Of a stretch of DNA of 64,000 bases, positions 1-64,000 are shown one piece after another. The stretch comes from Streptomyces sp. NBC_00554 (lineage in GTDB: Bacteria > Actinomycetota > Actinomycetes > Streptomycetales > Streptomycetaceae): contig NZ_CP107799.1 in the NCBI RefSeq assembly GCF_041431135.1, positions 1,240,001-1,304,000 of the forward strand. The letters are read 5' to 3'. Position 1 is the first letter of the stretch; the number at the start of each line of letters is the position of its first letter. The notes under the pieces were generated by a model. It made no database searches, was not told where the DNA came from, and saw only the letters and a program-made list of their open reading frames with translations. Made by a program: the position numbers and the translations under genes.

Positions 1-503
1 AGCCGGAGCAGCTCCGCCGCCGCGGCCGCCGCGCCGAAGGTGCCCACCGTTCCGGTGGTGTGCCAATGGCGATAGTGGGCGGGCCCTACGGCGAGGGCGA
101 TCCGCGCACCGATCTCGTACCCGATGGTCACGGCGCGGAGGAACTCCTCGCCGGAGACGTCGAGTTGGTCGGCGACCGCGAACGCCGCAGCGATGGTCGG
201 CGCACCGGGATGGTAGAACGCGTCGCGGTAGATGTCGTCGAGCTCCGCGGCATGCGCAGCCGTGCCGTTGAGCAGCGCCGCGGTCCGTACGTCGGCAGGC
301 CGCCCCGAAGGAACGAGCCGGGCAGGACCGGGACTTGGGGCGAGTGCCTCGGTCAGACCGCGAGCGGCGGGCGTGACAGAGCCCGGCACCGTGGCCGAGA
401 CCCAGTCCACGACCGCACGCACGCCCGCGTGCCGTACCTCTTCCGCGAGCGGCGTCGCCCGCTGGGCGACCGCGAACTCGGCGAGTTGCTCGACGACAGT
501 CAT
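1..503 (-). CDS. MmgE/PrpD family protein (N-terminal part)
   Basis: This is the first ~167 residues of a MmgE/PrpD-family protein; the rest lies beyond the window edge. The family (about 450 residues) includes 2-methylcitrate dehydratase and cis-aconitate decarboxylase. Family features are an early LNGTAAHAAELDD segment, a helix-rich region with SGEEFLRAVTIGYEIGARI, and HWHTTGTVGTFGAAAAAA near the cut. The ATG at 503 lies just after a GGGAG box. It starts 17 bp after the stop of the upstream TPP enzyme on the same strand, so the two were probably one operon. The substrate cannot be told from this fragment; a catabolic lyase acting on a small carboxylic acid is an inference. Confidence 0.85.
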   Translation of the reverse strand, partial: MTVVEQLAEFAVAQRATPLAEEVRHAGVRAVVDWVSATVPGSVTPAARGLTEALAPSPGPARLVPSGRPADVRTAALLNGTAAHAAELDDIYRDAFYHPGAPTIAAAFAVADQLDVSGEEFLRAVTIGYEIGARIALAVGPAHYRHWHTTGTVGTFGAAAAAAELLR

Positions 504-520
504 GCCGGCTCCCTGCTCGA

Positions 521-1441
521 CTAGAACTGGGCTTCGTACTGGGCAGGGTCGATGCGCGCCTCGATGAGCAGCGGCCCGGTCAGGCCGGCCAGCCCGGCCG
601 TGGCCTTCTCCAGCTCGGCCACCGACGTCACGCGCACCCCGTCGCAGCCCATCGAGCCCGCGAGCGCGACCAGATCGATGTCGTCAAGGCGGGTCGCCGT
701 ACTCGGATAGCCGAGGGCCCGCTGTTTGAGCTCGATGCGGTTGAGGCTGCCGTCGACGAACACCACCACCGCGAGCCGGAGTTGACGCGCGACGGCCAGC
801 CGGAGCTCGGTAGCCGCCATCGCGAAACCGCCGTCACCGATCAGCGCGACAACGGGAACCTCGCCGAGCGTCATCTGCGCGGCGATCGCCCCGGGGAGCC
901 CCAGCCCCATCGCGGACAGGCCGTTGCTCATGAGGACGCTGCGGGGCCGATCGGCCTGCCAGCCCTGGCCGACAAGGAGCTTGTGCGAGCCGACGTCACA
1001 GGTGACGACGGTTTCCGGGGATGCACTCGCGCGTACGACGTCGATGACGTCGGTGGGGTTGAGGCGACCGGCAACCCGGCCCGCGTAGTACGCCGTACGA
1101 AGCCGTTCGCGGTGCGCCGCGACGTCCCGTTCGCTCCACCGGGGCTCGCCCCGCCACCCGTCCGCGAGCCAGTCCAGGCTCGCGGAGACGTCCCCGACCA
1201 GCTCGCAGCCGCTGGGGTAGATCTGGTCGACGTTGGCTGTGGTGTCCACATGCAGCACCGGTACCGCCAGAGCCCACGGATTGATCAGCTCCACAGGGTC
1301 GAATCCGGCGGCGACGACGAGGTCGCTGTCCGCCAGGAAGTCCCACAGGACCTGGTTGCACGCCATGTCGAGGACACCGGCGAAGAGCGGGCGGTCTTCC
1401 GGGAACACCCCCTTGGCCATCGGAGACACCACCACCGAGGC
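521..1441 (-). pseudogene. TPP-dependent enzyme lacking its N-terminal domain
   Basis: This is the C-terminal two thirds of a thiamine-pyrophosphate enzyme of the acetolactate synthase/benzoylformate decarboxylase type. It keeps the central domain (VVVSPMAKGVFPEDRPLFAG) and the TPP-binding domain with IGDGGFAM and, about 25 residues on, VFVDGSLNRIELKQ, and ends in a TAG at 521. The N-terminal PYR domain (about 170-200 residues) that holds the catalytic glutamate is missing. Homology stops abruptly near 1440, inside sequence that reads on the other strand as part of a DUF1932 dehydrogenase. The frame stays open to about 1513, but those residues look like non-coding translation. It is most likely a deletion remnant and inactive. 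Confidence 0.75.
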
Positions 1442-1553
1442 CGAGATGCTCCACCCCCTCGGCGCCAGAGTGGACGTGCTCGAAGGGCCGGCGGGACTGG
1501 CCGCCGAACGCAAGCTGCTGCGCAGCGTGTTCTATGACGGCACCTACCCCTGA
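1438..1553 (+). pseudogene. Scrap of a DUF1932-type NAD-binding dehydrogenase
   Basis: Read forward, this stretch gives AEMLHPLGARVDVLEGPAG followed by LAAERKLLRSVFYDG. That is the pattern at the start of the DUF1932 C-terminal domain of phosphogluconate-dehydrogenase-like proteins (GAR-V-VL-GPAG-A--RKLLRS). Homology covers about 33 codons and then a TGA follows at 1551-1553. Neither the Rossmann half upstream nor the rest of the domain downstream is present. It abuts the truncated TPP gene on the opposite strand, so both were cut in the same rearrangement. Assignment rests on a short motif and is moderate. Confidence 0.5.
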
Positions 1554-1743
1554 GTTGGAATCCAGGTAGTCGACTGGCCTGGCCGTGGCCTGACGATGAT
1601 GGCCGCATCGACCGACGCATGGAGTCCGATCGCCACAAAGAGCTCAGTCGCGCCCTACACCCTGGTACCTGCCGGCAGGCGGGCAGGCCGAGCCGACAGC
1701 CCGGATAGGCTGCCCAGGACCAGTGCAGAAGGAGAACCAGCAG

Positions 1744-2751
1744 ATGACCCGGGTCGCGGTGCTCTCGGCGGGCTCGTGGGGCACGACCACGGCGGCCCTG
1801 TTCGCCGACGCCGGCAACGAAGTCCTCGTGCACGCCCGGCGCTTCGAGGTCGCCGACGCGATCAACACACGCCATGAGAACCCTGCCTACCTGCCGGACG
1901 TCGTTCTCCCGGACGCGCTGCGCGCCACCACCGACCCCGCGGAGGCCCTCGCCGACGCCGACTTGGTAATCCTGTCGATCCCCGCCCAGACCCTCCGCGA
2001 AAACCTCGCGACCTGGGCCCCGCTCATCGAACCGCACGCCGTACTGATCAGCCTCATGAAAGGCGTCGAGACCCACTCCGGACTACGCATGAGCCAGGTG
2101 ATCACCCAGGTCACCGGCATTCCCGACGAGCGCGTCGCGGTCATCTCCGGCCCGAACCTCGCCCGGGAGGTCGCCGCCCGCCGGCCCGCCGCTTCCGTCA
2201 TCGCCTGCCCCGACGAGACCGCCGCCAAGAACATCCAGGCTGCCTGCCACACCCCCTACTTCCGGCCCTACACCGCCACCGACGTCGTCGGCTGCGAGCT
2301 CGGCGGCGCCGTGAAGAACGTGATCGCCCTGGCAGTGGGGCTCGCCACCGGCATGGGCCTCGGCGACAATGCGAAAGCGCTGCTCATCACCCGCGGCCTC
2401 GCCGAGACCGCCCGCCTCGGAACCGCCCTCGGCGCCGACCCGCTGACGTTCTCCGGACTCGCAGGCGCGGGCGACCTCATGGCCACCTGCTCTTCGCCGC
2501 TGTCCCGCAACAGAACCTTCGGCGAGCACCTGGGCCAGGGTCTGACGGTCGCCGAGGCAACCGCTGCCACCAGCCAGACCGCCGAGGGAGTCAAGTCCTG
2601 CCAGGCGATCCTCCACCTGGCCCGCGGCCACGGCATCGAGATGCCCATCACCGAACTCGTCGCATCCGTCATCGAAGGACGGGCCACCGTCAAGGAAGCG
2701 GCCAGCATGCTCATGGCGCGCACACAGAAGCCTGAGCGGTACGACAGCTGA
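1744..2751 (+). CDS. gpsA: NAD(P)H-dependent glycerol-3-phosphate dehydrogenase, second type
   Basis: A cytoplasmic enzyme that interconverts dihydroxyacetone phosphate and sn-glycerol 3-phosphate for phospholipid synthesis; 335 residues, the usual length. Visible motifs are the N-terminal Rossmann loop (VLSAGSWGTTTAALFADAG), SLMKGVE, SGPNLAREVAA, the catalytic-lysine stretch ELGGAVKNVIALAVG, GLGDNAKALLITRGLAE, and GLAGAGDLMATCSSPLSRN. The first glycine of the GxGxxG loop is a serine. I chose ATG 1744 because AAGGAG lies at 1729-1734; an in-frame start at 1723 would leave no room for it. It stands alone, with no thiL or ddl neighbours as at the housekeeping locus, so it is probably a paralogue. 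Confidence 0.88.
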   Translation: MTRVAVLSAGSWGTTTAALFADAGNEVLVHARRFEVADAINTRHENPAYLPDVVLPDALRATTDPAEALADADLVILSIPAQTLRENLATWAPLIEPHAVLISLMKGVETHSGLRMSQVITQVTGIPDERVAVISGPNLAREVAARRPAASVIACPDETAAKNIQAACHTPYFRPYTATDVVGCELGGAVKNVIALAVGLATGMGLGDNAKALLITRGLAETARLGTALGADPLTFSGLAGAGDLMATCSSPLSRNRTFGEHLGQGLTVAEATAATSQTAEGVKSCQAILHLARGHGIEMPITELVASVIEGRATVKEAASMLMARTQKPERYDS

Positions 2752-2852
2752 AGATGACGGCCGGTCACCGGTCCCGACCGCCTGGTGATTCTCAGAAAGC
2801 CCAGCTCGTACGACGATGTGGAGCACCGAGCATTGCGGCTAGGGTCCGCCCC

Positions 2853-3824
2853 ATGAACGCAGCGGCGCACAGCCGGTACGGCCCACCGGACGTGGTCCGG
2901 ATCGCCACGGTGGACAAGCCCTCGTACGGGGACCTCGACGTTCTCGTCCAGGTGCACGCGACCACGGTCAACCGGACGGACTGCGCCTACCGGGCCGCCA
3001 GGCCCTTCTTCATGCGTCTGCTCACCGGCCTTGCCCGGCCGCGGCGGCCCGTGCTCGGGACCGAGTACGCGGGAGTGGTGGAAGCGGTCGGCAGCGGCGT
3101 CACCACCTTTGCGGTGGGCGACCGGGTGTTCGGGTACAACGAGGGCGCGTTCGGAACCCATGCCGAGTATCTGTCGGTCCCGCACAGCGGTGCCATTGCA
3201 ACGATGCCGGCCGGCGTGACCTTCGAGGAGGCCGCTCCCGGTACCGAGGGCTCGCACTACGCGCTGGCGTTCCTCAGGACGGCGAGTGTCCGGGCCGGGC
3301 AGGACGTCCTCGTCCACGGGGCGACCGGCGGCATCGGCTCGGCGGCGGTGCAGCTCCTGAAGCATCAGGGTGCGGTCGTGACGGCGGTGTGCGACACGGC
3401 GAACCTGGATCTGGTGAAGGGCCTGGGCGCGGACCGGGTCGTCGACTACACGGCCCAGGACTTCACCAGCGACGAGCAGCGCTACGACGCGGTGTTCGAC
3501 GCGGTCGGCAAGAGCACGTTCGGCCGTTGCAGGCGGCTGTTGAAGCCCGGCGGAGTGTATCTGTCCTCGGAGCTGGGCCCCTGGTGCCAGAACCTGCTGC
3601 TGCCGCTCGTCACGCCCCTGTTCCGCGGCAGGAAGGTGAAGTTTCCCTTTCCGAAACAGGATCAGGAGATGGTGCGGTACTTCGGGGACCTGATGGAGGC
3701 GGGTGAGTTCAGGCCGGTCATGGATCGACGCTACCCGTTGGACCAGATCGTCGACGCCTACCGGTATGTCGAGACCGGGCGGAAGATCGGCAACGTCGTC
3801 ATCACCGTCGTACCGCCGGACTGA
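2853..3824 (+). CDS. NAD(P)-dependent medium-chain dehydrogenase (quinone oxidoreductase-like)
   Basis: 323 residues of the zinc-independent MDR branch (quinone oxidoreductase/enoyl reductase-like). It has an N-terminal GroES fold with VNRTDCAYR and GTEYAGVVEAVG, then the nucleotide-binding half with DVLVHGATGGIGSAAVQLLK, which is the AxxGxxG-type NADPH loop. LGADRVVDYTAQDF and a C-terminal GKIGNVV-like end (GRKIGNVVITV) follow. I see no structural-zinc cysteine cluster. ATG 2853 begins the conserved region; upstream in-frame sequence looks non-coding. It probably reduces or oxidises a small carbonyl or enone; the substrate is unknown. It converges on the mannanase gene, whose stop is 28 bp away. 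Confidence 0.85.
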   Translation: MNAAAHSRYGPPDVVRIATVDKPSYGDLDVLVQVHATTVNRTDCAYRAARPFFMRLLTGLARPRRPVLGTEYAGVVEAVGSGVTTFAVGDRVFGYNEGAFGTHAEYLSVPHSGAIATMPAGVTFEEAAPGTEGSHYALAFLRTASVRAGQDVLVHGATGGIGSAAVQLLKHQGAVVTAVCDTANLDLVKGLGADRVVDYTAQDFTSDEQRYDAVFDAVGKSTFGRCRRLLKPGGVYLSSELGPWCQNLLLPLVTPLFRGRKVKFPFPKQDQEMVRYFGDLMEAGEFRPVMDRRYPLDQIVDAYRYVETGRKIGNVVITVVPPD

Positions 3825-3852
3825 ACTCATCCCGCCTCGTTCTGATGGTTCG

Positions 3853-5313
3853 TCAATTCGCCGCGTTCATCAGGTCGAGGGCGCTGTGCTGGCGGGCGGC
3901 GTCGGTTGAGTCCAGTGGTCCGGCCCAGTGCAGCCCGTACGCGTCGAGGGCGTTGCGGTCGTTCGCGTACGCGGCGTCGGCCTGCCGCCGGATGTACGAC
4001 GTGTAGGGGCGGTCGGACAGCCGGGCGTTGAAGGCACTCAACCCCCGGACGTACGCGCCCTTGAATGACGGGCCGTCGCCGCCGCAGCCGCTCGTCTCGC
4101 ACGGCTCCCGCAGGATTCCGCCCGGGTTGAGGAACGCGGACGAGGTCGAGGCGTCTCCGATCTGGCGGCCGGCGGTGAGCAGGGCGGAGTCCCCGGTCGC
4201 CCGGTGCAGCTCCGCCAGGCCGCCGAGCAGCACGCCCTGGTTGTACGACCAGGTGGTGTCACCGTTGTTGCCGCAGGTCGACAGGTTGATGCCGTCGTTG
4301 ACCAGATGGGAACTGTTGATCATGCCGGTGCCCTTGAACCACGCCCACTCGGCGTTGGCCCGCCCGAGGTAGACCGTGTCGCCTGCGATGCGGTTGTGCA
4401 GGGCGGCGTTCAGCTCCAGGTAGAGAGAGTTGGCGATGGCGTTCTTGTAGGTCTTGGCGGTGCTCCACCACACGCCACCGCCGCATGTGGAGTCCCAGTA
4501 CCGCGCCATGTAATCGGCGTCGGCGCGGGCGGTGTTGAGGTATCTGCTGTCGCCGGTGAGGTCGTACGCGGCGACCCAGGCCAGCCCCCACCAGCCCGTG
4601 TCGTCGATGTAGTCGTTACGGAACTGGCCGCCCTGCGCGCCCAGTTGGCGGTCGTAGGTAATGGCGATTGCATACTTGTAGCTGGGCATTCCGGTGACGC
4701 GGATGTTGTCGATGAGGGCGGTCAGGGCGTTGGCCGAGTTCCACCAGCCGGTGGTGTCGAACAGGCCGGTGGAGTTGTTGTACGACTGCATCAGCGCGGT
4801 GGCCGCGGCCGTGGGGCGGCTGTACGCGTTCCAGGTCGTCCGGGCCCACGTCGTGCAGGCGATCTCGGGACGGTCACCGGCCTTGCCGCAGGCGCGCAGG
4901 GCGCCGACGCCGAGGTTGCCCCAGTCGTCGACGTTGTACATCAGGGTGCGCCAACCACTCTGCCCCGAGGGGATGGTGGTGTCGCCGAGCTTGCTGCCCG
5001 AGCTCCAGGTGCGGCCGCCGTCGAAGGAGCGGTCGAGCCAGACCTCGTCGGTGGGGCTGCCGTTGCTGATCGAGGCCCAGCCCATGGCGTCGGTGTCGTC
5101 GAAGTGCAGGGTGAGGGTGCGGGAGTAGATGGTGGCGGTGACCGGCTGCCGGTCCCCCGGGGACAGGGCCGGGTCGCGGGCGTCGCAGTACTTGTTGCAG
5201 ATCGTCGCCTTGGGGGCAGCGGTCGCGACGCCGGTGGTGAGCGGGATCAGCAGGGCCAGGGCGGCGATCAGGCCGGTCCCGATTCTCCGGATGCGTCTTG
5301 CTGCTGAGTTCAT
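3853..5313 (-). CDS. Secreted GH76 endo-alpha-1,6-mannanase
   Basis: 486 residues. A Sec signal ([20 protein letters not shown], cleavage near ATAAP) is followed by an N-terminal domain of about 130 residues with several cysteines. The GH76 (alpha/alpha)6 barrel covers roughly residues 190-486. The catalytic Asp-Asp pair is in [35 protein letters not shown] is also typical of the family. GH76 enzymes cut the alpha-1,6-mannan backbone of fungal cell-wall mannoprotein or of bacterial mannans. Start 5313 is an ATG that sits directly before the signal peptide. It lies 32 bp downstream of the GH27 gene on the same strand with no operator between, so the two are probably co-transcribed from the 7.0 kb promoter. 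Confidence 0.9.
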
Positions 5314-5345
5314 GCCGGCTCCAGGGGTGTGGGGGATGCGGGAGG

Positions 5346-6977
5346 TCAGCCCAGGCGCCACTGCTGGTTGGCGCCGCCGTTGCAGGTCCAGAGTTCGAGT
5401 TCGGTGCCGTTGACGTTGCCGGCGGCCTGGTCGCCGCCGGTGACGTCGAGGCAGAGTCCCGACTGGGTGCCGGTGATGGTGCCGTTGGGGTTGAGGCTCC
5501 ACTTCTGGTTGGCGCCCCCGGTGCAGGTCCAGAGCTGCACCTTGGTGCCGGCGAGGGTCCCGTTGTCGCGGGCGTCCAGGCACTGCGTACCGCCGTAGAG
5601 CCGGAGTTCACCGGCGGCGGTGATGGTCACGGCCTGGTTGGCGCCGCCTCCGCAGTCCCAGATCTCGATCTTGGTGCCGGGGGCCGTCCGGTTGTCGTAC
5701 GCGTCCAGGCAGCGGTTGGAGGAGGCGCCGACCAGCGGGCGGGTGGTACCGACGCTGGTGCCGCTGCCGACGGACACCCGGTACATCACCGAGCCGTGGC
5801 CGGGGACGCTTGCGGAGATGTTTCCGCTGGTGCTGCTGAGGACCTTGGACCAGAGGTTGTTGAGCCGGTAGGAGGACGCCGCGGGGAGACCGGCCGCCGT
5901 GGCGGAGGTGTTGATGGTGGCGGCGGAGGAGTTCTCGTTGAAGAGGACCACCGACCGGTCGCCGTTGGCCAGTTGCTTGGTCAGCACGTGGAGGCCTCCC
6001 GAGGAGGAGATCTCGGTGCCCTGCTTGCCCAGGGAGTCCTGGTCCACGGCGATGACGTCCTTGTTGCCGTAGAGGGAGAGGGTCGCGGCGGAGGCCTTGC
6101 GCATGTCGTTCCCGGCGATCAGCGGCGCGGCCATCTCGGCCCAGAGGCTGAAGTGGGCGCGGTCCTCGGTGAACGACATGCCGTTGCCGACCTCCAGCAT
6201 GTCGGGGTCGTTCCAGGCGCCGGGCTTGGCGTACGGGGCGAGCTTGACGTTGGCCTTGTAGATCGACACCACCGTCGAGAAGTTGACGTTGATGTCGTCG
6301 GTGGTGCGCCAGCTGTTGCCGACCCCCGCACCCCAGGTCCACACGTCGGCGAGGCCCCAGTTGCAGAGGCTGTAGACGATGGGACGGCCGGTGTTCGCCA
6401 AGGCGTCGCGCATGGCGGTGTAGCGCTGCTGGTCGGGCACGTTCTGGTGGTTGCAGTTGTCGTACTTGAGGTAGTCGACGCCCCAGGAGGCAAAGCTGTT
6501 GGCGTCGGTCTGCTCATGGCCGAGGCTGCCGGGGTAGCCGGCGCAGGTGGCGCTCCCGGCGCTCTCGTAGATACCGAGCTTGAGGCCCTTGCTGTGCACG
6601 TAGGCGGCGGTGCCGCTGATGCCGCTGGGGAACTTGACCAGGTCGGGCACCAGTTGGCCCGCGGAGTTGCGGGTCGAGGACATCCAGCAGTCGTCGATGT
6701 TGACGTAGGTGTAGCCGGCGTCCTTGAGTCCGGACGAGACGAGGTAGTCCGCGGTCTGCTTGACCAGTTCCTCACTGACGTTGCAACCGAAGGCGTTCCA
6801 GTCGTTCCAGCCCATCGGAGGCGTCCTGGCCAGGCCGTTCTCGAGCGCCTGGGCACGGGGCGCGGTACTGAGGACGAGCAGCGGCGGCGCGAGCACGAGA
6901 AGCAGGAGCAGCACGAGCGCGGTGCTCAGCGGCCCCAGGGATCTCGACCGTCCTGACGGTCTTGCAGAGATGGTCAT
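5346..6977 (-). CDS. Secreted GH27 alpha-galactosidase with C-terminal ricin-type lectin domain
   Basis: 543 residues. An arginine-rich start and a long hydrophobic signal ([20 protein letters not shown]) lead to a GH27 (beta/alpha)8 barrel at about 48-330. It shows [24 protein letters not shown], the nucleophile region [11 protein letters not shown] and the acid/base region [11 protein letters not shown]. An antiparallel beta domain follows (about 330-410), then a CBM13/ricin-B trefoil (about 415-543) with three QxW-type repeats ([27 protein letters not shown]). GH27 releases terminal alpha-galactose, and some members act on beta-L-arabinopyranose. Beside GH76 and GH125 it would strip galactose side chains from fungal galactomannan. 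ATG 6977 precedes the signal peptide. Confidence 0.9.
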
Positions 6978-7032
6978 GTCGCTGTCTCCTGCGTGCCTGT
7001 GGGGGGCGGACGGGACAAGCTGCGCGGACCTC

Positions 7033-7046
7033 TGGAAACGTATCCA
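7033..7046. promoter_or_regulatory. LacI-type operator, site A (GH27-GH76 promoter)
   Basis: TGGAAACGTATCCA, one base pair from the perfect palindrome TGGAAACGTTTCCA that recurs through 7-17.7 kb. It lies 56 bp upstream of the GH27 start. It is the expected binding site of the LacI regulator encoded at 8399-9442. Confidence 0.7.
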
Positions 7047-7153
7047 TCGCGAAGGTGCCACCACCCCGGTTCACACGTCAATGGTCTGGGCCAAATCCGT
7101 CACACCCGCCAACTACTGCCGTTGTTCGGACCGTTGACGACTCCATAGCACCA

Positions 7154-7167
7154 TGACAACGTTTCCA
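7154..7167. promoter_or_regulatory. LacI-type operator, site B (second GH76 promoter)
   Basis: TGACAACGTTTCCA in the divergent region, 36 bp upstream of the GH76 gene at 7203. It keeps the ACGTTTCCA half intact and shares the core with the sites at 7033, 9493, 12909, 12976 and 17720. Confidence 0.65.
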
Positions 7168-7189
7168 TCACCCCGCACCCGTATCCGAA

Positions 7190-7203
7190 TGGAGACGTTC
7201 CCA
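7190..7203. promoter_or_regulatory. Possible LacI-type operator over the start codon of the second GH76
   Basis: TGGAGACGTTCCCA matches the palindrome at 12 of 14 positions. It runs over the GGAG ribosome binding site and ends on the A of the ATG at 7203. It could act as a roadblock; it is weaker than the other sites and may be chance. Confidence 0.4.
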
Positions 7204-8405
7204 TGCGCAGGTACCCCTCCCGCCGGGCACTGGTCGGCTCCGGTCTGACGGCCATGGCCGCGGCCACGATGACCACCGCCTCCACCGGAAACGCGGCCGC
7301 CGCGGACAGCGGCAACTCCGAGGAATCAGAACACCGTTCCCGCGCACTGTCCCGCGCCAGAGCCGCCTACGCCGCCCTGGAAAGACACTTCGGCACGACG
7401 GACGGATCCGGACTGGTCCGCGAGCAGTATCCGGCGGCCTCCGGCGACAAGCCGTACTCCTACGAATGGCCCTTCTCCCAGGTGCACATCGCCGCTCTGG
7501 ACCTCGCGGCGGTGGACAAGGCGTACGAGTCGGAGCTGACCGTCCGCGCGAAGGCCCAAGAGCACTACTGGAACGCCGGCGGAGGCACGACCGGGCTGCC
7601 CGGATACGACTCCTATCCCCGCGCCCCGTACGGCACGGGCGGCGACATGTTCTACGACGACAACGAGTGGGTCGGCCTGGCGAAGGTCCAGCGCCATCTG
7701 CAGACCGGGGACCCGGCCGCGCTGGCCCGCGCGAAGGAGATCTTCGAGCTCGTCCGGTCCGGCTGGGACACCGACACCACCCACGCCGCACCCGGCGGCG
7801 TCTTCTGGACCCAGGCGACCTGGAGCCACGACCGCAACACCGTCTCCAACATGCCGGGCGCCCAACTCGCCCTGCGCCTCCACCTGATCACCGGCGAGCG
7901 CGGCTACCTGGACTGGGCAAGACGGTTCTACGACTGGACGAACACCCATCTGCAGAGCCCGGGCGGACTGTACTGGGACCATCTCGACCTCCAGGGCACC
8001 ATTGAGAAGACAGTCTGGTCGTACAACCAGGGCGTGCCGGTCGGCGTCAACGTCCTGCTCCACCGGGCGACCCGCGAACGCGTCTATCTGCGCCGGGCCG
8101 AGCGCATAGCCGAGGCCGCGTACGCCTACTACGTCACGCAGGGACGGCTGTTCAGCCAGCCGGTGTTCTTCAACTCGATCTTCTTCAAGAACCTGCTGCT
8201 CCTGGAGTCGGTGTCCGGAGACGGCAGATACCGCCGCGCGATGGCCGACTACGCCGACCAGGTGTGGTCCACCATGCGCGATCCCTCGACCGGCCTGGTG
8301 CACTTCAACTCGTCCGGCGGCACGGAGGCGATCCAGCAGGCGGCCTTCGCACAGCTCTACGCCGTGCTCGCCTGGCCTCGCGACCTCTGGCCGACGCTCT
8401 ACTGA
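7203..8405 (+). CDS. Tat-exported GH76 alpha-1,6-mannanase, second copy
   Basis: 400 residues with a Tat-like leader (RRYPSRRALVGSGLTAMAAA, cleavage near the AAAA following). The GH76 barrel fills most of the rest. The Asp-Asp pair is in MFYDDNEWVGLAKV, and KTVWSYNQGVPVGVNVLLHR matches the same helix as in the neighbouring GH76. It lacks the N-terminal extra domain of that enzyme and uses Tat rather than Sec, so the two probably act on different chain lengths or places. It is divergent from GH27-GH76 and carries its own operator(s). Its TGA at 8403-8405 overlaps the end of the convergent lacI gene by 7 bp. Confidence 0.88.
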   Translation: MRRYPSRRALVGSGLTAMAAATMTTASTGNAAAADSGNSEESEHRSRALSRARAAYAALERHFGTTDGSGLVREQYPAASGDKPYSYEWPFSQVHIAALDLAAVDKAYESELTVRAKAQEHYWNAGGGTTGLPGYDSYPRAPYGTGGDMFYDDNEWVGLAKVQRHLQTGDPAALARAKEIFELVRSGWDTDTTHAAPGGVFWTQATWSHDRNTVSNMPGAQLALRLHLITGERGYLDWARRFYDWTNTHLQSPGGLYWDHLDLQGTIEKTVWSYNQGVPVGVNVLLHRATRERVYLRRAERIAEAAYAYYVTQGRLFSQPVFFNSIFFKNLLLLESVSGDGRYRRAMADYADQVWSTMRDPSTGLVHFNSSGGTEAIQQAAFAQLYAVLAWPRDLWPTLY

Positions 8406-9442
8406 GACTGAGACTGCGGGCCGAGTTCCCCTGTGCCCCGGGCGATGAGCCGCACCGGCAGCACCGTCCTGCGGGACGGGGCGCCCTCGCCGTTGATGCG
8501 GTCGATGAGCAAGTGCGCTGCGTGGCGGCCGAGTTCCTCGGTGTCGGAGGTCACCACCGTGACCGGGGTCGGGAGCATGTCGGCGAGCTTGAAGTCGTCG
8601 AATCCCACCACCGCGACGGGCGCGCCCAGTTGCTGGCTCGCCCGCAGGACGCCCTCGGTGAGGAAGCCCGTGGTCGAGAAGATCGCCGTCGGTGGTCGCG
8701 CCGACGTCAGCAGGGCGTGGGTGGCGGCGGAGGCGTCGTCGGTGGTGCCGCGCCGCAGGGTGACGACCAGGTCGTCGTCGGCGGGGATGCCGCTGCGCCG
8801 CAGGGCCTTGCGGTAGCCGCGCAGTCTGCGGCCGGTGGTGTAGTACGAGGGTGCGACCAGGATCGCGATCCGGCGGTGGCCGTGGTCGATGAGGTGCTGG
8901 GTCGCCGCCGCTCCCCCGCCCTCGTTGTCGACCACGACGACATCGGCCTCGGCGCCGGTGGCGGGCCGGTCGACGAAGACGATGGGCACGTGGTCGTGGG
9001 CGTTGATCTCGTTGAGAAACGCGTGGTCGCCCTGGTCGGGCACGATGATGAGCCCCGCGACCCGCCGCCCGATGAGCTCGCCCACCGCACGGCGCTCGAC
9101 TTCCGGGTCCTCGTCGGCGGTGCTGAGGAGCACGGCGTACCCGGCCCGGTTCGCCACGTCGACGGCCGCCTTCGCCAGGGACGCGTAGAAGGGGTTGGTC
9201 AGGTCACCGAGCAGCAGCCCGACGGTCATGGAGTTCTGCCCGGGGCGGAGCGAGCGCGCGATCTCGTTGCGCTGGTACCCGATGGCGTTGATGGCTGCGT
9301 TGACCCGGTCGGCCGTCTCCTCGCGGACCGTGCCGATGCCGTTGACGACGCGCGACACGGTGACGAGGGCGACACCGGCCCGCTCTGCGACATCGCGCAT
9401 CGTCGGCCTGGTGCTCTGGCGCTGCGGGGGACGACTGCTCAC
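8399..9442 (-). CDS. LacI-family regulator of the mannan locus
   Basis: 347 residues, start GTG at 9442. The N-terminal HTH (about 15-60) reads PTMRDVAERAGVALVTVSRV with the hinge helix after it. A periplasmic-binding-like sensor follows (VGLLLGDLTNPFYASLAKA, VVDNEGGGAAATQHLIDHGH, VAVVGFDDFKLADML). LacI proteins of this type bind a 14-16 bp palindrome with a central CG and release on a sugar ligand. Its own promoter has such a site at 9493, and the same sequence recurs at every enzyme and transport promoter between 7 and 17.7 kb. The ligand is probably a short alpha-mannoside, by inference from its neighbours. Confidence 0.9.
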   Translation of the reverse strand: MSSRPPQRQSTRPTMRDVAERAGVALVTVSRVVNGIGTVREETADRVNAAINAIGYQRNEIARSLRPGQNSMTVGLLLGDLTNPFYASLAKAAVDVANRAGYAVLLSTADEDPEVERRAVGELIGRRVAGLIIVPDQGDHAFLNEINAHDHVPIVFVDRPATGAEADVVVVDNEGGGAAATQHLIDHGHRRIAILVAPSYYTTGRRLRGYRKALRRSGIPADDDLVVTLRRGTTDDASAATHALLTSARPPTAIFSTTGFLTEGVLRASQQLGAPVAVVGFDDFKLADMLPTPVTVVTSDTEELGRHAAHLLIDRINGEGAPSRRTVLPVRLIARGTGELGPQSQSQ

Positions 9443-9492
9443 GTGGGGCGGAGACCAACTTTCATCGCCGGGGCGGCCGGGTGATCGCCCTC

Positions 9493-9506
9493 AGGATACG
9501 TTTCCG
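9493..9506. promoter_or_regulatory. LacI-type operator, site C (lacI autoregulation)
   Basis: AGGATACGTTTCCG, 51 bp upstream of the lacI start at 9442. It matches the common core except at the outermost bases and at position 5. Placement suggests the regulator represses itself. Confidence 0.6.
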
Positions 9507-9593
9507 GATCCGGACGCATACCCCGGTCGGCAGGGTGGATTCCAGGGGCGACCGGGGCCGTGCGTCCACGCGGTTCGGGCGTTGGGGCCAGTC

Positions 9594-10895
9594 CTAACCG
9601 TTGCTCTTGATCACGTCGTTGATCTTGTCAATCATGGTCTGCAGATCGGACAGCGGCTTCTTGCCCTGGAGGATGTCCGGCCAGTACGCCGTGATCAGGT
9701 CGTTGGACTGACTGGCCCACTGCGTGGTGAAGCGCACGCCCTGGGTCAGCGGGGCGTCAAGGTCCGCCTTGACGGTGGACGCCACGGTCGTCAGCCCCGC
9801 CTTGTCCAGGGCGTCGAAGTACGCGTCCTGGGCGGCGGTGTAGGCCGGCACCGCGACGGGAGAGTCCGGGAGCACCTTGGTCCACACGGTGGAGTCGAGG
9901 TACGAGAGGACCTTGAAGGTGGCGTCCGCGTTCTTGGTGTACGAGGGGGTGCAGATGCCCACCGCGTCGTACAGGGTGGCCGCCTTGTCGACCTGGGGCA
10001 GCGGCGCGAAGCCGTACTCGATCTTCGGCTTGTCGGTGAGGAAGCCGGCGGCCAGCCACTGGCCGCTCCACAGCATCGGGATCTCTCCGGCGGCGAACAG
10101 CGACTGCTGGCTGGAGATGTCGTAGCCGGGCGGGGCCACGGCGCCGCTCTTGATGCCCGCGACGAGTTTGCCGACGCCTTCGGTGTAGGTCGCGTCGGCG
10201 GTCACCTCGGTGGGCTGGTGGACGCTGTCGGCGAAGGGCGCGCCGCCGGCGGACAGGGAATAGAGACTGGCGCTGAAGGGTCCGTCCAAAGCGGTCATGG
10301 CGTCGGCGACCAGGCCGTACTTGGCGCCCTTCTTGTGCAGCTTGTCGGCGGCCGCGTACATCTCGTCCCAGGTCCAGCCGGCGGTCGGCACGGGTATTCC
10401 GGCGGCCTTGAACGCGTCGATGTCGTACCAGATGCCGTAGGTGTTCATCAGGGAGGGGACTCCGCCGATCTTTCCGTCGGCGGTCTTCCAGTTCTTCATG
10501 GCGGTGGGGACGAAGCTGCTGGTGGTGAAGTCACCGGAGCCGGATCCGGACAGCCTGTCGGACCAGTCGGTGAGCAAACCCTGGCCGGTGTACTGCAGTT
10601 CGGTGTCGTTGCCGCACCAGAACAGGTCGGGCAGCTTCTTGGCCTGGGTAAGGGAGGCGAGCTTGTCCCCGTAGTTGCCGTTGGGGGTGTCGATGCGCTT
10701 GACCGTGATGTCGGGGTCGTTGAAGCCGGCCAGGGCCTTGTCGATGAGCTGGTTGGTCGCGTTCGACTCCCAGGTCATCACGGTGACCGTGGTCTTCCCG
10801 CCGGACTCATTGCCCGAGGAGCCGCCGCAGGCCGACGTGGCCAGCAGTCCGCCTGCCGCCAACAGCGCTCCGGCGGTGTGCAGTGTTCGTTTCAA
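9594..10895 (-). CDS. Sugar ABC importer, substrate-binding lipoprotein
   Basis: 433 residues. The N-terminus has a lipoprotein signal with the lipobox LLATSAC, placing the acylated Cys at about residue 23. The body is an extracellular solute-binding protein of family 1 (TVMTWESNATNQLIDKALAG, PDLFWCGNDTELQYTGQG, AGWTWDEMYAAADKLHKKG, IPMLWSGQWLAAG). The start is a TTG at 10895 with a strong AGGAGG just upstream. It captures an oligosaccharide outside the membrane and hands it to the two permeases encoded immediately upstream on the same strand. Beside GH76 and GH125 the likely ligand is an alpha-manno-oligosaccharide. No ATPase gene is present in the locus. Confidence 0.9.
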   Translation of the reverse strand: MKRTLHTAGALLAAGGLLATSACGGSSGNESGGKTTVTVMTWESNATNQLIDKALAGFNDPDITVKRIDTPNGNYGDKLASLTQAKKLPDLFWCGNDTELQYTGQGLLTDWSDRLSGSGSGDFTTSSFVPTAMKNWKTADGKIGGVPSLMNTYGIWYDIDAFKAAGIPVPTAGWTWDEMYAAADKLHKKGAKYGLVADAMTALDGPFSASLYSLSAGGAPFADSVHQPTEVTADATYTEGVGKLVAGIKSGAVAPPGYDISSQQSLFAAGEIPMLWSGQWLAAGFLTDKPKIEYGFAPLPQVDKAATLYDAVGICTPSYTKNADATFKVLSYLDSTVWTKVLPDSPVAVPAYTAAQDAYFDALDKAGLTTVASTVKADLDAPLTQGVRFTTQWASQSNDLITAYWPDILQGKKPLSDLQTMIDKINDVIKSNG

Positions 10896-10941
10896 CGTGG
10901 CCTCCTGGTACGTGTTTTGGGTCGGCCGACCCCGGTTCGGG

Positions 10942-11868
10942 TCAGCGCTGGTTGACGGTGCCCAGTGCGCTCAGACCTTGGATGAAGTAGCGCTGGGCCA
11001 CGAAGAACACGGCCAGTGGGGGGAGCATGTAGAGCAGGTTCGCGGCCATGAAGAGGTTCCAGTCCGGGGTCTGGCCGGCGAACTGGGAGACGAAGGAGGC
11101 CATGCCGACGCTCAGCGGCCACTTCTCGGACGAGTACAGGTAGATGAGCGGGTTGAGGTAGTCGTTCCACGAGAACTGGAAGGCGAGGATGGCCATGGTG
11201 ATCCAGGCCGGCCGGGTGATCGGGAGCATGACGCTGAAGAAGATCCGGATGTGTCCGGCGCCGTCCACCTTGGCGGCCTCGTCGATGGAGTGGGGCACCG
11301 ACAGGAAGTACTGGCGGGCGAGGAAGATGAACAGCGGATTGCCGCCCAGAAAGGCCGGCACGATCAGCGGCAGCCAGGTGTCGTACCAGCCGATGTCCTT
11401 GAAGAGCTGGAACAGCGGGATGATGCCGACCACCGGGGGCAGCATCATGGAGCCGACGAAGACGTAGAACCAGAGCCTGCGGCCCGGGAAGCGGAGCCGG
11501 GCCAGGGCGTATCCGGTCATCATCGAGGTCATGACGCCGCCGATCACCGACAGACCGGTGATGACAAGGGAGTTCAGCAGCAGGCGGGGGAAGTGGATCG
11601 CCTTCGGTCCTTCGATGAAGTTCTCGAAGTGGAACTCGTCGGGCAGCAGCCGGGGCGGAACCTGGAAGACCGCCGAGTGGCCCTTCAGGGCGATGGTGAG
11701 CATCCACAGGATGGGCAGGACCATCACCGAGGAGATCAGCAGTGCGACGGCGTACCAGGACGCGGTCCGCAGCGCCTTCCGGGGCGGCCGGGGCGCACGC
11801 GTGGCGGCGGGCGGTCGAGGGGACGTCGCCGGCTCCGAGGCCGTCGTGACGTCAGGAGACATGGTCAC
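10942..11868 (-). CDS. Sugar ABC importer permease (MalG type)
   Basis: 308 residues with six predicted membrane helices. The cytoplasmic EAA loop that docks the ATPase reads SIDEAAKVDGAGHIRIFFSV. It ends with FIQGLSALGTVNQR. The start is taken as GTG 11868, which has GGAC 8 bases upstream; ATG 11862, two codons in, is an alternative. Either way the start lies inside the end of the preceding permease gene, so translation is coupled. It forms the membrane channel with the MalF-type partner. Confidence 0.88.
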   Translation of the reverse strand: MTMSPDVTTASEPATSPRPPAATRAPRPPRKALRTASWYAVALLISSVMVLPILWMLTIALKGHSAVFQVPPRLLPDEFHFENFIEGPKAIHFPRLLLNSLVITGLSVIGGVMTSMMTGYALARLRFPGRRLWFYVFVGSMMLPPVVGIIPLFQLFKDIGWYDTWLPLIVPAFLGGNPLFIFLARQYFLSVPHSIDEAAKVDGAGHIRIFFSVMLPITRPAWITMAILAFQFSWNDYLNPLIYLYSSEKWPLSVGMASFVSQFAGQTPDWNLFMAANLLYMLPPLAVFFVAQRYFIQGLSALGTVNQR

Positions 11869-12826
11869 TGTAGGTCCAGACGGAGGAGAAGCGGGCGGTG
11901 GCGGCTATCACGACGACGATGACCAGGAAGAGCACCCACACCTGGGCGGAGGCGTAGCCGAAGTCGGCGACCCGGCCGAGCGTGGGGAAGCCGTTGTTGT
12001 AGATCGACAGCATCAGGACCCTGGTGCTGAATCCGGGTCCGCCCTGGCCGTCCGGTGAGAGGATCTTCGGCTGGTTGAACGTCTGCAGTGCGGTCACCAG
12101 TTGGAGCACGACCTGGAGCACCATGATCGGGCTGATCAGCGGCAGGGTGATCCGGAAGAACATGGTCCCGGGGCCGGCGCCGTCGATGCGGGCCGCCTCG
12201 TAGAGCTCGGTGGGCACCGCCTGGAGCGCGGCGAGAAAGATGATCATCGTGGAGCCGACGCTCCACAGCATGACGATCACGATCGACGGCATCGCCGAGT
12301 TCGAACCCGACAGCCACTCGCTGGTCGGGAGGTGAAGCCACGTCAGCACCTGGTTGGCCAGGCCGACTTGGGGGTTGAAGACGAACTTCCACAGCGTGAT
12401 CGTGGCGACCACCGGCAGCACCACCGGCAGGTAGACCAGGGTGCGCAGGACACGGACGCCCCGGATGCGCCGGTTGCAGAACACCGCCAGCGCAAGGCCG
12501 ATGACCAGCGACGCCGGCACATACAGGACGACAAGGAGCAGGGTGGCTCGCACCGAGGGCCAGAACGACGGGTCGGTGGTGAACATCCTGCGGAAGTTGT
12601 CGAGGCCGACGAAGGTCGGGGCGGTCAGGCCGTTGTACCGCGTCAGCGCGAAGTAGGCCGACCGGATCAGCGGGTAGACGACGAAGACCGTGAAGCCGAT
12701 GAGCGCCGGCGCCATGAACGCGTACGCGGCCCGGGTGTCCGAGCCGAGCTTCGCGCGCCTGCGCGGTTTCGGGTACAGCGGTGGATGCGGGGGTCGGTGT
12801 CGCTGCTGGTGCGGAGTGGCTGTCAC
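11852..12826 (-). CDS. Sugar ABC importer permease (MalF type)
   Basis: 324 residues. A proline- and arginine-rich cytoplasmic N-terminus of about 30 residues is followed by six membrane helices. The EAA loop is TELYEAARIDGAGPGTMFFR. The region after the first helix (VGLDNFRRMFTTDPSFW) is typical of the MalF partner. It is first in the permease-permease-binding protein operon. GTG 12826 has AGGAGAAGGTGAG upstream. The promoter carries operator site D at 12909-12922. Confidence 0.88.
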   Translation of the reverse strand: MTATPHQQRHRPPHPPLYPKPRRRAKLGSDTRAAYAFMAPALIGFTVFVVYPLIRSAYFALTRYNGLTAPTFVGLDNFRRMFTTDPSFWPSVRATLLLVVLYVPASLVIGLALAVFCNRRIRGVRVLRTLVYLPVVLPVVATITLWKFVFNPQVGLANQVLTWLHLPTSEWLSGSNSAMPSIVIVMLWSVGSTMIIFLAALQAVPTELYEAARIDGAGPGTMFFRITLPLISPIMVLQVVLQLVTALQTFNQPKILSPDGQGGPGFSTRVLMLSIYNNGFPTLGRVADFGYASAQVWVLFLVIVVVIAATARFSSVWTYSDHVS

Positions 12827-12908
12827 ACGGGCTCACCTTCTCCTCCGAGGAGTTGGCGAAGACTCAGACCGGGCGGACCCGACCGTCTGGTGGTCTCCAG
12901 CTCCTTCA

Positions 12909-12922
12909 AGGTAACGTTTCCA
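12909..12922. promoter_or_regulatory. LacI-type operator, site D (ABC importer promoter)
   Basis: AGGTAACGTTTCCA, 83 bp upstream of the first permease start at 12826. It is one of two near-identical sites 67 bp apart (with 12976) in the divergent region, an arrangement that could support looping. Confidence 0.7.
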
Positions 12923-12974
12923 TTCCCTGTTGATCACACGGTGGCGCACGTCACAGAGGGAGTCAAGAGGCGCG

Positions 12975-14336
12975 ATGGTAACGTTTCCCGGATCAACATC
13001 CGCAACAGCATGGGCAGTTCCGGATTCCCTGAGGACGCTCGGACGACGGCTGGCCACCGAGCTGCGGGGCAGCCCGGCAGCGGACATCGTCGAGAGCTGC
13101 CTGACCAACACATGGACCACATCAATGAGTTGGGGCACACCATCATCGGCGGCCCCGGAGGTCTCGGAGGTCTTCGTCGGGACGGGAGACATCCCGGCGA
13201 TGTGGCTGCGCGACAGCACGGCCCAGGTCCGCCCCTACCTCGCCGTGGCCTCGGATCCGGAGGTCGCCGACGTCCTGGTCGCCGTATCGCGCCGCCAGAT
13301 TCGCTGCGTCCTGCAGGACCCGTATGCCAACGCCTTCAACGACGGGCCCACCGGCGCGCACGGCGAGCCCGGTGACCGGCCCACTCCCCGGGAGTGGGTG
13401 TGGGAGCGCAAGTACGAACTCGACTCCCTCTGCGCGCCGTTGCAGTTGGCGTACGCGATCCGGCGGGCGACCGGCCGCGAGGACCACCTGGACGGTGCCT
13501 TTCACCGCGCCGCCTGGACGATCGTGCGGCTGTGGCAGGCGGAGCAGTCCCACACGCACTCGCCCTACTGGTTCATCCGGCCGTCCGGCCCCTTCGCCGG
13601 TGACAGCCTTCCGCACGACGGCCGCGGAGCCAGTGTCCGGCGGACCGGCATGACGTGGTCGGGCTTCCGGCCGAGCGACGATCCCTGCCGGCACGGCTAC
13701 CTCGTCCCGGCCAACGCGCTGGCGTCCACGACCCTGCACGGGCTGGCCGAACTGGCCACGACAGCGCTCCGCGACACCGAACTCGCCCGTCATGCACGGA
13801 CGTTGGCCGACGAGATCGACGCCGGAATCCTGGCGCACGCGGTGGTGGAGGCCGGTGGCGCATCCGTACTGGCCTACGAGGTGAACGGCCTCGGTGCGGT
13901 GCTGCTCGGCGACGACGCCAACCTCCCCAGCCTGCTGAGCCTCCCCCTGAGCGGCTGGTGCACACCGCAGGACCCGCTCTATCAGGCCACTCGGCGTCTC
14001 GTGCTCTCCGAGGCGAACCCCTCGTTCTTCAGGGGCAGTTACGCGTCCGGTATCGGCAGTACGCATACCCCGGACGGTCACGTCTGGCCGCTGGCGATCG
14101 CCACCGCAGGCCTGACCGGCGGCAAGAACGCGACGGCACGGGCCCTGGAGAGACTGGCGGCCACGACCGCGGGCACCGGCCTGATGCACGAGAGCTTCCA
14201 TGTCGAGGACCCCGGCCGGTTCACCCGGGACTGGTTCGGCTGGGCCAACGCCATGTTCTGTGAACTCGCTCTCGACCTGTGCGGGAGCGGCGTACGGCAC
14301 CTGTTTCCCGTGCACCCACGGACGCTGCCCACCTGA
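12975..14336 (+). CDS. GH125 exo-alpha-1,6-mannosidase
   Basis: 453 residues, no signal peptide, so it acts in the cytoplasm on imported manno-oligosaccharides. The GH125 signature GDIPAMWLRDSTAQVRPYL is present; other features are YANAFNDGPTGAHGE, WERKYELDSLCAPLQLAYAI, GMTWSGFRPSDDPC, GSTHTPDGHVWPLAIATAGL and MHESFHVEDPGRFTRDWFGW. Family members (about 430-480 residues) remove alpha-1,6-mannose from chain ends by inversion. ATG 12975 has AAGAGG just upstream and is preferred over an in-frame TTG at 12930. Operator site E overlaps this start codon. The GH-D enzyme follows 53 bp downstream. Confidence 0.9.
   Translation: MVTFPGSTSATAWAVPDSLRTLGRRLATELRGSPAADIVESCLTNTWTTSMSWGTPSSAAPEVSEVFVGTGDIPAMWLRDSTAQVRPYLAVASDPEVADVLVAVSRRQIRCVLQDPYANAFNDGPTGAHGEPGDRPTPREWVWERKYELDSLCAPLQLAYAIRRATGREDHLDGAFHRAAWTIVRLWQAEQSHTHSPYWFIRPSGPFAGDSLPHDGRGASVRRTGMTWSGFRPSDDPCRHGYLVPANALASTTLHGLAELATTALRDTELARHARTLADEIDAGILAHAVVEAGGASVLAYEVNGLGAVLLGDDANLPSLLSLPLSGWCTPQDPLYQATRRLVLSEANPSFFRGSYASGIGSTHTPDGHVWPLAIATAGLTGGKNATARALERLAATTAGTGLMHESFHVEDPGRFTRDWFGWANAMFCELALDLCGSGVRHLFPVHPRTLPT
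12976..12989. promoter_or_regulatory. LacI-type operator, site E (over the GH125 start codon)
   Basis: TGGTAACGTTTCCC begins at the second base of the ATG at 12975. A repressor bound here would block the elongating polymerase or occlude the leader, rather than the promoter itself. Confidence 0.65.
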
Positions 14337-14389
14337 TCCGCGCCGACGGCCGAGGCACCGCCTCCCCCAACTACCCCGAGGATCCTGCC

Positions 14390-15976
14390 GTGTTGCGCCT
14401 GCCCGACACCGTCCATGTCATGACCGACGACACCCGGTCGCGTACGGCGCTCTCGGCCACCGAAGGCGTCTGGACGGTGCGCGGCGCCCAGGTCACCGCC
14501 GAGCGGACGTCCGACGGTCTGCGGGTATGCGCCCGCGCGGGCGCCGAGGGTCTGTCGAGGATCGTGCTGCGCTGGAGGCACAGCGCACCCGAAGGCGCAC
14601 GGATCCTGGGAGACGCCTGGGAGCGCGGCTACGGCGATCTTCAGTGGCGCACTCTGCAGCCGGATCGCGCGCTGCCCTGGTACGTCCTGATCACCGGCGC
14701 CGACGGGGGAACGACGACCGGGTGGGGGGTGCGGACCGGAGCCGGCGCCCTGTGCTCCTGGACGGTCGACGAGGGCGGTATCGCCCTCTGGGCGGATGTC
14801 CGCAGTGGCGGCCTGCCGGTGCTGTCGGGTGAGCGCGTGCTGGATGTGGCCACGGTGGTGACCGCCGCAGCCCCGGCCCCGTTCGCCGCCCACGAAGCGC
14901 TCTGCACTGCGATGAGCCCGGGCCCACTCCCCGTGAAAGGCCCCGTCGTGGGCAGCAACAACTGGTACTACGCCTACGGGAGCGGCTTCGGCCCCGAGGC
15001 GGTGCTGCGGGACGCGCGGACGGTCGTGGAGTACGCCGATGGGCACCCCGTCAGCCCGTACTGCGTGATCGACGACGGCTGGACCGAGGGCGGCGGAACC
15101 GCGCCCGGCGGTCCCTGGGACGCCGGGCTGCCGGGCGTGTTCGACGACATGGGAGACATGGCCGCCCGGATCACGGAGACCGGCGCCCGGCCGGGCCTGT
15201 GGTTCCGCCCGCTGCTCTCCCGGACCGAGACCCCCGCGGTCCGGCCCGGCATACGGAGGGACGCCGGTTTCCCCCTCGACCCGTCGCTGGACCTTGCGCT
15301 GGAGACGGTCGCCGAGGACGTGGCCCGGTTCCGGCAATGGGGGTACGAACTGATCAAGCACGACTTCTCGACGTACGACGTGTTCGGCAGGTTCGCCGCC
15401 GACTCCCCCGCCGAACTCGCCTCGCCGGGCTGGGCGTTGGCCGACCGGTCGCGCACGAGCGCCGAGATCCTGGTCCGCCTGTACCGCACGATCGCCGAGG
15501 CCGCCGGGGACACGGTGGTGATCGGCTGCAACACGGTCGGCCATCTGTCGGCGGGCCTGGTGCGGGTGCAGCGGTGCGGCGACGACACCTCGGGACGGGG
15601 TTGGGAGCGGACCCGGCGGATGGGCGTGAACACGCTCGCCTTCCGACTGGCCCAGCACAACAGGTTCTTCACCGTGGACGCGGACTGCGTGCCCTGCACA
15701 CCACGAACGGACTGGAGCCTCAACCGGCAGTTCCTGGACCTGGTTTCGCGCTCCGGTACCGCCCTGTTCGTCTCGGTGGATCCCGCCGCCCGCACGGACC
15801 GCACGGACGCCGACCTCGCCGCGGCCATCAGGCTCGCGCTGGACGGCGGGACACCCGGTGGCGTCGAACCGCTCGACTGGCTGTCCACCACTGCTCCTCG
15901 TCGCTGGCGGGCCGGTGCGGAGACCCTCGTCTACGACTGGGCCGAACCCTGGGGAGCGACACCCCTGCCGGTTTGA
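14390..15976 (+). CDS. Clan GH-D (GH36-like) alpha-glycosidase, cytoplasmic
   Basis: 528 residues, no export signal. The N-terminal third is beta-rich; the catalytic barrel starts at about residue 185 (VVGSNNWYYAYGSGFGPEAV, CVIDDGWTEGGG). Typical clan GH-D residues are the putative nucleophile Asp in YELIKHDFSTYDVFG and the putative acid/base Asp in VQRCGDDTSGRGWERTRRM. The whole is only distantly like characterised GH36 alpha-galactosidases, so the sugar removed is uncertain. GTG 14390 has GAGG at 14377-14380 and follows GH125 by 53 bp; ATG 14419 is an alternative. As second gene of the operon it probably trims imported side-chain-bearing manno-oligosaccharides. It ends 2 bp from the convergent beta-helix gene. 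Confidence 0.75.
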   Translation: MLRLPDTVHVMTDDTRSRTALSATEGVWTVRGAQVTAERTSDGLRVCARAGAEGLSRIVLRWRHSAPEGARILGDAWERGYGDLQWRTLQPDRALPWYVLITGADGGTTTGWGVRTGAGALCSWTVDEGGIALWADVRSGGLPVLSGERVLDVATVVTAAAPAPFAAHEALCTAMSPGPLPVKGPVVGSNNWYYAYGSGFGPEAVLRDARTVVEYADGHPVSPYCVIDDGWTEGGGTAPGGPWDAGLPGVFDDMGDMAARITETGARPGLWFRPLLSRTETPAVRPGIRRDAGFPLDPSLDLALETVAEDVARFRQWGYELIKHDFSTYDVFGRFAADSPAELASPGWALADRSRTSAEILVRLYRTIAEAAGDTVVIGCNTVGHLSAGLVRVQRCGDDTSGRGWERTRRMGVNTLAFRLAQHNRFFTVDADCVPCTPRTDWSLNRQFLDLVSRSGTALFVSVDPAARTDRTDADLAAAIRLALDGGTPGGVEPLDWLSTTAPRRWRAGAETLVYDWAEPWGATPLPV

Positions 15977-15978
15977 GT

Positions 15979-17619
15979 TCAGGGCGTGATGGTGAGGGAG
16001 CCGTAATCCGAGAGGTTGGTGAGATTCACCTGGCTCAGCGTGGTCGCCGGGGTCGTGCTCCCGGGCATCACGATGTTCTTCAGCGCGACCCCCGTGATGG
16101 GAGCGCCGGGCAGGCCGTTGACGCGCGCGGCGGTGATACCGGCGTTGCGTACCTTCACGTTGGAGATCGTGACCCCGGTGACCGGGCCGATGCCCGCTGT
16201 GTTCCCGGTCATCAGGGCCAGCCAGGTCCGGTTGTCGTCGTTCTTGAAACTGAGCCGTTCGATGTCGATGTCGTCGAACTTGATGTTCGTCGCGCCCGCC
16301 GTTCCGTACTTGTGGTGGACGCCGATGCCCACGGCGGCGTCGTACACCACGACGTGCTGGAAGGTGACCTTGTTCTGCGGCTGGAAGACGCCCTGGCCCA
16401 CCTTGACGCCGTAGCAGTAGGTCCAGGAGACCAGGTCGTTGAAGGTGACGTTCTCCAGCGGGCGTGCGGTGCCGGGGACGGTGTTGTAGATGTCGGTGCC
16501 GGCGGCCCAGGTCTTGGTGCTGAACGGGTCGTCGGTCCCGATGCCGATCGCGTGGTCGACGGTGACGTCGGTGGACTCCATGACGTCGATGCCGTCGTTC
16601 TCGCCCATGTCGAACCTGTTGAACAGCTTGATGTTGCGGAAGGTCATGTTCGAGGACCGCAGGGGAATGACCGCCCAACTGCTGGCCTCACGGAAGGTGA
16701 TGCCGTCGACCGTGAAGCCGCTCGTGTAGATCGGGGCGAGGAGGTTCACGCCGAGGTTGTCGGGCGCGAGTGCGGCCTGGCCGTTGCCGTCGATGATTCC
16801 CCGGCCGTAGATCTTGATGTTGGTCGAGGAGTACCGGGTGGAGATGAACCAAGTGAGGTCCCGCTGCTGTGAGTTCTTGTGCCCGTTCACCACGTAGTGA
16901 TCGCGGTCTCCCGTGTAGCGGAGGACCGCACCGGGTGCGAGGTAGAACGCGAGGTTGCTCCGCAGATAGAGATTGCCCAGCGTGTAGACGCCGGCCGGCA
17001 CGTACACGATGCCCTGGGTGCCGTTCGCGGATCCGTACGCGGCGGCGTCGTTCAGGGCGTTCTGGAAGGCCGTCGTGGTGTAGGCGCCGGTGTTCGGCTG
17101 CGCCGAGTAGGGCGCGCTCTGCACATTGAAGATCCCGGTCCCACTGGCCGCCGGACGGTTGGTCTCTGCCGGGTCGGCGGCGATGACCAGGTTGGGGCGG
17201 CCGTCGAGCTTCACGATCAGGTACTCGTCGTTCTGGACGGTGAAGGTCAGGGTCGAGCCGCTGACGGACCCGGCGATGCCCAGCTTCTGCGGGCTGATGC
17301 TGTACGAGCCGATGTCCGTGTTGTTCACCTTGGTCACCGCGATGGTGGCGGTGCCCGTCCCCAGGGAGAGCTGCGCGATGTCGTACCCCGGGTACTTGGT
17401 GACGGGCACGGACGTTCCGTTGACGGTCAGCCTGTAGTCGGTCGACGCCGAGTAGATCGACGGGACCGGGTACACCCCCACGGCCCCTGGCGCGGCCTGG
17501 GCGGACTGAGGCAGGCCCAGCAGCGCCGCGACGCCGAGCAGCAGAGCGGTCAACCCCAGTGCCAGACAACGCAGTACCCGACTTTCGACTCCGTCGGCCG
17601 CAATCAGTGGTGATCTCAT
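15979..17619 (-). CDS. Secreted right-handed beta-helix glycosidase (GH28/GH49-like)
   Basis: 546 residues. A Sec signal (LALGLTALLLGVAALLGL, cleavage near AQAAP) is followed by a beta-sandwich of about 130 residues and then a parallel beta-helix. Beta-helix hydrolase features include GIVYVPAGVYTLGNLYLRSN, IYGRGIIDGNGQ, the acidic turn FDMGENDGIDVMESTDVTV and DHAIGIGTDDPFSTKTW, and a late GIGVHHKYG. This resembles polygalacturonase (GH28) and dextranase/isopullulanase (GH49) architectures; I cannot decide between them. ATG 17619 has GGGGAGGA upstream; an in-frame start at 17706 would lie before this box. Operator site F at 17720 ties it to the mannan regulon, so it may cut a non-pectin glycan of fungal walls. 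Confidence 0.75.
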   Translation of the reverse strand: MRSPLIAADGVESRVLRCLALGLTALLLGVAALLGLPQSAQAAPGAVGVYPVPSIYSASTDYRLTVNGTSVPVTKYPGYDIAQLSLGTGTATIAVTKVNNTDIGSYSISPQKLGIAGSVSGSTLTFTVQNDEYLIVKLDGRPNLVIAADPAETNRPAASGTGIFNVQSAPYSAQPNTGAYTTTAFQNALNDAAAYGSANGTQGIVYVPAGVYTLGNLYLRSNLAFYLAPGAVLRYTGDRDHYVVNGHKNSQQRDLTWFISTRYSSTNIKIYGRGIIDGNGQAALAPDNLGVNLLAPIYTSGFTVDGITFREASSWAVIPLRSSNMTFRNIKLFNRFDMGENDGIDVMESTDVTVDHAIGIGTDDPFSTKTWAAGTDIYNTVPGTARPLENVTFNDLVSWTYCYGVKVGQGVFQPQNKVTFQHVVVYDAAVGIGVHHKYGTAGATNIKFDDIDIERLSFKNDDNRTWLALMTGNTAGIGPVTGVTISNVKVRNAGITAARVNGLPGAPITGVALKNIVMPGSTTPATTLSQVNLTNLSDYGSLTITP

Positions 17620-17719
17620 ACGGTGTCCTCCCCGTCGGACGATCCATCGGGCACACCCGTTCTGGTCATGTGCTTGGTGAATCGGGTGGCCGGGTCGGTG
17701 CGTCACGCTAGGCAGCGGA

Positions 17720-17733
17720 TGGAAACGTTGTCA
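17720..17733. promoter_or_regulatory. LacI-type operator, site F (beta-helix glycosidase promoter)
   Basis: TGGAAACGTTGTCA, 100 bp upstream of the start at 17619. It keeps the complete TGGAAACGTT half-site. This places the last gene of the locus under the same regulator. Confidence 0.65.
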
Positions 17734-17866
17734 ATGGCATGACAGCCTCGCCATCGAGCGGTTCGGTTTCTCCCCTTCGGTACTCGTCCCGAACACGCTG
17801 CACGTTCCTGGGGAACCGCTGTCCGAACCTGAAGCAAGATCGTCACGTGTGGGGCCGGCTCGCGCA

Positions 17867-17902
17867 CAGCGGCCGCCGGACACTCCCGTCCGACGGCCGC
17901 TG
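17867..17902 (-). terminator. Hairpin after the DUF305 gene
   Basis: Two 15-base arms (17867-17881 and 17888-17902) pair at 14 of 15 positions around a 6-base loop. It lies 23 bp beyond the DUF305 stop. There is no T-run, as is common for high-GC actinomycete terminators. Confidence 0.7.
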
Positions 17903-17924
17903 TTCACGCATAAGACTGGACACG

Positions 17925-18635
17925 TCACGCCTTCGCGCCACGCGCCTTGAGCATGTCGGCCATGAGCTGTATCTCGGCCTGCTGGCCCTCGACCATGCCC
18001 TGGGCCAAGCGACGTACCTCCTCGGTCTTCGCCATCCCGGCCGCGCTCTCGGACATCGCGATGCCGCCCTTGTGGTGCGCGGTGAGCAGCTGAAGGTAGA
18101 GAATCTCCGCGGCCTTGCCCTTGGCCTGACGCAGCTGGTCCATCTGCCGGTTGGTGGCCATGCCGGGCATCAGGGAGCCGTCGTGCGGCTTGTAGTCCAT
18201 GCCCTTCATGCCGTCCATGCCGCTCATGTCATGGTCCATCCAGGACATGTACGGCTGCTGCGAGGACTTCGGCAGACCCCACACGTCCAGCCAGCCCAGG
18301 AGCATCCCGCGCTGGTTGGCCTGGGTGTTGATGACGTCGTACGCGAGTCGCCGTACGTCCTCGTCATCGGTGCGGTCGCGCACGATGAACGACAGCTCCA
18401 CCGCCTGCTGGTGATGCACCGCCATGTCCCGTGCGAAGCCCGCGTCCACCGAGTCCTTGCGTGGTACGGCCGCGGCGCTGCTCGACGGCCACATCAGCGC
18501 CGCGAACACCGTGACCGCCGCGAGCACGGCGGCGAGCGACCCGCCGATCAACAGCCGCGACAGCCTCCTGACGTGCCGGTCACCGGTGTCCTCCTCGTGC
18601 TCCCCCTCGTACTCCTGCGTTTCGTCGTCACTCAC
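17925..18635 (-). CDS. Membrane-anchored DUF305 protein
   Basis: 236 residues. An acidic cytoplasmic N-terminus, one membrane anchor (LIGGSLAAVLAAVTVFAALM), then an extracytoplasmic four-helix DUF305 domain with its paired signatures FARDMAVHHQQAVE and LLTAHHKGGIAM. A Met/His/Asp-rich loop (MSWMDHDMSGMDGMKGMDYK) between them would suit metal binding, and DUF305 genes often sit near copper genes, but no function is established here. GTG 18635 overlaps the stop of the DUF3105 gene by four bases (GTGA), so the two are translationally coupled. Confidence 0.9.
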   Translation of the reverse strand: MSDDETQEYEGEHEEDTGDRHVRRLSRLLIGGSLAAVLAAVTVFAALMWPSSSAAAVPRKDSVDAGFARDMAVHHQQAVELSFIVRDRTDDEDVRRLAYDVINTQANQRGMLLGWLDVWGLPKSSQQPYMSWMDHDMSGMDGMKGMDYKPHDGSLMPGMATNRQMDQLRQAKGKAAEILYLQLLTAHHKGGIAMSESAAGMAKTEEVRRLAQGMVEGQQAEIQLMADMLKARGAKA

Positions 18636-19267
18636 GAGGACTTCCCGCCGGTGCAGGCGGCACCCGGTTCCGGGGTCTGCGCGCCCTGCACGTACTTCTC
18701 GAGGAACTCGGCCACCCTCGGGTCGGACTCCTTCGTCACGTTCAGCTGGTGGCCCCAGGCCGTCAGCGAGATCGGCGAGGACTGCGTCTTGTACGGGCTC
18801 ATCAGGGTGTACGGCGTCTTGGCCACCTTGGCGGCGAGCGTCTTGACGTCGGCGTCGGCGGCCTTGTCGTTGTAGGTGACCCAGACGGCGCCGTGCTCCA
18901 TGGAGTGGACGGCGTTCTCGTCGCGCAGTTCGCTGGTGTAGACGTCGCCGTTGCAGTTCTGCCAGACGGGGTCGTGGTCGCCGCCGGCGGGCGGTGTCAT
19001 GGGGTAGGTCACGTCCTTGTCGACGTGGTTCTGGGTCAGCTTCGACCAGGTCTTCTCGCCGGAGACGGGCGCGGCCTTGGCCTGCTCCTTCTCGTTGGCG
19101 GCGTCGACCAGGTACCAGCCCCCGCCCGCGACGCCGACGAGGATGGCCGCGGACACTGCGATCGTGATGATCCGGTTGCGGCGCTCGCGGGCTCTTTCGG
19201 CGCGGCGCTGCTCTTCTATTCGGGCGCGGCGGGACGCGGCCTTGGTCTTGGAGTTGGCGGAACCCAT
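18632..19267 (-). CDS. Membrane-anchored DUF3105 protein
   Basis: 211 residues. A basic N-terminus (RRARIEEQRRAERARERRNR) precedes one membrane helix (IITIAVSAAILVGVAGGGWY); the extracytoplasmic DUF3105 domain follows. It has YPMTPPAGGDHDPVWQNCNG, MEHGAVWVTY and a C-terminal cysteine (PEPGAACTGG). ATG 19267 has AAAAGGA upstream and begins the conserved protein; longer in-frame sequence is non-coding. DUF3105 and DUF305 are frequent partners in Streptomyces; their role is unknown. Confidence 0.88.
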   Translation of the reverse strand: MGSANSKTKAASRRARIEEQRRAERARERRNRIITIAVSAAILVGVAGGGWYLVDAANEKEQAKAAPVSGEKTWSKLTQNHVDKDVTYPMTPPAGGDHDPVWQNCNGDVYTSELRDENAVHSMEHGAVWVTYNDKAADADVKTLAAKVAKTPYTLMSPYKTQSSPISLTAWGHQLNVTKESDPRVAEFLEKYVQGAQTPEPGAACTGGKSS

Positions 19268-19335
19268 GGTGAAGTCCTTTTCGTGCAGCGGAAATTGACG
19301 GATGCCGGTGGATGGAGAGGGACGGGCATCCGGTT

Positions 19336-19704
19336 CTAGGTCCGCAGGACTTGAAGGACGTGCAGGTTCGGCGGGCGCGGGGCGACCCCGTACGCCGTGG
19401 TCTGCGCCGGGACGGCGGCCGGCCTGACGTCCACCTGGACGGGCAGGCTCTGAGGTTGCGGGTGCGGTCCGGGGCCGGTCGTTGGGGTGTCCATCACCCA
19501 CTGGGCGCCACACTCGTCCTGGCCGGGGGCAGCGCAGACGTGCTCGTGGTCGTCGCCGTCCGGCCCGTGGTACGCGGTGGACGACATGGCGGCGACCGGC
19601 TGCACGGCGGGCCCGTGCGTACACAGGCACGCCAAACCCAGCACCGTGGCCAGGGCCACCAACAGGCCCAGCACCACGGAGCCGGTACGGCGCCGCACAG
19701 TCAT
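19336..19704 (-). CDS. DUF6153-like small exported protein
   Basis: 122 residues. One hydrophobic segment (VVLGLLVALATVLGLACLC) with a possible lipobox is followed by a His/Cys-containing region (AYHGPDGDDHEHVCAAPGQD) and a proline-rich tail. The arrangement fits the DUF6153 family often found beside DUF305/DUF3105 genes. The start at 19704 lies two bases after the stop of the frameshifted gene upstream; the DUF3105 gene follows 68 bp downstream. Family assignment is from composition and context. Confidence 0.65.
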   Translation of the reverse strand: MTVRRRTGSVVLGLLVALATVLGLACLCTHGPAVQPVAAMSSTAYHGPDGDDHEHVCAAPGQDECGAQWVMDTPTTGPGPHPQPQSLPVQVDVRPAAVPAQTTAYGVAPRPPNLHVLQVLRT

Positions 19705-19706
19705 CG

Positions 19707-19996
19707 TCAGTCGCCTGCGTCTTCCAGGTAGGTGAAGCAACGGCGGATCAAGTGGTCGGGGGCGACCAGGGTTTCCCGGACGACCCGGTTGTCCTCGTCC
19801 AACGTCAGCTCCAGTGCAAGCCGTTCCCCCGGATGTTCAGGGCAAGCACGGTGTGGCCCGCGGCGTCGGTGAACCGGGACGTCCGCGTCGCCTTGCCCTG
19901 CGCGTACGGATCGGAGTCTACGAAGTTGTCGCCGGACATCTCCAAGGGGGTCGGGGCGATGGCGGCGTGGGAGACCTCGCACGTCCACGTCGACAT
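19707..19996 (-). pseudogene. Frameshifted small gene of unknown function
   Basis: From ATG 19996 the frame reads MSTWTCEVSHAAIAPTPLEM and on to VLALNIRG, then runs into a stop at 19805. A second frame continues with ERLALELTLDEDNRVVRETL and ends RRCFTYLEDAGD at 19707, two bases before the DUF6153 start. Adding one base to the run of five C at 19826-19830 (five G in the gene) restores one open frame of 96 residues. It is either a sequencing error in a homopolymer or a true one-base deletion. I do not recognise the family; no signal peptide or membrane helix is visible. Confidence 0.6.
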
Positions 19997-20166
19997 GCGG
20001 CCTTACTGCGCCTGCCGCACACCCTCGACACCCTGGGGTGGGGGCCCGGCCGCCCCACTGATCATCGGTGGCATACCCGGTGAACAGCCACAGCCGTTCA
20101 CCCGTACCCCTGGTCGTATACCTGGCCGCTCTCGCGGGCAGGGCCAGCACGGATCAGGAGAGGCAC

Positions 20167-20673
20167 GTGCCGCAACAACAGCCGCGAGTACGCACCGACC
20201 GTACCCAGCTCACCGCCCGTCTGGCGCGCGCATCCGCGCTGACCGCCGGCCTGGCCCTCCTTCCCCTGGCCACGGCGTGCAGTGGAGGCGAGGACAGCGC
20301 GGCGAAGAGCAAGCCGACGACGACCTCCGTGACGGCCGCCGCCGCAGCCGGGGTCGTGGCGCCGGCGAAGGTCGAGGTGATCGCCAATCTGACCGGCTGC
20401 AAGCCCACGATCCGTATCGAGGCGGACGAACTGCGCCAGGGTCTCTGCCACACGAAGGAGATCGACTACCTCATCACCACGTTTCCGGAGGACGAGTACA
20501 AACAGGCATGGCTGGACGCCGCCGCCGTCTACGGAGGCAAGTACCTGGTCGGCTCACGTTGGATCGTCAGCGCGAAAGAGCCGGAGATGCTGGAGCAGTT
20601 CCGCACCAAGCTCGGCGGGACGATCGAGCAACTGCGCGGCATAGGCCCGACCATGGCACCGAGCTCGTCGTAG
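20167..20673 (+). CDS. Small lipoprotein of unknown function
   Basis: 168 residues. It has a lipoprotein signal (LTAGLALLPLATAC, acylated Cys at about residue 38) and a Ser/Thr/Ala-rich linker. A folded domain of about 110 residues follows, with VIANLTGCKPTIRIEADELR, LCHTKEIDYLITTFPEDEYK and VGSRWIVSAKEPEMLEQFRT. It contains two cysteines that could pair. GTG 20167 has GGAGAGG upstream. I cannot name the family; it is a surface protein next to the DUF305/DUF3105 group but on the other strand. Confidence 0.75.
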   Translation: MPQQQPRVRTDRTQLTARLARASALTAGLALLPLATACSGGEDSAAKSKPTTTSVTAAAAAGVVAPAKVEVIANLTGCKPTIRIEADELRQGLCHTKEIDYLITTFPEDEYKQAWLDAAAVYGGKYLVGSRWIVSAKEPEMLEQFRTKLGGTIEQLRGIGPTMAPSSS

Positions 20674-20971
20674 GCGGCGGCCCCGTCAAACCCGTTGCGT
20701 ACATCCGACCGGCCTGGAGGCTGCTGCTCCTACGCGGAGATGGGCGGCCGGTGGGTCTGCCAGTGCCGGGCATCCTCCGCCCGAGCAGCCCGTTCGAGAA
20801 GATCATCGCCGCGTCGACGAAGGCGCCCGCGAGCGGCGTGCGACGGGTCATCGCGGATGGCGCGCGCCGAGTCACTGGCCCGGTCGGCCGCCACGGCCCC
20901 GCATCGCCCGTACCCTTCGTGGTGTCTACGGCGTCAGATAGAGGGCGCCAAATCACTGGAGGCAACACCTC

Positions 20972-21988
20972 GTGCTTATTGCTCAGCGTCCGTCCCTGAC
21001 CGAAGAGGTCGTCGACGAGTTCCGTTCCCGGTTCGTGATCGAGCCGCTGGAGCCGGGCTTCGGCTACACCCTCGGCAACTCCCTGCGTCGTACGCTCCTC
21101 TCCTCGATCCCGGGTGCGGCGGTCACGTCCATCCGCGTCGACGGTGTCCTGCACGAGTTCACCACCGTGCCGGGTGTCAAGGAGGACGTCACCGACCTGA
21201 TCCTCAACATCAAGCAGCTGGTCGTGAGCAGCGAGCAGGACGAGCCCGTCGTGATGTACCTGCGCAAGCAGGGCCCGGGTCTGGTCACCGCCGCCGACAT
21301 CGCGCCCCCGGCCGGTGTCGAGGTGCACAACCCCGACCTCGTCCTCGCCACGCTCAACAGCAAGGGCAAGCTGGAGATGGAGCTGACCGTCGAGCGCGGT
21401 CGCGGCTACGTCTCCGCCGTCCAGAACAAGCAGGTGGGCCAGGAGATCGGTCGTATCCCGGTCGACTCCATCTACTCGCCGGTTCTGAAGGTCACGTACA
21501 AGGTCGAGGCCACGCGTGTCGAGCAGCGCACCGACTTCGACAAGCTGATCGTCGACGTCGAGACCAAGCAGGCCATGCGTCCCCGTGACGCCATGGCGTC
21601 GGCCGGTAAGACCCTGGTCGAGCTGTTCGGTCTCGCTCGCGAGCTGAACATCGACGCCGAGGGCATCGACATGGGCCCGTCCCCCACGGACGCCGCCCTC
21701 GCCGCTGATCTCGCCCTGCCGATCGAGGAGCTCGAGCTCACCGTTCGGTCGTACAACTGCCTCAAGCGTGAGGGCGTCCACTCGGTGGGTGAGCTCCTGG
21801 CGCGCTCCGAGGCCGACCTCCTCGACATTCGCAACTTCGGTGCGAAGTCCATCGACGAGGTCAAGGCGAAGCTCGCCGGTCTGGGGCTGGGCCTCAAGGA
21901 CAGCCCGCCCGGATTCGACCCGACCGCCGCCGCCTTCGGCGCGGACGACAACGCGGACGCGGGCTTCGTGGAGACCGAGCAGTACTGA
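20972..21988 (+). CDS. rpoA: RNA polymerase alpha subunit, copy outside the ribosomal operon
   Basis: 338 residues, full length. The N-terminal assembly domain has [38 protein letters not shown] and [21 protein letters not shown] linker ([13 protein letters not shown]) leads to the C-terminal DNA-binding domain with [20 protein letters not shown] and [19 protein letters not shown], and the acidic tail ends FVETEQY. GTG 20972 has GGAGG at 20958. In streptomycetes rpoA normally sits between rpsD and rplQ; here no ribosomal gene is near. The 298 bp upstream (20674-20970) hold no gene I recognise and presumably its promoter. Transposase debris starts at its 3' end. It is probably a duplicate, and no inactivating change is visible. 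Confidence 0.93.
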
Positions 21989-21989
21989 A

Positions 21990-22160
21990 CACTGCGCTAC
22001 GGCGGTCGATGCCGACACCCGCCTGATGGTTGCCACCGGTCGTCCGGTGGCGGGCAACATCGCCGACGCGCACACCTTTCGGGACACCGGCCTGGCCGAG
22101 GTCTGCTCCGGCACCGCAGTGCTCGCCGACGGCGCGTACTGCGCACCGGCCTCGTCACCC
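21990..22160 (+). pseudogene. IS5-type transposase internal fragment
   Basis: In the frame starting near 21981 the DNA reads CATAVDADTRLMVATGRPVA followed by GNIADAHTFRDTGLAEV and VLADGAYCAP. This matches the first part of a DDE transposase of the IS5 type (VDADTRL..A.GRP.AGN.AD and the second Asp in ADGAY). There is no start, no C-terminal half and no recognisable terminal repeat. It begins within a few bases of the rpoA stop, so a transposition or recombination event ended there. Confidence 0.6.
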
Positions 22161-22199
22161 CGCATCGTCGGGCGCACCGCACTGCCCGCACACGGACTT

Positions 22200-22227
22200 C
22201 TGGAACACGCTTTACGGCGTGTTCCAG
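22200..22227 (-). terminator. Perfect hairpin after the sigma factor gene
   Basis: An 11-base perfect inverted repeat (22200-22210 and 22217-22227) with a 6-base loop, 65 bp beyond the sigma factor stop. It could also stop transcription coming from rpoA. Confidence 0.65.
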
Positions 22228-22291
22228 ATGTGCGCTCGGTGCGGGTTGGTGCTGGTCACGATCCAATCGCCGCGGCGTTTCGGATCGTTCC

Positions 22292-23230
22292 TCAGCGAAT
22301 CCGCCAGGGTCGGAGCTTCTCGGGGTTTCGCACCGCCCAGATATGCCTGATCCGGTCGCCCGCGATCTCGAACGCGAACACGGTCGCGAGGTTGCCGTCC
22401 TGCTGTGCGACCAAGCCGGGCAGGCCGTTGACCGTGCACTCCAGGAACTTCGTGCGGTCGCCCGACACACGCGCGATCTCGGCGTAGGCACGTGCGATCT
22501 GCTCACCGCCCACGATCGGGTGCAGGTGGGTGACGGCCAGCCCGCCGCCGTCGGCGGTCGCGGTGGCGTCGGGGTCGAGCAGGCTGATCAGGGCGTCGAT
22601 GTCCTTGGCCTCCCACGCCGTTCTGAACTGCCTGACGATGCCGGCCTGCCCGGCGCTCGGGCCCGCCGGGGTCTGCGCAGTGCCGACGCGACGGCGGGCG
22701 GACGAGGCCAGTTGGCGGCACGCCGCCGGAGTGCGGCCGACGATCTCGGCAACCTCGCCGAAGGGGTAGCGGAAGACGTCGTGCAGGACAAACGCGACGC
22801 GCTCGGCCGGGGTCATGGAATCGAGGACGACCAGGAAGGCCATCGTCACCGACTCGTCGAGGGTGACCCGATCGGCCGGGTCGATCCCGCCGACGCCGGA
22901 GCGCCCGGTGATCCACTCCGTGGGCTCGGGCAGCGGTTCCGGGATCCAGTCGCCCACGTACGTCTCCCGCCTGGCCCGTGCCGAGCCGAGCAGGTTCAGG
23001 CAGATGCGGCTGGCGACCGTCACCAGCCAGGCGCCGGGCGACTCGATGGCCTGCTGCTCCCGTGCGGACATGGCGTACCAGCGGGCGTAGGTCTCCTGCA
23101 CGACGTCCTCGGCGTCGGCAAGGGACCCGAGGAGTCGATAGCCGAGGTTGATCAGCCGGCGCCGCTCGCTGATGATCGCGCTGAGGCCCGGATCGCTCTG
23201 ATCGTCGCCGGGCTCGGCTCTGGTGGTCAT
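22292..23230 (-). CDS. ECF41-type sigma factor with C-terminal SnoaL-like domain
   Basis: 312 residues. Region 2 (about 20-85) has RRLINLGYRLLGSLADAEDV and VQETYARWYAM; region 4 has MTPAERVAFVLHDVFRYPFG and EVAEIVGRTPAACRQLASSA. A C-terminal NTF2/SnoaL-like domain of about 100 residues follows. Two group hallmarks are present: YVGDWIPEPLPEP in the linker (WLPEP motif) and DGGGLA in the C-terminal domain (DGGG motif). In this group the C-terminal domain tunes activity in place of an anti-sigma factor. ATG 23230 is favoured; upstream frame is promoter DNA. It is divergent from the SnoaL-LUD gene and both share a mirror-image promoter. The more usual partners (carboxymuconolactone decarboxylase, oxidoreductase) are absent. 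Confidence 0.9.
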   Translation of the reverse strand: MTTRAEPGDDQSDPGLSAIISERRRLINLGYRLLGSLADAEDVVQETYARWYAMSAREQQAIESPGAWLVTVASRICLNLLGSARARRETYVGDWIPEPLPEPTEWITGRSGVGGIDPADRVTLDESVTMAFLVVLDSMTPAERVAFVLHDVFRYPFGEVAEIVGRTPAACRQLASSARRRVGTAQTPAGPSAGQAGIVRQFRTAWEAKDIDALISLLDPDATATADGGGLAVTHLHPIVGGEQIARAYAEIARVSGDRTKFLECTVNGLPGLVAQQDGNLATVFAFEIAGDRIRHIWAVRNPEKLRPWRIR

Positions 23231-23272
23231 GGTCCGGCCGTCTCCCTCGCTCGCTTCTGTGCCTCTACCCGA

Positions 23273-23343
23273 TACGACAAGACAGCGCACGGGAATGTGA
23301 GGCCGACGCTCCGCCTCACATTCCGAAGGGCTGCGTTGTCGTA
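23273..23343. promoter_or_regulatory. Symmetric divergent ECF promoter pair
   Basis: On each strand GCCTCACATTCC is followed after exactly 11 bases by TTGTCGTA. The upstream elements form a perfect 12-base inverted repeat (23292-23303 and 23313-23324). The downstream elements lie at 23336-23343 (+) and 23273-23280 (-). Reading CTCACA-N16-TGTC, each unit resembles an ECF41 promoter. Start codons follow 42 bp (-) and 36 bp (+) away. Confidence 0.7.
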
Positions 23344-23379
23344 CCGGTGATGACGACAACAAGACCGAGAGGGACTCCG

Positions 23380-24480
23380 ATGAACGACTTCCAGGCCATC
23401 GCGGACCGCGTCGAGATCGAGGCGCTGCGCGGCGAGTTCACCGACGCGGTGATGATGCGCGACCGACCCCGCCTGGCGTCGCTGTTCACACCGGACGGTG
23501 CCCTGCGTATGCCCGACATCCCCGCCGAGCAGATCGGCCGCGAGGAGATCCGTGCCGGGGGTGAGCGGCTGCAGAGCCAGTGGGACTTCTTCGTGCAGAC
23601 CACACACCCCGGCACGATCCTGCTCGACGGCGACACCGCGACCGGCCGCGCCTACCTCCAAGAGCTCGCGCGCACCCTCGACGGACGCCAGGGCCTGAAC
23701 TACGCCGTCTACCACGACCGCTACCAACGCACCACGGAGGGCTGGAAGTTCGCCGAGCGGTTGTACGAGGTCAGGTACCTCGACACCTCCCCGCTGGCGG
23801 GCGCGGCGCCCCACGCGGCGCAGGGCTCCGGGACCGACCCGGCCGACACCACGGCCACCCCTGCGCCGGCCGCATCCTTCACCGACCCGGCAACGGCCGA
23901 ACGACTGGAGCGGGTAGCCGCCGCGCTGCGTGCGGGCGGCTTCGCCGCCGAGATCCTGGAGGACGCCGCAGAAGCGCGCGCCCGCATCAAGGACCTGCTC
24001 CCCGAGGGCGCCAGCGTCCTCACCGGAGCCAGCGAGACCCTCCGGCTGTCCGGCATCGACGAGGACATCAACACCGGCGGCCGGTACGACGCCATCAGGC
24101 CGCGCCTCCTGGCCATCGACCGTGCCACCGGCGCCGACGAGATCCGAAGGCTGGCCGCCGGCCCGGAATTCGTCGTCAACAGCGTCGCCGCGGTCACCGA
24201 GACCGGCTCGCTCGTTCTTGCCTCGGGCAGCGGCAGCCAACTCCCTGCCAACGCGGGCGGCGCCGCCCACGCGGTCTGGATCGTCGGCGCGCAAAAGGTG
24301 GTGCCTGACCTGAGCACAGCACTGCGCCGCGTCGAGGAGCACGCCCTCCCACTGGAGAACGCCCGCGCCCAGGCGGTGTACGGGATGCCCAGCGCCGTCA
24401 ACCGCCTGCTCATCCTCAACGCGGAACCCCACCCAGGGCGCGGCACCGTGCTGCTTCTCCGAGAGGCCATCGGATACTGA
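23380..24480 (+). CDS. SnoaL-like and LUD-domain fusion protein
   Basis: 366 residues, cytoplasmic. Residues 1-140 are a SnoaL/NTF2-like domain (RVEIEALRGEFTDAVMMRDR, ASLFTPDGALRMPDIPAEQI, YAVYHDRYQRTTEGWKFAER). An Ala/Thr/Pro linker leads to a LUD (LutC/YkgG-type) domain at about 165-366, with LLPEGASVLTGASETLRLSG, VNSVAAVTETGSLVLASGSG and WIVGAQKVVPDLSTALRR. LUD proteins are known from lactate-utilisation complexes, but no LutA/LutB partner is here. ATG 23380 has GAGAGGGA upstream. The shared mirror promoter implies activation by the neighbouring sigma factor. The function of the fusion is unknown; sensing or oxidising a small molecule is a guess. Confidence 0.85.
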   Translation: MNDFQAIADRVEIEALRGEFTDAVMMRDRPRLASLFTPDGALRMPDIPAEQIGREEIRAGGERLQSQWDFFVQTTHPGTILLDGDTATGRAYLQELARTLDGRQGLNYAVYHDRYQRTTEGWKFAERLYEVRYLDTSPLAGAAPHAAQGSGTDPADTTATPAPAASFTDPATAERLERVAAALRAGGFAAEILEDAAEARARIKDLLPEGASVLTGASETLRLSGIDEDINTGGRYDAIRPRLLAIDRATGADEIRRLAAGPEFVVNSVAAVTETGSLVLASGSGSQLPANAGGAAHAVWIVGAQKVVPDLSTALRRVEEHALPLENARAQAVYGMPSAVNRLLILNAEPHPGRGTVLLLREAIGY

Positions 24481-24511
24481 CCCCGGCCCAGGGTCCGTTT
24501 GACTCACGGGC

Positions 24512-24613
24512 TCAGAGCCAGTCATCGATGGCGGCGATCTGGACGGCGGCTTCGTAGCGGACTGCGAGCTTGTCGCGACGGGTCGCCACGGTCCCGTGCC
24601 GCTTGAGGCGGTT
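24512..24613 (-). pseudogene. IS5-type transposase C-terminal fragment
   Basis: The last 33 codons of a transposase are readable on the minus strand: NRLKRHGTVATRRDKLAVRY followed by EAAVQIAAIDDWL and a TGA at 24512. The -NRLK..R.VATRYDKLAVRYEA pattern is the C-terminal end of IS5-family DDE transposases. The frame breaks just upstream. It is a second scrap, in the opposite orientation to that at 21990. Confidence 0.65.
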
Positions 24614-24735
24614 GCTTCCACCGCTCCCCGGCACCTGCGATGACCCGCCTGATCTGCCGGTTCAGGGATGGTGCACCGAATGCCTCGGCGCCACGGAAGG
24701 GCGCGGTTGGCGCGAGACGAGTGGGCCGCATCGTC

Positions 24736-24870
24736 GGTATCGGCGCCGGAATCGCCCGCCGGCCGGCAGCGTCGGGCTGGGACATCGCCTTCACCTACTG
24801 GCCCCCTACGACGACCGCACGACCTGGGGCAGGGAGCCCGGCGCGGCCGAGGCGATCAGCCAAGCTCTGG
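24736..24870 (+). pseudogene. SDR oxidoreductase N-terminal fragment, frameshifted
   Basis: One frame gives GIGAGIARRPAASGWDIAFT and then YW, the NAD-binding start of an SDR. After a one-base shift near 24800 another frame gives APYDDRTTWGREPGAAEAIS followed by QALAEDR, which is the natural continuation in such proteins. The catalytic Ser-Tyr-Lys half is absent. It is a remnant lying between transposase debris and the tRNA gene. Confidence 0.55.
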
Positions 24871-24895
24871 CCGAAGATCGGAAACAACCCACACG

Positions 24896-24931
24896 AAAAG
24901 GGCCTCCACAGGCTCTCGCCTGCGAAGACCC
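24896..24931 (-). terminator. Intrinsic terminator of tRNA-Pro
   Basis: On the minus strand a 14-base-pair stem with a few G-T pairs and a GAGA loop (arms 24918-24931 and 24900-24913) is followed by four T residues. It starts 10 bp after the tRNA. Confidence 0.8.
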
Positions 24932-24940
24932 TTCGCACCG

Positions 24941-25014
<74 letters not shown>

Positions 25015-25115
25015 GTGCGTTTCACCCGCGATGACCCGCGAGATCGTGCGAACAGAACTTTACCCCACGCCGGGGGCTGCTCCGTGAGGGGCTCGGGGCG
25101 CGCGACAATCGGCTC

Positions 25116-25640
25116 ATGAGCGGGACATCTGAGGTTCAGCAGGGCGACGGGCGGGACCGGGACCCGGACGGGCGGGCGCGGAATGCCCGGCCGCGTGACG
25201 GGCTGGGGCGGCCGCTGCCGTACGGCGCGGACGGTGTGGAACGGCAGCCGGAGGGTCTCGTACGCAGTCCCGAGGCGACCGTCGCCGAGGCGCAGGCCCT
25301 GCTGGACGGCGGGAAACCGTTCCACGCGCACGAGGTCTTCGAGGACGCCTGGAAGGCGGGCCCGGAGGAGGAGCGCGCGCTGTGGCGGGGCCTGGCCCAG
25401 CTCGCAGTGGGGCTCACACACGCGGCCAGGGGCAATACGACGGGCGGCGCCCGGCTGCTGCGGCGCGGTGCCGGGGCGGTGGAGGAGTGGTCTTCGGTGA
25501 CCGGCCGGGCACACCCGTACGGGATGGAGCTCGGGGAACTGGCAGCCTGGGCAAGGGAGTTGGCGGGAGTCGTGGAGCGGGACGGTACGGCGATCAGCGC
25601 GGAGACATGGGCGCCGCGGCTGCGGGGAAGCGGAGCCTGA
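25116..25640 (+). CDS. DUF309 family protein
   Basis: 174 residues, soluble. A disordered charged N-terminus of about 45 residues is followed by the helical DUF309 domain. Its signature is ALLDGGKPFHAHEVFEDAWK with EEERALWRGLAQLAVGLTHA after it. The conserved His-His-Glu and Trp pattern suggests a ligand or metal pocket, but no activity is established. The start lies 101 bp upstream of the tRNA-Pro gene, divergent from it. cobF follows 70 bp downstream on the same strand, which may reflect shared transcription only. Confidence 0.88.
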   Translation: MSGTSEVQQGDGRDRDPDGRARNARPRDGLGRPLPYGADGVERQPEGLVRSPEATVAEAQALLDGGKPFHAHEVFEDAWKAGPEEERALWRGLAQLAVGLTHAARGNTTGGARLLRRGAGAVEEWSSVTGRAHPYGMELGELAAWARELAGVVERDGTAISAETWAPRLRGSGA

Positions 25641-25710
25641 CGCGGCCGTCGCCTCGGGACACCCCGGATGCGGTGGACCCACTGTCAGTGGCGTGCGGCA
25701 GACTCTCGGT

Positions 25711-26481
25711 GTGCGAAAGATTCATGTCATCGGGATTGGGTCGGGTGACCCCGACCAGCTCACGCTTCAGGCGGTCAAGGCGCTGAGGGACACGGACGTG
25801 TTCTTCATCCTGGACAAGGGCGAGGTGAAGGCCGACCTCGTCCAGCTGCGCCGTGACATCCTCGACGCGCACATACCCGAGGGGGCGTACCGGCTGGTCG
25901 AGGCACGTGACCCGGACCGCGACCGGGCCGCCGGGGGTTCGGCGTACTCGCCGGCGGTCGGGGACTGGCGCAGCGCCCGTGCCGACATCTACCAGCGGCT
26001 GATCTCCGAGGAGCTGGGCGAGGAGGAGAGCGGCGCGTTCCTGGTGTGGGGCGATCCCTCGCTGTACGACAGCACGCTCGGGATTCTGGAGGAGATCCTG
26101 GAGCGGGGTGCGGTGGCGTTCACGTACGACGTCGTGCCCGGGATCAGCAGTGTGTCGGCGCTCGTCGCCCGGCACCGCACGGGGCTGAACCGGGTCGCCC
26201 GGCCCGTCCAGATCACCACGGGCCGCCGCCTCGCGGAGGGCTTCCCCGACGGCGTCGACGACGTGGTCGTCATGCTCGACGCCCATCAGACCTTCCGGCA
26301 GTACGCCGACGAGGACATCGACATCTACTGGGGCGCCTACATAGGCACCCCCGACGAAATCCTCGCCTCCGGCCCGATAGCCGAGGCCGCCCCCCGTATC
26401 GAGCGCCTGCGCGCCGAGGCCCGGGAGCGCAAGGGATGGATCATGGACACGTACCTGCTGCGCAGACGTCCGAAGGGCTAG
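25711..26481 (+). CDS. cobF: Precorrin-6A synthase (deacetylating)
   Basis: 256 residues. It methylates C-1 of precorrin-5 with S-adenosylmethionine and releases acetate, in the aerobic cobalamin pathway. It starts with the methylase glycine loop ([20 protein letters not shown]). Other tetrapyrrole-methylase features are [33 protein letters not shown] and [23 protein letters not shown] 25711 is chosen because family members begin at RKIHVIG; an in-frame GTG at 25693 would add six residues. The matching reductase cobK lies 2.2 kb further on the other strand, so this is a detached part of a dispersed cob set. No B12 riboswitch is visible upstream. Confidence 0.92.
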
Positions 26482-26525
26482 CGCGCTCGGCGGGCGGGGC
26501 CGGTACGCCGGGCGGGTCGTCCCGC

Positions 26526-28649
26526 ATGCACATGGCGTCCTCCGGTGTGAAAGTGACGAATGTGACGACCACCGAGGAATCCGTGCCGCCCGCCGCAGAG
26601 GCGTCCGCGCCGCCGGTGCTGGACAAGCGGCGCCGCAATGTCGTCTTCGTGACGATCATGCTGGGCATGCTCCTCGCAGCCCTGGACCAGACGATCGTGG
26701 GCACCGCCCTGCCGACGATCGTGTCGGATCTCGGCGGCGCGGCGCACATGTCGTGGGTCGTGACGGCGTACCTGCTGGCGGAGACCGTCGCCACGGTGCT
26801 GGTCGGCAAGTTCGGTGATCTGTTCGGCCGCAAGGTGGTCTTCCAGGCCTCGGCGATCATCTTCATCACCGGTTCGTTCCTGTGCGGCCTCTCGCCGAAC
26901 ATGACGATGCTGATCCTCTGGCGAGCGGTCCAGGGCATCGGCGCCGGCGGCCTGATGGTCACCGCCATGGCCCTGATCGCGGATGTCATTCCGCTTCGGG
27001 AGCGTGGCAAGTACCAGGGCGCGATCGGTGCCGTCTTCGGTGTGGCCACCGTCATCGGGCCGCTGCTCGGCGGTCTGTTCACGGACCACCTGACCTGGCG
27101 CTGGGCCTTCTACGTCAACGTGCCCATCGCGATCGTCGTGGTCATCGCCGCGGCCCGCACCATCCCCGTCGTGAAGACGGCGGTCCGCCCCGTCATCGAC
27201 TATCTGGGCATCGCCTTCGTCGCGATCGGCGCCAGCGCCCTGATCCTGGCGACGAGTTGGGGCGGCAACGAGTACGCCTGGGGTTCGGGCATGATCATCG
27301 GCCTGTTCGTGGGCGGTGTGATCGCGCTCGGCCTGTTCTGCTGGGTCGAGACACGCGCGGCCCAGCCGACGCTGCCGATGCGCCTGTTCGCCAACCCCGT
27401 CTTCACGGTGTGCTCGATCCTCAGTTTCATCGTGGGCTTCGCGATGCTCGGCGCGCTGACGTTCCTGCCGACGTATCTGCAGTACGTCGACGGCGACTCG
27501 GCCACGGTCTCCGGTATCCGCACGCTGCCCATGGTCATCGGCCTGCTCATCGCCTCGGTGTTCAGCGGCAATGTGGTCAGCAAGACCGGGCAGTACCGGA
27601 TCTTCCCGATCGTCGGCTCCCTGGTGATGGGCGTCGGCCTCTATCTGCTCTCCCTGATGGGACCGGACACCAGCGCCTGGCTGGCATCGCTGTACATGTT
27701 CGTACTCGGCACCGGGATCGGCCTGTCCATGCAGGTGCTGACGATCGCCGTGCAGAACACCGTGGCCTACTCCGACCTCGGCACCGCGACCTCCGGCGTC
27801 ACCTTCTTCCGTACGCTGGGCAGCTCGTTCGGCACAGCCGTCTTCGGCACGATCTACACCAACATGCTGAAGACGAACCTCGCCGACGGGGTCGGCGAGG
27901 CCACCCGGACCGGTGCGGCGGACCCGGCCGTGATCGCCCAGGCCTCGCAGAGCCCGGAAGGGCTGCACAAACTGCCGTCGGCCGCGGCCGAGCCCATCAT
28001 CAGGGCGTACGCCGACACACTCCAGGCCGTCTTCCTCTGGACGGTCCCGGTCGCGGTCCTCGGCTTCATCGTGGCCCTGTTCCTCAAGCAGGTGCAGCTG
28101 CGCGACAGCGCGCGGATGGGCTCGACCGACATGGGCGAGGGCTTCGCGTCCCCGTCCAGCGCCGATTCGCGGCGGGTCCTGGAAGCCTCGGTAGGAAAGA
28201 TCATCGGTACTACTCGGCTGGAGACGGCGCGCCGCATCATCGCGGAGTCCGACACCCGCCTCGACATCGCCGGGGCGTGGGCCGTGATGCAGGTGGAGCT
28301 GTTCACCCGGATGGTCGGCCATGCCAGTCTCGAGCTGATCTCCGCCCGGCGCCGAATGCCCCCGGAGGTCCTGGTCCCGGTCTTCGACCGCATGGTCCAG
28401 GAGGGCTACCTCACCCGTCACGGCTCACTCTTCTCGCACACCGCGGCGGGCGAGCGGGAGGCGCAGGTCATCGGCAATGCGTGGGGCTCCTGGCTCGCCG
28501 AGCGCGTGGAGCAGGACATCGGCCGCCCGTCCGGCGACGACCTGCGCGTCGCCGTCGACTCCATCGCCAAGCGTCTTCTGGTCGAGGACCTGACGACCGG
28601 CCTGCCGGCCAGCCGGAATCCGGAGCAGGCCTCCAGTACGTCGAGCTGA
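26526..28649 (+). CDS. DHA2-type MFS multidrug exporter with C-terminal winged-helix-like tail
   Basis: 707 residues from ATG 26526 (ATG 26532 is two codons in). The first ~555 residues form a 14-helix DHA2 exporter with [20 protein letters not shown] (motif D1), [14 protein letters not shown] (motif A), [20 protein letters not shown] and [16 protein letters not shown] (motif C). The last ~140 residues are soluble: [40 protein letters not shown] and [17 protein letters not shown]. The spacing of helices and the EGYLTRHG turn look like a winged helix. Such tails occur on some actinobacterial exporters; here it may sense the drug or regulate. Between cobF and cobK, but its substrate need not be a corrinoid. 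Confidence 0.88.
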
Positions 28650-28668
28650 CGGGTCAGGCACGCCCGTC
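28648..28668. terminator. Short hairpin between the exporter and cobK
   Basis: GACGGG (28648-28653) and CCCGTC (28663-28668) flank 9 bases in the 17-bp gap between convergent genes. It could stop transcription from both sides; the stem is short. Confidence 0.4.
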
Positions 28669-29413
28669 AGAGCGGGCCGAGGTCCAGCCGGGCCAGAGCC
28701 GACGCGACGTCCGGGACCGGGTTCACGCCCTCCGGGAGAGGCGGGCGGCGTACGACGACCACGGGCAGCCCGAGGTCCCGTGCGGCCGTGAGCTTCGCCG
28801 CCGTCGCCGCTCCCCCGCTGTCCTTGGTCACCAGGACGTCGATGCGGTGCTCGCGCAGCAGCGTCCTCTCGCCGTCCACCGTGAACGGACCGCGCGCCAG
28901 CAGCACCTCTATGTCCCTGGGCATCGGCGGCTCGGGCGCCTCCACCGACCGTACGAGAAAGTGGAGTCCGGGCAGCTCCGCGAAGGCCTCGATGCCCAGG
29001 CGGCCCGTGGTGAGGAAGACGCGGCGGCCCAACTCCGGGAGCAGCGCGGCGGCTTCGGCGAGGGACGCCGCCGAATGCCACAGGTCACCCGGGCCCGGAA
29101 GCCAGCCGGGACGGCGCAGCACCACGGCCGGAACTTCCGTCGCGGCCGCCGCGAGCGCGGCGTTCGCCGTGATCCCCGCCGCGAACGGGTGCGTCGCGTC
29201 GACCACGGCGTCCACGCGGTGCTCGCGCAGCCATCGCGCCAGCCCGTCCGCCCCGCCGAATCCGCCGATCCGTACGTCCCCTTCGAGCGCACCCGGCCGG
29301 GACACGCGCCCCGCCAGCGAGGTGGTCACCCGCACACCGGGACGGGCAGCCAGCCGGGCGGCGAGTTCTCGCGCCTCGGTGGTGCCGCCGAGGACCAGGA
29401 CGTGGGGGGACAT
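28667..29413 (-). CDS. cobK: Precorrin-6A reductase
   Basis: 248 residues. It reduces the macrocycle of precorrin-6A with NADPH, two steps after CobF. Family features are the start HVLVLGGTTEARELAARLAA, VDAVVDATHPFAAGITANAA, HRIDVLVTKDSGGAATAAKL and PVVVVRRPPLPEG. ATG 29413 begins the conserved protein and sits just inside GGGGGGA; the open frame runs much further upstream but that part is noncoding or belongs to other frames. It lies 86 bp downstream of the TauE/SafE gene on the same strand. A G-rich block at 29428-29457 lies in the gap. Confidence 0.92.
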   Translation of the reverse strand: MSPHVLVLGGTTEARELAARLAARPGVRVTTSLAGRVSRPGALEGDVRIGGFGGADGLARWLREHRVDAVVDATHPFAAGITANAALAAAATEVPAVVLRRPGWLPGPGDLWHSAASLAEAAALLPELGRRVFLTTGRLGIEAFAELPGLHFLVRSVEAPEPPMPRDIEVLLARGPFTVDGERTLLREHRIDVLVTKDSGGAATAAKLTAARDLGLPVVVVRRPPLPEGVNPVPDVASALARLDLGPL

Positions 29414-29427
29414 GGCGTCGAGCGTAC

Positions 29428-29457
29428 GGGGGGTGGGGAAAGGGGTTGGGGAGGGGG
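29428..29457 (+). promoter_or_regulatory. Five-run G-tract upstream of cobK
   Basis: Runs of 6, 4, 4, 4 and 5 G lie within 30 bases, separated by one to three bases, on the strand opposite to cobK. This fits a four-stranded G-quadruplex in the template strand just upstream of the cobK start. Function is not shown. Confidence 0.5.
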
Positions 29458-29499
29458 TTCGCGGGGCGGGTCCGGCACTGTGCGACGGGCCGAAGCGGG

Positions 29500-30273
29500 T
29501 CAGCGCAGCAGCAGCTGCACTCCGCCCACCACCGTCGCCGCGATCACCAGCTGTTCGAAGAGCCGCTGGTTGATCCGGTTCACAGCCCATTTGCCGAGGA
29601 CCGCACCCGGCAGGACGAAGGCGGCCAGTGCCGCGTCCAGCAGCAGTGAGTTCCCGTCGATCAGGCCGAGGCCGACGCTGAACGGCACCTTCGACACATT
29701 GACGATCAGGAAGAAGAAGGCGGACGTGCCGAGGAAACCGAGCTTCCTGAAGCCCGCCGACAGCAGGTACATGGACATCACCGGGCCGCCGGCGTTGGCG
29801 ACCATCGTGGTGAAGCCGCCGAGCACGCCGTAGGAGCGGGCCTGGATCCGTCCCCTGCGTGTCGCCACGGAGTCGGGTTCCTCGTCCTTGTCGGCGGTCC
29901 GTCTGCGCCACAGCGTGACCGCCGCCATCAGCAGCAGGATCGCGCCGATCGAGGTCCGCACCACACCGTCGTCGGCCCACACCAGGAACAGCGTGCCGAA
30001 GACGACTCCCACGGCGACCGCCGGGAACAGCCGCCACAGCGTGGGCCAGTGGGCGTGGCGCCGGTAGGTGAGCACCGCGAGCACGTCCCCGACGATGAGG
30101 ATGGGCAGCAGCACCCCCGTCGAGGCGCGGGCGGGCAGCACGGCGGCGAAGATCGCCAGGCTGACCGTGTTGGCCCCGCTGACTGCGGTCTTCGAGAAGC
30201 CGACGAGCAGAGCCGCGGCGGCGAGAGCGGCGAACTCCCAGACAGATATGTGCCAGAGCGTCATCGTGTTCAT
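29500..30273 (-). CDS. TauE/SafE-family membrane transporter
   Basis: 257 residues with about seven or eight membrane helices. The two half-repeats typical of the family begin with LLVGFSKTAVSGANTVSLAI and GVLGGFTTMVANAGGPVMSM. The family exports sulfite, sulfoacetate or related organosulfur anions, but many members are uncharacterised. ATG 30273 is used; ATG 30264 is an alternative. The cobK gene follows. A cobalt or sulfur link to cobalamin synthesis is possible but not shown. The 208 bp upstream (30274-30481) hold no recognisable gene. Confidence 0.85.
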   Translation of the reverse strand: MNTMTLWHISVWEFAALAAAALLVGFSKTAVSGANTVSLAIFAAVLPARASTGVLLPILIVGDVLAVLTYRRHAHWPTLWRLFPAVAVGVVFGTLFLVWADDGVVRTSIGAILLLMAAVTLWRRRTADKDEEPDSVATRRGRIQARSYGVLGGFTTMVANAGGPVMSMYLLSAGFRKLGFLGTSAFFFLIVNVSKVPFSVGLGLIDGNSLLLDAALAAFVLPGAVLGKWAVNRINQRLFEQLVIAATVVGGVQLLLR

Positions 30274-30481
30274 GCGGGAACCGATGCTATGCCCATGTAT
30301 CTCGCCCGCGTAAGGACCGTCTCGCCCATTGGCCCCTGGGGCACCGTCGGACCGCAGATGGATGCGGCGCCATCCTCATCAGCTCTTCGCGGGGCACACG
30401 CGTACACGCCTCACGCAAAAACGCGCCGGCCGGCCGCAGCCCGCCGCTGACGCGCAGCACCGTACGCCGTGACTTCCTGCG

Positions 30482-31042
30482 TCAGGAGTTCCCCGCCGCC
30501 GCACCCCCGGGGCACGAATCGCCGCCCACAAGTCCCAGCGTGGCGAAGGCGCCCGCGAACGACGCGAAGCCCTCCTCCCCCAGCGGTTCCACGACGCGGC
30601 GGCGCACCGAGTCCGCGAACACCCTGGCCGCGGCCGTGGCGGTCTCGCGACCCTGCGGCGTCAGCGCGGCGTACGTCACCCTGCGGTCCGAGCTCGACGG
30701 CCGGCGTTCGACGAGCCCGGCCTCGGCCAGCCGGTCGACCACTCCGGTCGTGCCCGCGGTGGAAAAACCCAGCGTCTGGGCGAGCAGCCGCATCGGGGCC
30801 GCCTGCTCCGGAGTGGTGGCCAGGAAGCAGAGCACTTCGAGCAAGGACGGCGGCAGTCCGACCTCGCGCTGCGCGTCGCCGAGGAGCTGGTCCGTGAGCT
30901 CCCGGAATCCGGTCGCCAGAGAGTTCCAGCGCTGGAGCAGCTCGGCCTCCTCGGCGCTGGGGCACCCGGCCGCGGCCCCGCTGGGGCACTCGGCCGCTGC
31001 AGGCCACTCGACCCGCCCCGCTGTCTGCTGGGACTCCCCCAT
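30482..31042 (-). CDS. MarR-family regulator
   Basis: 186 residues. Helix-rich ends surround a winged helix at about 65-140, with LEVLCFLATTPEQAAPMRLL, GFSTAGTTGVVDRLAEAGLV (recognition helix) and ERRPSSSDRRVTYAALTPQG (wing). The first ~30 residues are disordered. ATG 31042 has CGGGAG upstream; a GTG at 31069 is the other choice. It is divergent from the YceI gene across an inverted repeat at 31102-31131, its likely operator. Confidence 0.88.
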   Translation of the reverse strand: MGESQQTAGRVEWPAAAECPSGAAAGCPSAEEAELLQRWNSLATGFRELTDQLLGDAQREVGLPPSLLEVLCFLATTPEQAAPMRLLAQTLGFSTAGTTGVVDRLAEAGLVERRPSSSDRRVTYAALTPQGRETATAAARVFADSVRRRVVEPLGEEGFASFAGAFATLGLVGGDSCPGGAAAGNS

Positions 31043-31101
31043 GTACTGGCTCCCGTCGCCCGATCCCACGTCCTGACCCTCTTGTCGAGAATACCCCGGC
31101 G

Positions 31102-31131
31102 AGCTATTATCTCGCTAACTACCTAATAGCT
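31102..31131. promoter_or_regulatory. Inverted repeat between marR and yceI
   Basis: AGCTATTA (31102-31109) and TAATAGCT (31124-31131) form a perfect 8-base inverted repeat with a 14-base spacer. It is AT-rich inside a GC-rich region and placed where both promoters would lie. It is the best operator candidate for the MarR protein. Confidence 0.6.
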
Positions 31132-31261
31132 GGCAACATATTGATTCTTCAAGCGGCCAGTGCGCTCAACGGCATGCGTTCCGACGCACGGACCGCCGCG
31201 GATTCCCCACGGATCACCGTCGATTCCCCCCTCGAATCGCTCACGAAAGGCACGACCGATC

Positions 31262-31813
31262 ATGTCCAACACCACCTCGAACTCCCGCTCCTCCGGTTCG
31301 CTCACGGACGTCGGCCCGGGCCGCTGGACACTCGATGCGGCCGGTACGTCGGTCCGTATCCAGCACAGGACGATCTGGGGCCTCGTCAACGTCAAGGGCG
31401 TGTTCACCAAGGTGAGCGGCGAGGGCGAGGTACTCGCCGGGGGCGGTGCGCACGGCAACATCACGATCGACGCCGCTTCCCTGGACACCAAGAACGCCAA
31501 GCGCGACAAGCACCTGCGCTCCGCGGACCTCTTCGACGTCGACAAGCACCCCTCGATCGTCTTCACCGCCACCGGTGTCACCCCGGCCGGCAACGGCACC
31601 GCCCAGGTCACCGGCGAGCTGACCGTGCTCGGCGTGAGCCACGCGCTCTCCTTCACCGCGGAGGCCTCCGAGGTCTCGGCGGACGCGGTCACCCTCACCG
31701 CCGAAGTCCAGGTGGACCGCAAGGAGTTCGGCATGACCTGGAACCAGGCCAACATGCTCAAGCCCCTGACGTTCGTCACGATCGCCGCGCGCTTCACCCG
31801 CCAGTCCGGCTGA
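31262..31813 (+). CDS. YceI-family lipocalin-like protein
   Basis: 183 residues, no signal peptide, so cytoplasmic. The YceI beta-barrel covers most of the protein: GRWTLDAAGTSVRIQHRTIW, NITIDAASLDTKNAKRDKHL, RSADLFDVDKHPSIVFTATG, GELTVLGVSHALSFTAE and VDRKEFGMTWNQ. YceI proteins bind isoprenoid or other amphipathic molecules. ATG 31262 has GAAAGG 13 bases upstream. It is divergent from a MarR gene and followed by a strong hairpin. In streptomycetes the MarR-YceI pair is common; expression is probably released by a lipophilic ligand. Confidence 0.9.
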   Translation: MSNTTSNSRSSGSLTDVGPGRWTLDAAGTSVRIQHRTIWGLVNVKGVFTKVSGEGEVLAGGGAHGNITIDAASLDTKNAKRDKHLRSADLFDVDKHPSIVFTATGVTPAGNGTAQVTGELTVLGVSHALSFTAEASEVSADAVTLTAEVQVDRKEFGMTWNQANMLKPLTFVTIAARFTRQSG

Positions 31814-31911
31814 CGCGGCCCGTCCGAACCCCGGGGACACCACCGAGAGCGGAGTGTGGCGGCCCCGGACCGCACCCGACCCGTGGGGACGGGGTGAGGG
31901 CGCGGAAACCA

Positions 31912-31962
31912 GGCCCCGGCGGCGATCTTCTGTCACCCCTTCAGAAGATCGCCGCCGGGGCC
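31912..31962 (+). terminator. Long perfect hairpin after yceI
   Basis: Two perfect 21-base arms (31912-31932 and 31942-31962) flank a 9-base loop, 99 bp beyond the yceI stop. The stem is very stable and has no T-run. It separates yceI from the lacI promoter region. Confidence 0.75.
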
Positions 31963-32056
31963 TCCGCCATGGGAGGACGGGGCGGGGACAGGGATCCGTG
32001 CGGTACTCATCGCTCTCCTCGACGACGGCGGCTTGGAGTCGCTTACCGGACCAAAA

Positions 32057-32072
32057 TAGAAACCGGTCACTG
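32057..32072. promoter_or_regulatory. Operator-like half site upstream of the second lacI
   Basis: TAGAAACCGGTCACTG keeps the left half (TAGAAA-CGGT) of the palindrome TAGAAAACGGTTCCTA. It lies 281 bp before the gene. The 31963-32337 region otherwise holds no gene. Confidence 0.4.
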
Positions 32073-32176
32073 TAGAGCGATCAGCAAATCCCGCCCCTCG
32101 CGCTGCGCAACTCCCTGACCACAGGCTCCTTTTGATACACTCCGCTATTACCCCTCTCGTCGATCGGCGCCTATCG

Positions 32177-32192
32177 TAGAGAACGGTTGCTA
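32177..32192. promoter_or_regulatory. Operator of the second LacI regulator (own promoter)
   Basis: TAGAGAACGGTTGCTA, a palindrome with two mismatches, 146 bp before the lacI start at 32338. It matches the sites at 33483 and 33625. Confidence 0.6.
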
Positions 32193-32337
32193 CCATCCCA
32201 CCCCGACCGCTGCCGTCACCCGGCCAGGGCGCTGCCGCGGGTCGCGCTGCCGGAGCCGTCTCGGCCGTACTCCCGCAGGTGGCACGCCGTTAAGGTGAGC
32301 GTCTACGCAGGTGCACGGGGTGGAGGGAAGTAAAACG

Positions 32338-33402
32338 GTGGACAAGAACGCGGCGGCCTCACCCCACGGCGATGCCTCGACGGTCAGGGATGTCGCCGCG
32401 CGGGCGGGAGTGTCGGCGTCCACGGTCTCCCGTGTGCTCGGTGGCACCTACCCGGTGGCCAAGGCCACCCGCGCCAGGGTCCTCAAGGCCATGCGCGAGC
32501 TCGACTATGTGGTCAACGCACACGCCCGGGCCCTTGGCGGCTCGACCAACAAGACCGTGGCGTTCGTCGTCGACGATGTCACCGGGCCGTTCTACGCCTA
32601 TATCGCCCGGGGCGTGGAGGAGCAGGCGTCCGCCGAGAGCAGGCTCTGCATGCTGTGCACCACGCACGGCGATCCGCAGCGCGTCCTCGCCGTCGTCGAG
32701 ACGATGCGCGAACAGCGCGCCGACGCCGTGATCGTGGTGGGCGGCGCGTGGGACGACAAGGCCTACCACGACCGCATGACGCACTTCGCGCACGCGCTGG
32801 ACCGGGCGGGCTCACGACTCGTTCTCATCGGCCGGCCACCGCTCGGCCCGGGCGTGCCCGCCACCGTCGTGGACTACGACAACGAGGGCGGCGCCTTCGC
32901 CATGACGACCCATCTGCTGAGCTCGGGCCACCGGCGGGTCGCCTATCTGGGGCGGGTGCCGGGTCTGTCCACCAGCAGCCAGCGCATCAGCGGCTTCACC
33001 CGGGCGCACGAGATGCTCGGCCTCGAACTCGACCCGAAGCTGATCGTGGACGGCATCTTCACCCGTAGCTTCGGCTACCGGGGAATGCGTGAACTCCTCG
33101 CGTCCGGCATGGAGTTCAGCGCGGTCTTCGCGGGCACCGACATGGTCGCCGCGGGTGCCCTCCAGGCGCTGCGCGAGGCCGGCGTGCGAGTGCCGGACGA
33201 CATCGCGCTGGCGGGCTACGACGACATCCCGACCGCCATCGACGTGTGTCCGACTCTGACCACGGTCCACGTGCCCTCCGAGGAACTCGGCCGCACCGCC
33301 GTCCGGTTGGCGCTGCACCGCGAGGAGTTCCCGGAGCGGCAGCACCAGGTGCTCGGTACGCATGTCGTCATACGGGAATCGACTCGGCGGCCCGTCCGCT
33401 GA
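32338..33402 (+). CDS. LacI-family regulator of the second ABC locus
   Basis: 354 residues. The HTH (about 15-60) is STVRDVAARAGVSASTVSRV with the hinge ARALGGSTN. The sensor part has VAFVVDDVTGPFYAYIARGV, TVVDYDNEGGAFAMTTHLLS, SAVFAGTDMVAAGALQALRE and IALAGYDDIPTAIDVCPTLT. GTG 32338 has GGAGGGAAG upstream; GTG 32311 lies before this box. It probably represses the binding-protein operon that follows, since the palindrome in its own promoter recurs twice before 33707. It ends with a strong terminator, so it is transcribed separately. The ligand is unknown. Confidence 0.9.
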   Translation: MDKNAAASPHGDASTVRDVAARAGVSASTVSRVLGGTYPVAKATRARVLKAMRELDYVVNAHARALGGSTNKTVAFVVDDVTGPFYAYIARGVEEQASAESRLCMLCTTHGDPQRVLAVVETMREQRADAVIVVGGAWDDKAYHDRMTHFAHALDRAGSRLVLIGRPPLGPGVPATVVDYDNEGGAFAMTTHLLSSGHRRVAYLGRVPGLSTSSQRISGFTRAHEMLGLELDPKLIVDGIFTRSFGYRGMRELLASGMEFSAVFAGTDMVAAGALQALREAGVRVPDDIALAGYDDIPTAIDVCPTLTTVHVPSEELGRTAVRLALHREEFPERQHQVLGTHVVIRESTRRPVR

Positions 33403-33421
33403 CCACACGTACATCCCACCC

Positions 33422-33460
33422 GGGGTGCCTCCCACGCGAGCGCGTGGGAGGCACCCCTTT
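33422..33460 (+). terminator. Intrinsic terminator after the second lacI
   Basis: A perfect 16-base stem (33422-33437 and 33442-33457) with a GAGC loop and three T residues, 19 bp after the stop. Confidence 0.85.
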
Positions 33461-33482
33461 CCGCTGTTCACCCGCGCCTTTC

Positions 33483-33498
33483 TAGAAAACGGTTCCTA
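33483..33498. promoter_or_regulatory. Operator 1 of the second binding-protein operon
   Basis: TAGAAAACGGTTCCTA, near-palindromic around the central CG (seven of eight base pairs match outside-in). It lies 209 bp before the binding-protein start and 142 bp from the next copy. Confidence 0.65.
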
Positions 33499-33624
33499 GC
33501 CGACGGAGCGCCGGTCCCCGATGCCGCCTGTTCGAAATGCCGTGCATACAGGGGGCATTCGCTGCGAACAGAAGATTTCCGCGTACGACGTCTTGTCCGA
33601 CGAGTGGCACGGCCCTAGCTTCCG

Positions 33625-33640
33625 TAGAGACCGATTTCTA
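33625..33640. promoter_or_regulatory. Operator 2 of the second binding-protein operon
   Basis: TAGAGACCGATTTCTA, 67 bp before the binding-protein start. It has the same length, centre and outer TAGA...TCTA as the sites at 32177 and 33483. Confidence 0.6.
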
Positions 33641-33706
33641 TCCGTCGCTCAGGCGGGGCCGGGAAGCGGATCGCCACGCCATGCCCAAAATCCGAGGAGG
33701 ACCCTC

Positions 33707-35038
33707 ATGAACCGCAAGCAGGGCAGAGTGGCCGCTGCGACCGCAGTGGCGCTCTCCGTCGTCCTGGCCGGCTGCGGCAGCGGCGGTGACGACGCGGACG
33801 CCAAGGACAAGGGGCCGGTCACCATCGAGATGTGGAGCTGGCGGGAGAACAGGGTCGTCGACCCCATCGTCAAGAAGTTCAACGCGACCCACGACGACAT
33901 CAAGCTGAAGTTCGTGAAGCAGGCCGACAACACCAGCGCGGCCGCCAACCTGCGCAACGCCGTCGCGGCCGGCAAGGGTGTGCCGTGCCTGGTGCAGAAC
34001 TGGGACGCCGAGGCGCCCAGCGTCGCCGCCGAAGGGCTTGCCGCGGACGTCACGGAGTACATCGAGCCGTACGTCGAGAAGGGGGTCTTCAACGAGTCTG
34101 CGCTCGCGTCGGCCCAGGTGAACGGGAAGTACTACGGCATACCCAGCGGCGCCGAGCCGTCGTTCATGATCGTCAACAAGGCGGTCTACGACAAGTACGG
34201 CGTCGCGGTCCCCAAGACCTGGGACGAGGTCATCGCCGCCGGCAAGGAGCTGAAGAAGCACGGCGTCTACATCATGAACATGGCCGGAGAGGACCCGTCC
34301 ACCCTGGTCGGTCTGGTCCAGCAGGCCGGCGGCACCTGGTACAAGATCAACGGCGACAGCTGGCAGGTCGACTTCCTGTCCCCCGAGTCGCTGAAGGCCG
34401 CCGACATCATCCAGCAGCTGGTCGACAACGACCTGGTGGCGAACCAGACGTACATGGACAAGCCCGCGCTGATCAACTACTTCGACTCGGGCAAGATGGT
34501 CTCCCTGATGACCCAGGTCTGGCAGCTGGGCGCCTACGAAATCGACTACAAGAAGTCGCTGGGCGACTGGCAGCCGGTCGATCTGCCGCAGTTCTCCGAC
34601 GCGACACGGTTCACGACGATGGCGCACGGCAGGCCCGAGTTCGTCCCCAAGGGCTGCGCGCACCTGAAGGAAGCGGTGGAGGCCGGGATCTGGAAGTCGA
34701 CCAGCAAGGACGCGATCGACGCCTCTTACGACCCCAAGACCAAGTCGTACCCATGGCCGAGCACCATTGCCGACCCGTCGCCGTGGATCGACTCGGCGGT
34801 GCCCGACAAGCTCTTCGGCCCGCGCAAGTCGGAGGCCAAGGGCGTGATCCAGAAGGCCGTCGAGGGCGGTCAGGACACCTGGGTGGTCGGCCCGAACTAC
34901 ACCGGCGTCTTCGCCGAACTCCAGGACCAGTGGGCCAAGGTCGCCGCCAAGAAGATCACCATGCGTGAAGCCCTTGAGCACATGCAGGAGTTCACCGTCG
35001 ACGACCTGAAGTCGAAGAACATCAACGTCGAAGGCTGA
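33707..35038 (+). CDS. Sugar ABC importer, substrate-binding lipoprotein
   Basis: 443 residues. A lipoprotein signal with lipobox VVLAGC (Cys at about 23) is followed by a family 1 binding protein (TIEMWSWRENRVVDPIVKKF, NTSAAANLRNAVAAGKGVPC, KYYGIPSGAEPSFMIVNKAV, VPKTWDEVIAAGKELKKHGV). ATG 33707 has GAGGAGG directly upstream. First gene of an operon with two permeases and a 1510-residue exported protein. Ligand unknown; probably an oligosaccharide released by that protein. Confidence 0.9.
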   Translation: MNRKQGRVAAATAVALSVVLAGCGSGGDDADAKDKGPVTIEMWSWRENRVVDPIVKKFNATHDDIKLKFVKQADNTSAAANLRNAVAAGKGVPCLVQNWDAEAPSVAAEGLAADVTEYIEPYVEKGVFNESALASAQVNGKYYGIPSGAEPSFMIVNKAVYDKYGVAVPKTWDEVIAAGKELKKHGVYIMNMAGEDPSTLVGLVQQAGGTWYKINGDSWQVDFLSPESLKAADIIQQLVDNDLVANQTYMDKPALINYFDSGKMVSLMTQVWQLGAYEIDYKKSLGDWQPVDLPQFSDATRFTTMAHGRPEFVPKGCAHLKEAVEAGIWKSTSKDAIDASYDPKTKSYPWPSTIADPSPWIDSAVPDKLFGPRKSEAKGVIQKAVEGGQDTWVVGPNYTGVFAELQDQWAKVAAKKITMREALEHMQEFTVDDLKSKNINVEG

Positions 35039-35042
35039 TCAC

Positions 35043-35975
35043 GTGTCCACCGCCGCCAAGCAGCCGTCCCGCGCCCCGCACCTCCGCTGGAAGAGGGTCA
35101 TGGCGCTCAAGGGCGCCTCCTTCACCCTCCCCTTCTTCCTCGGGTTCGCGCTCTTCACCGTGACCCCGCTGTTCATGGCCCTCAAGGAGAGCCTGTACAG
35201 AGCGAAGAGCTCAGGTCTCGGCTTCGGTGAGAAGACCGTCGAGTTCGTCGGCTTCGACAACTTCGCCGAAGGCCTCAGCGACGCCAAGTTCTGGGGCGGC
35301 ATGGGCCGGGTCGCCCTCTTCGCGGCGATCTGCATCCCGCTGATCCAGGTGGCGAGTGTCGGCCTGGCGCTGCTGCTCGACGCGGCCTCGCAGCGCCTCG
35401 CCGACCGCTTCCGGCTCCCGCTCCTGGTCCCGTTCATGGTCCCGGGCATCGTCGCCACCCTGATCTGGATCTACCTCTACAGCCCGGACGTCGGTCCGCT
35501 CACCCCGTTCTTCGCCCTGTTCGGGATCGACGCCGACTTCTACAGCGGCTCGCTGATCTGGATCTCCATCGGCAACCTGATGGCCTGGAGCAGCATCGGC
35601 TTCAACATGCTGATCGTGTACGCCGCCCTGCGCGCCGTACCGCCCGAGATCTACGACAGCGCGCGCATCGACGGCGCCTCGGAATGGCGTATCGCCTGGT
35701 CCATCAAGGTGCCGCTGGTCCGCCGCTCCCTGGTGCTCACCACGGTGCTCAGCATCATCGGCACCCTGCAGATCTTCAGCGACCCGATGCTGTTCCGGTC
35801 GATGACCCCGGAGACCGTCACCCGCGACTTCACCCCGATCATGGCGATCTACGACTGGGCCTTCGCGCAGGGCGAGTTCAACTACGCGGCAGCCCTGTCG
35901 ATCATCCTGGCCGTCGTCGTCGGCACCGCCTCCGCCATCTTCTACCGGCTCACGAACAAGGCGCCCACCTCATGA
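35043..35975 (+). CDS. Sugar ABC importer permease (MalF type)
   Basis: 310 residues with six membrane helices. The first is FTLPFFLGFALFTVTPLFMA, followed by VEFVGFDNFAEGLSDAKFWG. The EAA loop is PPEIYDSARIDGASEWRIAW, with Ser for the usual Glu-Ala start. GTG 35043 lies 4 bp after the binding-protein stop. Its TGA overlaps the ATG of the next permease (ATGA), so they are coupled. Confidence 0.9.
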   Translation: MSTAAKQPSRAPHLRWKRVMALKGASFTLPFFLGFALFTVTPLFMALKESLYRAKSSGLGFGEKTVEFVGFDNFAEGLSDAKFWGGMGRVALFAAICIPLIQVASVGLALLLDAASQRLADRFRLPLLVPFMVPGIVATLIWIYLYSPDVGPLTPFFALFGIDADFYSGSLIWISIGNLMAWSSIGFNMLIVYAALRAVPPEIYDSARIDGASEWRIAWSIKVPLVRRSLVLTTVLSIIGTLQIFSDPMLFRSMTPETVTRDFTPIMAIYDWAFAQGEFNYAAALSIILAVVVGTASAIFYRLTNKAPTS

Positions 35976-36898
35976 CCGTAACCATGGACAGGAAGACCGG
36001 TCCTGCCGCCGGCAGCAGGCCCCCGCGAGCGAGCCGACGCACGGAACCGGGCCGGGTCCGCCAGACGACTCGCACCAAGACCCTGGTCATCAGCGGCCTG
36101 GTGCTCTTCTCTCTGTACTCGCTCCTCCCGGTCTGGTGGCTGATCGTGTCCGCGACCAAGAGCCGCGGCGACCTGTACACCACCAACGGCCTGTGGTTCA
36201 CCGACATGAACGTCGGCGAGAACCTCCGGCAGCTCTTCACCTATCAGGACGGGATCTTCCTGAGGTGGATGTGGAACACCCTGTTCTACGGCTTCGTCGG
36301 CACCGCGGGCATGACGCTGATTTGCGTGGCCTGCGGGTACGGCCTCGCGATGTACGAGTTCCGGGGCAAGGGCTTCCTGATGGGCTGCATCATCGGCTCG
36401 TTCCTGGTGCCGGGGGCCCTGCTCACCATCCCGTCGTTCCTGCTCTACACCGACCTGAACCTGATCGACACCCCGTCGGCGATCATCGTGCCGAGCTTCT
36501 TCAACGCCTTCTCCGTCTATCTCGCCAAGGTGTACGCGGAGGGTGCCATCCCGCCCGAACTCCTGGAGGCGGCCCGCATCGACGGCGCCGGTGAGTACCG
36601 CATCTTCTTCCGGATCGGTGCCCGGCTGATGTCCACCGGAGCCGCGACGATCTTCCTGCTCGGCTTCGTCGGCTCCTGGAACTCCTTCTTCGGACCGCTG
36701 GTCTTCCTGCGCAGCAGCGAGAAGTGGACGGTCATGCTCGGTCTGTACTCCTGGCTGAAGGTGAAGACCGACAGCTCGTACGACCTCACCGGCATGGTCG
36801 TCGTCGGCTCGATCGTCTCCCTGATCCCGATGGTGATCCTGCTGATCTCCATGCAGCGCTACTGGCGCTCCGGCGTCACGCTCGGCAGCTTGAAGTAG
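35972..36898 (+). CDS. Sugar ABC importer permease (MalG type)
   Basis: 308 residues. A basic cytoplasmic N-terminus of about 35 residues precedes six helices (SGLVLFSLYSLLPVWWLIVS first). The EAA loop is PPELLEAARIDGAGEYRIFF, and the end MQRYWRSGVTLGSLK is typical. It starts by a four-base overlap with the previous gene. The large exported protein begins 64 bp downstream after a GAAAGG ribosome site. No ATPase gene follows. Confidence 0.9.
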   Translation: MTVTMDRKTGPAAGSRPPRASRRTEPGRVRQTTRTKTLVISGLVLFSLYSLLPVWWLIVSATKSRGDLYTTNGLWFTDMNVGENLRQLFTYQDGIFLRWMWNTLFYGFVGTAGMTLICVACGYGLAMYEFRGKGFLMGCIIGSFLVPGALLTIPSFLLYTDLNLIDTPSAIIVPSFFNAFSVYLAKVYAEGAIPPELLEAARIDGAGEYRIFFRIGARLMSTGAATIFLLGFVGSWNSFFGPLVFLRSSEKWTVMLGLYSWLKVKTDSSYDLTGMVVVGSIVSLIPMVILLISMQRYWRSGVTLGSLK

Positions 36899-36962
36899 CC
36901 CCGGCCCGGCCAACCCCCCATCCGCTCGCATCCATTCACCCTGCTCGAAAGGGCTCCTCGTC

Positions 36963-39900
36963 ATGCCCAAGCCAGGTCTCAGCCGTCGTCACTTCGTCCA
37001 GATCGCAGGTGCCGGAACCGGCGCCGTCACCGCGAGCGGTTGGCTCTGGCAGCAGGCGCCCGCCGCCCACGCCGCCGAGTCGGCGCAGACCAGACAGGCC
37101 GGACTGCTCGACAGACTCGTCCTCGGCGACGAGGACTCCGAGGCCGGCCACGGTTTCACCAGCGACGGCAGCGAAGTCGTCACGGGCGGCAACAAGGTCA
37201 GGGCCAGGGTCGCCGTACCGCTCGACCCGATCGGCGTGAGACTGGGCGAGCTGCGGTTCACCATGAAGACCGACCCCCAGGCGCAGAACTACCTCACCGT
37301 GAAGCTCTGGGGCTCGGACCCCGGCTCGTACAACACCCTGGCCTACCTCAACGGCGAGCAGATCGGCTACCGCCGGACCTTCGACTACGGGCCGGTCGCG
37401 CTCGGCCTGGCCAAGCCCGTCCCGGAGCGCTTCTACTACTCCACCCTGATGCTGCCGCTGGAGATGACGACCGGCCGGGACCAGGTGGAGATCACCTTCC
37501 GCGCCTACGAGGGCAGTTACACCGGCAAGGCCACCCAGAAGTCCCGCGGCTACTACAGCGTCTACACCCACACCGCCGCCCAACTGGATGTCTCCGCCGA
37601 GGACCTGCCCAGCTACGCCCCGCCGGCCAGCACCCCGGACGACATCAGCGACGTGGCCAAACAGGCGCTGATCGACGGCTTCCGGGCCTCGCAGGTCACC
37701 CTCTTCAACAACCACTCCGCCACGATGGACAGTTCGGACTCCGCCAAGCTCTCGATCGTCCGTTACGTCGACGACCTGCGCTTCTACGCCAATGTCCTGA
37801 CGACCGACTGGTGCCCGGCCAGGACGGTGGAGGAGAAGAAGAAGGCCCTGCTTCGTCTCTTCAAGTCCATCGACAACCACGTCAAGGACTACTACGGCAA
37901 CACCAGGCTGCTGCTGCGCGGCGGCCACCAGGGCGACTGGGGCGGTTATTACGGGGCGCTGGGTGAGGCCCTGTACATCGTGGAGAACGTCATCTCCGAC
38001 GCGGGCATCTACGGCGCCGAGGCCTTCACGGCCCTGCTGGACGAGGAGTTCACCACCGGCACCTCGGAGGGCGAAACCTCCCTGAAGGACGTCGACTTCG
38101 ACGGCGGGACCCTGACCCGCCGGGCCGCCTGGGGCCGCTGCCTGAAGGCCAACTTCGACTTCGCCCGCGCGCGGCTCTCGTACATCTACAACCAGGTCCT
38201 GTTCACCTACGAGGGCGCCTGGGAGGCCCATGAGGGCCTGCGTGTCATCGGCTCGGAGTTCTACGAGGGCAGGAAGCGCAGCCACGCGATCCTCGGGGAG
38301 ACGCTCGGCACGGTGCCATGGCTCGGCGAGGAGGTCCTGGTCGGCCCGGACGGCGAGGATCTGGACCTGTTCCACTCGCTCTTCTACCACGACACCACGG
38401 CGCGCTTCACCGACGACTTCGTCCAGGTCGTGGGCAAGGGCCTGGCCAGAAGCAAGCTCGACGCGAACGGCGAGGTCGTACGGCGGCTGCCCTACGGCCG
38501 GCACTACACCGGCATCACCGCCGCCGGTCTCACCCGCGAGAACACCTACGTCGGCAACTACGGCGAGGAGGCCTCCCGCTTCCTGGGCGAGTACTACTTC
38601 AAGACCTTCGGTCACGCGGGCGACGAGGACCTGGGCGACGACATCCTCAAGCTCACCCTGCGCAACTCGCACGCCCGCGGCCACACCCGCTACCCGGCGG
38701 CCGACGACAACAACGAGCACCGCCTGATGCGCACCGAGGGCTTCATCGACGAGCGCAACGTGTACGTCCCCGGCATCCCCGCCTACTCCACCCGCATCAA
38801 TGCCGGGCAGTCGCTCTACCTCACCGCCGTCGAGGCACACATGAAGGCCAACGCCGAGCGGTACGCGGGCCCCGGCTGGGACGTCTACTGGGACTATGCG
38901 GCCGAGGCGGTCGGCTTCACCCAGCAACAGCTGGCCGACCACCAGTACTTCAACCAGTTCAACCTCACCACCAGCAACAACAAGGCGGACCTGCGCCTGG
39001 CGGAGACCTGGGCCTACCTGGCCGAACGGGGCCCGGCCGGCAAGGTCCTGCCGCAGACGAACTTCGCCTCCTACGCCGACGCGGAGATCTCCGAACTCGG
39101 TGTGAACCAGGCCGACTACGAGCAGTTCGCCTGGGTGGACATCGACAACATGTTCGTCTCGATGCGCGACGGGGACCTGCGTGCCTTCGGCTCGCTCTTC
39201 GCCCAGAACCGCGGCGTGGCCGGCAGCGGCAAACTCCACGTGATCACCCCGACGCACGAGCACGTGGTGCAGCTGCGCACCAACGGCCTGTTCCAGTACC
39301 GCGACTACTGGGCGCGCACCGACAACATCGACGCCGACTTCATGGAGGACATCAACACCGGCGACAACTGGGCCCCACAGTCCCTGGCCGGGGAGATCTG
39401 CCCGATCGCGTACCAACCGGGGGTCGGCACCGTACGCCGCGAGAACTTCGAGGCGGACACCCCGTACTCCGGCTACACCGACTTCCTCACCGCCCGCTAC
39501 GGCCCCTACCTCTTCGGGATCAACACCACACGCAAGGTGTACGGCAACAAGCGGACCCACCAACTCGCCCTCCCCCGGGGCCATTCCGGCTCCACCGTCC
39601 TCGACCTGGTCTCCGGGAAGCGGCTGCCGGTCAGCGGCGGAAAGGTGACGGTCCCGCCGTTCACCGCCGTCGTTCTGAAGCTGTCCGAGGGCGCGAGCGA
39701 GGTGCTGCTGCCGTCCGTCGTGCGGTACGCGGCGGCGCTGCCCGGCGAGGCGTACATCGGGGTCACCTGGACCACGACCGCGGGCGCCACCTCGTACACC
39801 GTCAGGCGGGCCACGCGGGAGGACGGTGCGTACGAGACCGTCGCCGAGGGGGTGAGGGGCCTGTACTGGCGCGATGGGAAGGTCAAGCAGGGGCGCCGGT

Positions 39901-41495
39901 ACTTCTACACGGTCACCGCCGTGAACGAGGCGGGCGGCGGCTGGGCGTCCTGGCGTGCCGAGGCCGAGCTGTCCGGGCCTGTGTCGCGGGGCCTGACCGG
40001 CTCCGGGTGGCGCGATGACCGGCTCGGTTCGCAGCGGAGCGGCAGGACGTCGGTCAGCGGGGCGCGTATCACGATCGCGGGCGGCGACGGCGAGGGGCTG
40101 GGCAAGGGCGACGACTACATGGTCGCCACCCGCGACATCGAGGACTCCCTCCTCTTCGTCAGCCGCGTACTCGCCGGCACCGGCACGGTGACCGCCCGCA
40201 TCGACGACCACCAGGGCCTGCTGACCGGGCTGATGCTGCGCGACAAGCTCGACGCCGACACGCGGTACGTCTACTTCGGCGCCGATTCCGAAGGAAAGCT
40301 GGTCCTCGCCAACCGCGACCGCGACAGCCGCCACGACTGGCAGGACCAGGTGCGCTCCCCGCGCGACGCGGGGATCTCCGGCTTCACCGCCTCCAACTAC
40401 CCCTGGCTGCGGCTGATCCGGGACTACGAGACCCACCAGATCCTCGCCTTCGCCTCGCCCGACGGCACTTCATGGACGTACACCGGGTCTATGCTCACGC
40501 CCTTCCCGCACGCCGTGCACGCGGGCGTCGCCGCCTCCGGCGACACGGTTCTCGCCACGGTCCGGGTGAGGGACACGGCGTCCGGCGCGCTGCTGCCGTA
40601 CGTGGCGGGGCGCGAGGCCGACCGAGCCGTCATCGCCTGGAACAAGCCCGAGGACGCGACCGGTTTCACCCTCTACCGGACGTCGGACGCGGACACGGCC
40701 GCCACCAACCCCCTGAAGAACCCGGCGGGTTGGGACACGGTCAGCACCGACACGCGCGACCGGCGCTGGACGGAGCAGGAACTGCGGCACGGCAGACGCT
40801 GGTTCAAGGTCGCCGCCTCCCTCGCCGACGGCAGCAGCAGGGTCAGCGAGGACGCGACGATCGCCGTCGCCGAGACCCTCGCCCAGCTTCTCGCCCGTGC
40901 GGGGAAGACCGACGCGGCGGACTGGACGAAGAAGAGCTACGCGGCCTTCACCACCGAACTCGGCCGAATCGGGAAGGCGGCCGCGGAGCCGGGCGCGGAC
41001 CAGGACGCCTTGATCGACGAGGTGTACGCCGCGTACGACCTGCTGATGTCGAAGGACACGCTGCTGGTGAAGTTCGGGGTCACGGCGGCGATGGTGGAGG
41101 CGTCCACCGTCCAGTGGCCCGGCACCGGCACCAAGGCCGCCAACGGCTGGCGGGCCTTCGACGGCGACCTCGCCACCTGCCCCGACACGCTCGCCGCCGA
41201 GAGCTGGATCGACATCGACGCGGGCGACGCCGGGCCCGTCACCATCGACAAGATCCGCTTCCGCCCGCGCGGTACCCACCTCTCCCGGGCCAACGGCACG
41301 GTTTTCCGGGGCTCCGACGACGGCGCCACCTGGACGGATCTGCGCACCATCAGTGGCGTGAGCGCGGACCAGTGGTACGAGGTGAAGCTCGCCGAGCGAG
41401 CCTCGCATCGGAGGATCCGTGTGTACGACAACCACGACGGCCGGGTCAATCTGTCCGAAATCGAGTTCTGGTACTACCTGCCCGACGAGGCGTGA
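36963..41495 (+). CDS. 1510-residue Tat-exported multidomain protein, probable carbohydrate-active enzyme
   Basis: A Tat leader (LSRRHFVQIAGAGTG, cleavage near AHAAE) opens the protein. Parts in order: an N-terminal beta domain (about 50-200); a helical core (about 215-720) with LRGGHQGDWGGYYGALGEAL, GRHYTGITAAGLTRENTYVG and HRLMRTEGFIDERNVYVPGI; a beta-sandwich (about 730-905) ending KVTVPPFTAVVLKL; a fibronectin-III-like domain (about 915-1005); a laminin-G-like sandwich (about 1010-1205) with GLMLRDKLDADTRYVYFGAD; a second FN3-like domain (about 1210-1305); a helical FIVAR-like spacer; and an F5/8-type (CBM32-like) domain at about 1380-1505. A helical toroid followed by sandwiches is usual for polysaccharide lyases and some glycosidases, but I recognise no family signature or catalytic set. 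Last gene of the LacI-controlled importer operon, so it probably feeds that importer. Confidence 0.75.
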   Translation: MPKPGLSRRHFVQIAGAGTGAVTASGWLWQQAPAAHAAESAQTRQAGLLDRLVLGDEDSEAGHGFTSDGSEVVTGGNKVRARVAVPLDPIGVRLGELRFTMKTDPQAQNYLTVKLWGSDPGSYNTLAYLNGEQIGYRRTFDYGPVALGLAKPVPERFYYSTLMLPLEMTTGRDQVEITFRAYEGSYTGKATQKSRGYYSVYTHTAAQLDVSAEDLPSYAPPASTPDDISDVAKQALIDGFRASQVTLFNNHSATMDSSDSAKLSIVRYVDDLRFYANVLTTDWCPARTVEEKKKALLRLFKSIDNHVKDYYGNTRLLLRGGHQGDWGGYYGALGEALYIVENVISDAGIYGAEAFTALLDEEFTTGTSEGETSLKDVDFDGGTLTRRAAWGRCLKANFDFARARLSYIYNQVLFTYEGAWEAHEGLRVIGSEFYEGRKRSHAILGETLGTVPWLGEEVLVGPDGEDLDLFHSLFYHDTTARFTDDFVQVVGKGLARSKLDANGEVVRRLPYGRHYTGITAAGLTRENTYVGNYGEEASRFLGEYYFKTFGHAGDEDLGDDILKLTLRNSHARGHTRYPAADDNNEHRLMRTEGFIDERNVYVPGIPAYSTRINAGQSLYLTAVEAHMKANAERYAGPGWDVYWDYAAEAVGFTQQQLADHQYFNQFNLTTSNNKADLRLAETWAYLAERGPAGKVLPQTNFASYADAEISELGVNQADYEQFAWVDIDNMFVSMRDGDLRAFGSLFAQNRGVAGSGKLHVITPTHEHVVQLRTNGLFQYRDYWARTDNIDADFMEDINTGDNWAPQSLAGEICPIAYQPGVGTVRRENFEADTPYSGYTDFLTARYGPYLFGINTTRKVYGNKRTHQLALPRGHSGSTVLDLVSGKRLPVSGGKVTVPPFTAVVLKLSEGASEVLLPSVVRYAAALPGEAYIGVTWTTTAGATSYTVRRATREDGAYETVAEGVRGLYWRDGKVKQGRRYFYTVTAVNEAGGGWASWRAEAELSGPVSRGLTGSGWRDDRLGSQRSGRTSVSGARITIAGGDGEGLGKGDDYMVATRDIEDSLLFVSRVLAGTGTVTARIDDHQGLLTGLMLRDKLDADTRYVYFGADSEGKLVLANRDRDSRHDWQDQVRSPRDAGISGFTASNYPWLRLIRDYETHQILAFASPDGTSWTYTGSMLTPFPHAVHAGVAASGDTVLATVRVRDTASGALLPYVAGREADRAVIAWNKPEDATGFTLYRTSDADTAATNPLKNPAGWDTVSTDTRDRRWTEQELRHGRRWFKVAASLADGSSRVSEDATIAVAETLAQLLARAGKTDAADWTKKSYAAFTTELGRIGKAAAEPGADQDALIDEVYAAYDLLMSKDTLLVKFGVTAAMVEASTVQWPGTGTKAANGWRAFDGDLATCPDTLAAESWIDIDAGDAGPVTIDKIRFRPRGTHLSRANGTVFRGSDDGATWTDLRTISGVSADQWYEVKLAERASHRRIRVYDNHDGRVNLSEIEFWYYLPDEA

Positions 41496-41591
41496 ACCGG
41501 GCCGGGAAGTGGTGCGGGTCACGGTCTACTTGGAGGGTCTGACCTGGAGCGGCGCGCGCCAAGGGGCAGTCATGGAAAGTACGATCAACGA

Positions 41592-42128
41592 ATGGCTGAC
41601 ACGACCGAAACCACGCCCGGCTGGCTGAGTCCCGACGACCTCGAGCTGGCGCGCGCACGCATGCCGATCCTTTACGTCGAGGCCGTGCCGGTGCGCGTCG
41701 ACGACAACGGCGAAGTGACCAGCATCGGACTGCTGCTCCGTATCGGGTCGGAGGGGACGGTCAGCCGTGCCCTCGTCTCCGGCCGGGTGCTGCACCACGA
41801 GCGGGTCCGGGACGCGCTCATGCGCCATCTGGAGAAGGACCTCGGGCCGGTGGCGCTGCCCCGGATCCCGGCCTCCCCGCAGCCCTTCACCGTCGCCGAG
41901 TACTTCCCGACGCTGGGGACCACGCCCTTCCACGACCCCCGCCAGCACGCGGTGTCCCTCGCCTACATCGTCCCGGTGGCCGGCGACTGCCGCCCTCGTC
42001 AGGACGCTCTCGACCTGGTCTGGTTCAGCCCGCAGGAGGCCTCGTCGCCCGTGGTCCAGAACGAGATGCAGGGCGGGCAGGGGGTCCTCCTCAAGCAGGC
42101 CCTCGCGCACGTGGGCTGCCTGTCCTGA
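41592..42128 (+). CDS. Nudix-fold protein of the DUF4916 type, degenerate box
   Basis: 178 residues, soluble. WLSPDDLELARARMPILYVE is the typical start of this family. The Nudix-box position reads GRVLHHERVRDALMRHLEKD followed by LG. The spacing G-x5-E-x7-R is kept, but the metal-binding REUxEExGU core is RHLEKDLG, with Glu-Glu replaced by Lys-Asp. It may therefore bind rather than hydrolyse nucleotides. It starts about 97 bp after the large exported protein and is convergent with the phosphatase gene 22 bp away. Family recognised from overall pattern. Confidence 0.75.
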   Translation: MADTTETTPGWLSPDDLELARARMPILYVEAVPVRVDDNGEVTSIGLLLRIGSEGTVSRALVSGRVLHHERVRDALMRHLEKDLGPVALPRIPASPQPFTVAEYFPTLGTTPFHDPRQHAVSLAYIVPVAGDCRPRQDALDLVWFSPQEASSPVVQNEMQGGQGVLLKQALAHVGCLS

Positions 42129-42150
42129 CCGGGGGCGTGCAGCCTGGTGC

Positions 42151-43248
42151 TCAGGGCGCCGCTCTGTGCACCGCGAGCAACGCCTGGTCGTCCTGCGGGC
42201 GGCCGCCGCAGTGCCGGCGTACGTCCGCGGCGAGCACATGCAGCAGCCGCTCGGCGATCCCGCCGTGGTGGCGGTCCGTGAAGCCGTGCGGGAACAGGTG
42301 CGGCAGCCGGGTGACCGGGTCGTAGAAGCGGCCGTGCCGGTCGCGGGCCTCGGTGAGGCCGTCGGTGAAGCACAGCAGGGTCGCTCCCGCGGGGAGGCGG
42401 AAGGAGTCCACCGGCGACTCCCAGACGCCGAGGGCGGTCATGCCCAGCGGCGGGGCCTCTTCCGCCGGGGGCAGGGCGAGGACCGTGGCGTCCACGGAGA
42501 GCAGCAGCGGCGCGGGGTGACCGCGGTTGATCACGCGCACCGTTTCCCCGTCGGGGTCGAACTCGACGACGAGTGCAGTGGTGAATCCCTCCTCCTCTTC
42601 CAGACCGCCGCGCACCTCCGCTTCACGCAGCAGCGCGGCCTCCAGCATGCCCAGCAGTTCCGGCAGGTCGCGGGCATGGTCCGCGGCGTACCGGAAGGCC
42701 CAGACGTCGGCGCACGCCGCGCGCACCGCGTCCAGGCCCTTGCCCCGTACGTCACCGATGAGGACCCGCGTCCCGAAGGCCGAGTGCCGTACGGCGTACA
42801 GGTCGCCTCCGATCAGCCCTTCCTCCTCGGCCGGCTCGTACCTGGCGGCGATCCGCAGGTCACCGATGCGGGGCGGTGGAGTGGGCAGTACCGCCTGCTG
42901 TACGACGGCGGAGATCCGGCGTACACGCCGCAGGCCGTCCTCCCGGCGCGCGAGCATGCGGTTGATGCCGACGGCGAGCACGGTGACCCCCGCGAGGGTG
43001 AGCTGGTTCGCCAGTCCGTGATGCCAGCCGAACGTGTGATCGATGGCCGCGAGGAAGGCGTGCACGATCATGGCCGTGACTCCCACCGCCACGATGCCCG
43101 GCAGGCTCAGCACTGTCGCGGCGGCGACCGGCGCGGCAACGGTGAGCGGAGCCGTGGTCACGTCCGTCGGCGTGGCCAGGTCTCCCACGACGGCCAGCAC
43201 GAGGATGCCCCAGGGGAGGATCGCCCAGGCGCCTCGATGCCGGTCCAC
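42151..43248 (-). CDS. Membrane SpoIIE-type PP2C phosphatase
   Basis: 365 residues. About four membrane helices fill residues 5-110 (AWAILPWGILVLAVVGDLAT to LTLAGVTVLAVGINRML). The C-terminal SpoIIE domain (about 125-365) has EEEGLIGGDLYAV, VLIGDVRGKGLDAVRAACAD, VINRGHPAPLLLS and LLCFTDGLTEARDRHGRF, covering the metal-binding acidic residues. Such proteins dephosphorylate anti-anti-sigma factors in partner-switching cascades. GTG 43248 has AAGGTGGG upstream and is preferred over an ATG at 43437, whose extra 63 codons look non-coding. No partner anti-sigma gene is adjacent. Confidence 0.88.
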   Translation of the reverse strand: MDRHRGAWAILPWGILVLAVVGDLATPTDVTTAPLTVAAPVAAATVLSLPGIVAVGVTAMIVHAFLAAIDHTFGWHHGLANQLTLAGVTVLAVGINRMLARREDGLRRVRRISAVVQQAVLPTPPPRIGDLRIAARYEPAEEEGLIGGDLYAVRHSAFGTRVLIGDVRGKGLDAVRAACADVWAFRYAADHARDLPELLGMLEAALLREAEVRGGLEEEEGFTTALVVEFDPDGETVRVINRGHPAPLLLSVDATVLALPPAEEAPPLGMTALGVWESPVDSFRLPAGATLLCFTDGLTEARDRHGRFYDPVTRLPHLFPHGFTDRHHGGIAERLLHVLAADVRRHCGGRPQDDQALLAVHRAAP

Positions 43249-43440
43249 ATGCCCACCTTGTCCGGGCGATGGGAGTTCCGCATCCCGGACCGGCGGCGGG
43301 GCGATCGGCCCTCCGCCCTTGACCGCGCATCCGCAGGCGTGTGGAAATCCCCGGGATTCGGACCGGCGGGACCAATTCCCGAAAAAACCCTTGGCCGATA
43401 CGGGGAGCTGTCCCATATCCATTCCGCATGACGTCATCGG

Positions 43441-43474
43441 CGGCGGAAATGTCCCGCCACGTTTATTTCCGCCG
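43441..43474 (-). terminator. Inverted repeat spanning the LysR stop codon
   Basis: CGGCGGAAAT (43441-43450) and ATTTCCGCCG (43465-43474) form a perfect 10-base stem over a 14-base loop that includes the TAA stop. It probably ends the LysR transcript. Confidence 0.6.
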
Positions 43475-44386
43475 GACCTCGTCCCCGTCGAAGTCGCGGA
43501 TCAGTTCGTGAAAGAGGTCGTGCACCGCGAGGGCGGGTTCCGACAGGGGCTGGTGGTCGGATGTGCACAGGGAGAGCTTGACCTCGATGGCGGGGTCGGT
43601 GATCCGGCGTACGACCAACTTCCGTACGTCGAGGATGGCTTGGGCCGCCGACCAGGGCAGCACCGTCGCGCCGAGGCTGGCGCCGATGGCGCTGGTCAGG
43701 GTGAGGACGGACTCGATCTCGCCGACGACCCTCGGTTCGAGTGAGGCGTGCCGGAAGGCGGCGTCGACGACCTGGCGGATCGTGTGGATGCGGCTGGGCA
43801 GGAGCAGGCCCACATCGGCGAGTTCCGCGATGGAGACGTCGTCGCCCGGGAGAGCGGACGCGGCGGTGCCCGGCGCACCGATCAGGTAGAGGTCCTCGGT
43901 GCGCATGGGCTCGAACTGGACGCCACGCAGGGGCCCGGCGCCGTAGATGAACGCCATGTCCATGCGGCCGGTCATGATGGCCTCGCTGATCACGCCGCCG
44001 AAGTTCTCGTTGATGTGCAGCACGATGTCGGGGTAGCGCTCGCGCACGGCACGCAGCAGGGGCAGGGCGAGCGCGGCGCCTGTGCTGTACGGGGCGAGGC
44101 CGACGGAGACGCTTCCGGCGGGGGCGCGGCCGGACACGTCGACCGCCGCCTGGGCGAGTTCGAGCTGGCGAAGGATCAGCTGGGCGTGCCGGTAGAGGGC
44201 GCGGCCCGCCTCGGTCGGTGCGACACCGCGCTTGCTGCGGATCAACAGCTGCTGTTTGAACTGGGTCTCCAGCGTGGAGACCTGCTGGCTCAGCGCGGGC
44301 TGCGCGATGTGCAGGATGTCGGCGGCGCGCGTGATGCTCCCGGCGTCGACGATCTTCACGAACGAGTACAGACGCCTTGTGTCCAT
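43463..44386 (-). CDS. LysR-family regulator of the pyroglutamate operon
   Basis: 307 residues. The HTH (about 1-60) reads RLYSFVKIVDAGSITRAADI and HIAQPALSQQVSTLETQFKQ. The effector domain has SVSVGLAPYSTGAALALPLL, VLHINENFGGVISEAIMTGR and VLTLTSAIGASLGATVLPWS. ATG 44386 begins the conserved part; sequence further upstream reads poorly. It is divergent from pxpA across 290 bp with a palindrome at 44566-44590, the classic LysR layout, so it probably activates the downstream operon in response to a pathway intermediate. It resembles Nac/CysB-like regulators in the HTH. Confidence 0.88.
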   Translation of the reverse strand: MDTRRLYSFVKIVDAGSITRAADILHIAQPALSQQVSTLETQFKQQLLIRSKRGVAPTEAGRALYRHAQLILRQLELAQAAVDVSGRAPAGSVSVGLAPYSTGAALALPLLRAVRERYPDIVLHINENFGGVISEAIMTGRMDMAFIYGAGPLRGVQFEPMRTEDLYLIGAPGTAASALPGDDVSIAELADVGLLLPSRIHTIRQVVDAAFRHASLEPRVVGEIESVLTLTSAIGASLGATVLPWSAAQAILDVRKLVVRRITDPAIEVKLSLCTSDHQPLSEPALAVHDLFHELIRDFDGDEVRRK

Positions 44387-44565
44387 CGGCGGCCTCCAGC
44401 CCAGCAGCCTGAGAAGGGGCTCATCGTACGGGCCGGGCGCCCGGCCCGGTGTCATACCGGGGGCCTATCACGTCACACCCAACGCGTATTTGATGCGCCA
44501 ACACCCCGGTATTACGGTCACCGAAACGCTTAATTCCCGGACGGCGTCCAACGTCCGAAGAAAAT

Positions 44566-44590
44566 GTAACGCCCGAGTTAATCGCGTTAC
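44566..44590. promoter_or_regulatory. Palindrome in the LysR-pxpA intergenic region
   Basis: GTAACGC (44566-44572) and GCGTTAC (44584-44590) form a perfect inverted repeat with an 11-base spacer, 86 bp before pxpA. Outer T and A extend it to a T-N-A form as in LysR boxes. It is the best operator candidate in the 290-bp gap. Confidence 0.5.
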
Positions 44591-44676
44591 GAATTCTTTT
44601 CCGGGAGCCCGCGCGAAGAGGCGCGACGACGCGTGAAAACACGTAATTGGGCACATTCCTGTTTCCGGAGGACGAC

Positions 44677-45447
44677 ATGGCACTCAGGGTCGATCTCGTG
44701 GCCGACCTCGGTGAGGGGTTCGGCGCCTACACGATGGGCGACGACGAGGCGCTCCTCGATGTCCTCACCTCGGCCAACATCGCCTGCGGCTTCCACGCGG
44801 GCGACCCCCGGATCATGGACGCCACCGTCCGCCGGTGCGTGGAGCGCGGGGTCGCGGTCGGCGCCCACCCCAGCTTCCCCGACCTGGTCGGCTTCGGCCG
44901 CCGCGCGATGGACCTGTCCCCTGACGAGGTCCGCACGGACGTCCTCTATCAGGTGGGCGCGCTCCAGGCGTTCGCCGCCGCGCACGGCACCCGCGTAGGG
45001 CATGTGGCACCGCACGGCCGCCTCGGCAACCTGGTCGCGACCCGCGCCGACTACGCGGACGCGGTGGCCGAAGCGGTCGCCTCCCTGGACCCCGCGCTGA
45101 TCGTCCTGGCGCAGGACGGTGCGCTCGCCGACGCCGCCCGCGCCCGTGGTCTGCGGGTCGGCATCGTCGGGATCGCCGACCGGGCCTACCGGGACGACGG
45201 CACGCTGGTGCCCAGGAGCGAGCCGGGCGCGGTCATCCATGACGAGCACGAGATCGCCGAGCGCACCGTGCGGATGGTCACCGAGGGGGTGATCCGCGGG
45301 GTCGGCGGCCGTGACATCCCGGTCGCGTGCGACACCGTCCTCCTGCACGGCGACACCCCCGGGGCCATCTCCCTCGCCCACCTCATACGCAAGGAACTCC
45401 TCGCGGCGGGCGTAACCATCGCCCCGCTGAACGGCAGGGGTGCCTGA
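44677..45447 (+). CDS. pxpA: 5-oxoprolinase subunit A (LamB/YcsF family)
   Basis: 256 residues, the usual length. With PxpB and PxpC it opens the ring of 5-oxoproline using ATP. Features are VDLVADLGEGFGAYTMGDDE, ANIACGFHAGDPRIMDATVR, AVGAHPSFPDLVGFGRRAMD and HVAPHGRLGNLVATRADYAD. The usual VKPHGALYN appears here as VAPHGRLGN; the His is kept, but Lys and Tyr are replaced, hinting at an altered substrate. ATG 44677 has CCGGAGG upstream. First gene of a seven-gene operon. Confidence 0.9.
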   Translation: MALRVDLVADLGEGFGAYTMGDDEALLDVLTSANIACGFHAGDPRIMDATVRRCVERGVAVGAHPSFPDLVGFGRRAMDLSPDEVRTDVLYQVGALQAFAAAHGTRVGHVAPHGRLGNLVATRADYADAVAEAVASLDPALIVLAQDGALADAARARGLRVGIVGIADRAYRDDGTLVPRSEPGAVIHDEHEIAERTVRMVTEGVIRGVGGRDIPVACDTVLLHGDTPGAISLAHLIRKELLAAGVTIAPLNGRGA

Positions 45448-45448
45448 C

Positions 45449-46222
45449 ATGGGCGGGGACATCCTGATCGCGGACTGCGGAGACTCGGCCGTGGTGGTCA
45501 AGGCCCAGGGCGCGAACGCCTGGGAGATCGTGCACACGCTGGCCGACGCGATCGAAGCGGCCCGCCTCGACGGGGTGTACGGGATCGTGCCGACGTACGA
45601 CTCGCTGCTCATCGAGTTCGACTGCGCGGACACCGACCACGACACGGTCCGCGACGCGTTGACGCACGAGATCGGCCGGCTCGCGGAGGGTCCGGTACGA
45701 CGGCTCCCGGCCCGGCGGTTCGTGGTTCCGGTGGTGTACGGGGGTGAGTACGGGCCCGATCTCCCCGTGGTGGCAGAGCAGTTGGGGCTGACCGAGCAGG
45801 ACGTCGTCCGGCTGCACGCGGGCACGGATCTGACGGTCCGCTGCCTGGGGGCGCCGGTGGGGGCGCCGATGACGGACGGCCCCGCCTTCCCGAGGCCGGT
45901 CCCCCGGCTGGCCTCGCCTCGTACCAGCGTGCCGCCCGGCTCGGTCGCCGTCGCCGGCCGGCAGGCCGTGATCTGCCCCATGCGGTCCCCGGGTGGCTGG
46001 CCGCTCCTCGGCCGCACCCCGCTCCGCGTCCTGGACCTCGACTCCGAGCCGCTGACTCCCTACCGGCCCGGTGACACCTTCCGGTTCGTGCCGATCACTC
46101 CCGAGCGATGGGACGAGTACGACGGCCTCGCGCTGGCGGCTGCGACGTGGGACGAGTACGACGGCCTGGCCCTGGCGCCTGACGGCCTGGCCCCGGTGCC
46201 CACGGGGGGCACCCATGGCTGA
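45449..46222 (+). CDS. pxpB: 5-oxoprolinase subunit B
   Basis: 257 residues, carboxyltransferase-like (KipI/AHS1) fold. DILIADCGDSAVVVKAQGAN opens the protein; GVYGIVPTYDSLLIEFDCAD and RFVVPVVYGGEYGPDLPVVA follow, with GGWPLLGRTPLRVLDLDSEP near the end. ATG 45449 lies 1 bp after the pxpA stop; GTG 45440 is less likely. The C-terminus carries a 13-residue tandem repeat (WDEYDGLALAAAT, then WDEYDGLALAPDG) encoded by a near-exact 39-bp DNA repeat at about 46109-46186. The family needs no such tail. Its stop overlaps the pxpC start by eight bases. Confidence 0.88.
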   Translation: MGGDILIADCGDSAVVVKAQGANAWEIVHTLADAIEAARLDGVYGIVPTYDSLLIEFDCADTDHDTVRDALTHEIGRLAEGPVRRLPARRFVVPVVYGGEYGPDLPVVAEQLGLTEQDVVRLHAGTDLTVRCLGAPVGAPMTDGPAFPRPVPRLASPRTSVPPGSVAVAGRQAVICPMRSPGGWPLLGRTPLRVLDLDSEPLTPYRPGDTFRFVPITPERWDEYDGLALAAATWDEYDGLALAPDGLAPVPTGGTHG

Positions 46223-47237
46223 CACCCTCACCATCCACCGCGCCGGTCTCACAGCCGTCCAGGATCTCGGCCGCCCGGGCCGCTCCCGGTTCGGACTTCC
46301 GGTCAACGGCGCCCCCCTCGACCAGTACTCCGCCCGCGTCGCCAACGTCCTGACCGGCAACGCCGAGAACGCGCCGCTGCTGGAGATCACCGCACTCGAC
46401 TTCAGCTGCACACCCTCGGCCGATGTGCTCATCGCGGTGACCGGGGCTCCCGCCGACTTCACCGTCGACGACGTACGACGCCCGCAGTGGGAACCCACGA
46501 TCGTCCGGTCCGGCGAGACCATCCGGATCACCGGGATCCGGCGGGGCGTACGGGTCTATCTCGCGGTGTACGGCTCGGTGAACGCGCCCTCGCTGCTGGG
46601 CAGTTGCGCCCCGGACACGATCCTGGGCTTCGGCCGGCAGTTGCGCGACGGCGATGAGATCGCCGTGCGCATCCCCTGCCCGCCCCTCGATCACCCGGTG
46701 TTCCGCATCCCGCTCTTCCAACTGCACGCCCCCGTACCGCGGTTCGGCGAGGCGTGCACGGTCGATGTCACCGACGGCCCGGAACTGGCCGAGTTCGGCG
46801 CCACGGCCGGGCGGCTCTTCGACTCGCGGTTCACCGTGACCCCGCAGAGCAACCACATCGGGCTGCGGATGAGCGGCGACGTACCGCGCCGGGTGACAAG
46901 CGGCGAGGTGCTCTCCCGTGGCGTGCCCGTGGGAGCGGTCGAGGTGCCCGCGGGCGACGAGCTGCTCGTTCTGCACCGCGGGCGCGGTGTCACCGCCGGT
47001 TACCCCGTGCTCGCGGTGGTGACCTCGACGGGCCTTTTCGCGCTGGGGCAGGCCCGGCCCGGGCAGACCGTCCGCTTCCGGCGCCGGACGGTCACCGAAG
47101 CGGTGGGCGCCTACCGCGCCCAGCGCCACAGCATCAACGCCCTCCGCACCCGCGTCCGCAGGGTGTTCGACGCCCTCCACATCCCCGTCCCCGTCCCGCA
47201 GCTCAGCCACCTCGTCCAGCAAAGGAGTCAGTCATGA
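46215..47237 (+). CDS. pxpC: 5-oxoprolinase subunit C
   Basis: 340 residues, KipA/AHS2 carboxyltransferase-like domain and partner of PxpB. It shows IHRAGLTAVQDLGRPGRSRF, GLPVNGAPLDQYSARVANVL, VYLAVYGSVNAPSLLGSCAP, SNHIGLRMSGDVPRRVTSGE and GRGVTAGYPVLAVVTSTGLF. ATG 46215 overlaps the pxpB stop. The stop overlaps the transporter start (ATGA), so translation is coupled throughout. The usual family text SYAIGGI is replaced by VYLAVYGSV near residue 115, again suggesting a variant substrate. Confidence 0.9.
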   Translation: MADTLTIHRAGLTAVQDLGRPGRSRFGLPVNGAPLDQYSARVANVLTGNAENAPLLEITALDFSCTPSADVLIAVTGAPADFTVDDVRRPQWEPTIVRSGETIRITGIRRGVRVYLAVYGSVNAPSLLGSCAPDTILGFGRQLRDGDEIAVRIPCPPLDHPVFRIPLFQLHAPVPRFGEACTVDVTDGPELAEFGATAGRLFDSRFTVTPQSNHIGLRMSGDVPRRVTSGEVLSRGVPVGAVEVPAGDELLVLHRGRGVTAGYPVLAVVTSTGLFALGQARPGQTVRFRRRTVTEAVGAYRAQRHSINALRTRVRRVFDALHIPVPVPQLSHLVQQRSQS

Positions 47238-48547
47238 GTACCCTGGCCGCCGCTCAGCCAGTGCCCAACACGGTCGACCCCACAACAGCGCGCAAAGTCA
47301 CCCTCGCCGGCTGCGTCGGTATCTTCGCCGAGCTCTACGACAACGGCATCTTCGGCTTCATGGCGGGCACCCTCGCCGCCGTCTTCTTCCCCGGCTCGGA
47401 AAACGCCGTCCAGCTCGTCTTCCTCGGCTACGCCGTCTCGTTCTTCTTCCGGCCGCTCGGCGGGGTGATCTGCGGCCACCTCGGCGACCGCATCGGGCGC
47501 CAGCGCATGCTGGTCTTCGTCATCATGCTGATCAGCGTCGCGACGGCCGCGATCGGCCTGCTGCCGACGTACGCGAGCATCGGCATCGCCGCCCCCGCGC
47601 TCCTCATCCTGCTGCGCGTACTCCAGGGCTTCTCCGTCGGCGGCGAGGCGTCCGGCGCGATGAGCTTCCTCGCCGAGCACGCCCCCGAGGGCAAGCGCGG
47701 CCGCTACACCAGCTACGCGCAGATCGCCTCCTTCCTATCCCTGCTCACCGGAACGCTGATCGCCGCCGCGATGACCAGCGGCCTCGGCACGGAGCGCATG
47801 GAGTCGTGGGGCTGGCGGATCCCGTTCCTGCTGGCGATACCGCTGGGCATCACCGGCATCTACATCCGCAAGCGGATCAGCGACACCCCCAACTTCATGC
47901 GTCTGCAGGAGGAGGGCGGGCTGTCGAAGAACCCGCTGAAGGAGGCGTTCTCGTCCGCCGAGCACCGCCGCGCGATGCTGCTCGCCCTGTTCATCCCGCT
48001 GATGAACGGCTCCGGCTACTACGTGCTGTTCGGCTACATGCCCACCTTCATGAGCACCGAGCTGGACTTCAGCAAGGTGCAGGGCCTGCTCGTCACCGCG
48101 ACCAGCCTGGTGGCCATCTGCCTCGCGATCCCGTACATGGGCTCGCTGTCCGATCGGATCGGCCGCAAGAAGGTCCTGGCGGGTGCCGCGATCGCGATGG
48201 CCGTCGCCGGAGTCCCCTGCTATCTGCTGATCGGCACGGGCAGTGTGCCGCTCGCTATCCTCGGAGCCTGTCTGATGGCGGTCATCTTCGCCGGTCACAC
48301 CGGCGTCATCCACATCCTGCTCGTCGAGCTCTTCCCGACCCGGGTCCGCTACTCCGCCTACGGCCTGGGCTACAACGTCTCCGCCGCCCTCTTCGGCGGC
48401 ACCGCCCCGCTGCTGATGACGTACCTCATCGACCGCACCGGCAACACCAACATGCCCGCGTTCTACGCCGTCCTCACCGCCCTCGGCACGCTCCTCGCCG
48501 TGTCCCGGGTGAAGGGCAGGGCTCACCTGCCGCTGCGCGACGCATAA
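47234..48547 (+). CDS. MHS-type MFS transporter for an organic acid or amino acid
   Basis: 437 residues with 12 predicted helices. Family features of metabolite:H+ symporters (KgtP, ProP, citrate type) are AGCVGIFAELYDNGIFGFMA, FRPLGGVICGHLGDRIGRQR, RVLQGFSVGGEASGAMSFLA and LSDRIGRKKVLAG. The start ATG 47234 overlaps the pxpC stop and has AAGGAG upstream. As fourth gene of the operon it probably imports the substrate of the PxpABC enzymes. The usual WDWFEYGLYG of helix 1 is AELYDNGIFG here. Confidence 0.88.
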   Translation: MSTLAAAQPVPNTVDPTTARKVTLAGCVGIFAELYDNGIFGFMAGTLAAVFFPGSENAVQLVFLGYAVSFFFRPLGGVICGHLGDRIGRQRMLVFVIMLISVATAAIGLLPTYASIGIAAPALLILLRVLQGFSVGGEASGAMSFLAEHAPEGKRGRYTSYAQIASFLSLLTGTLIAAAMTSGLGTERMESWGWRIPFLLAIPLGITGIYIRKRISDTPNFMRLQEEGGLSKNPLKEAFSSAEHRRAMLLALFIPLMNGSGYYVLFGYMPTFMSTELDFSKVQGLLVTATSLVAICLAIPYMGSLSDRIGRKKVLAGAAIAMAVAGVPCYLLIGTGSVPLAILGACLMAVIFAGHTGVIHILLVELFPTRVRYSAYGLGYNVSAALFGGTAPLLMTYLIDRTGNTNMPAFYAVLTALGTLLAVSRVKGRAHLPLRDA

Positions 48548-48599
48548 GCGCCCGGTACTACGGCACCCGCACCCACCTCTCCCCCAGGAGCACTCCACC

Positions 48600-49343
48600 A
48601 TGCCTTTCTCCGACTACAGGACCGCGCTGGTGACCGGCGCCTCGACCGGCATCGGAGCGACCGTCGTCGAGCGCCTGGCCAAGCAGGGCCTGGAAGTTCA
48701 CGCCGTCGCACGCAACGCGGACCGGCTCGACGACCTCGCCCGGCGCACCGGATGCACCCCGCACGCCGTCGACATCACCGACACCGCCGCGCTCACGGAA
48801 CTCCTGAGCGGCATCGAGGTGGACGTCCTCGTCAACAACGCCGGCGTCTCCCGCTCCGGGAACATCCTCAGCGCCGACGAGTTCGCCATCGACGAGCAGG
48901 TCGCGGTCAACATCCAGGCCGTGCTGCACCTCGTACGCCTGGTCATGCCGGGGATGGTCGAACGCGACCTCGGGCACATCGTCAACATCAGCTCGATCGC
49001 CGCGGTCTACAACTTCGGCGGCAACACGATCTACCACGCCACCAAGGCGGCCGTGCACACACTCTCCCGGCAGCTCCGCGTCGACGGCTACGGCCGCCGT
49101 ATCCGGGTCACCGAGATCTGCCCCGGCCGGGTGGAGACGGAGATCTTCGGCCGGCTCCTCGGCGACATGGAGGAAGCGCAGCGTACGTACTACGACGGGT
49201 ACGAGTCGCTGAAGCCGGAGGACATCGCCGACGCCATCGAGTACGCGGTCGGCTCACCGCGCCATGTGAACATCGGCCATCTGGAGATCATGCCGACCTT
49301 CCAGGTGCCCGGTGGCCTCAACTTCGAGCGCAGGACCGACTGA
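48600..49343 (+). CDS. SDR-family oxidoreductase
   Basis: 247 residues. The cofactor loop is TALVTGASTGIGATVVERLA; DVLVNNAGVSRSGNIL and the catalytic Ser-Tyr-Lys (HIVNISSIAAVYNFGGNTIY, HATKAAVHTLSRQLR) are all present, with ICPGRVETEIFG after them. It resembles the serine/3-hydroxy acid dehydrogenase (YdfG) branch that oxidises beta-hydroxy acids. Its start at 48600 follows the transporter by 52 bp; its TGA overlaps the aminotransferase ATG by one base. Within the operon it probably oxidises or reduces a hydroxyl on the substrate's carbon chain. Confidence 0.9.
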   Translation: MPFSDYRTALVTGASTGIGATVVERLAKQGLEVHAVARNADRLDDLARRTGCTPHAVDITDTAALTELLSGIEVDVLVNNAGVSRSGNILSADEFAIDEQVAVNIQAVLHLVRLVMPGMVERDLGHIVNISSIAAVYNFGGNTIYHATKAAVHTLSRQLRVDGYGRRIRVTEICPGRVETEIFGRLLGDMEEAQRTYYDGYESLKPEDIADAIEYAVGSPRHVNIGHLEIMPTFQVPGGLNFERRTD

Positions 49344-50542
49344 TGGCCCTCGCCGAGCGCGTCCACCGCATCAAGCCCTCCCCCAGCACCGCCGCCGCGC
49401 AACGCGTCCGCGAGCTCAAGGCGCAGGGCCACGAGATCCTCGATCTCACCGTCGGGGAGCCCGACTTCGACACCCCCGACCATGTGAAGGCCGCCGCCGT
49501 CGCGGCGATCGCACGGGGCGAGACCAAGTACACGCCCGTCAACGGCACTTCGGAGCTGCGCGCCGCCATCGCCGACAAGCTGCACGAGCGCCACGGGCTG
49601 CGCTATCCGGTGGACCGGATCACGGTGGGCGGCGGTGCGAAGCAGGTCATCTTCCTGGCCCTGATGGCGACGCTCGACGCGGGCGACGAGGTCATCATCC
49701 CCGCGCCGTACTGGGTGTCGTACCCCGACATGGTCCTCGCCAACGACGGCACACCGGTCGTCGTCGAGTGCCCGGAGGCGGACGGGTTCAAGCTCACGCC
49801 GGACCGGCTGGCGGCGGCGATCACCGACGCCACGCGCTGGGTCGTGCTCAACGCGCCGAGCAATCCGACGGGCGCCGCGTACACGGCGGACGAACTCCGT
49901 TCCCTGGCCGACGTGTTGCTGGCCCACCCTCATGTCCTGGTCCTGACCGACGAGATCTACGACGAGATCTGGTACGAGCCGGGCCACGTCCCCACGCTCC
50001 TCGGAGTGGAACCACGCCTCGCCGAGCGGGTGTTCGTCACCAACGGTGTCTCCAAGACGTACGCCATGACGGGCTGGCGCCTCGGCTACGGCGCGGGAGC
50101 AGCCGAACTCGTCGGCGCCGTCAACAAGTTGCAGTCACAGATCTCGTCCTGCCCCTCGTCCATCAGCCAGGCGGCCGCCACCGCCGCGCTCACCGGCGAC
50201 CAGAGCTTCGTCCGCGAGTGCGTCGCCGTGTACCAGGCCCGGCGCGACAGGACCGTGAAGATGCTGGCCGACGTCCCGGAGCTCTCCTGCTCCACACCGA
50301 GCGGCGGCTTCTACGCGTTCGTCGGGTGCGCCGGGGCGCTGGGCAGGCGGACTCCCGGGGGTGAAGTGCTGCGTACCGACGAGGACTTCGCCCGCTACCT
50401 CCTGGAGTCCGGGCAGGTGGCGGTGATCCACGGTGCGGCCTACGGCTCACCGGGCTACTTCCGGGTGTCCTTCGCGACGTCGAGCGACGTGCTGACCGAG
50501 GCGTGCGAGCGCATCGCCCGCGCCTGCGCCGAACTGTCCTGA
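49343..50542 (+). CDS. PLP-dependent aminotransferase (class I, AspC-like)
   Basis: 399 residues, fold type I. It starts RVHRIKPSPSTAAAQRVREL, followed by ILDLTVGEPDFDTPDHVKAA. NAPSNPTGAAYTADEL, LVLTDEIYDEIWYEPGH and the PLP-lysine region VFVTNGVSKTYAMTGWRLGY are all present. The group includes aspartate, glutamate-type and branched-chain 2-oxoacid aminotransferases. The one-base overlap with the SDR gene shows coupling. In this operon it would convert an amino acid from the opened ring (glutamate or a hydroxyglutamate) to the 2-oxo acid. Confidence 0.9.
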   Translation: MALAERVHRIKPSPSTAAAQRVRELKAQGHEILDLTVGEPDFDTPDHVKAAAVAAIARGETKYTPVNGTSELRAAIADKLHERHGLRYPVDRITVGGGAKQVIFLALMATLDAGDEVIIPAPYWVSYPDMVLANDGTPVVVECPEADGFKLTPDRLAAAITDATRWVVLNAPSNPTGAAYTADELRSLADVLLAHPHVLVLTDEIYDEIWYEPGHVPTLLGVEPRLAERVFVTNGVSKTYAMTGWRLGYGAGAAELVGAVNKLQSQISSCPSSISQAAATAALTGDQSFVRECVAVYQARRDRTVKMLADVPELSCSTPSGGFYAFVGCAGALGRRTPGGEVLRTDEDFARYLLESGQVAVIHGAAYGSPGYFRVSFATSSDVLTEACERIARACAELS

Positions 50543-50569
50543 ATCCTTGACCGTCCTCGAGAGGGAACC

Positions 50570-51244
50570 ATGCCGCACGTCACCACGAAGTTCGACCGGC
50601 CCGATCCCGCGCTGGTCGAGCAGCTGAGCAAGTACTCTTCCGCGACCATCCACGAAGCACAGGGCCGGCTCGGCGCCCTCAGCTCGTCGATCAAGCCGGT
50701 CGACCACACCATGTCCCTGTGCGGCCCCGCGTTCACCGTGCGCTGCGCCCCGCGCGACAACATCATGCTCCAGGTCGCCATCGCCCACGCCCGGCCCGGT
50801 GACGTCATCGTGGTCTCCGCCGGCGAGTACGCCGAGGCCGGCTCCTTCGGCGACGTACTGGCCAACGCCTGTGTGGCCAAGGGTCTCGGCGGTCTCGTCA
50901 CCGACACCGGCGTCCGCGACACCCTCGAACTGCGCGAGCTGGGCTTCCCGGTGTTCTCGCACAGCGTCTCCATCAAGGGCACCGTCAAGGAGACCGTCGG
51001 CCCGATCGCCCAACCGGTGCTGATCGGAGGCGAGTTGGTCCGTCCGGGCGATGTGGTGCGGGGGGATGCGGACGGCGTCGTGGTCGTACGCCGTGAGGAC
51101 GCGGCCGAGGTCGTGGGCAAGTCCCAGGACCGCGTCGACGCCGAGGCCGCCTACATCGCCGCCTATCGCTCCGGCAGGAGTGTCATCGAGGTCAGCAACC
51201 TCGCCGACGTACTCGCGGCCAAGGGACTCGTCATCGACGAGTAG
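50570..51244 (+). CDS. RraA-like HMG/CHA aldolase-oxaloacetate decarboxylase
   Basis: 224 residues. Family features are LVEQLSKYSSATIHEAQGRL, GPAFTVRCAPRDNIMLQVAI, RPGDVIVVSAGEYAEAGSFG, DVLANACVAKGLGGLVTDTG with RDTLELRELGFPVFSHSVS, and VRPGDVVRGDADGVVVVRRE. The GD-ANA-A-G and TDG/TDTGVRD motifs are those of 4-hydroxy-4-methyl-2-oxoglutarate aldolases (LigK/GalC/ProA type). They cleave 4-hydroxy-2-oxo acids to pyruvate and a second oxo acid, and decarboxylate oxaloacetate. It is the last gene of the operon, 27 bp after the aminotransferase with GAGGGA upstream, and ends at a bidirectional hairpin. Confidence 0.88.
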   Translation: MPHVTTKFDRPDPALVEQLSKYSSATIHEAQGRLGALSSSIKPVDHTMSLCGPAFTVRCAPRDNIMLQVAIAHARPGDVIVVSAGEYAEAGSFGDVLANACVAKGLGGLVTDTGVRDTLELRELGFPVFSHSVSIKGTVKETVGPIAQPVLIGGELVRPGDVVRGDADGVVVVRREDAAEVVGKSQDRVDAEAAYIAAYRSGRSVIEVSNLADVLAAKGLVIDE

Positions 51245-51274
51245 GCGCGGCCCGTGTTCAGGTACGGGCCGCGC
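51245..51274. terminator. Bidirectional hairpin between the operon end and the ABC exporter
   Basis: Two perfect 11-base arms (51245-51255 and 51264-51274) with an 8-base loop directly after the aldolase stop and 16 bp before the convergent stop. It fits both transcripts. Confidence 0.75.
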
Positions 51275-51289
51275 CCACCGGGCTCGCGT

Positions 51290-53104
51290 TCAGTGCAGGT
51301 CCGCCCGCGCGGGGCTGTCGTCGAGGAAGCCGCCCGACTGGTGCTGCCACAGCTTCGCGTAAGCACCTTCCGACGCGAGCAGTTCCTGGTGCGTGCCCTG
51401 CTCGACGATCCGTCCGCGGTCCAGGACGACGAGCCGGTCCATGGTGGCGACGGTACTCAGCCGGTGCGCCACCACAAGTGCCGTCCGCCCCTCCATGAGC
51501 CGCCACAGCGCCTCCTGGACGAGGACCTCGCTCTCCGAGTCCAGGGCGCTGGTCGCCTCGTCGAGCAGCAGGACCGGCGCGTCGCGCAGGATCGCCCTAG
51601 CGAGGGCGACCCGCTGGCGCTGTCCGCCGGACAGCTTGACGCCGCGCTCGCCCACCATGGTGTCGAAGCCGTCCGGCAGTGCGTCGGCGAACTCCGTGAC
51701 GTGCGCCGCCTCCGCCGCGCGGCGGATCTCGGCGTCGGTGGCGTCCGGCCGGGCGAAAGCGATGTTGTCCCGCAGCGAGCGGTGGAACATCGCCGGGTCC
51801 TGCGGCACATAGGCGATCAGGCCCCGCAGGTCGGACTGGCGCAGCCTGCTGATGTCCTGCCCCCCGATCAGGATCCGGCCGCCATCGATGTCCGTCATCC
51901 GCAGCAGCAGCCGGCTGAGCGTCGTCTTGCCGCCGCCGGACCGGCCGACGAGACCGATCTTCGCCCCGCTGGGCACGGCCAGTTCGAGGCCCTCGAAGAG
52001 CGGCTGCGCACCCGCGTGGGCGAAGTTCACTTGCTCGAAGCGGATGTCGGCGGCCCGGGACCGCAGCGGCTCCGGGGACGCCGGGTCGAGCACGGTCGGC
52101 GGCTTCCGCAACAGTTCGGTGAACTGCGCGGCCTCCGTCATCGAGCTCTCCAGGCGACGGTAGATCTGGTTGAACTCGAACATGATCCGCGTAGCGTTGG
52201 TGTAGTACGTGAAGGCGACCACGACCGCCTCCACGCCGTGCCCGCCCCCGGCGAGCGCGACGGCAAGGAGCAGGCCGAGCGCGTTGGTCAGTACGGACAG
52301 CGGCGCCACCAGCGTGTCGATGCGCAGGTTTCCGTAGTCCCAGGACCTCAGCGTGAGCCGCCGGGACGCCGCGACGCGGGACCGGTGCTCGGCGGCCTCG
52401 CGTTCCTCAGCCGCGAACGCCCGCACCGTGTCCATGTTCATCAGACTGTCGGCGACATGGCCCGACACCCGGGCGATCGCCTCCTCGCGCTGATCGACGA
52501 GCCTCTGGCGGCGTCGGATGAGAGGCACCACGCAGAGTGCCGTCAACGCGATCATCGCCAACAGCCCGACGACGAGCAGCGGTTCGTAGCGCCACAGCAC
52601 CACTGATCCGAACACCAGCGGTACGAGACTGCCCACGACCTGGAATGTCAGCGTGTCGACGCAGTCCTCGAAACGGGAGGCGAAGCTCAGGACCCGCTTG
52701 GTCAGCGATCCGGCGAAGTTGTCGTGGAAGAACGCGGCGTCCTTGGCGAACAGTTCGTCCATGCCGATCACGTACAGGTGCTCGATGCTGTTGGCGGCAA
52801 GGCGGTTCAGATAGTGCAGGCCGATGCGCCACAGCGTCTCCGCGGCGAGCAGGACGCCGGCGAAGCCGAGGACGTAGGGCAGCGCCGCGCCGATCTCGAT
52901 ACCGGAGTCGTCGGCAATGCGGCCGACGAGCTTCGCGACGATCAGCGGAGCGATGTAGTTGATGCCGATGTTGCCCAGCGCCGGCAGCAGCATCGCGCGC
53001 GCCGTCAGCCACCGGTGCCGGGCCAACTCCCGTCCGTAATAACGAAGCGCGAGGAGCACCGAACCCTTGCCCGGTAAAACCTCATGCGATTCAGGCGATC
53101 CCAT
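51290..53104 (-). CDS. ABC exporter half-transporter (membrane and ATPase in one chain)
   Basis: 604 residues. Six membrane helices (about 25-330) precede the nucleotide-binding domain (about 365-600). Walker A is GLVGRSGGGKTTLSRLL, the Q-loop YVPQDPAMF, the signature LSGGQRQRVALARAIL, Walker B VLLLDEATSALD and the switch His in VVAHRLSTV. One chain would form a homodimer. ATG 53104 has a G-rich stretch (GGGGTGGGGGAG) immediately upstream; the open frame extends to 53326 but that part looks non-coding. No partner gene or peptide precursor is adjacent, so lipid, drug or peptide export cannot be separated. It is convergent with the pxp operon. Confidence 0.88.
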   Translation of the reverse strand: MGSPESHEVLPGKGSVLLALRYYGRELARHRWLTARAMLLPALGNIGINYIAPLIVAKLVGRIADDSGIEIGAALPYVLGFAGVLLAAETLWRIGLHYLNRLAANSIEHLYVIGMDELFAKDAAFFHDNFAGSLTKRVLSFASRFEDCVDTLTFQVVGSLVPLVFGSVVLWRYEPLLVVGLLAMIALTALCVVPLIRRRQRLVDQREEAIARVSGHVADSLMNMDTVRAFAAEEREAAEHRSRVAASRRLTLRSWDYGNLRIDTLVAPLSVLTNALGLLLAVALAGGGHGVEAVVVAFTYYTNATRIMFEFNQIYRRLESSMTEAAQFTELLRKPPTVLDPASPEPLRSRAADIRFEQVNFAHAGAQPLFEGLELAVPSGAKIGLVGRSGGGKTTLSRLLLRMTDIDGGRILIGGQDISRLRQSDLRGLIAYVPQDPAMFHRSLRDNIAFARPDATDAEIRRAAEAAHVTEFADALPDGFDTMVGERGVKLSGGQRQRVALARAILRDAPVLLLDEATSALDSESEVLVQEALWRLMEGRTALVVAHRLSTVATMDRLVVLDRGRIVEQGTHQELLASEGAYAKLWQHQSGGFLDDSPARADLH

Positions 53105-53349
53105 CTCCCCCACCCCGTTGTTCCGTCGTACGGCATCCCCCAGATGCGCGCGGCGGCGCCAAGGTACGAGTACGGGGAGGCCGGAAGAGGCAGTGTCCCG
53201 CGACGTCGCGTGCGCAGTCCAAGCGTTTTTCTCAGCCATCGGCATGCCGGAAACGGAGTGGCCTGGGGTGCCACCGCTCCCGGTGCGATCAGCGAGCCTC
53301 GTCGAGCGGACTCGCAGGTGAAGCACCGGGAGGAGTGGCCCCGTTCAGC

Positions 53350-54141
53350 TCAGCTGTGCGTCACGGTGACCTTGTACAGAGCAACCTCGCCGTAGTTGGA
53401 GTTGTCGCACGGCGAGGAGTTGTTGCAGTTCGCCTGGGTGTAGTCGCCCGCCTTGAAGTAGCCGCTGCCGAACGCGGCGGCGACGGTCGCCTTGAGGGCG
53501 CCGTTGTAGTAGACGTCGACCTTCCCGTCGTGGGCCACGAACTTGCCCTGGAAGCGGGTTCCGAGCTGGTAGTTGGAGGTCACCAGCTTGTAGTGGGTGG
53601 TGTTGTACGAGGTGATGTACAGGCTGGTCCCCTCGAGACGGAACGAGGTGACGTCACTGTCCGAGTCATGTATCTGACCCGCCATCACATGCGGTTTGGT
53701 CTTGGGGAGATGAGTGATGGCCTGGTCGACGACCATGGTGTGGGTGCCCGACGTGGACGGCCAGCTCTTGGTCGCCGACCCGTCCGCTGTCATCTCACGC
53801 AGTTCCGACCGCGGGTACCCGGTGTTGCTGGTGGTGGCGCCGTTGACCGCGGCCCGCAGCAGGATCGCCTTGCAGTCCGAAGTGGTCGTGAACCAGGGCG
53901 CGTTGTTGTAGGTCTTCAGCGCGGGCTGCTTGATCTCCACGGGAGAACCCGAACTGGTCGGGGTGGGCAGCTGAAGCTTCCAGGCAGAGCTCAGGCCGAT
54001 GGCCGCGGCCGGTGCCGGGCAGGCGGCGGCCTTCGCCGACGCATTCTCCGCCGAGGCCAGGAGGCCGACGGTGAGTGCGGGTGCCGCGAGCAGACACAGG
54101 GTGCGGCGGCGAGACCTGCGTGAGGACATCGGGGATTTCAT
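53350..54141 (-). CDS. Secreted PL7 polysaccharide lyase (alginate lyase type)
   Basis: 263 residues. An arginine-rich signal (RRSRRRTLCLLAAPALTVGL, cleavage near ASAKA) is followed by a single PL7 jelly-roll. The three active-site strands are visible: YPRSELREM (Arg), AGQIHDSDSDV (Gln and His) and YFKAGDYTQAN (Tyr). QIH or QVH separates preferences within the family; QIH is often linked to poly-guluronate or mixed blocks, and some members cut poly-glucuronate. ATG 54141 has AAGGAG 9 bases upstream; ATG 54168 is possible. It lies 72 bp downstream of the third LacI locus on the same strand and may be its polymer-cutting member. Confidence 0.88.
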   Translation of the reverse strand: MKSPMSSRRSRRRTLCLLAAPALTVGLLASAENASAKAAACPAPAAAIGLSSAWKLQLPTPTSSGSPVEIKQPALKTYNNAPWFTTTSDCKAILLRAAVNGATTSNTGYPRSELREMTADGSATKSWPSTSGTHTMVVDQAITHLPKTKPHVMAGQIHDSDSDVTSFRLEGTSLYITSYNTTHYKLVTSNYQLGTRFQGKFVAHDGKVDVYYNGALKATVAAAFGSGYFKAGDYTQANCNNSSPCDNSNYGEVALYKVTVTHS

Positions 54142-54213
54142 GAGCGGCTCCTTCAGTGTCAAGGTCATGACAGACCCGTCGGGGTTTTGAACAGACGGAC
54201 ACACCCGCACGGT

Positions 54214-55383
54214 TCAGCGGGCGAGTTCTCGTACGATCCCTTCGTCGACGCCGATACCGAGGCCGGGGCCGGAAGGCACCTCGGCCACTCCTGCGCGCAC
54301 CTGGATTACAGAGCCGGTGGCGTAGGGAGACTGCAGGAACTGCCGGCCGTTGAGGTCGGCCGGGGCGGTGAGGTCGTGGGCCGCGAACAGGTGCAGCGAC
54401 GCGGCGAGGCCGATGTCGGACTCGGTCAGTCCCGAACCCATCAGCGCCACACCGCAGTCCTCCGCCAGCTGGCACTGGCGCAGCGCCAGGGTGAGTCCGG
54501 CGCAGCGCTGCACCTTCGCCACCGCGATGCCGATGGCGCCCCTGCGGACGAACGAGGCCAGGTCGGTGGGGTGCCGCAGGCTCTCGTCGACGGCGATCGG
54601 GACCGGGCTGAGGTCGCGCAGCCGGCGGAGTCCTTCGATGTCGTTGGCGGGCAGGGGTTGTTCGAGCGCCGCGATGTCGAGCGGTGCGAGCAGGCGGGCG
54701 AGGCGGAGCGCGGAGTCCTGGGTGCCGGCCTGGTTGGCGTCGACGATCAGGCGGGCGTCGGGGGCCGCCGCACGTACGGCCGCCACTCGGGCGACCTCTT
54801 CGACCTCGTCCTGTCCTGGCGCGAGCCCCGTCTTGATCTTGAAGTGGCGGTACCCGTGGGCATGCCCCTCGGCAACCGATTCGGCGAGAGCAGCGGCATC
54901 AACTCCTGTGGCGATCCAGCAGAGTTCGACGGTGTCGTGGCGGCGCCTGCCCCACAGCTCGCCCAGGCTCACACCGCGAGAGCGGGCGAGTGCGTCGTGC
55001 CAGGCAACGTCCAGGGCGGCACGGGCCAGCGGCATCCCGGTGGACCAGCCGCGCCGGATGACGCGATCGCAGGCCCGCACCAGACCGTCGAGATCCCACA
55101 GCGGCAGGCCGGTCGCGGCGGGCGCCAGGTAGTGCGTCAGGGTCGAGACGATGGACTCGGTGGTCTCGTACGTCCATGAGGGGATCGGTGTCGCCTCGCC
55201 CCAGCCCGTGCTGCCGTCCGACGCCGTGACTTTGACGAGCACGCGGGTCGCGGGCCGGCCCCGGGTGGTCACGCCGCCGCCCGCGACCGCGAAGTCCCGC
55301 AGCGTCGGCAGGGCGACCGTGAACGTCTCCACCCGCTCGACGGTCACCGCGGGCCGGGTGTCGGGTGATGCGGTCAGAACCAT
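54214..55383 (-). CDS. Enolase-superfamily enzyme of the muconate-lactonizing subgroup
   Basis: 389 residues. A capping domain (about 1-130) is followed by the barrel. The lysine pair is in YRHFKIKTGL, the metal ligands in RLIVDANQAG, ALEQPLP and PIAVDES, and a lysine at the end of the sixth strand in IAVAKVQRCAGL. This last lysine, rather than a His-Asp dyad, marks the MLE subgroup: cycloisomerases, dipeptide and betaine epimerases, succinylbenzoate synthase. It may epimerise or lactonise the pathway acid. It overlaps the preceding dehydrogenase by 10 bp and is the last gene before the PL7 lyase. Confidence 0.87.
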   Translation of the reverse strand: MVLTASPDTRPAVTVERVETFTVALPTLRDFAVAGGGVTTRGRPATRVLVKVTASDGSTGWGEATPIPSWTYETTESIVSTLTHYLAPAATGLPLWDLDGLVRACDRVIRRGWSTGMPLARAALDVAWHDALARSRGVSLGELWGRRRHDTVELCWIATGVDAAALAESVAEGHAHGYRHFKIKTGLAPGQDEVEEVARVAAVRAAAPDARLIVDANQAGTQDSALRLARLLAPLDIAALEQPLPANDIEGLRRLRDLSPVPIAVDESLRHPTDLASFVRRGAIGIAVAKVQRCAGLTLALRQCQLAEDCGVALMGSGLTESDIGLAASLHLFAAHDLTAPADLNGRQFLQSPYATGSVIQVRAGVAEVPSGPGLGIGVDEGIVRELAR

Positions 55384-56351
55384 AGCGACTTGTCCACTAC
55401 GTTGATCAACGGCCGCCCGACGGCGAACCGCTGTGCGTTCTCCGCGAGCACCTCGAACCGCCGCTCCGAAGCGTGCGGTCCGGCCCCGCCCACATGCGGG
55501 GTGATCAGCGCCCTGGGGTGGCGCCAGAGCGGATGGTCGGGCGGCAGCGGCTCCAGTTCCATGACGTCGAGGGCGACGCCCCGCAGCCGCCCCGTGTCCA
55601 GGACCGCCACAAGGTCGTCGAGGCGGACGGTGGGCCCGCGGCCCACATTGACGAGACAGGCTCCGTCCTTCATCGCCGCAAGGCGGCCGGCGTCCATCAG
55701 CCCTTCCGTCTGAGGGGTGTGGGGCACGGTGAGGATCACGATGTCCGCCTGGGGAAGCGCGCGATCGAGGTGTCCGGGCGGAAGAACCCGGAGGAAGCCG
55801 GGCGGTGCCGTGGTGACACGGGGGTCGATGCCTTCCACGCGGGTCCCGAACTCGGCTAGCAGCCGTCCGGTCTCGGCGCCGATCGCACCCGTACCGACGA
55901 TCAGCGCACGCGCCTCGCCGAGTGGCACGACCGCGCCGTCCGACCAGTCCGGCGCCCAGTTGGCGGCCACCTGTTCGCGTACATAGCGGGGCAGTTGCCT
56001 GGCGAGGGCCAGGACCAACGCCATGGTGTGGGCGGCGACATGGTCGGTGTAGGTGTCCCGCATGTTCGTCACCTCGACCGGATGACGTACGAGCGCGGGG
56101 TGGTAGAAACCGGGAGGCGGACCTGCCTGGGGAGCCTGCAGCCAGCGCAACCGGCCTGCCGAGCCGAGGAGTTCGGGTGTGAGTGTGCCGTACGCGGCGT
56201 CGGCTCGGACCAGCGCGGCGTCGACGTCCTGAAGGCCCTGGGGACAGAGCACCTCGATCCCCGGTACGGCCTCGACGAGCCTGTCGGGCCAGGACCGGGC
56301 CTCCGCCGACAGGGGCGGGACCATGACCAGGGTGAAGGCGGTTGTGGTCAT
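55374..56351 (-). CDS. D-2-hydroxyacid dehydrogenase A
   Basis: 325 residues. The NAD-binding domain has ALIVGTGAIGAETGRLLAEF. The catalytic Arg (VNVGRGPTVRLDDL), Glu (VALDVMELEPLP) and His (LITPHVGGAG) are all present. It belongs to the hydroxypyruvate/glyoxylate reductase-like branch. ATG 56351 overlaps the stop of the second dehydrogenase gene, and its own end overlaps the enolase-superfamily gene. Its substrate is probably a 2-oxo or 2-hydroxy acid produced in the third LacI locus. Confidence 0.88.
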   Translation of the reverse strand: MTTTAFTLVMVPPLSAEARSWPDRLVEAVPGIEVLCPQGLQDVDAALVRADAAYGTLTPELLGSAGRLRWLQAPQAGPPPGFYHPALVRHPVEVTNMRDTYTDHVAAHTMALVLALARQLPRYVREQVAANWAPDWSDGAVVPLGEARALIVGTGAIGAETGRLLAEFGTRVEGIDPRVTTAPPGFLRVLPPGHLDRALPQADIVILTVPHTPQTEGLMDAGRLAAMKDGACLVNVGRGPTVRLDDLVAVLDTGRLRGVALDVMELEPLPPDHPLWRHPRALITPHVGGAGPHASERRFEVLAENAQRFAVGRPLINVVDKSLWF

Positions 56352-57346
56352 GCGGCGTGCTCCATCGACGCGGCGGCCACCTCGTGACGCAGCGGGCTCC
56401 CGGCGACGTACCGGGCCAGTTCCTCGGCCATGGCCCGGCCGAGGAGGCGCCGTTCCGGGCCGAGGCTGCCGGCCAGATGCGGGGTGACCACCACGTTGTC
56501 CAGTTCGAACAGCGGTGAGCCGGGGGGCGGCGGTTCGGGGTCGGTGACGTCGAGTACGGCGAACAGGTCGGCGCGTTCTGCGAGTACGGTCACCAGCGCC
56601 GGCTCGTCGACGAGGCCGCCGCGCGCGGTGTTGACCAGCGTGGCGTCGGGGCGCATGGAGCGCAGCAGCCGTGCGTCGACCATGGCGCGGGTCTCGTCGA
56701 GGAGCGGGGCGTGCAGGCTCACGACATCGCTCTCGGCGAATACGCCTTCCAGCGTGGTGAGTTCGACGCCGAGTGCATGGGCTTTGTCGACGGGCACATA
56801 GGGGTCGTAGGCCAGCACGCGTACGCCGTGCCTGGTCAGGAGTCGTGCGGTGGCCCGTCCGGTGGCGCCGAGAGAGACAAGGCCGACGGTGGCCCCGGCG
56901 GTGCCGAGTTCGCTTTGGCGCACGGCAGCTGCCCGGGTTCGCCGTGCGGTAAGGACATAGCGCCAGCCGTGCTTGAGCGCGTAGAGGATCTGGGCGAGCG
57001 CGAAGTCCGCCACCTTGTCCGCGATCACCGTGCCGGCTGAAGTGACCCGCACTCCGCGTGCCCAGGACTCCTCGGTGACCAGGGGGCGTACGGACCCTGC
57101 GGCATACAGGACGAGGGCGAGCCGCGGCGCGCTGTCCAGGAGCTCGGCGGTGAGCCGGGGGGCGCCCCAGCCGGTGACGAGCACGTCGACTCCCGCCAGC
57201 AGCTCCGGCGACAGGTCCGCCGCGGGGACCGGGGGCTCCTTGATGGTCAAGTGGCTTTCGATGGCGGTGCGTTCGGCGGCTCCGTAGACGTCGTCGAAGC
57301 GCTCCGGATCCATTACGTACAGTCCGGTGAACGGCTCGTTCGTCAT
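56348..57346 (-). CDS. D-2-hydroxyacid dehydrogenase B
   Basis: 332 residues. The cofactor loop is GLVSLGATGRATARLLTRHG; the first position of GxGxxG is Ser. Catalytic Arg (VNTARGGLVDEPAL), Glu (AVLDVTDPEPPP) and His (VVTPHLAGSLG) are present. It differs clearly from its neighbour, so the pair did not arise by recent duplication. Its start overlaps the stop of the barrel-like gene by four bases (ATGA). Two adjacent dehydrogenases suggest two oxidation steps or two chiral forms. Confidence 0.88.
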   Translation of the reverse strand: MTNEPFTGLYVMDPERFDDVYGAAERTAIESHLTIKEPPVPAADLSPELLAGVDVLVTGWGAPRLTAELLDSAPRLALVLYAAGSVRPLVTEESWARGVRVTSAGTVIADKVADFALAQILYALKHGWRYVLTARRTRAAAVRQSELGTAGATVGLVSLGATGRATARLLTRHGVRVLAYDPYVPVDKAHALGVELTTLEGVFAESDVVSLHAPLLDETRAMVDARLLRSMRPDATLVNTARGGLVDEPALVTVLAERADLFAVLDVTDPEPPPPGSPLFELDNVVVTPHLAGSLGPERRLLGRAMAEELARYVAGSPLRHEVAAASMEHAA

Positions 57347-58575
57347 GCTGCTCCTTCCGTGGTCCGCGTACCTGCTCCCGCGATGGCTCGCACCGCTTCC
57401 TGCGCGTTGGCCATGCGCAGCGCCCGTAGTCGCGCGGGTGAGGACAGGCCCGCGTGGTAGTAGCGGATCTGCCGCGCTCCGGCGGCCAGCAGCCGCGCGA
57501 CCCGCCGGGCGAGATCGGCGGGGTGCTCGTCAAGGACCGACACATTGGCGATGACCGGCCGTGCGCTGTCCCGTACCGCTTCCTCGACGCGGGCCACCGC
57601 CCGGTTCTCGTCGTCCCAGCACTTGAGGACGAGTGCGGTGGCCCGGCCGCCGAAGCGGCCCAGGTCGAGTCCGCTGTCGGGGCCGGTGGCCTGCGGGTCG
57701 CCGTCCGCCATCAGGAGCAGCTCCCGGCCTGGTGCCACAGCCGCCACCTGCCGTGTCAGGTCCTCGATCACCGACTGGCGGTGGCGCAGGAGTGCCTGCG
57801 CCGCCCGTTCACCGAGCGATTCGGCGAGCGTGTGCGGTGCGCGTACGCCGTCGCGCATCTCCGCGTCGACCGTGCGGCGGACCGCCTGTGCGAGACCGGC
57901 GGAATCTCCGCCGCGGGCCTCGATCCCCTCGCGGCACGCGGCGCACAGGCAGATCGACAGCAGATCGCGGCAGCCTGCACTGAGGTCGGCGCCCGCTGTC
58001 TTCTCGTGGTGGCTGCCGTGCTCGAAGCCCAGCCAGCCGCAGGCCTCCAGCATCAGCGTCGGCACCTCGGCGGCGTCGTAGCGTTCACAGAAGGCGCTGA
58101 CCAACTGTGCGGCGTACGCGGCCACTTCGGGCTGTGCCGGGCACAGGGCATACCCGTACCGCTCGTCGAACGCGTTGCGCACGGTCAGGTCGGGTGCGCG
58201 CTCCCCCGCCGCGGTGCTGTGCGTGAGTACCAGCCAGGCTTCGACCCGCAGCCCTTGGCTCCGCAGCTCCGAGGTCGCCGTGCCGAACCGGTCCGGGGCG
58301 TCGACACCCCAGTCCGGCGTGGCGGGTCTGAGGCGTTTGCCGCGCCACTGGTGCGGGTCGAGCGGGAAGTACGCGGCGGCGTGTGTGGCGTGCACCGTGC
58401 GGTGGACGGGGTGGTACGGCGTCATGGCGCGCACCGAGTGGTAGGCGGCCTGAAGGACCACCGCGCCCACGCCGAGGGAGGCTATTCGTTCGGCCGCGGC
58501 GGGGTCGCCCACCAGGTCCCAGGTATAGGCGAAGACGCCGCTGAGATCGGCGGAGCCGGGCGGCTCGGTTGTCAC
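57343..58575 (-). CDS. Uncharacterised barrel-like protein with CxCxxC motif
   Basis: 410 residues, no signal peptide. The start ADLSGVFAYTWDLVGDPAAA with GVGAVVLQAAYHSVRAM looks like a (beta/alpha)8 opening. Later come YGYALCPAQPEVAAYAAQLV, LMLEACGWLGFEHGSHHEK, LSICLCAACREGIEARGGD and ELLLMADGDPQATGPDSGLD. The CxCxxC followed by Arg is a pattern I associate with several uncharacterised glycoside-hydrolase-like barrels. Two acidic candidates (Glu in LMLEAC, Asp in LMADGD) sit at strand ends. GTG 58575 has AAGGAG upstream. It is 5 bp after the permease gene and overlaps the next dehydrogenase, so it is a full member of the operon. No family name can be given. Confidence 0.75.
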   Translation of the reverse strand: MTTEPPGSADLSGVFAYTWDLVGDPAAAERIASLGVGAVVLQAAYHSVRAMTPYHPVHRTVHATHAAAYFPLDPHQWRGKRLRPATPDWGVDAPDRFGTATSELRSQGLRVEAWLVLTHSTAAGERAPDLTVRNAFDERYGYALCPAQPEVAAYAAQLVSAFCERYDAAEVPTLMLEACGWLGFEHGSHHEKTAGADLSAGCRDLLSICLCAACREGIEARGGDSAGLAQAVRRTVDAEMRDGVRAPHTLAESLGERAAQALLRHRQSVIEDLTRQVAAVAPGRELLLMADGDPQATGPDSGLDLGRFGGRATALVLKCWDDENRAVARVEEAVRDSARPVIANVSVLDEHPADLARRVARLLAAGARQIRYYHAGLSSPARLRALRMANAQEAVRAIAGAGTRTTEGAA

Positions 58576-58580
58576 GTGGT

Positions 58581-59456
58581 TCACTCCTTGGTGGCGCCGG
58601 CCAGGCCGCGCACGAAGTAACTCTGGAAGAAGACGAAGACAATCAGCATGGGAATGACGGAGAGCGTCATCCCGGCGGCGAATCCGGTCCAGTCGACGGA
58701 GTGCTCGCCCTTGAACGACAGCATTCCGACCGCGAGGTTCTGCAGATCCGGCTGGCCGAGTGTGAACACCAAGGGGATGTTGAACTCGTTCCAGTTGGTG
58801 ATGAACTGGAAGATGACGACCACCGCAATGACGGGCTTCGCCAGCGGCAGGACCAGCCGGAATGTACGGAAGAAGCCGGCACCGTCGAGCTTTGCCGCGT
58901 CGAACAGATCCTTCGGTACGCCCGAGAAGAATCCGATGAAGAGCAGCACGTAGAGGGCGCCCGCCGCGCCGGACATGGCCAGGATGACGCCGGCCTGGGT
59001 GTTCAGCAGGCCGAGCCGTTCCACCAGTACGAACTGCGGAATGATGATGGAGGCCACCGGCACGAACAAGGTGGCGACGATCATGCGGTGCAGGAGCTTT
59101 CGTCCTGGGAATTCGTACCGGGCCAGAATGTATCCGCACAGGGCCGACTTGAACAGTTCGATCACGGTGGACACGACCGCGTACAGAATCGTGTTGAAGA
59201 AGTAGCGGGAGAATCCCGCATCCACCCACGCCCGGCGGAAGTTGTCGAAATTCCACTGATCGGGCATGAGGCTGGCGCCGCCGGTAAAGAGCCCTGTCTG
59301 TGTCTTGAAAGCCCCCGCGACGATCCACAGGAACGGATAGATCCAGACCAGACCCACCACGATCAGCAGGGGCAGCGCGATGAGGTTGGCACGCGCGGGC
59401 CGTGACAGCCGCGAGAGGCGTGGCGCTCGCGGTGCGCGGAGTTCGGGACGGGACAT
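58581..59456 (-). CDS. Sugar ABC importer permease (MalG type)
   Basis: 291 residues with six membrane helices (IALPLLIVVGLVWIYPFLWI first). The EAA loop is PKDLFDAAKLDGAGFFRTFR. The end FQSYFVRGLAGATKE is typical. Its ATG at 59456 shares one base with the stop of the MalF-type gene. Third gene of the LacI-controlled importer operon. Confidence 0.9.
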   Translation of the reverse strand: MSRPELRAPRAPRLSRLSRPARANLIALPLLIVVGLVWIYPFLWIVAGAFKTQTGLFTGGASLMPDQWNFDNFRRAWVDAGFSRYFFNTILYAVVSTVIELFKSALCGYILARYEFPGRKLLHRMIVATLFVPVASIIIPQFVLVERLGLLNTQAGVILAMSGAAGALYVLLFIGFFSGVPKDLFDAAKLDGAGFFRTFRLVLPLAKPVIAVVVIFQFITNWNEFNIPLVFTLGQPDLQNLAVGMLSFKGEHSVDWTGFAAGMTLSVIPMLIVFVFFQSYFVRGLAGATKE

Positions 59457-60478
59457 CAGACTCCGTACTCCTTACGCATCTTCTGCGCCCTGCGCACGAA
59501 GAGGCCCTGGCTGGTGACGAGGAGGAACGCCATGACGGAGAACAGCAGGGCGGCCGCCGACGCGTATCCGTACGCGAAGGGCATCGAGCCGAAGGCCTGC
59601 TTGTAGATGAAGTACGAGACCACGTAGGTGCTCGTCCCCGGGCCGCCCCCAGTGAGCGTGACGACGAGCCCGAACACGTGCATCGCGTTGACCAGCGCGA
59701 GCATCACGATGACCACGGCCACGGGACGGATCAGCGGCAGGGTGATCCGGGTGAGCTTCTGCCATTCGGTGGCGCCGTCGAGCTCCGCGGCTTCGTAGAG
59801 CTCGTCGGGGACGTTCTGCAGCGCGGCCATCCAATAGATCATGTACTGGCCGAAAACCTGCCAGACGGAGATGAGGACCAGGGTCAGCATCGCGGTCCAG
59901 CGGTTGGCGAAGACATCGGTCGTGCCGTCGGTCAGACCCAGCCCGTGCAGCGCGGAGTTGAGCGCGCCGTTGGACGGGTTGAGCAGGTAGGTGAAGACCA
60001 GCCCTGCCATCGCCACCGGGATGATCAGCGGTGCGAAGAAGACGGTGCGCAGCGCCCGCTTCGCCCGCAGCCACTTCCTGGTCATCACCAGCGCGGCGAG
60101 GAGGGACAGCGGCAGCTTGATCAGGGTCGTACCGACCGCGAACAGCAGGGTGTTGACGACGGCCTGCCAGAAGAGCGGATCGCTGAGGATACGGCTGTAG
60201 TTGGCGCCGCCGACGAACTGGTCGAGCGGTCCGGTGCCGGACCAGTCGAAGAACGAGTAGTAGACCGTCGCGACCAGCGGCCAGAGAGTGAACCCCATGT
60301 AGAGGAGGAGGAACGGTACGAGGAAGGCCGCCACCCACAGCCGGTCGCGCCCCTTGGCGCGCTCGCGGTCCCCCTCCGGTGGCTTCGGGGGCCGGGGCGG
60401 GCGTATCGCCTTGCCGGGCCGGGTTGCGGTGGTGGACGCCGTGTCGGGTGGACGCGGGTCGGTGGAGGCGAGAGCCAT
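59456..60478 (-). CDS. Sugar ABC importer permease (MalF type)
   Basis: 340 residues. A proline-rich cytoplasmic N-terminus of about 45 residues is followed by six helices (LWVAAFLVPFLLLYMGFTLW first). The EAA loop is PDELYEAAELDGATEWQKLT. FVGGANYSRILSDPLFWQAV is the MalF-type periplasmic region. It starts 45 bp downstream of the binding-protein gene and ends coupled to the MalG partner. Confidence 0.9.
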   Translation of the reverse strand: MALASTDPRPPDTASTTATRPGKAIRPPRPPKPPEGDRERAKGRDRLWVAAFLVPFLLLYMGFTLWPLVATVYYSFFDWSGTGPLDQFVGGANYSRILSDPLFWQAVVNTLLFAVGTTLIKLPLSLLAALVMTRKWLRAKRALRTVFFAPLIIPVAMAGLVFTYLLNPSNGALNSALHGLGLTDGTTDVFANRWTAMLTLVLISVWQVFGQYMIYWMAALQNVPDELYEAAELDGATEWQKLTRITLPLIRPVAVVIVMLALVNAMHVFGLVVTLTGGGPGTSTYVVSYFIYKQAFGSMPFAYGYASAAALLFSVMAFLLVTSQGLFVRRAQKMRKEYGV

Positions 60479-60523
60479 GTGAGGTCCTTTGCGGCTGACT
60501 TCCGGCTTCCGGGGCGTGAGCGG

Positions 60524-61987
60524 CTACTGGGCCGGCCGGTAGTCGGAGGTGTACGACCAGTCGGGGAAGGTGAAGCAGTCGAGGGAGACCTTCAGCCCCT
60601 GGGCCGCTTCCTTCTTGAGCTCGGCCGTGAGGGTCTTCTGGCGTTGCGCGACGATCCGCTCGGCCTCCGGCTTCAGTGACTTGTCGCCGCTCAGGGCGCC
60701 GGACATCGCCTCGTACTCCCAGGTGGGACGCTCACCGATGGCCTTGACGTAGGCCTTGGACTTCACCAGGTCCGGGCACTTGGTGACCGGGAGCGGCAGA
60801 TCGACCCGGTAACCCGGCTTGTCGGCAATGCCCATGAGCTGTCGCATCGCAGGGTCTTTGATGTAGCGGGCGTTGTCCGCGAACGCCAGCGTCCCGAAGC
60901 CGCCTTCGAGGTACTGCTTGGCGAAGTAACCATCGGGCTGGGTCAGCCAGTTGAGGAAGGTCCAGGCGGCCTTCGACTGCTTCGTCTCCGCGCTCACCCA
61001 GTACTTGTTGCCGTCGGGCTGGCTCCACAGGGCGCCCTTGGCACCGGAGTCGGGCACGGGATGGGCTGCGACCTCGTACTGGGAGGAGTCCAGGCCGAGG
61101 GACTTGAACACCGAGGGAGTCCAGGTGCCGTCCATCATGATGCCGGCCTGTCCGGTGGCGAACTGCTGCCGGGAGAAGCTCTTGTCGTTGGTGCCGGGTG
61201 CCAGGTAACCCTCGTCCTTGAGTTCCTGGATGAACGCGAACACCTTCTGCGCCTGTGGTTCGGCCAGCGAGAACGTGCCCTTCTTGTAGTCGAAGAACCA
61301 GTCGTTGACGGTGTATTCGCCGGCGGCCAGTGCGTAGAAGATGCGCTGGAAGTCGACGTCCTTGCTGGGCGACGCGATGCAGTACGCCTTCGTCTTCGCC
61401 TTGATCCGTGCGCAGGTGCTCTTCAGTTCGGACCAGGTCTTCGGCGGCTTCGCGGTGTCGAGTCCGGCGTCACCGAAGACCTTCTTGTTGAGGAACATGT
61501 ATCCGGGGCCCCAGTAGGTGCTCTCGGACAGGGGGAAGCTGTACGTCTTGCCGTCGAGCTGGTTGACACCGTTGATGAACGAACCCTCGGGCCAGCGTTC
61601 GGTGAAGCTCGCGGGCAGCTTCGTCCCCCCGTTGAGCGGCTGGATCCACTTCTGTTCAAGGAGCTGCGACATCGCCAGCGGACCGTTGTCGCTCCAGTAG
61701 AAGACGTCCGGGCCCTGCTTGCTCTGGAAGGCCAGGGGGAGCGTCCGCTTGTACTCGTCCTGAGCGATCGACTGCCACTGCACGGTGATGTCCGGGTACT
61801 GCCGGTGGAACTCCTCGGCGGCCTTCTTGTGGAAGTCCGACTGCTCCGCCGAGTAGTCCCAGACCTTGAGCGTGGTGCCCGAGGCACCGGAGCTTCCACC
61901 GCATCCGGCGAGCAGTGGTCCCAGCAGCAGTGGCGCGAGCGCCAGCCTGCCGACCCGGAATGCCCCAACTCTGTGTCCTGTACCCAT
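60524..61987 (-). CDS. Sugar ABC importer, substrate-binding lipoprotein
   Basis: 487 residues. The lipobox is LLAGC in LAPLLLGPLLAGCGGSSG (Cys at about 29). The body is a family 1 binding protein: TLKVWDYSAEQSDFHKKAAE, DITVQWQSIAQDEYKRTLPL, YMFLNKKVFGDAGLDTAKPP and AGIMMDGTWTPSVF. ATG 61987 has CAGGAGAC upstream. First gene of the minus-strand operon; its promoter holds one of the two GCGYTTTCACAG sites. The ligand is unknown but should be a small saccharide or a sugar acid given its neighbours. Confidence 0.9.
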   Translation of the reverse strand: MGTGHRVGAFRVGRLALAPLLLGPLLAGCGGSSGASGTTLKVWDYSAEQSDFHKKAAEEFHRQYPDITVQWQSIAQDEYKRTLPLAFQSKQGPDVFYWSDNGPLAMSQLLEQKWIQPLNGGTKLPASFTERWPEGSFINGVNQLDGKTYSFPLSESTYWGPGYMFLNKKVFGDAGLDTAKPPKTWSELKSTCARIKAKTKAYCIASPSKDVDFQRIFYALAAGEYTVNDWFFDYKKGTFSLAEPQAQKVFAFIQELKDEGYLAPGTNDKSFSRQQFATGQAGIMMDGTWTPSVFKSLGLDSSQYEVAAHPVPDSGAKGALWSQPDGNKYWVSAETKQSKAAWTFLNWLTQPDGYFAKQYLEGGFGTLAFADNARYIKDPAMRQLMGIADKPGYRVDLPLPVTKCPDLVKSKAYVKAIGERPTWEYEAMSGALSGDKSLKPEAERIVAQRQKTLTAELKKEAAQGLKVSLDCFTFPDWSYTSDYRPAQ

Positions 61988-62076
61988 GGTTCGTCTCCTG
62001 CTCCGTCGAGATGGCGACCCGAGCGGCTCTCGGGACTGAGACGCGGACGACGTTAGGGCGCCGCCTCTGGTCCAGC

Positions 62077-62090
62077 AAGCGTTTTCACAG
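62077..62090. promoter_or_regulatory. Operator candidate of the third LacI regulator, site 1
   Basis: AAGCGTTTTCACAG, 90 bp before the binding-protein start. It matches the copy at 62195 at 12 of 14 bases. The CG centre is typical of LacI operators. Confidence 0.55.
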
Positions 62091-62194
62091 GAATTACTTT
62101 GCGGATTCTCAGGCAGACCTCGCCCAAAATGCCATCTCACCTGGGTAGTTGTGCCGTCTCTCGATCTTCAGCAGGAGTTGCGGCTAGGCTGAGG

Positions 62195-62208
62195 GAGCGC
62201 TTTCACAG
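62195..62208. promoter_or_regulatory. Operator candidate of the third LacI regulator, site 2
   Basis: GAGCGCTTTCACAG, 61 bp before the sugar isomerase-like gene and 118 bp from site 1. The AGCGCT core is itself palindromic. Together the two sites would control both directions. Confidence 0.55.
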
Positions 62209-62268
62209 ATTTTCGCGGTGTCGGTCGGGGCCTCCACGGGCTCGCGGGCGACCGGAAGGGAGCACCTT

Positions 62269-63129
62269 GTGCGCGTTCTCGTCCTCACCAAGCCGTTCGG
62301 CGATCTGCCGCCCGGGGAACTCGCCGAGCAACTGGCGGAGGCCGGCGCGGACGGCGCCGACCTGCTCGTCAGGGACGGGCAGACCGTCACACCGGACACG
62401 TCGTGGCGGATGGCCGAGACGGCAAAGGCATTGCACTGCAACGGACTTGAGCTCGGCCAGGTCAGCACGGACCTGATCTCGGCGGACAGCGAGTCCGAAC
62501 GCGTCATCGGGCACTGCGCCGAGGCCGGCGTGTCCCAGGTACGCGTCGGGTTCTACCGCTACGACGCCGAACTCGACTACACCGCCGGCCTGGACCGGGC
62601 CCGCCGCGACCTCGCGAGCCTCGCCAACCTCGCCGCCCGCCACGGCGTCCGGCTCGTACTCGCGCTGCACCACGGCACCTTGCACCCCTCGGCCGCACAC
62701 GCGTCGCTGCTCCTGGACGGCCGCGAGGACGTACTCGTCCACCCCGACCCGGGCAATCAGGCCAAGGAGGGCGGCGAGCACTGGCGCCTCACGCTCGATG
62801 TCCTCGGCGGCCTCGACCGGGTCGGCTGCGTGGGCGTGAAGAACGCGGTATGGGAACCGGACGGTGCGCCCGGCTCCTGGAACTGCCGGTGGCAGCCGCT
62901 CGCCGACGGCGGCGTCGTCCCCTGGGCCACGATCCTGCCCGGTCTCCAAGAGCTCGGCTACACCGGCCCGTTCTCGCTGCACGTCCACTACCCGGCCGAC
63001 GACCCGCTCGCGGCGGTCCGCCGGGACCTCGGGTACCTGCGGGGACTCCGGTCCGGGCCGTTCCAGTCCAGGCCGTTCCGGTCCGAGCCGTTCCGGTCCG
63101 AGCCGGGGACCGCACCGCCCGCACGCTGA
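62269..63129 (+). CDS. Sugar phosphate isomerase/epimerase-like protein
   Basis: 286 residues, xylose-isomerase-like TIM barrel. It shows PPGELAEQLAEAGADGADLL, SQVRVGFYRYDAELDYTAGL, LVLALHHGTLHPSAAHASLL and VLVHPDPGNQAKEGGEHWRL, with GPFSLHVHYPADDPLAAVRR at the end. Metal-ligand positions (Glu, Asp, His, Glu) are only partly visible. GTG 62269 has AAGGGAG upstream. The last ~20 residues are low-complexity (PFQSRPFRSEPFRSEP), encoded by a 15-bp DNA repeat in three copies at about 63057-63101. It is followed by lacI 47 bp later and is divergent from the importer operon. Confidence 0.82.
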   Translation: MRVLVLTKPFGDLPPGELAEQLAEAGADGADLLVRDGQTVTPDTSWRMAETAKALHCNGLELGQVSTDLISADSESERVIGHCAEAGVSQVRVGFYRYDAELDYTAGLDRARRDLASLANLAARHGVRLVLALHHGTLHPSAAHASLLLDGREDVLVHPDPGNQAKEGGEHWRLTLDVLGGLDRVGCVGVKNAVWEPDGAPGSWNCRWQPLADGGVVPWATILPGLQELGYTGPFSLHVHYPADDPLAAVRRDLGYLRGLRSGPFQSRPFRSEPFRSEPGTAPPAR

Positions 63130-63176
63130 ACGACGAACTACGCTGACCACGGGACCGAGGGCACTGGGAGCAGGGC

Positions 63177-64000
63177 TTGGCTACTTCGAAAGCACCGGAC
63201 ACGACGGGAAATCCGGGAGGGTCCGCGGAGCCGCAACTGCCGGGCGACGGCCTGCCCGAGAAGCCTCGGACACCCGGCACGGCGAGCGGCTCCGCCGCGA
63301 AGAAGGCCCCGCGTCAGCGGCGGGTGACGATCACCGATGTGGGCACGGCGGCGGGAGTCTCCACCTCCACCGTCTCCCGGGTGCTCAACGGCACGGCCCG
63401 GGTCGACCCCGAGCTGGTGCGCCGGGTGGAGAGCGCCGTCGCCGAACTGGGCTACCGTCCCAACGCCGCCGCCCAGGGCCTGGCCCGCGGCGAGGCCGGT
63501 GCCATCGGCGTCCTCGTGCCCGATCTGGCCAACCCGTACTTCCCCGATGTCCTCAAATCAGTCTCCGCCGTCGCCCGTTCCAACGGACGGCGGGTGATGG
63601 TGATGGAGTCGGACGAGGATGCGGCCAGTGAGCACGAGCTCGCCGAGGACCTCATGCGCTGTTGCGACGGTGTGCTGCTGTGCTCCCCGCGCATGGACCG
63701 CACCGCGCTCATCGACCTGTCCTTGCGTGGCCACCCTGTCGTGCTGGTCAACCGGATCGTCCCCGGCCTCGGCATCCCCTCGGTCTCCGTCGACTTCTAC
63801 GGCGGCATGACCCTGGTCTGCGGTCACCTCACCCAGCTCGGGCACCGCCGCGTGGCGTATCTGAGCGGCCCCGAAGCGTCCTGGGCCAATGCCGAACGCA
63901 TCCGGGCCTTCGACGCCGCGGCGGCGTTCGGCGTCGATGTCACGGTCATCCCCTGCGGCCACACCGCACGACACGGCTATGCCGCGGCAGATGCCGTACG
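63177..64000 (+). CDS. LacI-family regulator of the third ABC locus (3' end outside the window)
   Basis: At least 274 residues. A disordered N-terminal extension of about 50 residues precedes the HTH (VTITDVGTAAGVSTSTVSRV and VLNGTARVDPELVRRVESAV). The sensor part starts IGVLVPDLANPYFPDVLKSV, with VDFYGGMTLVCGHLTQLGHR and RVAYLSGPEASWANAERIRA near the window edge. The start is a TTG at 63177 with GGGAGCAGGG upstream; a GTG at 63327 is the alternative. It follows the isomerase-like gene on the same strand and should bind the two sites at 62077 and 62195. The frame remains open at 64000. Confidence 0.87.
   Translation, partial: MATSKAPDTTGNPGGSAEPQLPGDGLPEKPRTPGTASGSAAKKAPRQRRVTITDVGTAAGVSTSTVSRVLNGTARVDPELVRRVESAVAELGYRPNAAAQGLARGEAGAIGVLVPDLANPYFPDVLKSVSAVARSNGRRVMVMESDEDAASEHELAEDLMRCCDGVLLCSPRMDRTALIDLSLRGHPVVLVNRIVPGLGIPSVSVDFYGGMTLVCGHLTQLGHRRVAYLSGPEASWANAERIRAFDAAAAFGVDVTVIPCGHTARHGYAAADAV

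Follow-up and report, generated by a model that had tools for sequence, protein, structure and literature searches.

What does a bacterium degrade with an operon that joins 5-oxoprolinase-like proteins to an aminotransferase and an aldolase? The question is raised by a seven-gene operon on the plus strand at 44677-51244 of the window, the 64,000-nucleotide stretch of Streptomyces DNA analyzed here. All seven genes were confirmed, in the order pxpA-pxpB-pxpC-MHS transporter-SDR-aminotransferase-RraA/CHA aldolase.

An operon with an altered PxpABC

The genes are translationally coupled or closely spaced as the initial annotation described, with overlaps of 1-8 bp and gaps of 27 and 52 bp. pxpA (44677..45447) overlaps pxpB (45440..46222) by 8 bp, pxpB overlaps pxpC (46215..47237) by another 8 bp, and pxpC overlaps the transporter gene (47234..48547) by 4 bp. 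The SDR gene (48600..49343) follows after 52 bp and shares one base with the aminotransferase gene (49343..50542), which is separated by 27 bp from the aldolase gene (50570..51244). Upstream, beyond the range covered by the initial annotation, lies a divergent lysR gene (43463..44455, minus strand) whose product is a NAC-type regulator (NF008410, 368.9 bits against a cut-off of 309). Its start is likely at 44386, because the NAC family match begins only at residue 24. The lysR-pxpA intergenic region (44456..44676) is the expected control region by position alone, and a sigma-70-type promoter scan found 0 sites in it.

The three 5-oxoprolinase domains occur together in PxpABC, with PF03746, PF02682 and PF02626 all over cut-off (LamB_YcsF in PxpA, 304.9 bits; CT_C_D in PxpB, 160.2; CT_A_B in PxpC, 206.5). 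The same LamB/YcsF, CT_C_D and CT_A_B subunits, with a transporter in the operon, make up the PxpABC 5-oxoprolinases of E. coli, B. subtilis and C. glutamicum, the last of which cannot grow on 5-oxoproline without pxpTABC (PMC13274462). PxpA falls below the NCBIfam 5-oxoprolinase equivalog/domain cut-offs (260.4, 259.9 and 229.9 against 392, 337 and 378) and passes two subfamily models (NF003814, 336.7 against 226; NF003816, 226.5 against 213). PxpB is under cut-off for TIGR00370 (114.1 bits against 145.55), as is PxpC for NF045499 (164.1 against 500) and for a second model (194.2 against 230.2).

We compared 71 atypical with 36 canonical pxpA loci, the atypical class being defined by a change at PxpA position 111 and the canonical class by K111 together with position 117, where Y, F or H was allowed. 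Positions 8, 111, 117 and 164 read N, K, Y, E in 35 of the 36 canonical loci and N, K, Y, P in the 36th, so that 117 is Y in 36/36. K111, Y117 and E164 are all altered in 71/71 atypical loci. N8 is also gone in atypical PxpA of Actinomycetota, and the operon's PxpA, with its stretches DLVADLGE, VAPHGRLGN and VGIADRAY, carries N8V, K111A, Y117G and E164V. The actinobacterial atypical PxpA sequences form one group in a tree (support 100/99). Deviations in PxpA (VAPHGRLGN) and PxpC had been noted at the outset; both held against the canonical copies, and PxpB proved altered too. Its canonical loop GFxPGFxYL is replaced by LGAPVGAPM, and an altered loop is a feature of the Actinomycetota atypical sets. 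PxpC has SNHIGLR where the canonical PxpC of the same genome has SNRIGLR. That copy belongs to a second, canonical pxpABC at 8.52 Mb, so the operon is not the only such set in this Streptomyces; had it been the only one, the initial annotation would have counted that against its reading. The altered PxpABC probably serves a lactam other than 5-oxoproline.

The transporter is an MHS-family proton symporter, with a probable role in uptake (TIGR00883, 347.5 bits, below the cut-off of 443.45; ProP model second, 321.9). For the SDR, the top NCBIfam model is YdfG, a 3-hydroxy acid dehydrogenase type (156.8 bits, below the cut-off of 411), and the top PDB match is 3asu, an SDR; we propose that it acts as a 3-keto reductase. 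The PLP aminotransferase passes the curated aspartate transaminase model NF004769 (662.4 against 617) and lies nearest in the PDB to 6f77, aspartate aminotransferase A. The last product has an RraA-like domain (137.7 bits), passes the curated CHA aldolase model NF006731 (224.4 against 179), misses the TIGR02798 ligK cut-off (194.8 against 304.5) and has 3noj as its nearest structure, which places it among the HMG/CHA-type class II pyruvate aldolases. Such enzymes split 4-hydroxy-4-R-2-oxoglutarate, releasing pyruvate together with a 2-oxo acid, and a change of Arg123 has a reported effect (PMC5065237). The operon aldolase contains GVRD, with the R-D pair, and the GTVK/GTVKE stretch. It thus shares a curated cut-off, the R-D pair and GTVK with the HMG/CHA aldolase of protocatechuate and gallate 4,5-cleavage, but the operon has no aromatic ring-cleavage genes and its aldolase neighbors lactam and amino acid enzymes.

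Recurrence of the gene set across genomes

Neighbors of both classes of pxpA were counted within 13 kb, in all loci and in a set made non-redundant at 90% (40 atypical and 30 canonical loci), the reduction being blind to gene content. The 40 atypical loci contain the aminotransferase in 34 cases, the SDR in 33, the aldolase in 32 and lysR in 31, in contrast to 0/30 canonical loci for each. Before reduction, a lysR homologue was present at 57/71 atypical and 0/36 canonical loci. Recurrent aminotransferase, SDR, aldolase and NAC-type LysR partners thus distinguish the atypical loci from PxpABC 5-oxoprolinase operons, and the gene set is kept across phyla far above chance. Like gene content, coupling and the altered PxpA and PxpB residues, this recurrence is observed directly. 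The initial annotation had proposed lactam opening, transamination and aldol cleavage; this linkage is seen in more than one phylum and in none of the 30 non-redundant canonical controls, and we consider such a skeleton, starting from a ring other than pyroglutamate, likely.

Similar clusters were found in Paracoccus, Pararhizobium, Microvirga, Sinorhizobium chiapasense and Amycolatopsis/Saccharopolyspora/Streptomyces, and many proteobacterial sets have an ABC transporter instead of the MHS symporter. The SDR is among the operon proteins best conserved across phyla, with 59-66% identity to the best SDR match in 9/9 proteobacterial sets compared. When plasmids were searched with the SDR alone, its match lay within 5 kb of a PxpA match in 34/34 records common to both searches, among the records listed (60 of 178 and 50 of 235). 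The operon recurs among soil and plant-associated bacteria.

Biotin carboxylase lies within 13 kb of 14/15 proteobacterial atypical loci, and of 5/36 canonical loci. The proteobacterial sets thereby share CT-domain proteins, biotin carboxylase and carrier protein with biotin-dependent urea carboxylase-like clusters, from which the operon set differs by its LamB/YcsF protein (PxpA) and by the scarcity of biotin carboxylase in actinobacterial atypical loci (3/56).

Some loci depart from the full set. Eight have a distant RraA (32-37%) that keeps the R-D pair and not GTVK; the loci L064-L068 additionally encode an SDR and, in four cases, an aminotransferase, at about 33%. The aldolase was not found in the stretch read of the Bifidobacterium and Rahnella loci, nor was any of the partner set within 13 kb at L037 and L073.

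An L-idonate module and a candidate substrate

Further dehydrogenases accompany the atypical loci. In the non-redundant comparison we found a 2-hydroxyacid dehydrogenase, at a loose threshold of 28% identity and 70 bits, in 18/40 atypical versus 0/30 canonical loci (Fisher p 5e-6), a gluconate 5-dehydrogenase-like protein in 13/40 versus 0/30 (Fisher p 3e-4) and an L-idonate 5-dehydrogenase-like protein in 12/40 versus 0/30 (Fisher p 7e-4). None of this module was present within 13 kb in 25/71 atypical loci. On a plasmid filed as Roseateles sp. XES5, the genes for aldolase, 2-hydroxyacid dehydrogenase, L-idonate 5-dehydrogenase, SDR and gluconokinase follow one another at intervals of 1-13 bases, preceded by BCCP-BC-pxpB-pxpC-pxpA-aminotransferase and SDR-ABC transporter. 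Its annotation names the 2-hydroxyacid dehydrogenase, L-idonate 5-dehydrogenase and gluconokinase as such, and the fourth gene simply as an SDR. This module SDR passes NF005711, the next nearest model being gluconate 5-dehydrogenase (301.8 against 408). The L-idonate 5-dehydrogenase scores best with its own model, yet under the equivalog cut-off (356 against 469); in the relatives, both the best family and the best PDB match of this protein are L-idonate 5-dehydrogenase. At the strict 1e-60 limit applied, no model was hit by either the plasmid's 2-hydroxyacid dehydrogenase or its gluconokinase, and the former is nearest in the PDB to an unspecified D-2-hydroxyacid dehydrogenase. Gluconokinase was seen in two of the relatives' loci read, and that of Sinorhizobium chiapasense passes TIGR01313.

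The three module dehydrogenases were not found beside the window's own operon. A single cluster at 8.15 Mb of the host genome encodes an L-idonate 5-dehydrogenase (62%) and a gluconate 5-dehydrogenase (73%), together with two genes assigned by reading the sequence, one for a gluconate-type permease and one for a gluconokinase-type kinase; the genome's nearest 2-hydroxyacid dehydrogenase is only 40% identical to the query. In Aspergillus, 2-keto-L-gulonate is metabolized by a reductase of the D-2-hydroxyacid dehydrogenase type, L-idonate 5-dehydrogenase and 5-keto-D-gluconate reductase, an established route (PMC4870679, PMC5306355, PMC5814732). Many relatives carry the types of dehydrogenase that make up this route (GluC/GluD-GluE-GluF; idn in E. 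coli), two with gluconokinase. Unlike in Aspergillus and E. coli, the module would receive its 2-keto acid from an aldolase, rather than drawing on glucuronate or free idonate, and in the window's genome it lies apart from the operon. Its recurrence suggests that the second cleavage product is a six-carbon 2-keto aldonate and hence that the ring is larger and bears a sugar. Because the module corresponds to the established path by which 2-keto-L-gulonate becomes 6-phosphogluconate, that product would be 2-keto-L-gulonate; we regard a product of this type as evenly balanced between right and wrong.

Our tentative explanation, held at slightly under even confidence, is that the operon encodes the upper catabolic pathway of a 4-hydroxy-4-substituted pyroglutamate bearing a four-carbon, ascorbate-derived polyol, most plausibly the lactam of ascorbalamic acid. 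We infer every reaction, the order of steps two to four and the substrate. The MHS symporter, or the ABC transporter of many proteobacterial sets, would import the substrate. PxpBC would activate the ring amide with ATP, via carboxybiotin in proteobacterial clusters with biotin carboxylase, and PxpA would hydrolyze the activated amide to 4-hydroxy-4-R-glutamate. In the third step the SDR may reduce the 3-keto group in the ascorbate-derived part of the molecule; the aminotransferase would then yield 4-hydroxy-4-R-2-oxoglutarate, for cleavage by the CHA-type aldolase to pyruvate and 2-keto-L-gulonate. The 2-hydroxyacid dehydrogenase, L-idonate 5-dehydrogenase, gluconate 5-dehydrogenase and gluconokinase, encoded elsewhere in this genome and adjoining in relatives, would then turn 2-keto-L-gulonate into 6-phosphogluconate, with L-idonate, 5-keto-D-gluconate and D-gluconate as successive intermediates.

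We take ascorbalamic acid to be a plant conjugate of ascorbate with an alanine skeleton and to form a 4-hydroxy-4-polyol-pyroglutamate lactam. The sum of ascorbate (C6H8O6) and dehydroalanine (C3H5NO2) is C9H13NO8, the formula given for ascorbalamic acid in a plant metabolomics table, one of the sources that list the compound as a putative metabolite (PMC9229034). That the substrate is ascorbalamic acid itself is possible, if somewhat doubtful. The literature searched contained no description of its catabolism, nor, as the initial annotation had supposed, of any pathway of this form.

It is similarly doubtful, though conceivable, that this would be the first recognized bacterial catabolism of ascorbalamic acid, common to soil actinomycetes and to plasmids of rhizobia, Paracoccus and Burkholderiales, in which the first enzyme is a re-specialized PxpABC, biotin-dependent in Proteobacteria, with N-carboxylation or phosphorylation as its means of opening the lactam. 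If so, the function of a large group of genes would differ from their present annotation as 5-oxoprolinase, and a plant compound would be assigned a fate that connects the degradation of vitamin C with bacteria of the soil and rhizosphere. The atypical sets would also offer a concrete test case for PxpBC/CT-domain enzyme action with and without biotin. Even with another 4-hydroxy-4-substituted pyroglutamate as substrate, the operon would mark a catabolic pathway that spans phyla, is apparently undescribed and has a proposed reaction at every step.

Alternative explanations

The initial annotation proposed a smaller ring, 4-hydroxy- or 4-hydroxy-4-methyl-5-oxoproline, and the enzyme logic would be unchanged. 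The former would end as pyruvate and glyoxylate, the latter as two pyruvates, and the relatives' 2-hydroxyacid dehydrogenases would be glyoxylate reductases, the model with which three of the four scanned score best, below cut-off. The Burkholderia locus, where L-idonate genes were not found in the stretch read, encodes PEP carboxylase and a glycerate-dehydrogenase-like enzyme, a content that also fits glyoxylate. Two Bradyrhizobium loci read are from peanut strains, and peanut is rich in 4-methyleneglutamine. 4-Hydroxy-5-oxoproline is named in a metabolomics study of primary hyperoxaluria type III (PMC13117884). Such substrates explain neither the SDR, well conserved across phyla, nor the L-idonate 5-dehydrogenase, gluconate 5-dehydrogenase and gluconokinase that follow the aldolase and 2-hydroxyacid dehydrogenase in the XES5 plasmid, and as stated we consider them unlikely.

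We give a similarly low probability to action on another amide or imide, in which the CT proteins would form a carboxylase-hydrolase and a C4 amino acid would be released, to be processed by the aminotransferase as a simple aspartate transaminase and by the RraA protein as an oxaloacetate decarboxylase. The models that these two proteins pass, aspartate transaminase and CHA aldolase/oxaloacetate decarboxylase, fit such roles, amino acid ABC transporters serve many substrates, and biotin carboxylase near proteobacterial atypical loci recalls urea-carboxylase-like enzymes; its presence near canonical loci makes it unspecific. No nameable substrate ties a C4 amino acid scheme to the L-idonate module, and an oxaloacetate decarboxylase, being dispensable, would hardly be retained in 32/40 loci. 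An ordinary second 5-oxoprolinase operon, which would make glutamate from pyroglutamate and have amino acid genes only in loose association, would agree with the automatic annotation of the relatives as 5-oxoprolinase subunits and with the two subfamily models of that name passed by PxpA. We find it very improbable: the genome already has a canonical pxpABC, PxpA, B and C all fail the equivalog/domain cut-offs of the 5-oxoprolinase models, residues 111 (the defining change), 117 and 164 are altered throughout the atypical class, and a dedicated aldolase would be superfluous for glutamate.

The window operon and a second pxpABC copy

Seven genes lie at 44677-51244 of the window, joined by overlaps or short gaps. 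They encode PxpA, PxpB, PxpC, an MHS symporter, an SDR, a PLP aminotransferase and an RraA-like aldolase, which confirms in full the coupled gene set seen in the initial annotation. A gene for a LysR regulator of the NAC type (43463-44455) is divergent from the operon. Curated models identified the aminotransferase as an aspartate transaminase (662.4 bits against a cut-off of 617) and the product of the last gene as a CHA aldolase/oxaloacetate decarboxylase (224.4 bits against 179). Window PxpA, PxpB and PxpC contain the expected domains, but with the 5-oxoprolinase models they score below the cut-off, set at equivalog or domain level; for two broader subfamily models PxpA lies above it. The C-terminus of PxpB carries a repeat (window 46110-46222) in which WDEYDGLALA occurs twice.

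The host genome (10.08 Mb; nearest named relative in our scan, Streptomyces sp. NBC_00620, L003) was to be searched for a second, normal pxpABC, and such a copy was found at 8.52 Mb. This other pxpA lies with pxpB, pxpC, an MFS transporter gene and a further gene, which we take to be DUF1445-like, and its product has the motif VKPHGALYN, as in canonical PxpA. Because of this copy, ordinary use of 5-oxoproline does not depend on the window pxpABC (the gene name reportedly dates from a 2017 paper). Plain pyroglutamate salvage was rejected as the main reading in view of the second, canonical pxpABC, the missed equivalog cut-offs and the changes in PxpA residues.

Changed PxpA residues and the accompanying gene set

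In canonical PxpA, N8, K111, Y117 and E164 are present at 35 of 36 loci, the remaining one having P at 164. K111, Y117 and E164 are changed in all 71 atypical loci, a class defined by the change at 111, and the earlier remark that the window PxpA deviates from common motifs is thereby borne out. N8 is replaced by V in the 56 actinobacterial atypical loci and kept in the 15 proteobacterial ones. Likewise, the PGFxYL loop of PxpB is gone in the actinobacterial group, whereas a version is retained in the proteobacterial group. We built a tree from 69 non-redundant PxpA sequences, the rows coming from a redundancy filter that favoured gene-rich loci. Actinobacterial atypical sequences are set apart by one branch (26 rows, with support of 100/99) and proteobacterial ones by another (14 rows, 100/97). 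The fork that would divide these two groups, by placing the latter with one canonical and two intermediate sequences, has support of 86/62 only, so the tree does not separate one loss of the same residues from two.

In a further type of PxpA, K111 and E164 are retained and Y117 is replaced by A, G or N; this type probably serves yet other substrates. It was seen in a Rhodobacteraceae plasmid (L074:8001-8768), Leisingera (L132), Methylobacterium (L133), Azospirillum (L135) and Pseudomonas (L048). The L074 gene precedes genes for allantoinase and ureidoglycolate lyase, and pxpA accompanies a TRAP transporter in L132 and a Zn-dependent hydrolase in L133. Some copies look broken or truncated: pxpA and pxpC are each matched in two pieces in an Arthrobacter plasmid (L072:10001-12481), and pxpA is matched in part, with no partner genes, in plasmid copy L073.

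For the locus count, loci were picked by similarity to the window PxpA or a Bradyrhizobium PxpA, not by their neighbours. From one search with the window PxpA, 11 of 40 listed rows were taken by eye for variety, and from that with the Bradyrhizobium PxpA, 16 of 50 listed rows (of 235). Six further loci were added as likely canonical controls, three of which proved to be of the intermediate type (K111 kept, Y117 changed); canonical controls are mostly from Streptomyces. The window itself stands outside the count. Also left out were nine loci removed by hand (L001-L003, L009, L030 and L058-L061; own genome, near copies and short stretches), 11 without pxpA (L113-L123) and three with a partial pxpA (L056, L057 and L072). 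Adjacent acyl-CoA carboxylase genes in L056 and L057, both from Micropruina, were judged to be probably a housekeeping cluster outside the set, the same third gene accompanying them in both and pxpA being only partly matched. Homologues were counted within 13 kb of pxpA, using presence thresholds fixed after the first loci had been looked at, and near-copies were removed blind to gene content. An earlier redundancy filter had preferred gene-rich loci; the blind repeat gave lower figures, and those are used here.

Non-redundant atypical loci contained lysR (31/40), SDR (33/40), aminotransferase (34/40) and aldolase (32/40) homologues, whereas each was found within 13 kb of canonical pxp in 0/30 loci (Fisher p between 4e-12 and 4e-14 for these four genes). 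The 15 proteobacterial atypical loci, which span Alphaproteobacteria, Betaproteobacteria (Variovorax, Burkholderia) and one gammaproteobacterium (Rahnella), all have lysR, SDR and aminotransferase genes, with an aldolase in 13 and a biotin carboxylase in 14. None of the four genes accompanies the six proteobacterial loci among the 36 canonical controls, five of which have a biotin carboxylase. The five intermediate-type loci have none of the set, one biotin carboxylase excepted. Among the 56 actinobacterial atypical loci, some on cut contigs, an aminotransferase was counted in 48, an aldolase in 46, MHS in 44, SDR in 43 and lysR in 42. Two atypical loci, L037 and L073, had no partner gene in the count, and no aldolase was found in the stretch read for Bifidobacterium and Rahnella. 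In an independent search with the SDR alone as query, matches were obtained in 178 plasmid records; in all 34 records common to the two sets of listed matches (60 of 178 for the SDR, 50 of 235 for PxpA), no more than 5 kb separates the SDR from the PxpA match. In eight loci the aldolase is a distant RraA, 32-37% identical, with the R-D pair kept and GTVK gone. This allows two readings: a step that is required even after exchange of the protein, or a different reaction in these loci.

L-idonate genes and the candidate substrate

At least one of three L-idonate module genes was found near 46 of 71 atypical loci and near none of the 36 canonical loci. A D-2-hydroxyacid dehydrogenase lies near 42 of the 71 (at a loose threshold), a gluconate 5-dehydrogenase-like SDR near 21, an L-idonate 5-dehydrogenase-like enzyme near 20, and the last two together near 19. 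One such arrangement is that of L111, filed as Roseateles sp. XES5 in a record marked unverified organism, whose PxpA is nearest in the tree to that of Sinorhizobium chiapasense (L080). There, BCCP, BC, a hypothetical gene, pxpB, pxpC, pxpA and the aminotransferase gene are followed by a divergent nac and then by genes for an SDR, four ABC transporter components, the CHA aldolase, a 2-hydroxyacid dehydrogenase, L-idonate 5-dehydrogenase, an SDR and gluconokinase, with gaps of 1-13 bases from aldolase to kinase. Similar variants occur in Paracoccus sp. MA, Pararhizobium gei, Microvirga terrae and S. chiapasense, and the module dehydrogenases adjoin lysR in Amycolatopsis, Saccharopolyspora and several Streptomyces. 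For the L-idonate 5-dehydrogenase, the best curated model and the best PDB match are both L-idonate 5-dehydrogenase, the model score lying below the equivalog cut-off. The corresponding steps are described in Aspergillus, where 2-keto-L-gulonate is reduced to L-idonate by a D-2-hydroxyacid dehydrogenase (PMC4870679), L-idonate is oxidised to 5-keto-D-gluconate by GluE (PMC5306355) and 5-keto-D-gluconate is reduced further by an NADPH-dependent enzyme (PMC5814732). Gluconokinase would provide the last step to 6-phosphogluconate. In Microvirga (L077:16906-18759) and Burkholderia (L079:1-960), genes for NAD(P) transhydrogenase lie next to the set, as if the linked dehydrogenases strained the NADPH balance.

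We took as a starting assumption that the 2-oxo acid released by the aldolase would be 2-keto-L-gulonate. The aldolase substrate would then be 4-hydroxy-4-(tetrahydroxybutyl)-2-oxoglutarate, the matching glutamate would be transaminated, and PxpABC would act on the lactam of 4-hydroxy-4-(tetrahydroxybutyl)-glutamate. To our knowledge, ascorbalamic acid, reportedly an adduct of ascorbate C2 and an alanine unit (a 1973 source), is the one natural compound that can be named with this lactam skeleton. Ascorbalamic acid bears a keto group on the carbon that was C3 of ascorbate and is one oxidation level too high for the aldolase to release 2-keto-L-gulonate from it, so a single reductase would be required. 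The window SDR is of the 3-hydroxy acid dehydrogenase type, is 59-66% identical to those of 9/9 proteobacterial sets compared, and would fit this role. Ascorbalamic acid is listed as a putative metabolite in published work (e.g. PMC9229034), with the formula C9H13NO8 in a table of that paper; this formula equals ascorbate plus dehydroalanine.

The initial annotation had proposed hydroxy-(methyl)-pyroglutamate catabolism. The conserved set gives its logic of lactam opening, transamination and aldol cleavage firmer support than a single genome could provide. The small substrate is probably too small. Judged from the sequences, a sugar-bearing, ascorbate-derived lactam would fit the linked genes better. 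A smaller hydroxy-pyroglutamate, with catabolism ending in glyoxylate, may still hold, given the loci that lack the module, the aldolase or the partner genes. No L-idonate module gene lies within 13 kb of 25 of the 71 atypical loci, and Burkholderia has a PEP carboxylase and a glycerate-dehydrogenase-like enzyme in place of the module. In addition, three of four 2-hydroxyacid dehydrogenases scanned gave their best score to a glyoxylate reductase model.

L-idonate genes are absent next to the window operon; elsewhere in the host genome, at 8.15 Mb, an L-idonate 5-dehydrogenase (62%) and a gluconate 5-dehydrogenase (73%) are clustered with a gluconate permease, a gluconokinase and a GntR-type regulator named by sequence reading, not by model. 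The host genome has no close 2-hydroxyacid dehydrogenase, the highest identity among four matches being 40%, and the case for this strain is weakened accordingly; a broad-range bacterial 2-keto aldonate reductase is on record (PMC5306355). Bradyrhizobium plasmids from peanut had hinted at a pathway limited to peanut 4-methyleneglutamine. This was set aside because the set is far wider, occurring also in soil actinomycetes, in Rhizobium of bean and pea, in Burkholderia and elsewhere, and the idea is retained only as part of a rival explanation.

Precedents and occurrence

No description of the pathway was found among the literature matches listed, few subscription papers being within reach, in line with the earlier remark that no such pathway was known to its author. 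The enzyme families are known; their combination and likely substrate are not. None of six terms for the R. leguminosarum pRL10 genes occurs in the main text of a rhizosphere transcriptome paper (PMC3333776).

In a phylum sample at E <= 1e-74, 1 of 396 genomes matched, and this was the own genome. Some PxpA was present at E <= 1e-20 in 264 of 295 Streptomyces genomes, and an atypical PxpA in 19 of the 295, a count that omits the 54% copy of genome G014, its motif being unread. Seventeen of the 19 were assigned by at least 82% identity, own genome and one same-species genome included; the other two (G055 and G062) have their only such copy at 53-55% and were typed by motif. Identity near 53% does not separate the types, since the copy in G137 is canonical.

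Five Streptomyces loci (L064-L068) form a third actinobacterial subgroup, with PxpA 53-54% identical to that of the window and the motif VAPHGRMGS. They have their own MHS, SDR (about 33-36%) and distant RraA, with an aminotransferase (33-34%) in four of the five; L068 additionally encodes homologues of gluconate 5-dehydrogenase and of L-idonate 5-dehydrogenase. This subgroup perhaps acts on a related but different substrate. Finally, in a Bradyrhizobium sp. 62B plasmid (L082), one pxpA is flanked by two pxpBC pairs, one of them with a biotin carboxylase and its carrier, and an aminotransferase and several SDR genes lie nearby.
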